In this document: in pieces, positions 1 through 33,784 of the stretch
How the letters are laid out: every line of letters begins with the position of its first letter
How positions within the stretch are numbered: the first letter of the stretch is position 1
Source of the DNA: Candidatus Adlerbacteria bacterium
Lineage (GTDB): Bacteria > Patescibacteriota > Minisyncoccia > Phycocordibacterales > SBAW01
Direction of reading: 5' to 3'
Assembly: GCA_903900775.1 (NCBI GenBank)
Contig: CAIUOD010000017.1
Location: forward strand, 1 to 33,784
Length of the DNA stretch: 33,784 nucleotides
Translations under genes and position numbers: made by a program
Notes under the pieces: model-generated
The model's input: only the letters and a program-made list of their open reading frames with translations
The model's database searches: none
Told to the model about the DNA's origin: nothing

Positions 1-1
1 C

Positions 2-949
2 GACCAATTAAATGATTTTTCAAAATCGGCGAAGAAAATCCCGGCCATTGTCGAATTTGTTGATATTGCGGGCCTCGTGCGCGGCGCGGCCGAAGGCGAG
101 GGTTTAGGCAATGCCTTCCTCTCGCATATCCGCGAGGTGGACGCCATCGCGCAGGTGGTGCGGATTTTTGACGACCCCAACATCATCCATGTCGAAGGCA
201 TCGTCGATCCGGTGCGCGATATCGAAACTATTAATCTAGAGCTTGCGCTTGCGGATTTTCAGACAGTCGAGAAAAGGCTTGGCTCGCTCGAGCGCGAGGT
301 GCGTGCCGGTAAGAAAGAATCATTAGTTGAAAATGCGGCCGCACAAAAAGCCCAACAGCTTTTGAAAGAAGGTTTGGCCGCGCGCGAGGGCAGCTATACA
401 GCCGAAGAGTTAAAAGCGCTCAAAGGTTTGCACTTGCTCACGATGAAGCCGGTGCTCTATGTGCTCAACAAACTTTCGGGTGGCCATAACTTTGACGAGA
501 TGAGCGACGAGCGCTGGCATCGACTCCTCGATTTCTTCGAAAAATCTGGCAGCTCATATGTGTTGGTAGATGCCAATATCGAGAGCGAACTGCGCGAACT
601 GCCCGAAGAAGACAAACAATCCTTCCGGCAGGAGTATGGCGCTATGGACGGTGGCTTGAGCGAGCTCATCACCGCGAGCTATGCGCTCCTTAATCTCATC
701 AGCTTCTTTACTACCGGTACCGACGAGAGCCGTGCGTGGACTATTGAGAAGGGCTCGGCCGCGCCCGAGGCGGGCGCGGCTATCCACACCGACTTTCGCG
801 ATAAATTTATCCGCGCCGAGGTTATCAATTGGCAAAAATTGCTCGATGCGGGCTCTCATGCCTCCGCAAAGGAAAAGGGTCTCGTGCGCACTGAAGGGAA
901 GACGTACGTTGTCGAAGACGGCGATGTGATAGAATTTTTGCATAGTTAG
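2..949 (+). CDS. ychF: Redox-regulated ATPase YchF/OLA1 family, 5' truncated by window edge
   Basis: Frame is open from nt 2 ([49 protein letters not shown]...), with the G3 motif DIAGLV and the YchF C-terminal TGS-like end ([25 protein letters not shown]...[21 protein letters not shown]). The track start at 77 is an internal GTG. Confidence 0.95.
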
Positions 950-973
950 ATTACTCGCTTAATTTTCTCAATT

Positions 974-1939
974 ATGGAGAAGGCAAAAACAACGCCGAAG
1001 GATTTCTTTCTCTGGGCGGGGGCCATGGTCGCTTTTTATTGGAGTGTTGTTGCGCTGGTCTCGCTCATCTTTAGCTACCTCGACAATGTTTTTCCCGATA
1101 CGGCGCTCATGTACTATAGCGACCCGTATCAAGGCGGTATCAGCTACGAGATGGCCTCGCTCATCATTCTCTTCCCGCTCTTCCTCGTGCTCTTTTGGTT
1201 GATTCACCGCGACATCAGGCAGGACCCGACGCGCCGCGAGGTATGGGTGCGCCGCTGGGCGCTCATGCTGACGCTTTTTGTCGCCGGGTTTGCGATGGTG
1301 GTCGACCTCATCGTCCTACTCAACACGTTCTTGAGTGGTGAGATGCTCGGGGTGCGCTTCTTGCTCAAAGTGCTAGTCGTGCTTCTGGTTTCGTCCGCGG
1401 TGTTTATGCACTTCATCGCCGACATGTGGGGCTACTGGCAGCTGTATGCCGGGCGAGCCGCCCGCGTCGGCTGGGCCGCCGGTGTGTTGGTTGTTATTAC
1501 TATCGCGGCTGGCTTTATCATCGTCGGCACGCCGTGGCAGGCGCGCCAATATCGCCTCGACGAGCAGAGAGTTTCTGATCTTCAACAAATCCAATCCGAA
1601 ATTGTGAATTATTGGCAAGGCAAGCAAGTCCTGCCCACCTCGCTCGGCGCGCTCAATGATTCGATATCCGGCTTCTATGTGCCGGTAGATCCGCAGACAA
1701 AGCAATCCTATACCTACAGCACAAGCGGCAAAACATCCTTCAAACTTTGCGCGGATTTCAACGCCACGAGCCAGGGGAGCGGAGCGCAGGGCATGTATAC
1801 ACAGCCGGTCATGGCTGTTCCCGCGAGCGGTGTGGCGACTTCTAAAGGTCAGGTGGTCAGCACGAGCTGGCAGCACGGCGCAGGGGAGATGTGCTTTGTC
1901 CGCACAATTGACCCACAGCTCTACCCGCCAACTAAATAA
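974..1939 (+). CDS. DUF5671-like multi-pass membrane protein
   Basis: 321 aa; N-terminal hydrophobic segments (FFLWAGAMVAFYWSVVALVSLIFSYLDNVFPD) resemble the DUF5671 family seen in CPR genomes. Confidence 0.7.
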   Translation: MEKAKTTPKDFFLWAGAMVAFYWSVVALVSLIFSYLDNVFPDTALMYYSDPYQGGISYEMASLIILFPLFLVLFWLIHRDIRQDPTRREVWVRRWALMLTLFVAGFAMVVDLIVLLNTFLSGEMLGVRFLLKVLVVLLVSSAVFMHFIADMWGYWQLYAGRAARVGWAAGVLVVITIAAGFIIVGTPWQARQYRLDEQRVSDLQQIQSEIVNYWQGKQVLPTSLGALNDSISGFYVPVDPQTKQSYTYSTSGKTSFKLCADFNATSQGSGAQGMYTQPVMAVPASGVATSKGQVVSTSWQHGAGEMCFVRTIDPQLYPPTK

Positions 1940-1984
1940 CACTAAACCGTTTTCTTTTGCTCGATTCGTGCTATTGTGTGATGC

Positions 1985-4900
1985 ATGAGTGAGCGTTATG
2001 ACCACAAAGCCATCGAGAAAAAGTGGCAGCAGCGTTGGCAAGAGTCGCAGATTTTTCGTGCACAAGAAGACCTGCCCGCCGGCAAGGCAGGCGCTTCAAA
2101 ACCCAAAACCTACGTGCTCGATATGTTCCCGTACCCTTCGGGCGAAGGACTCCATGTCGGCCATCCCAAAGGCTACATTGCGACCGATATCTACGCGCGC
2201 TTCAAGCGCATGCAGGGCCACTCGGTTTTACACCCAATGGGATGGGACGCCTTCGGTTTGCCTGCCGAAAATTATGCGATAAAAAATAAAATCCACCCGG
2301 CCGTGGCGGTCGAGAAGAATATCGCGAATTTTAAAGACCAGCTTGCGCATATCGGTTTCGACTATGACTGGAGCCGCGAGATAAAAACGACCGATCCGGC
2401 GTTCTATAAGTGGACGCAGTGGATATTTTTGCAGCTCTATAAAAAAGGTTTGGCATTTCAAAGCGACGAGCCGATCAACTGGTGTCCTTCGTGCAAAACG
2501 GGCCTGGCGAACGAAGATTTGAATGGCAATGTATGCGAACGTTGCGACACGGTTGTTGAGAAAAAGCGGTTGCCGCAGTGGGTGCTCAAAATCACCGACT
2601 ATGCCGACCGGATGCTCCACGATTTGGACCACTTGCAGTGGCCCGAACACATCAAAGAGGCCCAGCGCAACTGGATCGGCCGGTCAGAGGGTGCCGAGAT
2701 CGAGTTTATCGTGCCGCGCTTTAAAGAAATTCTGCTTGCCAGCAGCAATGAAAGCAAGCGCGCGCGCGCCGAAAAATTATTTAAAGCATCGGGCCTCGAT
2801 ATAAAAGTACATACGCCAAAATCACTTGGCCTGACTGAAATCGAAGCGGACGAGAACGGCACCCTGGCTGAAAATGCCGAAGCTAAGGCGCGCGCCTATT
2901 CAGGAAAGACAAGCCTGCCCGTGCTGGCAATTGATACCGGTTTTGCGATAGAGGGAGAGGATCTTGATCTCGCACGTCCCAAACGAAATGCTCTTGGCGG
3001 TATTGATGAGAACTCTTTATCTCAAGATGAGGTGGGTGAAAAAATGCTCAAGTTCTATCAGGGTATTGCAAAAAAACATGGCGGTAGGGTCCTTGCACAT
3101 TGGATTGATGCGCTCGCGCTCGTTTTGCCTGACGGTTCGGTAGAACGGGCAGAAGATTCCCGCGAAGTCATTCTTACTGACATTGTCCACGGCGAATTCG
3201 ACAAATTTTTCCCTGTTCGCTCTCTCTACATTTCAAAAACGACTGGTAAGCCAGTAAAAGAAGAAACACCCGAAGAAGAAATTAAAGAGCTTGAACCAAT
3301 GGCTTGGGCGCAAAATGAACTAGTAAGCCGGCCGATAAAAGTTTTCACCACGCGGCCGGACACTTTGTTTGGCGCGAGCTATATGGTGTTGGCGCCGGAG
3401 CATCCGTTCATCCCCGCGATGAAAGCGAGCATCGAAAATTGGGACGAAGTAATTGCCTACATCAGCGAAGCGTCTGCTAAAACCGAAATAGATCGCACCA
3501 AAGAAGGCAAAGAAAAGACAGGCGTCGAGTTGAGGGGGCTCAAAGCCATCAATCCGGCAAACAAAGAACAAATCCCGCTCTACGTTGCCGACTATGTGCT
3601 CGGCGGCTATGGCACCGGGGCCATCATGGCCGTGCCCGCCCACGACGAGCGCGACTTTGCTTTTGCCAAAAAATTTAATTTGCCGGTAAAGAAAGTAATC
3701 GACCAAACGAAATATCTCATTTTTGATTTTGACGGCGTGATTGGTGACACCCTCGAGAACGCCCTTCTTGCCAAGGTAAGAATGGGGTTTTGCCGGGATA
3801 GAGAGGATGCCTATCAAGAAATGCTTACTTATGCGAACAAAAAACCAGTACACATACGCAACCACACGCTCTCGCCTGAAGAATTGCAAAAAGAATACGA
3901 CTGGACAAGCCGTTTCGGCGAAGAGATGCGCAAACAAAAAATAAAACTATTTGATGGTTTTATAACCGAAATACGTAAACTTCGAAATACGAAGATTGCT
4001 GTTGTCTCAAGCGGTTCAAATCTTTATGTCAGGTCGGCTGTCGAGCAGGGGAAGCTCAGCCCGACCCATGTTTTGTGTTTTGAAGACAATCATTCAAAAG
4101 AAGAAAAAATTGAGCGCATCTGTAAAGATTGGGGTGTTTCTGTCAAAGACGTATATTATTTCACAGATACTAAAGCTGACGTTTTTGAACTGGAAAACTT
4201 TTTAAGCAAAGAGCGCATTTTCGGCTGTTCGTGGGGGTTTTTGGGTAAAGAAGCGCTCGAGTCAGTGCTCCCCAAAGAGCAGGTGCTAGAAAACTTCTCG
4301 GACATTCACCGAGTGTTTGAAAACTTGCACACAGATGCGGGTATGCTCGTGGAGTCAGGCTCTTTTGACGGCCTAAATTCTGAAGACGCGAAGAAAAAGA
4401 TCACCGAGTTTGTGGGTGGGAAGATGGCAACGACCTACAAGCTCAAAGATTGGGTTTTTAGTCGCCAACGCTACTGGGGCGAGCCGATACCGATCATCCA
4501 TTGCCCGGCGCATGGCGCGGTTGCCGTGCCCGAGGATCAACTGCCCGTGCTTTTGCCCGAGGTGGAGTTTTATGAGCCTTCCGGCACGGGAGAGTCGCCG
4601 CTGGCAAACATCACCGAGTGGGTGAACACCACCTGCCCCACCTGCGGCGGCCCCGCCAAGCGAGAGACCAACACCATGCCACAGTGGGCGGGCTCGTCGT
4701 GGTACTACCTGCGCTTCATGGACCCGCGCAACGACGCTGCTTTGGTTGGCAAAGATAAAGAAAAATATTGGGCGCCGGTGGATGTCTATGTCGGCGGCGA
4801 TCATGCGGTAAGGCACCTCATCTATGCGCGCTTTTGGCACAAATTCCTCTATGACATCGGCGTGGTCAGCACGGTCGAGCCGTTTGCGCGCCTCGAATTC

Positions 4901-5602
4901 CTCGGATTTATTTTGGCCGAGGATGGCAAGAAGATGAGCAAGCGCCTTGGGAATGTTATCAACCCGACCGAAGTGGTGGCCAACTATGGCGCGGATTCCT
5001 TCCGCATATACGAGATGTTCATGGGGCCGTTCGAGAATACCGTCGCGTGGAATACGGCTTCGATTGCGGGCACGACCCGTTTTATCGAGCGCGTATGGCG
5101 GCTCGCAGGAGAGCCTTTGAGCGAGCAACCGGCGACAGTAGAGCTCGAGGCAATACTTCATCAGACTGCGAAAAAAGTCGGCGAAGATATCGAGGCGTTT
5201 AAATTTAATACCGCGGTCGCGCAGATGATGACATGCCTCAACGCGATGGAGAAAGCGGAGGGGATTCGAGCAGGGCAGTGGAAGGCTTTCATCCGCCTGC
5301 TCGCGCCCTTCGCGCCGCACGTCGCAGAAGAGTTGTGGGAGCGGTTGGGCGAGCCGTATTCGGTGCATCAGGCGGCGTGGCCACAATTTGATGAATCTAA
5401 AATATCGTCCGGCACTATAAAGGTCGCTGTCCAAGTAAATGGCAAAGTGCGCGGCTCGATAGAGCTTGCCCAAGGCGACACCGAAGGAGAGGCTTTAGCG
5501 AAGGCTCGTGGCGCGCCCGGGGTGGCCAAGTGGCTGGTCGAAGGCCGCGAGGTTAAAGCGCTCTATGTGCCTGGTAAAATTATAAGTTTCGTGGTTCAAT
5601 GA
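1985..5602 (+). CDS. leuS: Leucyl-tRNA synthetase with two large domain insertions in the CP1 editing domain
   Basis: HIGH-type motif region (FPYPSGEGLHVGHPKGYIATD), CP1 motifs TTRPDTLFGASY and YGTGAIMAVPAHDERD, KMSKR (EDGKKMSKRLGNV), and an anticodon-binding C-terminal domain. Continuous 1205-aa ORF. Confidence 0.97.
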   Translation: MSERYDHKAIEKKWQQRWQESQIFRAQEDLPAGKAGASKPKTYVLDMFPYPSGEGLHVGHPKGYIATDIYARFKRMQGHSVLHPMGWDAFGLPAENYAIKNKIHPAVAVEKNIANFKDQLAHIGFDYDWSREIKTTDPAFYKWTQWIFLQLYKKGLAFQSDEPINWCPSCKTGLANEDLNGNVCERCDTVVEKKRLPQWVLKITDYADRMLHDLDHLQWPEHIKEAQRNWIGRSEGAEIEFIVPRFKEILLASSNESKRARAEKLFKASGLDIKVHTPKSLGLTEIEADENGTLAENAEAKARAYSGKTSLPVLAIDTGFAIEGEDLDLARPKRNALGGIDENSLSQDEVGEKMLKFYQGIAKKHGGRVLAHWIDALALVLPDGSVERAEDSREVILTDIVHGEFDKFFPVRSLYISKTTGKPVKEETPEEEIKELEPMAWAQNELVSRPIKVFTTRPDTLFGASYMVLAPEHPFIPAMKASIENWDEVIAYISEASAKTEIDRTKEGKEKTGVELRGLKAINPANKEQIPLYVADYVLGGYGTGAIMAVPAHDERDFAFAKKFNLPVKKVIDQTKYLIFDFDGVIGDTLENALLAKVRMGFCRDREDAYQEMLTYANKKPVHIRNHTLSPEELQKEYDWTSRFGEEMRKQKIKLFDGFITEIRKLRNTKIAVVSSGSNLYVRSAVEQGKLSPTHVLCFEDNHSKEEKIERICKDWGVSVKDVYYFTDTKADVFELENFLSKERIFGCSWGFLGKEALESVLPKEQVLENFSDIHRVFENLHTDAGMLVESGSFDGLNSEDAKKKITEFVGGKMATTYKLKDWVFSRQRYWGEPIPIIHCPAHGAVAVPEDQLPVLLPEVEFYEPSGTGESPLANITEWVNTTCPTCGGPAKRETNTMPQWAGSSWYYLRFMDPRNDAALVGKDKEKYWAPVDVYVGGDHAVRHLIYARFWHKFLYDIGVVSTVEPFARLEFLGFILAEDGKKMSKRLGNVINPTEVVANYGADSFRIYEMFMGPFENTVAWNTASIAGTTRFIERVWRLAGEPLSEQPATVELEAILHQTAKKVGEDIEAFKFNTAVAQMMTCLNAMEKAEGIRAGQWKAFIRLLAPFAPHVAEELWERLGEPYSVHQAAWPQFDESKISSGTIKVAVQVNGKVRGSIELAQGDTEGEALAKARGAPGVAKWLVEGREVKALYVPGKIISFVVQ
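2071..2091. repeat. Palindromic 21-nt element CCTGCCCGCCGGCAAGGCAGG, in-frame in leuS
   Basis: CCTGCC...GGCAGG arms around a GCCGGC core; it encodes most of an extra LPAGKAG segment between RAQED and ASKPKTYVL. Confidence 0.75.
2714..3331 (+). other. Inserted Ham1/ITPase-like (non-canonical purine NTP pyrophosphatase) domain within leuS, approx. aa 244-449
   Basis: ILLASSNESKRARAEKLF (S/T-x-N-x-x-K), ENAEAKARAYSGKTSLPVLAIDTGF (cf. ENAxxKAxxxxxxxxLPxLADDSGL of RdgB/Ham1), then LAHWIDALALVLPDGSVE. Sits between the CP1 strand EIEFIV and IKVFTTRPDT, which are contiguous in ordinary LeuRS. Confidence 0.8.
3710..4327 (+). other. Inserted HAD-superfamily hydrolase-like domain within leuS, approx. 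aa 576-781
   Basis: Motif I DFDGVIGDT, motif II VVSSGSN, motif III Lys region EDNHSKEEKIERI, motif IV YYFTDTKADVFE. Sits between CP1 segment KKFNLPVKKVI and GMLVESGSFDGLNSEDAKKKI. Confidence 0.85.
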
Positions 5603-5627
5603 GGTATATGCGTTTTGGGGACAGCAC

Positions 5628-5658
5628 TTGACCTTAAAAGTTAGCCATGATATATAAT
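5628..5658 (+). promoter_or_regulatory. Promoter: TTGACC (5628-5633), TATATAAT (5651-5658), upstream of the sigma-like gene
   Basis: Near-consensus -35/-10 with 17-nt (TATATA) or 19-nt (TATAAT) spacer; -10 ends 14 nt before the ATG at 5673. Confidence 0.65.
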
Positions 5659-5672
5659 AACACACCAATCAT

Positions 5673-6716
5673 ATGGTAGAAACAAGCGAAAAAATGGCCC
5701 TCAAGCCCAAAGTGATAGTAAAGAAGCTCCTAAGCTCTTTGCCCGAGCGCTCCCGCAACGTGCTGGAGAGCCGTTTTGGCTTGGCCGCTAATACCGAAAA
5801 GGTGACTTTAGAGGCCATCGGCGACCGCTATGGCATCACCCGCGAGCGTGTTCGTCAGATTGAAAATCACGCCTTGGCGGGGGTTAAAAAGTCGCCTGCT
5901 TTTGTCGAGGCGGAGGCCGCTTTTTCCGAGCTCGAGCGTATCATCGGCTCTTTGGGTGGTGTCGTATGCGAAAACGATTTGCTCGAGTTCATGTCCAAAG
6001 ACAAATCGATGCAGAACCACCTCTATTTTTTACTCGTCTTAGGCGACCCGTTTAAATATCGCAAAGAAGACGATGAGCTCAACCGTTGCTGGTATGTGGA
6101 CACCGAGTTAGCCGACAAAATCGGTGATGCACTCAAGCGTCTCTATGGTGGCCTCTCCGACGAAGACATCATCCCCGAAGGCGAGATGATCGACCGTTTT
6201 CTTAAAGAGCTCGAGACGGTAAATGATGAGCATCGCAATAGCGAGGTCTTGCGTCGTTGGCTCTCTATCTCTAAGACCATCGGCAAAAACCCGCTTGGTG
6301 AGTGGGGCCCGGCTTCTTCGCCAAATATCAAGACCAAAGGCGTGCGCGACTATGCCTACTTGGCAGTCAAGAAGCACGGCTCGCCGCTCCACTTCCGCGA
6401 GGTTGCCGCGATGATTGGCAAGCTTTTCAACCGTTCGGCCCATATCGCGACGACCCACAACGAACTCATCAAAGACGATCGCTTTGTGCTCGTTGGCCGC
6501 GGGATGTACGCGCTCAAAGAGTGGGGCTACACCGAGGGCGTCGTGCGCGATGTCATCCGCCAAGTATTGCAGGAGAATGGCCCGCTGCCCAAAGATCAAA
6601 TTATCGAGAAGGTGCTCAAAGAGCGGCACGTGAAGCCCGGCACGATCGCGGTCAATCTCCAAAACCAAAAATACTTTAAACGCTCCAAAGACGGTAAGTT
6701 TTCGGTAGTCAAATAA
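5673..6716 (+). CDS. Sigma-70 region 4-like HTH fused to HARE-HTH domain protein (transcription factor)
   Basis: PERSRNVLESRFGLAANTEKVTLEAIGDRYGITRERVRQIENHAL is a sigma region 4 signature; the C-terminal VRDYAYLAVKKHGSPLHFREVAAMIGKLF...RFVLVGRGMYALKEWGY resembles HARE-HTH. Confidence 0.85.
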   Translation: MVETSEKMALKPKVIVKKLLSSLPERSRNVLESRFGLAANTEKVTLEAIGDRYGITRERVRQIENHALAGVKKSPAFVEAEAAFSELERIIGSLGGVVCENDLLEFMSKDKSMQNHLYFLLVLGDPFKYRKEDDELNRCWYVDTELADKIGDALKRLYGGLSDEDIIPEGEMIDRFLKELETVNDEHRNSEVLRRWLSISKTIGKNPLGEWGPASSPNIKTKGVRDYAYLAVKKHGSPLHFREVAAMIGKLFNRSAHIATTHNELIKDDRFVLVGRGMYALKEWGYTEGVVRDVIRQVLQENGPLPKDQIIEKVLKERHVKPGTIAVNLQNQKYFKRSKDGKFSVVK

Positions 6717-6718
6717 GC

Positions 6719-7069
6719 CTACGCTTTAGCAGGGAAGATAGCGCGCCACAGCTGGCAGAATAGCCAGATAAAGCCCAGCGCCGCCGCGAATGCGGCGGCG
6801 CTGTTGAGAGTGCCAACGCCAAACCAGCTAACGACAAGACGAAGAAGCTCCCACATACAGAACGTATACGCCATCAAGACGACTCCCCACGTGGCACGGG
6901 TTCGGAATTTATCCATATGTTCGTCGTGGCCATTGAGCGCCAAGGCGTAGCCGAAACCCGAGAGGAAGCCGCGTAAAAAGATAATGAAGCCAATAGCTGT
7001 ACAGAAGGCAAAGAGGTAGCCGATATAATACAGCGGGTCGGCAAAGAAGGTTGAGTAGAAAGCAGTCAT
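6719..7069 (-). CDS. Small multi-pass membrane protein, hypothetical
   Basis: 116 aa with several hydrophobic segments; ATG start; a TATACT -10 lies 12 nt upstream on the minus strand. Confidence 0.6.
   Translation of the reverse strand: MTAFYSTFFADPLYYIGYLFAFCTAIGFIIFLRGFLSGFGYALALNGHDEHMDKFRTRATWGVVLMAYTFCMWELLRLVVSWFGVGTLNSAAAFAAALGFIWLFCQLWRAIFPAKA
6776..6803. repeat. Perfect 12-bp GC inverted repeat CAGCGCCGCCGC-gaat-GCGGCGGCGCTG
   Basis: Direct reading; arms 6776-6787 and 6792-6803, 4-nt loop. Confidence 0.85.
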
Positions 7070-7081
7070 ACCAGTAGTAAA

Positions 7082-7096
7082 AGTATACTATATACT
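7082..7096. promoter_or_regulatory. Putative divergent promoter pair with palindromic AGTATACT core
   Basis: AGTATACT (7082-7089) gives a TATACT on each strand; a second + strand TATACT is at 7091-7096. Lies in the 36-nt gap between divergent starts 7069(-) and 7106(+). Confidence 0.5.
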
Positions 7097-7105
7097 TATA
7101 CCCAT

Positions 7106-8479
7106 ATGCTTCTGCACGACCAGGCAAAGAAGGTATACGAGTTTCTAGACGGATGGCAGTTCGAATTGATGTTCGTATCGCCGCTAGCTCTTTTTGTATT
7201 GTTTATTGTGGCGGTTGTCGCCGACCCGGGGGCGGTGTCGGGTGCGTTAAGCGCTACGATAGCTATCTCTCCCGTTTGGATACCGTTTTTCTTGGGCTCG
7301 TTTCTCCTGACTTCGTGGGTACTATACGCACGGTTCCAATTTTGGTTCAGGCAAGAATATGTACTGCTTCATATTCAACTCCCGCCCGAAGTTGAAAAGT
7401 CGCCTTTGGCGATGGAAGCATTTTTCATCGGTCTGTGGAATATTGGCGGAGAGACCACCTTTATCGACCGTGTTATACGAGGACAGTTTCGACCGGTGTG
7501 GTCACTCGAAATAGCGAGTACCGAAGGGCAGCTGGGTTTTTATTTGCACATGCGCAAGGGGTGGCGGCAAATAACCGAGGCGCGACTCTACGGGCAATTC
7601 CCCGAGGCAAAAATCACCGAAGTTGATGACTATGCCGCCAAAATTCCCTTCAATATCGAGGACTACGCCACCTCCGGCTCCGAATATGGTAAAAGCGGAT
7701 CGGTGCCACAAGCGCTCCCGATTAAAACCTATGTGGCTTACGGGCTTGATAAAAACCCAGATGAAGAGCTCAAGGTCGACCCCATCACGAACATCTTGGA
7801 GCTGTTGGCCCAGGTTGGCAAAGATGAGCATTTTTGGATGCAGATCATCTGCCGTGGACGCAAGCAGGATGAGTGGTACGGCTTTTATCTCAAGGAGAAT
7901 AAGTTCATTAAGCCAGCGCGGGAATATTTAGAGAAGCTAGTGAAGAGCGCAGCCGAACGGGCGAAAAGTTTCGCCGGAGGTGAAGCGGACGCCGCCAAAC
8001 AAGCGGCGTCGCGCGGGTTCATGCTTCTGTCGGAGGGCGAGCGTCGGCGTGTCGACGCTATCGAGCGCAGCATGACCAAGCTCATATTCGAGTGCGGCAT
8101 CCGTGTGGTATATATCGCCAAGGCCGAAAAATTTTCTGGCATCCACATCGGCGCCATGGTGCGCTTCTTCGACAGCGTTCGCGGGCAGGATGAGTATAAT
8201 TCGATCGGGCTGACCGATCGCGGCAACATACGCTTCGACTATCCGTGGCAAGATTTTATGAATATCCGCAGGAATACTGAATCGCGGCACCTCTATCATC
8301 GCTACAAAGACCGGGCCTATTTCTTTGTGCCGTACGACCAAGTGCCGATATTCCTCAATACCGAAGAGCTGGCAACCTTGTGGCACTTCCCGAGCTCGGT
8401 TATCAAAACACCCGGCCTCAATCGCATACCGTCGCGCGTTGCCGACGCTCCGGCTAATCTCCCGACTCTGCCGTCGTAA
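7106..8479 (+). CDS. CPR membrane protein; possibly resembling the N-terminal region of T4SS-type coupling ATPases but lacking the ATPase domain
   Basis: N-terminal TM segments, then LPPEVEKSPLAMEAFFIGLWN...; ends FLNTEELATLWHFPSSVIKTPGLNRIPSRVADAPANLPTLPS. No Walker A motif seen. Confidence 0.65.
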   Translation: MLLHDQAKKVYEFLDGWQFELMFVSPLALFVLFIVAVVADPGAVSGALSATIAISPVWIPFFLGSFLLTSWVLYARFQFWFRQEYVLLHIQLPPEVEKSPLAMEAFFIGLWNIGGETTFIDRVIRGQFRPVWSLEIASTEGQLGFYLHMRKGWRQITEARLYGQFPEAKITEVDDYAAKIPFNIEDYATSGSEYGKSGSVPQALPIKTYVAYGLDKNPDEELKVDPITNILELLAQVGKDEHFWMQIICRGRKQDEWYGFYLKENKFIKPAREYLEKLVKSAAERAKSFAGGEADAAKQAASRGFMLLSEGERRRVDAIERSMTKLIFECGIRVVYIAKAEKFSGIHIGAMVRFFDSVRGQDEYNSIGLTDRGNIRFDYPWQDFMNIRRNTESRHLYHRYKDRAYFFVPYDQVPIFLNTEELATLWHFPSSVIKTPGLNRIPSRVADAPANLPTLPS

Positions 8480-8480
8480 T

Positions 8481-9491
8481 ATGGATGTAAAGCAGCAATT
8501 TCAAGACGCTCATGCGTGGGCCGGAGAGGTGCGGATGTATGATCGGATTTTGCCGGGGGCTTTTTTAGGCGGCATTCTTCTTTTTTTGATTTACTTTGTG
8601 ACGCTCGGTGCGCCGACGAATTTCCCCAGCGGCACACTCATCAAAATTTCCCAAGGCGAAACGGTGGCACAGGCCGCAGAACTTCTTAAATCAAAAAATC
8701 TCATCCGCTCGACAACCATATTCGAAGGCATTTTACGCCTACGCTATGGCACGAGCGCCAATGTCGTCCCCGGAGAGTATTTCTTCCCGGGGCCGCAGGG
8801 GCTCATAACGGTGGCGCGCCGCTTGGCGAATGGCGACTACGAGCTAGTGCCCATGCGCGTCACGGTGCCCGAAGGTGCCAACACGCGGCAGATGGGTGAT
8901 CTCTTTAACGACAAAATCCCCGGCTTCGATGAGCAGGATTTCTTAACAAAATCAGCAAGCAAAGAGGGTTATCTTTTCCCCGACACGTACTTCTTTCTCC
9001 CCGGCGAGAGCGCCGACGATGTTATCCAGACAATGGAGAGTAATTTTACCAATCAATTAGGCGACCCAACGGTGCAAAAACAGGTCGTCGCCTTTGGCAA
9101 ACCCTTGAGCGACATCATCACGATGGCCTCTATTCTCGAGAAAGAAGGCGCGACCACCAAAGATCGCCGTATCATTTCGGGCATCTTGTGGAAGCGCATT
9201 TCGCTCGGCATGCCGCTCCAGGTTGATGCGGTCTTCCCCTACATCATCGACAAAAATTCGCTGCAGCTGACCAAGACCGATCTTAAAACCAAGTCGCCCT
9301 ACAACACGTATACCAACAAAGGCTTGCCACCCGGGCCGATTGCGAGCCCCAGCCTCGACTCCATCCTGGCCGCGGTTAACCCAACCAAATCAAATTACCT
9401 CTACTATCTCTCCGACATGCATAGCCAGATGCACTACAGCGCGACCTATGCAGGCCAGCTGGCAAACCAGCGAAAATATTTGGGCAGTTGA
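8481..9491 (+). CDS. mltG: Endolytic murein transglycosylase MltG
   Basis: PEGANTRQMGDLF, KEGYLFPDTYFF, ASILEKEGATTKDRRIISGILWKRISLGMPLQVDAV, SPYNTYTNKGLPPGPIASPSLDSILAAVNP. Start trimmed to ATG 8481 from the track ORF. Confidence 0.95.
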   Translation: MDVKQQFQDAHAWAGEVRMYDRILPGAFLGGILLFLIYFVTLGAPTNFPSGTLIKISQGETVAQAAELLKSKNLIRSTTIFEGILRLRYGTSANVVPGEYFFPGPQGLITVARRLANGDYELVPMRVTVPEGANTRQMGDLFNDKIPGFDEQDFLTKSASKEGYLFPDTYFFLPGESADDVIQTMESNFTNQLGDPTVQKQVVAFGKPLSDIITMASILEKEGATTKDRRIISGILWKRISLGMPLQVDAVFPYIIDKNSLQLTKTDLKTKSPYNTYTNKGLPPGPIASPSLDSILAAVNPTKSNYLYYLSDMHSQMHYSATYAGQLANQRKYLGS

Positions 9492-9516
9492 CGAACGATT
9501 TTCTAAGGGGTATTTT
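9488..9516 (+). promoter_or_regulatory. Promoter TTGACG-N17-TATTTT, overlapping the mltG stop codon
   Basis: TTGACG 9488-9493, 17-nt spacer, TATTTT 9511-9516, followed by AGCGCTTG. Confidence 0.7.
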
Positions 9517-9543
9517 AGCGCTTGAACAGCAGGAGACGTTACC

Positions 9544-9879
9544 ATGTCGGTAACTGTTATCGTTCTTCTCATCATCGTTCCCGTGTTCACCGTTGTGGTT
9601 CGCATGACGCTGAGAAGGTGGGCCGCCGATGAGGCTGTAGTCATACTCTCCAACCTCATCAAATACGAAGGGCTGATTAACATCTTCGAGCGTTACGGCA
9701 ATATTTGGGCCGTCGCCCACGAAAAAGGGCGTGTGATACACTACAAGATTTCGCGAAAAGGATGGCCGTCTTCTTGCACTATCCCTGAGCGGTGGGGAGA
9801 GCTTAAGCGGCTACCTTACAGGCAGATTTACGACGGGGTCACGTGTTTGCCTCGAGTCAAGGCAAGAGTAGGAGATTAG
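9544..9879 (+). CDS. Small orphan protein, hypothetical, N-terminal hydrophobic helix
   Basis: AGGAG Shine-Dalgarno at 9531-9535, 8 nt before the ATG; upstream promoter and downstream hairpin. Confidence 0.6.
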   Translation: MSVTVIVLLIIVPVFTVVVRMTLRRWAADEAVVILSNLIKYEGLINIFERYGNIWAVAHEKGRVIHYKISRKGWPSSCTIPERWGELKRLPYRQIYDGVTCLPRVKARVGD

Positions 9880-9928
9880 GTTGGCGTTAAACTATCACTC
9901 AATGACCGCTGCCTCGGCGGGACAAGGA

Positions 9929-9965
9929 AGCTAACCCCTGTCTCGTGCGAGGGGCGGCTTTTCTT
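9929..9965 (+). terminator. Rho-independent-like terminator
   Basis: AGCtaaCCCCT...AGGGGcggCTttt hairpin followed by a T-rich tract (ttttcttttttg). Confidence 0.65.
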
Positions 9966-10021
9966 TTTTGATGTTTTTGGAGTTAAAAATTAGAGGACAG
10001 GCACAAGAAAGCCCCCTATGA

Positions 10022-10027
10022 TATAAT
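10022..10027 (+). promoter_or_regulatory. -10 box TATAAT upstream of hicB-like gene
   Basis: TATAAT ends 12 nt before ATG 10040. Confidence 0.55.
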
Positions 10028-10039
10028 ACGAATATTCTT

Positions 10040-10342
10040 ATGAATACACCTAAAAAAGGCAAATTCAGACATATTGTTTTCAAAGATGGCGACACGTGGT
10101 ACGCGGTAGCCCTTGAGTTTAATATCGTTGAAGCGAGTGACGACCCAAAGCTTGCTTTTATGAACCTTCTTCAAGCAGTCGGCGGCTATGTTAAGTCTAT
10201 TGGTAAGATAAAAGGCGTTCGATTTGGAGCGTTGAACCAAAAAGCAGACCCGGAATATGAAAAACTCTGGACGAATCTAAATTCTCCCAAGCCGGTTAGA
10301 TCGCCGTATCAAATCGACATGTATGGTGTCTCTTCCGTCTAA
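10040..10342 (+). CDS. hicB: HicB-like antitoxin
   Basis: 100 aa; FRHIVFKDGDTWYAVALEFNIVEASDDPKLAFMNLLQAVGGYV matches the partial RNase-H-like HicB pattern; directly upstream of a HicA-like gene. Confidence 0.65.
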   Translation: MNTPKKGKFRHIVFKDGDTWYAVALEFNIVEASDDPKLAFMNLLQAVGGYVKSIGKIKGVRFGALNQKADPEYEKLWTNLNSPKPVRSPYQIDMYGVSSV

Positions 10343-10348
10343 TACTCA

Positions 10349-10576
10349 ATGCCGCGAGGTTTATTCAACTGGACATTCGATGAGGTTGTAGAGGTTCTTA
10401 AAGAACGCGGGTTTCGGCTTAACTATACTAACGGGAGTCACTATTACTATATAAAACATGTTGGTGGAGAATTGAAGAATGTTTGTGTCCCATTTCATGG
10501 CAAGAAAGTAATTAAGCCCAGAACTTTAAAGGGAATCATTCTGCAGTCCGGTATCCCGATGAGCGAGTGGCTTTAG
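10349..10576 (+). CDS. hicA: HicA-like mRNA interferase toxin
   Basis: 75 aa; VVEVLKERGFRLNYTNGSHYYYIKH...VCVPFHGKKVIKPRTLKGIILQSGI: the HicA GSH motif and (V)PxHGKK. Confidence 0.82.
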   Translation: MPRGLFNWTFDEVVEVLKERGFRLNYTNGSHYYYIKHVGGELKNVCVPFHGKKVIKPRTLKGIILQSGIPMSEWL

Positions 10577-10586
10577 ATTTTTAAAT

Positions 10587-10615
10587 TTGACAGAATTCTA
10601 ACCGAGCTGTATTTT
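10587..10615 (+). promoter_or_regulatory. Promoter TTGACA-N17-TATTTT
   Basis: TTGACA 10587-10592, 17-nt spacer, TATTTT 10610-10615, then AGCGCTTG as at 9517-9524. Confidence 0.7.
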
Positions 10616-10671
10616 AGCGCTTGCGCAACATAGTCCTTTGGCAGTGTTCAAGGGGCATAACGAGGAAAGAG

Positions 10672-10860
10672 ATGGGCATGACGACCGACTCCAAGCACTT
10701 CCCGCTCATAAATGCGGAAAAGGCTCTCCGCGCATTCGACGCCTTTGTTTTGCCCAGCGTCAGGGCGGCAATCGCTGGGGGAGATGTCGATGGCTGCCAC
10801 TTCCACGTGACGGTCCTCCGGCCGGGCGTACCCTACAAGGAAATAGACGAAAGCGTATAA
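10672..10860 (+). CDS. Short orphan ORF, hypothetical
   Basis: 62 aa; GAGGA at 10662-10666 upstream of ATG 10672 (or ATG 10678 in the same frame); preceded by a strong promoter. Confidence 0.45.
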   Translation: MGMTTDSKHFPLINAEKALRAFDAFVLPSVRAAIAGGDVDGCHFHVTVLRPGVPYKEIDESV

Positions 10861-10867
10861 CAAATAC

Positions 10868-12019
10868 ATGTCGGTGTTGCGGAAAAATAAGGGCAAGGTT
10901 TTTGTCGGCCTCTCGGGCGGGGTGGACTCGGCTGTGTCTGCGGCGCTACTCCAAAAACAAGGCTATGACGTCACCGGTGTTTTTATTCGCATCACCGTGC
11001 CGGGCTACCCCTGCACCGCCGGTGCCGACAGATTAGAGGCTATGCGCGTGGCGGCGCATCTGCGGATCCCATTTTTTGAGCTCGATTTATCCAAAGAATA
11101 TGCTCGAGACGTTTTTCAAGCTTCAATCAGGGGCTTTGGGGCGGGGGAGACGCCCAACCCCGACGCTTTGTGCAATCGCCAAATCAAATTCGGCGCGTTT
11201 TATCGCTTTGCCAAAGCGAACGGCGCGGATTTTATTGCCACCGGGCATTATGCAAAGCTCACGGCAACCGAACCTCTTAAAGCGAGTGTAAGACTTGGCC
11301 TAGCGGCCCGGAGCGCACGAGCGGGAGAGGTTCGGTTGTTAGTAGGCGCAGACTCCGAAAAAGACCAGTCCTATTTTCTTTGGGCGGTGCCACAGGAGGT
11401 GCTCGCGCAAACTATTTTCCCGGTCGGTGGCATGCATAAGGTGCAGGTGCGCGCGCTGGCAAAAAAGTTTAAATTGCCCAACGCGGGCCGCAAAGATAGT
11501 CAGGGTTTATGTTTTTTAGGCCCCATTTCTATTGATGAAATGCTTAAGCAAGAGTTGCGGCCGGAGCCAGGCGATGTGCTTTCAGAAGATGGCGAAATCA
11601 TAGGCCACCATGAGGGTGCCGAGCTCTATACGCTTGGCCAGCGGCACGGTTTTGAGACTTCGGCGCGCGGCGCCGACTCTAGCCCGCTGTATGTCATCGC
11701 CAAGAATATTGCGGCAAACACTATCACGGTCTCGCCAAATAAATATCCGCGCAATGCGGCAAAAACTAAAATTATTTTGCGAGACGAAAATTGGATAGGT
11801 CAAAAAGTCGAAGGCAAGGTGCAGGCGCGATTTCGTTATCGACAAAAACTTATACCCGCAACTATTTCTTTCTCGAACGGTCGTGCCGAAGTGGAACTCC
11901 AAGAGCCGCATTATGTGCCGGTGGGCCAATCCCTGGTGCTCTATGTCGGTGAGCAGGCCAGCCTGCCGGAAGGCAGGTGCCTCGGTGGCGGCAGTGTTGA
12001 TAAATCTGTCCTTGCCTAG
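10868..12019 (+). CDS. mnmA: tRNA-specific 2-thiouridylase MnmA
   Basis: GLSGGVDSAVSAALL (PP-loop), ETPNPDALCNRQIKFG, FIATGHYAK, DSEKDQSYFLWAV, GRKDSQGLCFLG, C-terminal CLGGG. Confidence 0.96.
   Translation: MSVLRKNKGKVFVGLSGGVDSAVSAALLQKQGYDVTGVFIRITVPGYPCTAGADRLEAMRVAAHLRIPFFELDLSKEYARDVFQASIRGFGAGETPNPDALCNRQIKFGAFYRFAKANGADFIATGHYAKLTATEPLKASVRLGLAARSARAGEVRLLVGADSEKDQSYFLWAVPQEVLAQTIFPVGGMHKVQVRALAKKFKLPNAGRKDSQGLCFLGPISIDEMLKQELRPEPGDVLSEDGEIIGHHEGAELYTLGQRHGFETSARGADSSPLYVIAKNIAANTITVSPNKYPRNAAKTKIILRDENWIGQKVEGKVQARFRYRQKLIPATISFSNGRAEVELQEPHYVPVGQSLVLYVGEQASLPEGRCLGGGSVDKSVLA
11265..11338. repeat. 74-nt in-frame insertion-like element with 13-bp perfect terminal inverted repeats inside mnmA
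   Basis: CAACCGAACCTCT (11265-11277) and AGAGGTTCGGTTG (11326-11338) are exact reverse complements. Confidence 0.75.
11962..11977. repeat. Palindrome CCTGCCGGAAGGCAGG in-frame near the 3' end of mnmA
   Basis: 6-bp arms CCTGCC/GGCAGG; encodes part of the extra QASLPEGR between VGE and CLGGG. Confidence 0.7.
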
Positions 12020-12041
12020 ATAATAAACGTATACTGAGGTT

Positions 12042-12485
12042 GTGGAAAAAGAACGGAGCGCCATCTTGCTGGTCCTTATGCTTTTGCTCATATGCCTGGG
12101 TTGGTTGAGTGTTTCGTTTTATCAGATACCGCCCGCGCAGAGGGTGGCGACAGTTGTTGCCGCGCCCACACCTGACACCACTTTTGTGCCCCCGGGGCAC
12201 ATCACTATCTACAACTCTTCGGCTAGTGGCCAAGAGACGTACAACGGCTCTCTCGACGTGCCCGCGTGCGACACGCTTGGTACCACTCTCTCTACCACCT
12301 GGGATAATCCTATCCATGTGTCCATCGCCCTCGATGTACTGTCCTATCCCGCGTGCACTACGGTGGGGACGACCACCAGCCCATTTTCTTTTTCGGTAAC
12401 AAAAGGCACGGCGACTACCACACCTGTTTTGGGCGGCGTGACGATAAATGATAAACCAGTTACGCTAACGCTTATTGAACGCTGA
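12042..12485 (+). CDS. Membrane-anchored hypothetical protein (GTG start)
   Basis: N-terminal TM helix (AILLVLMLLLICLGWLSVSFY), Ser/Thr-rich extracytoplasmic remainder; TATACT ends 6 nt before the GTG. Confidence 0.6.
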   Translation: MEKERSAILLVLMLLLICLGWLSVSFYQIPPAQRVATVVAAPTPDTTFVPPGHITIYNSSASGQETYNGSLDVPACDTLGTTLSTTWDNPIHVSIALDVLSYPACTTVGTTTSPFSFSVTKGTATTTPVLGGVTINDKPVTLTLIER

Positions 12486-12486
12486 T

Positions 12487-13329
12487 ATGGCTATACAGGT
12501 TGCCAAAGCGGATGGCGTGCGCGAGCCGTTTGATCCGGGGAAACTCCGCGGCTCGTTGAGCCGTGCGGGCGCCGCGCCCGAGGCCGCCGAATCGATAGCT
12601 AAAGACATCGAAGGTAAACTTTATGATGGCATCCCGACGCATGAGATTTATGCCGCGGCTTTTAAAGAATTGCGTGATCATCGGCGGCACGCCGCCGCGC
12701 GCTACTCGCTCAAGCGCGCCGTGGTCGAGTTCGGCCCCTCGGGTTTTCCTTTTGAGCAATATTTAGGGAAGCTTTTCAAGGCTGAAGGTTTTCTAGATAT
12801 CGCGGTCGATCAGATAATCCAGGGCGCGTGCGTTGAGCACGAAGTCGATGTCGTCTATCGCGATGGCGACAAACATTTTTATACCGAAGCGAAATTCCAC
12901 AACACGCTCGGCTTCAAAACCGATCTCAAAACCGTGCTCTATGTTAAAGCGCGCATTGATGACATTCGTGATGCCGCGAACGCTAAGGGTGCAAAAGGGG
13001 AGACCTGCGGTCTAGTCGTCACGAACACCAAATTCACCTCGATGGCTATCGCCTACGCGAGCTGTAAAGGTCTCGAGCTCTTGAGCTGGGATTACCCCGA
13101 GCAGCACACCCTGCACGAACGTATAGAGCAGATGAAGCTCTACCCGGTGACGGCGCTCACTAGTTTGTCGCAACATGAAAAAACGGCCCTGCTAAGCCAA
13201 AAAATAGTCTTGTGTAAGGACGTTTTAGACGACACGCGCGCTTTAGCCGCGGCGGGTATCCAAGGTGCTCGTGCCGAAAAGGTATTGGCCGAAGCCGGGG
13301 CATTGTGCATCCCCGAGGGTAAGATATAA
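12487..13329 (+). CDS. ATP-cone domain fused to PD-(D/E)XK (Mrr/restriction-endonuclease-like) nuclease
   Basis: N-term AIQVAKADGVREPFDPGKLRGSLSRAGA...; central EVDVVYRDGDKHFYTEAKFH (D...ExK). ATG 12487 is used instead of the track start. Confidence 0.8.
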   Translation: MAIQVAKADGVREPFDPGKLRGSLSRAGAAPEAAESIAKDIEGKLYDGIPTHEIYAAAFKELRDHRRHAAARYSLKRAVVEFGPSGFPFEQYLGKLFKAEGFLDIAVDQIIQGACVEHEVDVVYRDGDKHFYTEAKFHNTLGFKTDLKTVLYVKARIDDIRDAANAKGAKGETCGLVVTNTKFTSMAIAYASCKGLELLSWDYPEQHTLHERIEQMKLYPVTALTSLSQHEKTALLSQKIVLCKDVLDDTRALAAAGIQGARAEKVLAEAGALCIPEGKI

Positions 13330-13359
13330 TCGTTGCATTATTTCAATAGTAATAGTTAT

Positions 13360-14037
13360 ATGGCAGATAATAATCAGAACGGTCAGAACGCGCAGCAAAA
13401 CAACCGGCCTCCTATGACCAGCAATATGAACAATCGTCCGGCAGTTCAGCCGCCCGTGAACACCGGTAGTTCTGCGTGGTGGGTTGTGGGCGGCGTCATC
13501 ATCGTCGTAGCGCTCATCGCGTGGGCTTTTGTCGCCGCGCGCCGCGCAGATAAAACGGGAAATGAGGCAGTTGAGACCGCGACCACTACGAGCACCATAA
13601 ACGACGAGAACGCGAGTGTAACGCCAAGCACGGTTACCCCGGCGGTAAACACCACAACGGCGGTAGCTTCTGCTAATGTGCTCCCGAGCACGGTTCCGGT
13701 TGGCATGAGTGCCGACGCGAGCCAGCTCACGGTACCAACGCCGCAGGCGGCCGGTTCTCAAGTAGAAGTATCCAATATGGTGGCTACGGTGCCGACCTGG
13801 GTGGTCATTTACGAAAACAATAATGGCAAGGCGGGGAATGCCTTGGGTGCCGCACTCTTCCTCCCCGGCCACACGAGCAGCCAGGTAGAGCTCTTGCGCA
13901 ATACGGTTGCTGGCCAGACCTATCTCGTGAGCGAAGCCCAGGACACCGACGGCACGCACGTCTTCTCGCTCAAAGGTGACGCGCCAGTGCTCGATCAAAA
14001 CAACAGCCAGATCTGGGTGCAGTTTCAGGCAAATTAG
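13360..14037 (+). CDS. Single-TM anchored extracytoplasmic protein, possible DUF7282-like domain
   Basis: N-out low-complexity Asn/Gln region, TM helix WWVVGGVIIVVALIAWAFVAA, Thr-rich linker, C-terminal domain VPTWVVIYENNNGKAGNALGAALFLPGHTSSQVEL... Confidence 0.6.
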   Translation: MADNNQNGQNAQQNNRPPMTSNMNNRPAVQPPVNTGSSAWWVVGGVIIVVALIAWAFVAARRADKTGNEAVETATTTSTINDENASVTPSTVTPAVNTTTAVASANVLPSTVPVGMSADASQLTVPTPQAAGSQVEVSNMVATVPTWVVIYENNNGKAGNALGAALFLPGHTSSQVELLRNTVAGQTYLVSEAQDTDGTHVFSLKGDAPVLDQNNSQIWVQFQAN

Positions 14038-14063
14038 TAGAGACACTTAAAGCAGGTTAGAAT

Positions 14064-14094
14064 AAACGGCGTCCGCCCTAGGCGGACGCCGTTT
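14064..14094. repeat. Perfect 14-bp hairpin AAACGGCGTCCGCC-cta-GGCGGACGCCGTTT between genes
   Basis: Exact reverse-complement arms 14064-14077 and 14081-14094; ends 3 nt before the next ATG. Confidence 0.9.
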
Positions 14095-14097
14095 GCC

Positions 14098-14916
14098 ATG
14101 AGCCAATACTACAAACCCCACCGAAAAACTGACTGGAATTATAATGGGCCGCGTTTCCGCCTCTCTCGCTCAAAGATCGCGCTCTTTATCGAATGCCCGC
14201 GCTGTTTTTATATCGACAATAAGCTGGGTGTCGCGCGGCCGCCGGGCTTCCCCTTCAATCTCAACAGCGCGGTCGACGCGCTCTTCAAAAAAGAGTTCGA
14301 CGTGCATCGCGCGGCTGGCTCCAAACACCCAATCATGGAGCGATACGGGGTAGATGCCGTGCCGTTTCAGCACCCAGACATCGACGAGTGGCGCGAAAAT
14401 TTTAAAGGCATAGCAATCGCACACGCGCCGACTGGTTTGACGGTCTGCGGAGCCGTTGACGATGTCTGGGTCAACCCAAAAGGCGAGCTTATCGTTGTCG
14501 ATTACAAATCGACCAGCAAAGATGCAAAAATAGAGACCCTCGACGAGCCGTGGCATGACGGCTATAAGCGTCAGATGGAAATCTATCAGTGGCTCCTGCG
14601 TCAAAAAGGCTTCACGGTTTCTGACATCGGCTACTTTGTCTATGCCAACGCAAGCAAAGATCGTGCTGGCTTCGACGGCAAGCTCGAATTTGAGGTAACG
14701 CTCATCTCATACACGGGTGCCACCAATTGGGTCGAGCCGACCCTCGCAAGCCTCAAGGCCTGTCTCGATGCCGGCAAACTCCCTGATTCTTCATCCGACT
14801 GCGACTATTGTGTATATCGCGAGGCGGTAGATGAGGTGTTGATCAAACCGGCTGCGGTGAGTAAAAAAGAGAAACAATATGAGGCACCAACCCCAAGTTC
14901 TGACCAGCTTTTCTAA
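14098..14916 (+). CDS. RecB/Cas4-like PD-(D/E)XK nuclease family protein
   Basis: RLSRSKIALFIECPRCFYID, GAVDDVWVNPKGELIVVDYKSTSKD (D..DYK), QMEIYQWLL (QxxxY), C-terminal CDYCVYR. Confidence 0.85.
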   Translation: MSQYYKPHRKTDWNYNGPRFRLSRSKIALFIECPRCFYIDNKLGVARPPGFPFNLNSAVDALFKKEFDVHRAAGSKHPIMERYGVDAVPFQHPDIDEWRENFKGIAIAHAPTGLTVCGAVDDVWVNPKGELIVVDYKSTSKDAKIETLDEPWHDGYKRQMEIYQWLLRQKGFTVSDIGYFVYANASKDRAGFDGKLEFEVTLISYTGATNWVEPTLASLKACLDAGKLPDSSSDCDYCVYREAVDEVLIKPAAVSKKEKQYEAPTPSSDQLF

Positions 14917-15154
14917 AAAAGTGTACGCCGTGGTGGCTAAAATCCCCAAAGGCAAGACGCTGACCTATGGTGAGGTCGCGAAGCGCGCAGGCGCTCCAAA
15001 CGCGGCGCGTGCGGTCGGCACCGCACTCTCTAAAAATTTCGATCCCAAAATCCCGTGCCACCGTGTCGTACGCAAAGACGGCGGCATGGGCGGCTACAAT
15101 CGCGGTGGCAGCCGTAAAAAATTGGGACTTTTACAGAAGGAGGGTGCATTATAA
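14879..15154 (+). CDS. MGMT-family alkyltransferase (methylated-DNA--cysteine methyltransferase-like)
   Basis: TSFSKKVYAVVAKIPKGKTLTYGEVAKRAGAPNAARAVGTALSKN...IPCHRVVRKDGGMGGYNRG: PCHRV active-site motif. Overlaps the upstream CDS by 38 nt. Confidence 0.9.
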   Translation: MRHQPQVLTSFSKKVYAVVAKIPKGKTLTYGEVAKRAGAPNAARAVGTALSKNFDPKIPCHRVVRKDGGMGGYNRGGSRKKLGLLQKEGAL

Positions 15155-15161
15155 GAGCACT

Positions 15162-15836
15162 ATGGACGTCAAAATAGATCCGTCTTGGAGGAAAGTTTTA
15201 GAGGATGAGTTCGATAAAGATTATTTCAAAACGCTGGCCGAATTTGTTCGTGGCGAATATCAACACGCCATCGTCTATCCACAACCAAAGGATGTCTTTC
15301 GCGCATTCGATCAGTGCCCGTTTGATAACGTCCGGGTAGTTATTTTGGGCCAAGATCCGTATCATGGGCCAGGTCAAGCAAATGGACTGTGCTTTGCGGT
15401 GGGGGAAGGTGTGCCGCTCCCGCCTTCTTTGCAAAATATTTTTAAAGAAATTAAAAGCGATATAGGTTCGCAAGGCGAAGCCATAGCGAAGTCGGGCAAT
15501 TTAGAGCGTTGGGCCAAACAGGGTGTGCTCTTGCTTAACGCGACCTTAACGGTACGCGCGCGCGAAGCCGGCTCGCACCAGTCGCGCGGTTGGGAAGAAT
15601 TTACCGACGCGGCCATTCGCGTGCTTTCTGAAAAGCGCGAAAACTTAGTCTTTATTTTATGGGGCAATTATGCCAAAGCCAAAGGTGTACACATCGATCG
15701 TTCGAAGCATTTAGTGATCGAATCGGCTCACCCGTCGCCCTTCTCGGCCTATAACGGTTTCTTTGGCAGTAAACCCTTCAGCAAAACGAACACCTATTTG
15801 TCTGCAAACGGTCTCCAACCGATAGAATGGCTCTGA
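15162..15836 (+). CDS. ung: Uracil-DNA glycosylase
   Basis: VVILGQDPYHGPGQANGLCFAV, PPSLQNIFKEI, LERWAKQGVLLLNATLTV, FILWGNYAK, ESAHPSPFSAYNGFFGSKPFSKTN. Start trimmed to ATG 15162. Confidence 0.97.
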   Translation: MDVKIDPSWRKVLEDEFDKDYFKTLAEFVRGEYQHAIVYPQPKDVFRAFDQCPFDNVRVVILGQDPYHGPGQANGLCFAVGEGVPLPPSLQNIFKEIKSDIGSQGEAIAKSGNLERWAKQGVLLLNATLTVRAREAGSHQSRGWEEFTDAAIRVLSEKRENLVFILWGNYAKAKGVHIDRSKHLVIESAHPSPFSAYNGFFGSKPFSKTNTYLSANGLQPIEWL

Positions 15837-15857
15837 TATGCTATAGTGCTAAAACCT

Positions 15858-17621
15858 ATGAAAATAAAGACGAAATGGGAGCTTGATAAACTTTTTTATA
15901 AGGGGCTTGGTGACCAGCGCCTTATGCGCGACGCCACATCCGGAGACAAGATGATCTCTGCGTTTGCAAAAAAATTGCAGGCAGATAAGCGCTGGCTCAA
16001 AGATCCGAAAGTCTTGGCTCATGTGCTCGGCGAGTATGAAGCGCTTTCGCTCACGGCTTCGCCCGCGCCCCTGATGTATCCCTATTATCGAAAGGAGCTC
16101 GACGCGCAGGACAAAAAAGCTGAGGCGCTACAAAACACACTCGACGAGCGGTTCACCAAGCGCGGCAACGAGTTGATCTTTTTTGAATTGGAGCTCGCGA
16201 AAATTCCGCTCACGGCGCAGAAAAAATTCTTGGCCGCAAAAGAATTGGGGGAGTTTCACTATTGGCTCACACAGTTATTTGAAACAGCCAAGCACAATCT
16301 TTCCGAAGCTGAAGAAAAAATCCTTTCACTTCTTTCGGATGTCTCCGGTGGGCGCTGGGTCCAGATGACCGAGAATCTCCTGAACACGCGCACGGTTTTA
16401 TGGGAGGGGAGTGCCGTGCCGCTTAACCGCGCGCAGGTTTTGCTCACCACTTTGCCTACTCCCAAGCGCCGCGCGCTCCACCAAACCATCCTTAAAGAGC
16501 TCAAAGAACTTTCAGCTATGGCCGAGAGCGAGCTCAACGCGATAGTGACGCGCAAAAAAATCTTGGATGAGTTGCGCGGTTTCAAAGAGCCCTTCGATGC
16601 GACCATCCTCGGTTACGAGAACGACCGTGCGAGTGTCTTGGCGCTCACGGCCGCGGTGACGAAGCGCTTCGATATCGCGAGGCGCTTTTATAACGTGAAG
16701 ACGAAGATGTTGGGAGAGAAATTTCTCACCTATGCCGACCGCGCCGCGCCCGCAGGTAAACTGGATAAAAAAATATCGTTCGACGAGGCGGCGCAGATTG
16801 TCCACGACACCTTTGCCAAGCTCAAACCTCGCTATGCTGAAATTTTTGACCGCCTGCTCGCGGAAGGTCAGGTGGATATTTATCCCAAAGCGGGTAAAAA
16901 CGGCGGCGCGTATTGCTCGGGCATGGTCGGCCAGCCGACACTCGTCTTGCTGAACCATGTTGAGAATGCGCACTCGCTACTAACGCTCGCACACGAGATG
17001 GGCCACGCTATCCACACCGAGCAAAGCAAAGTACAGCGCCCGATGTATCAGAGTTATTCAACGGTAACTGCCGAGACAGCCAGCACCTTCTTTGAGCGCG
17101 CCGCGTTCGAGGCGCTGGTCGGCAAACTCTCGGCTAAAGAAAAATTGCTCGCTTTGCACGACAAGGTGCAGGACGATATTTCGACCGTCTTTCGCCAGAT
17201 CGCATGCTTCAATTTCGAAGTCGAATTACATCGCGAAATCCGCAAAACGGGGCTTTTACCGAAGGAAGGAATTGCCGCGCTGATGAACAAACACATGGGT
17301 GCCTATCTCGGCCCCGCCGTGAAGCTCACGCCGGAGGACGGATACTTTTTCGTCGCGTGGAGCCATGTGAGGCGGTTCTTCTATGTGTATTCCTACGCCT
17401 ACGGCCAGCTCACCTCGCGCGCGCTGTGGGAGCGAGTCAAAAAAGATCCGAAATTCATCGACGTGATAGATAAAAACTTTCTGCAGGCGGGCGGCACCGC
17501 GAGTGTTGAGACGATATTCAAAAACTGCGGCCTCGATCTCAAAAAGCCGGCAGTCTTTCTCGAAGGACTCAAAAGCATCGAACGCGATGTTGTCGAATTA
17601 GAAAAAGCAGTGGGGAAATAA
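15858..17621 (+). CDS. M3 family oligoendopeptidase
   Basis: LAHEMGHAIHTEQSK (HExxH) and typical PepF-like architecture. ATG 15858 preferred over GTG 15846, which overlaps a TATAGT -10. Confidence 0.9.
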   Translation: MKIKTKWELDKLFYKGLGDQRLMRDATSGDKMISAFAKKLQADKRWLKDPKVLAHVLGEYEALSLTASPAPLMYPYYRKELDAQDKKAEALQNTLDERFTKRGNELIFFELELAKIPLTAQKKFLAAKELGEFHYWLTQLFETAKHNLSEAEEKILSLLSDVSGGRWVQMTENLLNTRTVLWEGSAVPLNRAQVLLTTLPTPKRRALHQTILKELKELSAMAESELNAIVTRKKILDELRGFKEPFDATILGYENDRASVLALTAAVTKRFDIARRFYNVKTKMLGEKFLTYADRAAPAGKLDKKISFDEAAQIVHDTFAKLKPRYAEIFDRLLAEGQVDIYPKAGKNGGAYCSGMVGQPTLVLLNHVENAHSLLTLAHEMGHAIHTEQSKVQRPMYQSYSTVTAETASTFFERAAFEALVGKLSAKEKLLALHDKVQDDISTVFRQIACFNFEVELHREIRKTGLLPKEGIAALMNKHMGAYLGPAVKLTPEDGYFFVAWSHVRRFFYVYSYAYGQLTSRALWERVKKDPKFIDVIDKNFLQAGGTASVETIFKNCGLDLKKPAVFLEGLKSIERDVVELEKAVGK

Positions 17622-17665
17622 ATCGGCTCTTTTCTTTTGGCACAAATAACGATACTCTTTCTCAC

Positions 17666-19570
17666 ATGACGCTCAACGAAATCCGTTCGCGCTATCTGGC
17701 ATTTTTTGAGGCACGCGGGCACGTGGTCATCCCGAGCTCTCCCTTGGTGCCGCAAAACGACCCGACGACGCTCTTCACCGGCTCGGGCATGCAGCCCTTG
17801 GTGCCGTATCTCTTGGGTAAAAATCATCCCGAAGGCACGCGCCTGGTCGACTCGCAAAAATGCTTCCGCTCCGGCGATATCGAGGAGGTCGGGGACAATC
17901 GCCACACGACTTTTTTTGAGATGTTCGGCAATTGGTCGCTCGGTGATTATTTTAAACAGGAGCAACTGCCGTGGTTTTTTGAATTCTTGACCGAAGAATT
18001 AGAGATTGACCCAAAGCGCCTTTACGTGACAGTCTTCGCTGGCGAACCGAAGTATGACATACCAAAAGATGACGAATCGGTCGCGATTTGGCAAACATTG
18101 TTTAGCAAACACGACATCGAAGCAGTTGCTGCCGAGATTGGTTCAGAAGCAAATGGATACCAGCGAGGCATGAAGCCCGGCGAGCGGATATTTTATTACG
18201 ATGCCAAGAAGAATTGGTGGAGCCGGTCGGGCACGCCCGAGCACATGCCAGCAGGAGAGCCGGGCGGGCCAGATTCAGAAGTATTTTTTGAATTCCCGGA
18301 GATTAAACATGACCCTAGGTGGGGCGAACATTGTCACCCCAACTGCGACTGCGGACATTTTGTCGAAATCGGCAATTCGGTCTTTATGCAGTATTTGAAA
18401 AAAGAAGACGGCACCTTTGGTCTCTTACCGAAACAGAATGTGGATTTTGGCGGGAGCCTCGAGCGCATAAACATGGCCGTGAGCGACAGTTCAGACGTGT
18501 TCACCATCAACCATGAGCCGATACTGCAGCTCATCGAACAGCTTTCGCATAAAACATATACCTCCAACAACTCGGCAGAGACGCGTGCATTCCGCATTAT
18601 TGCCGACCACATGAAAGGTGCCACCTTCCTCATCGCGAGCGGCGTGATGCCCTCGAATTCTGATAGAGGATACTTTGTGCGACGGCTGATACGCCGGAGC
18701 ATTATGCAGGCGGACAAACTGGGTATCTCTGAAAACTCTTTTTCTAAAGTTGTCGAGCCAATCGCGAAGATGTATGCAGAGCAATATCCTGATGTTCTCG
18801 CGCAGGCGGATTCAATAGCGCAGACGATCGAACAAGAGGAGACTCGCTTCAGACAAACCCTTTCCAGAGGCATCAAAGAGCTGGCTCGTTTCGCTGGCCA
18901 AGATAAGCTCTCTGCGCAGGACGCTTTTCAACTCTTCACGACCTACGGCTTCCCGTTGGAATTGATTATCGAAGAGGCCGGCGAGAAGGGCATTAAGCAG
19001 ATTGATATCGAAGGATTTAAGGAGTTACTGAAAGGCCACCAGGAACTTTCTCGCGCAGGAAGTGAGCAAAAATTCAAAGGCGGTTTGGCTGATGCGTCAC
19101 AGGAGACGACGCGTCTGCATACCGCACACCATCTTTTGCTCAAAGCGCTCCAGATGGTTTTGGGGCCAAGCGTCAAGCAACGCGGCAGTAACATCACGGG
19201 GGAGCGCCTGCGGATCGATTTCTCTTTTGGGCAGAAGATGACACCTGAGCAACTGGCCGAAGTGGAGCGTATCGTGAACGAAATAATCGAAGAGGATTTG
19301 CCGGTCATCCACAGCGAGATGGATAAAGAAGAGGCCGAGAAGCTCGGCGCCGAGCATGAGTTTGGCGCCAAGTATCCCGAACGCGTTTCTATCTACTCGG
19401 TTGGCCCTAAGGGCGCGACCCCCGAAAATCCGCAAATAGAAAAAGCCTTTTCGCTGGAATTCTGCGGCGGCCCGCATGTCGAGCACACCGGCGAACTTGG
19501 CCATTTTAAAATCGCAAAAGAAGAAGCAACCTCCGCCGGCATCCGCCGCATCCGGGCAGTGCTTGAGTAG
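17666..19570 (+). CDS. alaS: Alanyl-tRNA synthetase, short form apparently lacking the C-Ala domain
   Basis: MTLNEIRSRYLAFFEARGHVVIPSSPLVP, TGSGMQPLVPYLLG, NVDFGGSLERINM; editing motifs HTAHH and CGGPHV; ends just after GIRRIRAVLE (634 aa). Confidence 0.96.
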   Translation: MTLNEIRSRYLAFFEARGHVVIPSSPLVPQNDPTTLFTGSGMQPLVPYLLGKNHPEGTRLVDSQKCFRSGDIEEVGDNRHTTFFEMFGNWSLGDYFKQEQLPWFFEFLTEELEIDPKRLYVTVFAGEPKYDIPKDDESVAIWQTLFSKHDIEAVAAEIGSEANGYQRGMKPGERIFYYDAKKNWWSRSGTPEHMPAGEPGGPDSEVFFEFPEIKHDPRWGEHCHPNCDCGHFVEIGNSVFMQYLKKEDGTFGLLPKQNVDFGGSLERINMAVSDSSDVFTINHEPILQLIEQLSHKTYTSNNSAETRAFRIIADHMKGATFLIASGVMPSNSDRGYFVRRLIRRSIMQADKLGISENSFSKVVEPIAKMYAEQYPDVLAQADSIAQTIEQEETRFRQTLSRGIKELARFAGQDKLSAQDAFQLFTTYGFPLELIIEEAGEKGIKQIDIEGFKELLKGHQELSRAGSEQKFKGGLADASQETTRLHTAHHLLLKALQMVLGPSVKQRGSNITGERLRIDFSFGQKMTPEQLAEVERIVNEIIEEDLPVIHSEMDKEEAEKLGAEHEFGAKYPERVSIYSVGPKGATPENPQIEKAFSLEFCGGPHVEHTGELGHFKIAKEEATSAGIRRIRAVLE

Positions 19571-19586
19571 GGTATATACTGTTCTC

Positions 19587-20564
19587 ATGTCTGCGCTCTT
19601 CACTAAGAGCAAAAAAGGCGCCGAGGAAACGGTGCTCGTTGTTGATATTGAAAGCGGTAGTGTCGCCGCGGCATTGGTGGCGCTCTCGCCCGGCGAGCCG
19701 CCAAAACTTTTTGCCGAACATCGCGTGATGCTCCCCATGGCTAAATCTATCGATGCGGCAGTGCTCGCCAAACAGATTGAAAAAGCCGCGCGCGCGGCGA
19801 TCTCGGTGCCCTCTCTTTTTGCCGCGCGCCTGCGCAATGCACCCGGCGCCAAGCTCAAAACTAAAAATATGGGAGCAGTTACGCGCGCTTCAATCTTTTT
19901 TGCGCCGCCGTGGGTGGCGCTTGAGGCGCGGCATGGCGTGCTTGCCTGGTCGCGCGAGGACAGTCTAGCTTCGTCATTGCGTCAAGAAATTGACGCCGCT
20001 TTTGGTTCAATCCCCATTTCTGAATATGCTTTTGGCGAAGCGGCGGCTGGCACGCTCGCTTCACTCTTCGAACAGCCAGACGAAGTCCTGTTGTGCACCA
20101 TAACCGGCGAAATGGCCGAGCTCTTACGACTTTATAAAGGCGCGCCCCAAGGCCACGCGACTATCCCTGGCGGCTCGCGCTTGCTTTTGCGCACCCTTGG
20201 CACCCATGCGGGGTTGAGCACTCATGAAGCGCACTCCGCGCTCGCACTGTCTTTGCAAAGAGAACCTAGCTACCTGCGCGAGCCGCTCGCGGCATCAGCA
20301 CTCCACTTTTGCAGACAATTCGGCTCGGCCGCCGGTGCGATGGGCGCCGCAGGGCCGGTGCACGAGATTCTCATTCTTGCGCCCGAGCCCACGGGGGAGT
20401 GGTTTGCTCAAGCATTATCGCGCGCGCCGCTCTCTTCGCCCTTCGATAGCGAGAGCCGCGTTCGGGCCCTCCACACCCACCATCTTGCCCCGCATATCGC
20501 CTCGCACACGAGCAAACCCGACCTCACGCTCATGGTCGAAGGCATCTTTATGAGCGCGCTTTAA
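19587..20564 (+). CDS. Actin-like ATPase-fold (PilM/FtsA-like) hypothetical protein
   Basis: N-terminal VLVVDIESGSVAAALVAL resembles a phosphate-1-like motif; the pattern continues as in PilM-like CPR proteins. ATG 19587, 6 nt after TATACT. Confidence 0.5.
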   Translation: MSALFTKSKKGAEETVLVVDIESGSVAAALVALSPGEPPKLFAEHRVMLPMAKSIDAAVLAKQIEKAARAAISVPSLFAARLRNAPGAKLKTKNMGAVTRASIFFAPPWVALEARHGVLAWSREDSLASSLRQEIDAAFGSIPISEYAFGEAAAGTLASLFEQPDEVLLCTITGEMAELLRLYKGAPQGHATIPGGSRLLLRTLGTHAGLSTHEAHSALALSLQREPSYLREPLAASALHFCRQFGSAAGAMGAAGPVHEILILAPEPTGEWFAQALSRAPLSSPFDSESRVRALHTHHLAPHIASHTSKPDLTLMVEGIFMSAL

Positions 20565-20584
20565 GCGGGTGTATACTAGGTTTT

Positions 20585-21817
20585 ATGCAAGACATGACCC
20601 CACCCCACAGCTCTATTCGCGATATTCCCGTCTCTCCTAATCACCGCCACGTGCCCCCGCCCGATGAGCGCCCGCGATCGCGCTCCCCACGCCGTGGATG
20701 GTGGAAATGGGTCGCCGCCGTTGTCGTTGTGTGTGCGGTCGCCGGGCTTTTGCTCTCGACTATATTCCAAGGCGCAACCGTAACGCTCTATCCTAAGACG
20801 CAGAACGTCACCGGCCCGATTTCTTTGTCACTTTCTCCCAACTCGGGCGCGGGAGATGGATATCAAGTAGTGACCGTCCGTGCTTCGGCAACGACGACTG
20901 CTCCCGCTTCGGGGAGCAAGCAGGTCTCCGACGAAGCGACCGGCATCATCACCATTTATAACGGCTACAATACTTCTAATCAGGTGCTGGTGGCTAACAC
21001 GCGCTTCGCGGCCCCCGATGGGAAAATTTATCGCATTCACAGCCAGGTGACGGTGCCAGGGGCTACCGCACAGGCGGGCGGCACGCTCACGCCGGGCTCG
21101 GTGACCGCTTCGGTCTATGCCGACAAGCCAGGCGCCGACTATAACCGTGCCGATCCGACCACCTTTACCATACCGGGCTTCAAAGGGACGCCACGCTATG
21201 CCACATTTTCGGCTAAATCGCAGGGTGCGATAAACGGCGGCTTGGTGGGAACGGCGCCTGCTGTCTCGGCCACCGATTTGAGCGCCGCACAAGCGACTTT
21301 GAAGAGCCAGCTCGATGCCTCGCTGGCATCCCAAATGGCCGCGAATGTGCCGACAGGGTTTTTGGCGATTAGCGGGTCACTCGCGGCCACGTACGACAAT
21401 GTCTCGCAAACCGGCAGTGGTGCCACCGCACAGCTTGCCGAGAGTGCCTCGGCGACCGAAGCACTCGTCCGCGTGAGCGACTTAGCCGCCGCGGTGGCAG
21501 CACAATCAGTGCAGGGCTACAACAACGAAGCCATCGCTTTTGCCGACCCAACAAAAGTGACAGTCAGCTCTTCGGGCTCCGGCGCCTTGGGGCCTTTGCC
21601 GGTTACGATTGGCGGTTCGCTTAATCTGGTGTGGCAATTCGATTCTGGGGCTATAAAGCAGGCTTTGGCGGGTAAAAGCCGGTCGTCCTTCGAGCAAATC
21701 ATCGCCGGCTTCGAGCCTGCCGTGAGCTCGGCAAAAGCGACCATTCGACCGCTTTGGAAGGCGACCTTCCCCGAAAATCCTGACCAAATCACCATCACCA
21801 TATCTTCAGGCGAGTAA
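20585..21817 (+). CDS. Membrane-anchored baseplate J-like domain protein
   Basis: Basic/proline N-tail, TM helix WKWVAAVVVVCAVAGLLLSTIF, then ATGIITIYNGYNTSNQVLVANTRFAAPDGKIYRIHSQVTVPGA...GSVTASVYADKPGADYN, like CPR baseplate J/gp47-type proteins. Confidence 0.7.
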   Translation: MQDMTPPHSSIRDIPVSPNHRHVPPPDERPRSRSPRRGWWKWVAAVVVVCAVAGLLLSTIFQGATVTLYPKTQNVTGPISLSLSPNSGAGDGYQVVTVRASATTTAPASGSKQVSDEATGIITIYNGYNTSNQVLVANTRFAAPDGKIYRIHSQVTVPGATAQAGGTLTPGSVTASVYADKPGADYNRADPTTFTIPGFKGTPRYATFSAKSQGAINGGLVGTAPAVSATDLSAAQATLKSQLDASLASQMAANVPTGFLAISGSLAATYDNVSQTGSGATAQLAESASATEALVRVSDLAAAVAAQSVQGYNNEAIAFADPTKVTVSSSGSGALGPLPVTIGGSLNLVWQFDSGAIKQALAGKSRSSFEQIIAGFEPAVSSAKATIRPLWKATFPENPDQITITISSGE

Positions 21818-21833
21818 TATGCAGGCCCTATTG

Positions 21834-21862
21834 TTGACGGATAATCGCATTTTTGCTAAGAT
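21834..21862 (+). promoter_or_regulatory. Promoter TTGACG-N17-TAAGAT for the ribosomal/rpoA operon
   Basis: TTGACG 21834-21839, TAAGAT 21857-21862; infA ATG 18 nt downstream. Confidence 0.7.
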
Positions 21863-21880
21863 TGCATTCGTCCCCGTTTG

Positions 21881-22090
21881 ATGAAAGACACGACACCAGA
21901 AGTCCAGGGTACCGTCGAAGAGGCGATCCCGAATACGTTGTTCCGCGTCTCTCTCCCCGAGGGAGAAGTGGTATTGGCATATCTAGCGGGCAAGATGCGG
22001 CTCCACCACATCAAAGTGCTCGTTGGGGACAAAGTACTCGTGCGGCTCGACCCGTACGGCGGTAAGGCTCGAATCACTCGGCGACTCTAA
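21881..22090 (+). CDS. infA: Translation initiation factor IF-1
   Basis: [62 protein letters not shown]. Confidence 0.95.
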
Positions 22091-22092
22091 TA

Positions 22093-22206
22093 ATGAAAGT
22101 ACAGGCTTCAGTCAAACCACGTTGCATCAAATGCAAGATCTTGCGCCGCAAAGGCCGGGTGTATGTGGTGTGCGAGAACCCTCGCCACAAACAGCGCCAA
22201 GGCTAA
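22093..22206 (+). CDS. rpmJ: 50S ribosomal protein L36 (absent from the ORF track)
   Basis: [37 protein letters not shown]; zinc ligands CxxC...C...H; position between infA and rpsM. Confidence 0.96.
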
Positions 22207-22215
22207 CCCAACCAT

Positions 22216-22593
22216 ATGAGAATTTCAGGTATTACTATTCCCAATAAACGACTTTCATACGCGCTCACCGCGCTCTATGGCATAGGTATGCCGCGCGCGC
22301 AGAGCATCTGCAAGAAGGCGGGTGTCGATGCGACCAAGCGCGCCGACACGCTCACCGCCGATGAAGAGAGCGCCATCCGCACCGCACTCGAGGGCCTCAA
22401 AATCGAGGGTGATCTCAAACGCGAAGTATCAGGAAACATTAAGCGCCTCAAAGACATTGGTTCGTATCGCGGCACTCGCCACAGCAAACGCCTCCCGTCT
22501 CGCGGACAGCGGACCAAGACCAATTCTCGCACCGTCAGGGGCAACGTGCGCAAGACGATGGGCTCCGGTCGGCGTAAAGTTGAGAAAACCTAG
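22216..22593 (+). CDS. rpsM: 30S ribosomal protein S13
   Basis: MRISGITIPNKRLSYALTALYGIG...SYRGTRHSKRLPSRGQRTKTNSRTVRG. Confidence 0.97.
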   Translation: MRISGITIPNKRLSYALTALYGIGMPRAQSICKKAGVDATKRADTLTADEESAIRTALEGLKIEGDLKREVSGNIKRLKDIGSYRGTRHSKRLPSRGQRTKTNSRTVRGNVRKTMGSGRRKVEKT

Positions 22594-22605
22594 TCCCTGT
22601 GCTAT

Positions 22606-22611
22606 TATAAT
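22606..22611 (+). promoter_or_regulatory. Internal -10 box TATAAT between rpsM and rpsK
   Basis: TATAAT ends 11 nt before the rpsK ATG; TTGAGA lies upstream with imperfect spacing. Confidence 0.45.
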
Positions 22612-22622
22612 CAGACACACCT

Positions 22623-23051
22623 ATGGGTAAGAAAAGAATAGTCAAAAAAGGAGGGGAGGAGGGGGCCGGTGGCCGCGGGTCCTCGGCGCGCGCTAACAAG
22701 CGCAAGCTCGATGTTGGGGTACTCCGCGTCGAAGCGACCTACAACAATACCAAAGTCTGCCTCACCGATGAGAAGGGCGGCGTCGTCGCCTGGTCGTCGA
22801 GTGGCTCGCTCGGTTTCTCGGGCGCTAAAAAGGGTACCCCGTTTGCCGCGGCCAAGGTAGGCGAGCTTCTGGGCGACCGCGCAACGGCAATGGGCATGAA
22901 GGAGGTCTCGGTGGTCGTCTCCGGGGTTGGTTCCGGCCGCGAATCCTCGATCCGCGCATTCTCGACCAAAGGCATCCATATTACCGGTATTAAAGACGTG
23001 ACGCCGGTGCCGCACAACGGCCCGCGCCCGCCAAAGCCGCGCCGCGTATAA
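22623..23051 (+). CDS. rpsK: 30S ribosomal protein S11
   Basis: VEATYNNTKVCLTDEKGGVVAWSSSGSLGFSGAKKGTPFAAAKVG...DVTPVPHNGPRPPKPRRV. Confidence 0.97.
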   Translation: MGKKRIVKKGGEEGAGGRGSSARANKRKLDVGVLRVEATYNNTKVCLTDEKGGVVAWSSSGSLGFSGAKKGTPFAAAKVGELLGDRATAMGMKEVSVVVSGVGSGRESSIRAFSTKGIHITGIKDVTPVPHNGPRPPKPRRV

Positions 23052-23078
23052 CCCCACTTTCGCAATCATAAAAATCAT

Positions 23079-23690
23079 ATGCTTCTCGGACCAAAATATA
23101 AAATCTGCAAACGTCTCGGCGCCTCGGTATTTGAAAAATGCCAGACCAAGAAATTCCAGCTCGCCGAAGCGCGTGCTCCTCGCCGTACCCGCCCGAAGCG
23201 CGGCGGTGGTGGCGACTACGGCGCCCAGTTGCTCGAGAAGCAGAAGGCTCGTCTCACCTACGGCATGGGCGAGACGCAATTTGCGCGCTACGTACACGAG
23301 GCGATGGAACAGCATCGCGTCCCGAGCTCTGAAAACCTTCTCTCGCGCCTCGAGTCGCGCCTCGACAACACGGTCTACCGCGCTGGTTTTGTCAGCACCC
23401 GTCGCGCCGCGCGCCAGATGGTTTCGCACGGCCACATTTTTGTTAACGGTCGCCGCATGAACATTCCTTCGCACTGTGTGAAAGAAGGCGACGTGGTTAG
23501 TGTCCGTCCCGAGAGCCGCGAGAGCGCGCTCTTTACCGGCCGCAGCGAGGCGGCCCTTGAGACGAAGACCCCGGTGTGGCTCAAAAGCGAAGACGGCGGT
23601 TTTGCCGTCGCCGTCGCCTCCGCGCCTGGTGTCGGACAAAGTGAAGCGCCGTTTAGTGCGCCGATCATTATCCAATTCTATAGCCGTTAA
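23079..23690 (+). CDS. rpsD: 30S ribosomal protein S4
   Basis: GPKYKICKRLG...S4 domain LESRLDNTVYRAGFVSTRRAARQMVSHGHIFVNGRRMNIPSHCVKEGDVVSV. Confidence 0.97.
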   Translation: MLLGPKYKICKRLGASVFEKCQTKKFQLAEARAPRRTRPKRGGGGDYGAQLLEKQKARLTYGMGETQFARYVHEAMEQHRVPSSENLLSRLESRLDNTVYRAGFVSTRRAARQMVSHGHIFVNGRRMNIPSHCVKEGDVVSVRPESRESALFTGRSEAALETKTPVWLKSEDGGFAVAVASAPGVGQSEAPFSAPIIIQFYSR

Positions 23691-23717
23691 TAATTTTATT
23701 CGCCCTAGTCAATTATC

Positions 23718-24668
23718 ATGATTGAATATTCTATAACTTTGCCGAGCAAGCCGCGCATTGTTTCCGAAGAGGAAAGTGCGGGAGTCTACGAAATAGACGG
23801 GCTCTATCCCGGCTATGGCCACACGCTCGGGAATTCCTTGCGCCGGATTATTCTCTCATCGCTCCCGGGAGCGGCTATTACTTCGGTTAAGATCGAAGGC
23901 GTCGAGCATGAATTTTCTACCATCGACGGCTTGCGCGAGGATGTCATCACGCTCTTGCTCAATTTGAAAAAACTCCGTTTTGAACTAGTCACCAGCGAGC
24001 CGCAAGTGGTGTCGCTCTCGGTCAAAGGCCCGATGAAGGTCTCGGGCGCCGATTTGAATTTGCCCGGCCAGGTCCGCCTCCTGAACTCCAACTCGTATTT
24101 GTGCGAATTGACCCAGAAGAACAGCGCGCTCAATTTAGAACTCCGTGTCGAGCGCGGTTTGGGTTATGTCCCGCGCGAGGCGCTCAAAAAAGACCGCGCC
24201 GAGATAGGGGAGATCCCGGTGGATGCCATTTTCTCGCCTATTCGCCGCGTGAACTATGAGGTAGAGAATATGCGCGTCGGCGATCGGACGGATTTCAACC
24301 GCCTGCGTATCACTATCGAGACCGACGGCACGCTCTCGCCGCGCGCGGCACTCGAGCAGTCGGTAGAGGTCATGATCACCCAACTCAAAGCCATCATCGG
24401 TTTTAGAGAAGAGGAGATCGTGAGCGCCTCTAGCACAGCACCCGAGCCCCTAGCGGCCGAAACCTCGACCGATGTCATGAAGACCCGCATCGAGGATCTC
24501 GAGCTCTCTGCACGCGCGGTCTCGGCGCTTGAGCGTGCTGGCATCCGCACCATCGGCGGCCTCGCACGCAAAAAAGAAACCGATTTAACGGATATCGAAG
24601 GCCTCGGCCCCAAAGCTATCCAGGAGATTAAACGCGCTTTGGCGAACTTCGGCATCGTCCTTAAATAA
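23718..24668 (+). CDS. rpoA: DNA-directed RNA polymerase subunit alpha
   Basis: GYGHTLGNSLRRIILSSLPGAAITSVKIEGVEHEFSTIDGLREDV...; C-terminal alpha-CTD. Confidence 0.97.
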   Translation: MIEYSITLPSKPRIVSEEESAGVYEIDGLYPGYGHTLGNSLRRIILSSLPGAAITSVKIEGVEHEFSTIDGLREDVITLLLNLKKLRFELVTSEPQVVSLSVKGPMKVSGADLNLPGQVRLLNSNSYLCELTQKNSALNLELRVERGLGYVPREALKKDRAEIGEIPVDAIFSPIRRVNYEVENMRVGDRTDFNRLRITIETDGTLSPRAALEQSVEVMITQLKAIIGFREEEIVSASSTAPEPLAAETSTDVMKTRIEDLELSARAVSALERAGIRTIGGLARKKETDLTDIEGLGPKAIQEIKRALANFGIVLK

Positions 24669-24673
24669 TAATC

Positions 24674-25021
24674 ATGCGTCACCACAACTCCAACCGAAAA
24701 TTTGGCAGACCAACCGACCAACGCCGGGCGTTGCTTAAATCGCTCGCGCGTTCTCTCGTGAAGACCGGCCATGTGAAAACGACCGAAGCGCGCGCTAAAG
24801 AAATCCGCCCCCTGGTTGAGAAGCTCGTGACTCGCGGCAAAACCGACACCGTGTCCAACCGCCGACTCTTGGTAGCCCGCTTGGGCGACGAGGCAACGGT
24901 CGGAGCACTTATCAAAAAGGCGTCCGGCTACAAAGGGCGCGCGGGCGGCTACCTGCGCATCACCAAGCTCGAAGCGCGCAAGGGAGATGGCTCGCCGATG
25001 GCCGTTATTGAATTCGTATAA
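24674..25021 (+). CDS. rplQ: 50S ribosomal protein L17
   Basis: MRHHNSNRKFGRPTDQRRALLKSLARSLVKTGHVKTTEARAKEIRPLVEKLVT. Confidence 0.97.
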   Translation: MRHHNSNRKFGRPTDQRRALLKSLARSLVKTGHVKTTEARAKEIRPLVEKLVTRGKTDTVSNRRLLVARLGDEATVGALIKKASGYKGRAGGYLRITKLEARKGDGSPMAVIEFV

Positions 25022-25026
25022 CCGTT

Positions 25027-25371
25027 ATGATTACCATTGATGCAAAAGATAAGACTCTCGGGCGCGTAGCCAGCGCGGCGGCTAAGGCACTGCTCGGCAA
25101 ACGCTCGGCCGACTTCGCCAAGAACGTCGTCGCCCAAGATGGTGTGACCATCGAGAATGCCTCCAAAGTGAAGCTCTCGGGCAACAACAAAGCGCGTGAC
25201 ATGAAATATGTCCGCTACTCGGGCTACCCGGGCGGGCAGAAAATCGAAAGTTATGCTATGCTCACCGCGCGCCGCGGGGGTAAAGAGGCGATCCGCCGCG
25301 CCGTCTTGGGGATGCTCCCGAAGAATCGCTTGCAGAAGCCGCGTATCAAACTGCTCACCATCAACGACTAA
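25027..25371 (+). CDS. rplM: 50S ribosomal protein L13
   Basis: MITIDAKDKTLGRVASAAAKALLGK...VRYSGYPGGQKIESY...AVLGMLPKNRLQK. Confidence 0.95.
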   Translation: MITIDAKDKTLGRVASAAAKALLGKRSADFAKNVVAQDGVTIENASKVKLSGNNKARDMKYVRYSGYPGGQKIESYAMLTARRGGKEAIRRAVLGMLPKNRLQKPRIKLLTIND

Positions 25372-25382
25372 ATATAATTTCT

Positions 25383-25823
25383 ATGGCTACGACTACTACC
25401 AAAACAGTAAAAGAGACTGCTGCGAAGAGCGGGGAGCGCTACCTGCAAGCCACTGGCCGCCGCAAGACGGCTATCGCCCGCGCGCGTCTCACCCCCTCGC
25501 CCCGCACCTCGGTTTTTGTTAATGATAAAGAGCTCAACGAATATTTCCCGACCGAGACGCTCCGCACGACTGCGCTTGAGCCGTTTTTGAAGGTCTCGCT
25601 CCCGACGCAATTTGCGGTCCGCATTATCGTCCGCGGCGGCGGTATTGCCGGCCAGGCCGTCGCGGTGCGCCACGCTATCACGCGCGCCTTGGTTGAATAC
25701 GACAAAGAATTGCGCGTCGTGCTCAAGAAAGAAGGATTCCTCAAGCGCGACCAGCGCGCCAAAGAACGCCGCAAGGCCGGCTTCGTCAAAGCCCGCAAGC
25801 GCAAGCAGTGGAGTAAACGCTAA
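25383..25823 (+). CDS. rpsI: 30S ribosomal protein S9
   Basis: [19 protein letters not shown]...[27 protein letters not shown]...[20 protein letters not shown]. Confidence 0.97.
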
Positions 25824-25830
25824 TTACAAA

Positions 25831-25863
25831 AAGAAAATTCCCGCGAAAGCGGGATTTTCTTTT
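25831..25863 (+). terminator. Rho-independent terminator after rpsI
   Basis: aagaaaattCCCGCgaaaGCGGGattttctttt hairpin with one bulge and T-rich 3' arm. Confidence 0.85.
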
Positions 25864-25876
25864 GACCAAAAATTTA

Positions 25877-25906
25877 TAGACAACAGGGCTAATTTTATGC
25901 TATTTT
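25877..25906 (+). promoter_or_regulatory. Putative promoter TAGACA-N18-TATTTT
   Basis: TAGACA 25877-25882, TATTTT 25901-25906; upstream of an SD-led orphan gene. Confidence 0.5.
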
Positions 25907-25938
25907 GGGGGTCGCAATGTTCCAGAGGAGTGCCGAAA

Positions 25939-26382
25939 ATGGGAAGAAACACCCTGTTCTGCTCGTTCTGCGGCAAGTCGCAGCACGAGGTCCGCAAGCT
26001 CATCGCCGGCCCGACCGTCTTCATCTGCAATGAATGCATCGTGCTCTGTGGCGACATCATAAACGAACAGCCCCGTACAGCCGGAGTTCTAGCTATTGAT
26101 TTGCTCAATGCCCTCAAGCCGGCAGATGGCGAGTCGGCGTTGAGTTGGCTGATGAACCTTCGGATTACGTTGGGGGCGATGGCGGAAGAGCACGTCAGTC
26201 CTGGAGTTGCAAGGCTTCGGGCCGCAATCACCGAGGCCACTGGGCGGCTCGCCGAAATCAAAGCCCGCCTCGATACAGAGATCGACGTCGAGACGAGACA
26301 CATCGCCGATATGGAGGCCGAGCTCAGTTCGTTGGTCCCCCCGGCGATCCCTCGGCTCGGAGATGCTCTCAAAACCACGTAG
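25939..26382 (+). CDS. Orphan ClpX-type C4 zinc-finger protein with coiled-coil-like C-terminus, no AAA+ domain
   Basis: [36 protein letters not shown] is a ClpX zinc-binding domain; no Walker motifs. GAGGAG 8 nt before ATG 25939. Confidence 0.85.
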
Positions 26383-26407
26383 CCGGGACGATCGGCAACA
26401 GCAAGAG

Positions 26408-26445
26408 AGGCGGCACATTACTACGTGCCGCCTTTGCTATTTTTG
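26408..26445 (+). terminator. Rho-independent terminator
   Basis: AGGCGGCAC-attactac-GTGCCGCCT (26408-26433), then ttgctattttt. Confidence 0.85.
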
Positions 26446-26470
26446 ACCAATCTCGTTTTTTGTGTAAAAT
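26443..26470 (+). promoter_or_regulatory. Promoter TTGACC-N16-TAAAAT for grpE-dnaK
   Basis: TTGACC about 26443-26448, TAAAAT 26465-26470; -10 ends 10 nt before the grpE ATG. Confidence 0.65.
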
Positions 26471-26480
26471 AGAGAGAATT

Positions 26481-27011
26481 ATGAGTGACGAAGAAGAGTT
26501 TGTGCCTGAAGATGAGGCAGAGGAGGGGCCTGGCCTCGTTAAAAAATTACGGGAGAAATTAAAAAAAGCAGTCGAAGAAAAGCAAGAATATTTAGAGGGT
26601 TGGCAGAGGGCCCGCGCCGACTTCGCCAACTATAAGCGGGAGGAGGCCGGCCTGCACACCGACAAAGAGGCGCGCATTAAAGCGAATCTGGTTGAAGAAA
26701 TACTGCCACTCTTGGATTCGCTCGATGCCGCGCTCAAGTCACCCTCATTCGAGAAAGCTAATACTGAATTGAAGAAGGGCATCGCGTGCATTTATCAGCA
26801 GTTTTTGAACGTTCTCAAGCGCATCGGGGTTGAGCCGATAGGAGAAGTGGGCCAGCCGTTCGACCCGTATAAGCACGAGGCCTTGAACGAAGAGGTAGTT
26901 GAAGTGGAAAAGTTAAATCACACTATTGTTGCCGTGCATCGCTCGGGATATACTCTTGGCGACAGGGTGGTCCGGCCGGCGCAGGTGTCGGTCGGCGCGT
27001 ATAAAAAATAA
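26481..27011 (+). CDS. grpE: Nucleotide exchange factor GrpE
   Basis: EYLEGWQRARADFANYKREE...EEILPLLDSLDAAL...GVEPIGEVGQPFDPYKHEAL; adjacent to dnaK. Start trimmed to ATG 26481. Confidence 0.95.
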   Translation: MSDEEEFVPEDEAEEGPGLVKKLREKLKKAVEEKQEYLEGWQRARADFANYKREEAGLHTDKEARIKANLVEEILPLLDSLDAALKSPSFEKANTELKKGIACIYQQFLNVLKRIGVEPIGEVGQPFDPYKHEALNEEVVEVEKLNHTIVAVHRSGYTLGDRVVRPAQVSVGAYKK

Positions 27012-27036
27012 CGTTATTAAGTAATTATATAAAGCT

Positions 27037-28947
<1,911 letters not shown>

Positions 28948-28964
28948 GGTCTATTCATAACGAT

Positions 28965-29546
28965 ATGAGCAAACGGGTCTTTATAGCCCACGGCTGGGAC
29001 GGCACTCCTGATGAGGGTTGGTTCCCTTGGCTCAAAAAAGAACTCGAATCAAGGGGATTTGAAGTTCACATACCGCAATTGCCTGACACGGCAAATCCAC
29101 GAATCTATAACTGGATCCCCGCACTCGCCGAGGCGATCGTTTCTCCCGACGAGCAAACCTACCTCGTGGGGCACAGCATGGGTTGCCAGGCCGTTGCACG
29201 GTATCTTGAGACCTTGCCTGACGGAATAAAAGTCGGGGGAGTTGTCTTTGTCGCTGGCTTTTTTAAACATCTATCCGGCTTGGGAGATAGTCCTGATGAA
29301 AAAGAAACAGATAAACATTGGCTCGGAGCGCCGCTTGATTTTGAAAAGGTAAAATCACACCTGCTCAAAAGCATTGCGCTTTTCTCCGACGACGACCCGT
29401 GGGTTCCGCTCGATAATCAAGACGACTTCAGAGACAAGCTCGGTTCAGAAATAATCATAGAGCACGCGATGGGACATTTTACTGAAGGAAACGGCGTCAA
29501 AGAACTCCCGATTGTGCTCCAAAAAATTCTGGAGATGTCACAATGA
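28965..29546 (+). CDS. RBBP9/YdeN-like alpha/beta hydrolase
   Basis: RVFIAHGWDGTPDEGWFPWLKKELESRGFEVHIPQLP, TYLVGHSMGCQAVARYLE (GHSMG nucleophile elbow), FSDDDPWVP. Confidence 0.88.
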   Translation: MSKRVFIAHGWDGTPDEGWFPWLKKELESRGFEVHIPQLPDTANPRIYNWIPALAEAIVSPDEQTYLVGHSMGCQAVARYLETLPDGIKVGGVVFVAGFFKHLSGLGDSPDEKETDKHWLGAPLDFEKVKSHLLKSIALFSDDDPWVPLDNQDDFRDKLGSEIIIEHAMGHFTEGNGVKELPIVLQKILEMSQ

Positions 29547-30136
29547 CCAAATATCTCTTGAATTCTGGCGGCACTAAACATGATCCCGAATTGGCGCGGA
29601 AGTTTTTTGCCGCAATGGCTGAAGGGTTAAATAGTCCCCGCGTATTGATATGCTGTTTTGCGCAACCTCGCGAAGATTGGGAAGGCAAGTTTATAGAAGA
29701 CACCGCCTCTTTGCCCGATTTATTTCCTGATGGAATACGTCCGACTTTCGAATTGGCTTTTCCTGCAAGCTTCGAGCAACAAATTAAAAATTCGGATGCT
29801 GTTTTTATCCACGGCGGGGACGACCACCTCTTGCAATACTGGTTAAAGAAATTTGATATACCGAAAATTTGGGACGAGAAGGTGGTGGCTACCAGCTCTG
29901 CAAGCTCACATGCTCTCGTAAAACATTTTTGGACCTGCGACTGGCGACAGTGCATGGAAGGGCTCGGCATTTTGCCGATAAAGTTCCTGGCGCATTATCA
30001 ATCGGCGTATGGAGTCGACGATTCGCGCGGCCCAGTTGATTGGGAGAAGGGGTACAAAGAGTTAGAGGCACACGGGGACACATCTTTACCAATTTACGCG
30101 CTTCATGAGGGCGAGTTTGTTGCTTTTGAAAAGTAA
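29543..30136 (+). CDS. Peptidase S51/type-1-glutamine-amidotransferase-like protein
   Basis: MTKYLLNSGGTKHDPELARKFFAAM...SDAVFIHGGDDHLLQYWL...VVATSSASSHALVKHFWTCD; 4-nt overlap with upstream CDS. Confidence 0.7.
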   Translation: MTKYLLNSGGTKHDPELARKFFAAMAEGLNSPRVLICCFAQPREDWEGKFIEDTASLPDLFPDGIRPTFELAFPASFEQQIKNSDAVFIHGGDDHLLQYWLKKFDIPKIWDEKVVATSSASSHALVKHFWTCDWRQCMEGLGILPIKFLAHYQSAYGVDDSRGPVDWEKGYKELEAHGDTSLPIYALHEGEFVAFEK

Positions 30137-30137
30137 T

Positions 30138-30794
30138 ATGGAAGAAATATTCAGATCCATCGACAATGCCGTTGTGGGGATGTTTAGTTCGGAATCAAGC
30201 GGGCATGATATCAATCATCTCCGAAGAGTATTCAATATTGCGCTACACATTCAAAAAATTGAAGGCGGCGACGGATTGGTGATTGGGGCATCCGCTCTAC
30301 TGCATGACGTCCATAGACTGATGGTGAAAGAAATGGGGGCGTTTTGCTCACCCCGTGATTCGCTCGACAAAGTTGCCCAGATAATCGGCCGAACGCTCTT
30401 GCCCGACGATAAGTTAAAAAGTGTTTTGCATTGTATTGAATATCACGAAGAATACGGTTTTTCCGATGTAGGGAAAACGGTAAGCGATATCGAAACGTTA
30501 ATCCTTCAAGATGCTGACAACTTAGACGCCATGGGAGCGATCGGCATTGGTAGAACATTTAGCTTCGGCGGAGCGCATGGGCTCCCCATGTGGATCCTGG
30601 GTAAGCCTTTCGATCGAGACACCTTCGACGAAACGGCCGCGGACCCCTCGACCATACATCACTTCTATAGCAAACTATTGAAACTCAAAGACAATATGAA
30701 TACCGCCACTGGGAAGAAAATGGCTCAAGAGCGCCATCTGTTTATGGGAAATTTTCTTAAACAATTCTTTGCAGAATGGAATGGCGAGGTATAG
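30138..30794 (+). CDS. HD-domain phosphohydrolase
   Basis: GHDINHLRRVFNIALHI...ASALLHDVHRL...EYHEEYGF...LQDADNLDAMGAIGIGRTF. Confidence 0.88.
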   Translation: MEEIFRSIDNAVVGMFSSESSGHDINHLRRVFNIALHIQKIEGGDGLVIGASALLHDVHRLMVKEMGAFCSPRDSLDKVAQIIGRTLLPDDKLKSVLHCIEYHEEYGFSDVGKTVSDIETLILQDADNLDAMGAIGIGRTFSFGGAHGLPMWILGKPFDRDTFDETAADPSTIHHFYSKLLKLKDNMNTATGKKMAQERHLFMGNFLKQFFAEWNGEV

Positions 30795-30803
30795 TAGCAA
30801 GAT

Positions 30804-31064
30804 ATGAAAATCGAAAAGAAGATCTGGCCGGCATACTTCGACAAAATAATGTCGGGGGAGAAGACCTTTGAGCTTCGTCTCGCAGACTGGGAATGCAATC
30901 CTGGCGACACGCTCCTCTTGCGTGAATGGGATCCAGAGACCAAACAATACACAGGGCGAGAAATCGAAAAGACAGTAACCTACGTGCTCAAGACAAAAGA
31001 TGTAACCTTGTTTCCCAAGGAAGACGTCGAGAAATACGGTTACCAAATCATCTCGATTAAATAA
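30804..31064 (+). CDS. ASCH/DUF3850-like domain protein
   Basis: MKIEKKIWPAYFDKIMSGEKTFELRLADWECNPGDTLLLREWDPETKQYTGREIEKTVTYVLK. Confidence 0.82.
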   Translation: MKIEKKIWPAYFDKIMSGEKTFELRLADWECNPGDTLLLREWDPETKQYTGREIEKTVTYVLKTKDVTLFPKEDVEKYGYQIISIK

Positions 31065-31067
31065 GCC

Positions 31068-31676
31068 ATGGACCTCAAAGAAACGTACAACAAAATAGCG
31101 GAGGATTGGCATAAGGATCACTCAGCCGATAGTTGGTGGGTCGAGGGTACAGAATATCTGCTTTCGCTTTTGCCTGCCCACACCACCATCCTCGACATTG
31201 GCTGCGGTTCTGGAGTTAAATCTGCTTATCTCGCGGGCAAAGGGTTTGTGGTCACCGGCGGAGATTTTTCAGAAAAAATGGTAGAGATTGCTCGGCGCGA
31301 AGTGCCGGGCGTGATTTTTGAAGTCCTCGATTTTTACAACCTCGACACCTGGCCTCAATCCTACGACTGTGTGTTTGCCCAAGCAGCGCTTCTCCATATC
31401 CCCAAAAAAGATATTCCAGCGATTCTAGAAAATCTTAAACATGTACTCAAAAAAGATGGGCTGCTGTACTTAGCGGTTAAAGAGTTGCGGCCTAACGCCC
31501 GTGACGAAGAAATGAAAACAGAAAATGATTATGGGTATGAATACCAGCGTTTCTTTAGCTACTTCACCGTCCCAGAACTCACCTCATTTCTTGAGCATGC
31601 CGGCCTAACTATTGTCCATGAAAGTGTGACTCCTTCAAACAATACGAATTGGATCCAAATAATTGCTAGAAAGTAA
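31068..31676 (+). CDS. Class I SAM-dependent methyltransferase
   Basis: TTILDIGCGSGVKSAYLAGKGFVVTGGDFSEKMVEIAR; YDCVFAQAALLHIPKKDIPAILENLKHVLKKDGLLYLAVK. Confidence 0.92.
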   Translation: MDLKETYNKIAEDWHKDHSADSWWVEGTEYLLSLLPAHTTILDIGCGSGVKSAYLAGKGFVVTGGDFSEKMVEIARREVPGVIFEVLDFYNLDTWPQSYDCVFAQAALLHIPKKDIPAILENLKHVLKKDGLLYLAVKELRPNARDEEMKTENDYGYEYQRFFSYFTVPELTSFLEHAGLTIVHESVTPSNNTNWIQIIARK

Positions 31677-31695
31677 CAACCGAAAATAAAGAAGG

Positions 31696-31717
31696 CCCGG
31701 ACAGTATGTCGTCCGGG
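31696..31717 (-). terminator. Hairpin terminator for the minus-strand orphan gene
   Basis: CCCGGAC-agtatgtc-GTCCGGG; on the minus strand it is followed by ccttctttatttt. Confidence 0.65.
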
Positions 31718-31739
31718 ACCCTCATCAACCCTCACACCA

Positions 31740-32060
31740 TTAATCGCCAGGTGGCGGCAACTCGCGGTAGCGCCCCTTCAGACTGCGGTCGGCCCACTCT
31801 AATCCACAAGATCCCGCCACCAACTTAGCGGGGGCAGCGCCTTTTCTCGTGAGAGCAGGATTGCCCTGCGTCATAGAGGCGAGACCCTTCTCGAAAGCGG
31901 CGATGTATTCGTCGAAAGGCTCACCGTTGACCGTCAGAACATCTGCGGGAAGGGGTTCACCATCCGGAAGACCAATCGCACCGCCCTTTGACCAGGCTTC
32001 CGCGAACGTAACCGTAGCCATCGATCCAGCATCGTTTGCGGTATTTGGTCTACCGCGCAT
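31740..32060 (-). CDS. Orphan small protein, hypothetical
   Basis: ATG at 32060 (MRGRPNTANDAGSMATVTFAEAW...) with GAGGTGC SD (complement of 32064-32070). The track start at 32132 is a TTG overlapping the promoter. Confidence 0.55.
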   Translation of the reverse strand: MRGRPNTANDAGSMATVTFAEAWSKGGAIGLPDGEPLPADVLTVNGEPFDEYIAAFEKGLASMTQGNPALTRKGAAPAKLVAGSCGLEWADRSLKGRYRELPPPGD

Positions 32061-32094
32061 TTTGCACCTCGCCTGCTTGTTTGCGCCAAACCCA

Positions 32095-32123
32095 AACTTA
32101 ACACTCAAGACACTTTTAGTCAA
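32095..32123 (-). promoter_or_regulatory. Minus-strand promoter TTGACT-N17-TAAGTT
   Basis: + strand AGTCAA 32118-32123 and AACTTA 32095-32100 with 17-nt spacer. Confidence 0.6.
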
Positions 32124-32177
32124 ATTGGCCAAATTATGTGAAAATCGCCATATAGTGCGGATATTTAGTTTTTGTGT

Positions 32178-32183
32178 TATAAT
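32178..32183 (+). promoter_or_regulatory. -10 box TATAAT for the ABC exporter gene
   Basis: Consensus TATAAT ending 8 nt before ATG 32192. Confidence 0.6.
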
Positions 32184-32191
32184 TGTATTTC

Positions 32192-33574
32192 ATGCCTGAA
32201 GAAAAGAAGAAAACGGGTTTGGGTGGCGTTGTTGCGACCTATTGGCGGTATACCAAACGGTATCCCGGCCTTTTGAGCGTGATGATAGGCGGCACCATTT
32301 TGCTCCAGGTCGCCAACCTGGTAGCGCCTCTTTACCTGCGCAATCTCTTCAACACGTTGGTTGCCAAAGCGCCCAGCCCCGAGATTATTCACCCTCTCGT
32401 CGCAATCCTCCTCATTATCGCGGCTATGTGGTTCCTCGATTGGCTCTCGAGGCGCTTCCAGGGCTACGCCAACACCCACATCGAGGCGCGCATCATGAGC
32501 GACCTACAAGCCGACGCGTTCGAGTATCTGCTCGGGCATTCGCACAATTTTTTCATCTCCAATTTCGCGGGCTCCTTAACCCACAAAGTTAAGCAGTACG
32601 GCCGGGCGTTCGAGGTGGTGTTCGACAGCGTCGTCCTGCAATTCTTCCCAACCCTGCTCTTCGTCGTGGGTGCGGTGGTCGTGCTCTTCTTGCGCAATCA
32701 TACTTTGGGTATCGCCCTCGGTCTATGGTCAATTGGTTTTGTCTGGTTTCAGCTCTGGGTGGCAAAAATCCGCCAACCGGTACGCCGCGTTCGCGCCGAG
32801 ATGGACACTAAAGTGACTGGCTCCTTGGCTGATGCTATCGGCAATCAATCTGCCATTGCGCTCTTTTCGGGCAGTCGCTACGAACAGAACATATTTAAGA
32901 AAGTCATCGGGGAATGGCACGCAGCCACCATCCGTCTGTGGCATACCGATGAGTGGATATGGGCAGGCATTGGGCTTTTTATCATCGGCATCCAGGCCGG
33001 GCTCTTGTATGGTGCGGTCATTTTTTGGAGCCGAGGGCTTTTAACCATTGGCGACTTCGTGCTCATCCAGGCCTATCTCATCAACACCTTCGATCGTTTG
33101 GTCGGCATTAATCGCGAGTTGCGCATGTTCTATGGCTCTATGGCCGAAGCAAGCGAGATGCTTGAAATATTGCAGATGCCGCACGAGATTGCGGATGTTA
33201 CCCATGCAAAAAATTTAGCGATACAAAATGGCACGGTTGTCTTCGACGATGTCAATTTTAGTTTCAGCAAAGACCGGCCGGTGCTCACCAACTTTAATCT
33301 CACTATCCAAGGCGGTGAGAAGATTGCCCTCGTCGGACCCTCGGGCGCGGGCAAATCAACCATCACCAAGTTGCTTTTGCGCCTCCATGATTTGCCCCAG
33401 GCCGCGCGCGGCCGGATACTCATCGACGGGCAAAATATTGCCGAAGTGGCGCAGGATTCTCTGCGCGATGCGGTAGCGTTCGTCCCGCAGGAGCCGGTGC
33501 TCTTCCATCGGACGCTCCTGGAGAACATTCGCTACGGCCGGCGCAATGCCTCTGATAGTAAGTTCAACAAGTAA
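32192..33574 (+). CDS. ABC transporter permease/ATP-binding protein (exporter type), truncated in the NBD by an IS30-type insertion
   Basis: Exporter TM domain, then Walker A GPSGAGKST and Q-loop FVPQEPVLFHRTLLENIRYGRRNASD, then stop. No LSGGQ signature or Walker B; transposase sequence follows immediately. Confidence 0.88.
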   Translation: MPEEKKKTGLGGVVATYWRYTKRYPGLLSVMIGGTILLQVANLVAPLYLRNLFNTLVAKAPSPEIIHPLVAILLIIAAMWFLDWLSRRFQGYANTHIEARIMSDLQADAFEYLLGHSHNFFISNFAGSLTHKVKQYGRAFEVVFDSVVLQFFPTLLFVVGAVVVLFLRNHTLGIALGLWSIGFVWFQLWVAKIRQPVRRVRAEMDTKVTGSLADAIGNQSAIALFSGSRYEQNIFKKVIGEWHAATIRLWHTDEWIWAGIGLFIIGIQAGLLYGAVIFWSRGLLTIGDFVLIQAYLINTFDRLVGINRELRMFYGSMAEASEMLEILQMPHEIADVTHAKNLAIQNGTVVFDDVNFSFSKDRPVLTNFNLTIQGGEKIALVGPSGAGKSTITKLLLRLHDLPQAARGRILIDGQNIAEVAQDSLRDAVAFVPQEPVLFHRTLLENIRYGRRNASDSKFNK

Positions 33575-33784
33575 GTGCAACACCGAGTAATCTAGAAGGG
33601 TGATGCAATACAAGCATTTTTCAGTAGAAGAACGGGAGAATAAACAGCACGGGCATTGGGAGAAAAGGTCGGTCAGAGCCATTGCACAGGAGCTTGGCAG
33701 GAGCCCCGCCTCGGTGTCGAGAGAACTCCGGAGGAACTATCCGCCGGAGCGGAAGGTCTACACCTCTCGCCTAGCACACGAGCG
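33557..33784 (+). mobile_element. Left end of an IS30-family insertion element, truncated by window edge
   Basis: taagttcaacaagtaagtgcaacacc-like terminus at the ABC break point, followed by an IS30-type transposase N-terminus. Exact left boundary is uncertain. Confidence 0.75.
33603..33784 (+). CDS. IS30-family transposase, N-terminal part (runs off window; not in ORF track)
   Basis: MQYKHFSVEERENKQHGHWEKRSVRAIAQELGRSPASVSRELRRNYPPERKVYTSRLAHER: IS30 HTH signature. Confidence 0.88.
   Translation, partial: MQYKHFSVEERENKQHGHWEKRSVRAIAQELGRSPASVSRELRRNYPPERKVYTSRLAHE

Follow-up and report, generated by a model that had tools for sequence, protein, structure and literature searches.

How does a hairpin with perfectly complementary arms come to stand inside the gene mnmA of a Candidatus Adlerbacteria genome, and from where does its stem originate? 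In the window, by which we mean the whole analysed stretch of 33,784 nucleotides, mnmA was identified with the models NCBIfam NF001138 (4.6e-101) and TIGR00420 (1.8e-90), both above their cut-offs, and by the similarity of its product to PDB 2der (2.8e-69). The initial annotation had placed an element with 13-bp perfect inverted arms into this gene, and the location, the arms and the protein context were correct: CAACCGAACCTCT at 11265-11277 and AGAGGTTCGGTTG at 11326-11338 enclose 48 nt within mnmA, and the insert lies between GHYAKL and LLVGADSEKDQSYFL of MnmA. The statement that its length keeps the reading frame holds for the net insertion, but the 74 nt of the element are not a multiple of three. 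The locus has the following parts:

10868..12019, forward strand: mnmA, tRNA 2-thiouridine(34) synthase, 383 aa, the host of the insertion
11265..11338, forward strand: whole hairpin element, 13-bp perfect arms and 48-nt centre, in frame
11265..11273, forward strand: left outer arm CAACCGAAC, reverse complement of the right outer arm; putative copied arm
11274..11329, forward strand: conserved part of the 'long core' subtype, CTC...GCGAGTGTAAGACTTGGCCTAGCGGCCCGGAGCGCACGAGCGGGAG, common to the copies in pheT, miaA, nifS and infB
11292..11315, forward strand: near-invariant apical core GACTTGGCCTAGCGGCCCGGAGCG with the apical helix GGCC/GGCC, column information about 2 bits
11330..11338, forward strand: right outer arm GTTCGGTTG, codons 155-157 (Val-Arg-Leu), in native-strand position; putative native arm

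Perfect inverted repeats of at least 13 bp with a spacer of up to 60 nt occurred just twice in the window, the mnmA hairpin being one of them, and five mononucleotide shuffles yielded 0.0 per window. The second, a perfect 14-bp hairpin with a 3-nt loop in an intergenic position (14064-14094, AAACGGCGTCCGCC), is probably an ordinary terminator. Folding as RNA, a check proposed with the annotation, gave -43.4 kcal/mol for the element strand (z -5.7), and none of 200 shuffles folded equally well. A search of Rfam with positions 10600-12100 of the window had no match above the cut-off. On the protein level, 17 residues after GHYvr were left unaligned to the Escherichia coli MnmA 2der (phmmer), and the majority of the genus-mates possess at this site a short turn alone, GHYAQxKxGxLYxGxDxxKDQSYF. 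Comparison of orthologues, also proposed, thus revealed mnmA genes without the element among the genus-mates, and the left outer arm CAACCGAAC was missing from these genes.

The annotation had further assumed a repeated protein-coding palindrome, for which the existence of other copies was decisive. Many copies were found, in the same genome, in genus-mates and in other members of the order, at coding as well as intergenic sites. BLASTN with the mnmA 74-mer retrieved, beside itself (100 %), the pheT copy of the same genome (89 % over 71 nt). This genome (G000; 755,718 bases, 41 contigs) contains five copies, located in mnmA, pheT, infB, rarA and the spacer after atpD, and in addition an element remnant in miaA. 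Scanning it with the 24-nt core pattern gave four matches with up to one mismatch and still four with up to three; the reversed pattern had none. BLAST (E ≤ 0.001) detected the element in 18 of 35 genus-mates and in none of 25 other genera, while the covariance model R1 recovered it in 22 of 297 genomes, representing 12 of 165 genera in the order; G084 and G107 contain at least 16 copies each. The core was not found in viral contigs. Ten exact-pattern matches in a broad scan of genome contigs, mostly in unrelated phyla, were judged to be chance hits, since they are fewer than the 30 or so estimated to arise at random for 17 specified bases.

Copies were present in spacers and in frame within conserved genes, in both orientations. 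The host genes include mnmA, pheT, infB, rarA, miaA, argS, a NifS-type cysteine desulfurase (two sites), lepA and uvrC. Across these unrelated proteins the DNA of the element is read in two sense and three antisense frames, and its orientation is flipped at one and the same site in rarA, argS, miaA, nifS and upstream of trxB. The copies avoid the frame in which the core contains TAG; an antisense frame, which would otherwise be closed, is open in uvrC of G012 since the core there has GGCCGAGCGGCC. Both observations indicate that the inserts are translated, and an open frame through the core would therefore be kept by selection. A plain insertion in the MnmA protein with an incidental DNA palindrome would also be in frame and translated, but the occurrence of the same DNA in unrelated proteins, in several frames and between genes refutes this explanation, which can practically be dismissed. 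From the scatter, the orientations and the empty orthologues we infer that the element is mobile.

The anatomy of the element was derived for the genus from 57 copies aligned in register. The core GACTTGGCCTAGCGGCCCGGAGCGC is nearly invariant across the copies, and 26 central columns are nearly so as GT[AT][AG]GACTTGGCCTAGCGGCCCGGAG[CT]GC. The sequence information of arm columns outside the inner 10 bp is mostly 0.0-0.6 bit, and that of columns at or past the stem base at most about 0.4 bit. Watson-Crick or G-U pairs were nevertheless formed in register by 76-100 % of the copies at k=3-20 and by 67-76 % at k=21-23; pairing then falls over k=24-27, where purine-purine oppositions are frequent, and is weaker further out. 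Covariation was strong, with 304 double-changed cells where shuffles had 86 ± 8 and a score of 0.651 against 0.153, and even the apical helix shows a compensated change from GGCC/GGCC to GGGC/GCCC. In the 'long core' subtype, which includes the mnmA copy, conservation extends out to CTC/GAG and leaves just 8-13 variable bp.

The free sequence of the paired stem is most evident among copies of one genome. Overall, arms of different copies within single genomes are 32-60 % identical outside the inner 5 bp, the cores 82-97 %. Eleven copies in G029 have 96 % identical cores and arms that agree between copies by 32-38 % past k=8; the two arms of a single copy are 84-100 % complementary. The corresponding values are 87 %, 38-45 % and 99-100 % for G107, and 82 %, 41-58 % and 100 % for G172. 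In G107 the stems are mostly 27-37 bp long without a mismatch. One copy of this genome (L303, contig C54) has a stem traceable over about 79 bp, 10 mismatches included; it far exceeds the usual length and looks like a palindrome that was lengthened repeatedly.

Such stems might belong to a hairpin that moves as a whole, arms included, the arms then drifting in place while homogenisation by template switching keeps them complementary and host DNA serves at no point as template. Related arms were indeed found in three copies of G022, in most copies of G084 and G274 and in some copies of a further hairpin family, family E of G011, whose recognisably shared arms are built around GCAGAAAAATCNCTTTC; G107 has a weak A/C-rich arm consensus. 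Drift in place looks too slow, however. Orthologous copies changed less in their arms than in their flanks, as seen for the trxB site of G006 and G020, identical over about 90 nt between flanks of 83 % identity, and for rarA of G000 and G026, so that the arm diversity seems to date from the insertion. In addition, one arm encodes native residues at several coding sites, and we consider movement of the whole hairpin rather unlikely. The shared arms have a consequence all the same: the inner 5-10 bp follow a genome-specific consensus (AAAGAG, TTTTAGAGAC), and together with the copies that share arms this shows that the core takes some of the arm along. A stem derived entirely from the host in every copy is thereby ruled out.

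Native arms were read by eye at about seven coding sites, often over 8-15 nt and between species of 65-80 % identity. Val155-Arg-Leu of MnmA is encoded by the right arm GTTCGGTTG; at this position relatives have VRLLAGAD (G002) or VELxAG (others). The right arm in pheT encodes VSAEV, corresponding to VAAEV in the unoccupied gene of G003. At the N-terminal argS site of G022, occupied by a hairpin of another family (family B), the left arm encodes ELAKIL, which is EIAKKL in G025, and the right arm CAGAATCTTTGCCA is the reverse complement of the left; at the C-terminal argS site of this genome the native residues DTSE lie in the left outer arm. The residues VLGER of unoccupied rarA genes correspond in G026 to the left outer arm, GTGCTCGG...GCGAGC, which recurs in inverted form on the right side, GAGC..CCGAGCAC; we read the latter as the copied arm. 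Similar but weaker patterns were seen in miaA of G018 and G011, and also in tsaE of G084, there against residues which we take to be conserved. The recJ copy of G022 is an exception without a clearly native arm. For the family of the mnmA element (family A), a tentative count places the native arm 3' of the core at the majority of sites. Judged from these alignments, the native arms support fold-back copying, short of proof.

The reading to which we give a moderate preference is that the element is a non-autonomous mobile hairpin akin to the Rickettsia palindromic elements, whose perfect stems are written and preserved by fold-back or template-switch copying. The spreading unit would be the short core with its conserved unpaired bases, whereas the stem beneath it is specific to the locus. 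When the core inserts, or later, a single strand that has folded would be copied back on itself, either by fold-back synthesis or by template switching during replication, leaving host sequence as one arm and its reverse complement as the other. Stems would thus differ from site to site since one half is apparently copied from the adjoining host DNA. The same copying could later restore a perfect stem and flip the core. Template switching in replication is known to homogenise arms and to invert spacers (PMC8604942), and to create perfect stems in a single event (PMC8794818). It accounts for the perfect stems and the core flips without extra assumptions, though not for the spread of the core.

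The strong covariation could also reflect selection on structure, and the element could be a functional RNA or DNA site placed at useful positions, a core bound by a factor for which a stem of some 22 bp with any sequence would serve as support. The abrupt end of pairing near 23 bp and the excess of G-U over A-C mismatches on the core strand (31 versus 13) fit this explanation, and a function could lie behind the identity at the trxB site. Yet, relative to the host transcript, the element points either way at one and the same site in rarA, argS, miaA and nifS and at the trxB site, it occupies in-frame positions in the middle of essential proteins, and its presence is patchy. Most G107 copies have zero mismatches over 27-37 bp, more than selection usually holds, and the mnmA region lacked an Rfam match above the cut-off. 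A functional site is, on balance, improbable; a function on the mRNA level as the sole cause is contradicted by the antisense copies.

The loops that accept the element also accept others. In sister genomes the mnmA and argS loops in question hold other hairpins, and every one tested turned out to be a multi-copy family itself; loops of mnmA, argS, lepA, recJ and tsaD are reused by unrelated families. Those read in detail, B in G022, C in G009 and G024, and E in G011, again combine a conserved core with locus-variable, near-complementary arms, at sites in recJ, argS, tsaD, lepA, uvrB, dnaE, holB, atpG and pnp (recJ and pnp confirmed by family models, the remaining genes named from sequence). 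One could therefore imagine that the core inserts into hairpins that already exist, for instance terminators, and that the stems differ because different hairpins were entered. But the loops of rarA, mnmA and argS are without a hairpin in most genus-mates, the hairpins of the sister genomes carry repeated cores of their own, and relatives have empty sites without an inverted repeat, as seen at the present evolutionary distance. We regard this origin as very improbable. Returning to the mobile hairpin with copied stems, a more specific version is put forward tentatively, as a possibility about which we remain doubtful: that there is a class of mobile hairpins which do not bring terminal inverted repeats with them but make these anew wherever they insert, 10-24 nt of the adjacent target being copied in inverted form, an inverted target-site duplication, and that several unrelated core families of this class exist in the order and use the same tolerant loops.

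Several further inserts were observed at these and other sites. In pnp of the sister genomes G020 and G006 (L383, L384) a family E element ends after the left arm and the first bases of the core (AEKSLSPAAD); common to both sisters, it is a fossil of a partial loss. The argS loop of G027 (L191) contains two consecutive unrelated hairpins and about 36 residues more than that of sister genomes. Tiny palindromes, e.g., GGGAAGGTCAGACCTTCCC and ATAGTCGGACATCCGATGTCCGACTAT, are located in the same loops of argS in G031 (L178), rarA in G025 (L120) and mnmA in G002 (L088). Within the window, short coding inserts are present as ASLPEGR at about 11957-11980 near the MnmA C-terminus (CCTGCCGGAAGGCAGG), a 7-residue gap in the alignment to the E. 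coli protein (phmmer), and as EDLPAGKAGA at about 2066-2100 in leuS; they look like another, shorter family of coding palindromes. The LeuS reading frame itself (1985-5602) has 1205 aa, long for this enzyme, and seems, from its translation, to hold inserted stretches resembling an XTP/dITP pyrophosphatase and a HAD phosphatase (IFDFDGVIGDTLENALLAK).

To which known system is the element related? The suggestion of a 'coding palindromic or MITE-like' element stood in its first half, a repeated coding palindrome, while a MITE with terminal inverted repeats was not supported. Like MITEs the element is short, non-autonomous, palindromic and multi-copy. MITEs, however, are defined by terminal inverted repeats that are conserved and, in most cases, by a target duplication; the copies here were expected to share their terminal repeats, but each has its own, and these are precisely the part that is not conserved. 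A target-site duplication was not apparent in 105 copies: the mean longest match was 4.26 between left arm and right flank (control 4.25) and 4.28 between right arm and left flank (control 4.21). The unconserved repeats and the undetected duplication set the element apart from classical MITEs. A 9-nt repeat at one pnp site (L353) was considered as such a duplication and discarded, the 105 copies not being above the control. A search for the Y1 and RVT_1 families did not reveal an autonomous transposase linked to the element. Of the 18 genomes with the element, 14 had Y1 transposase genes and 8 reverse transcriptase genes; of the 17 without it, 12 and 3, respectively. As neither shows a clear association or adjacency, both were rejected as partner. 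No core was found at up to five mismatches in 16 loci with Y1 or reverse transcriptase genes, and no Y1 homologue was identified in the loci of the copies.

With the REP/RAYT system and with CGTC-tagged palindromes the element shares the scattered, short, multi-copy palindromes, some of them within genes, and IS200-type Y1 transposases are common in its genus, too (26 of 35 genomes). REP stems are conserved in sequence and end in a GTAG or CGTC tag (PMC3733652), whereas the element has no conserved tetranucleotide at the stem base and no core near the Y1 genes examined. Near two Y1 transposase genes (L254, L257) we observed GGACCGTCC palindromes similar to the tiny palindromes of the loops; these are possibly a true REP/RAYT system of the genus. 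Rickettsia palindromic elements of 105-146 bp lie between genes and are fused in frame within conserved genes (review PMC2229807). They and the coding palindromes of Wolbachia resemble the element in that short hairpin repeats are intergenic and in frame, several families occur per lineage and the protein tolerates them. The element is shorter, about 70-95 nt, and has no consensus over its whole length including the arms; its near-perfect stem is unique to each copy, the core alone is conserved, and families reuse loops. Rickettsia elements are reported to lose arm identity over time (PMC6649704). The same study describes perfect inverted repeats in coding genes of nematomorph mitochondria, gained and lost between species and probably maintained by template switching (PMC6649704). 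Perfect inverted repeats within coding genes are the common trait; the nematomorph palindromes are much longer, with arms of up to 142 bp spanning gene sequence, and it is the element that has a repeated, conserved core. Among open-licence full texts we found no description of palindromic repeats in these bacteria.

Mobile elements are normally recognised by their conserved ends, while here the middle is conserved and the ends are disposable; repeat searches based on ends would tend to miss it. If the stems are templated by the host, every insertion would be a readable record of its own making, and genomes would allow a test of the long-standing question how perfect stems of free sequence originate. 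For the bacteria themselves, the copies mean that small, gene-dense genomes tolerate repeated insertions of 16-30 residues at a few fixed loops of essential enzymes, and they provide a map of permissive sites in MnmA, ArgS, RarA, MiaA, PheT, LepA, RecJ, TsaD and others.
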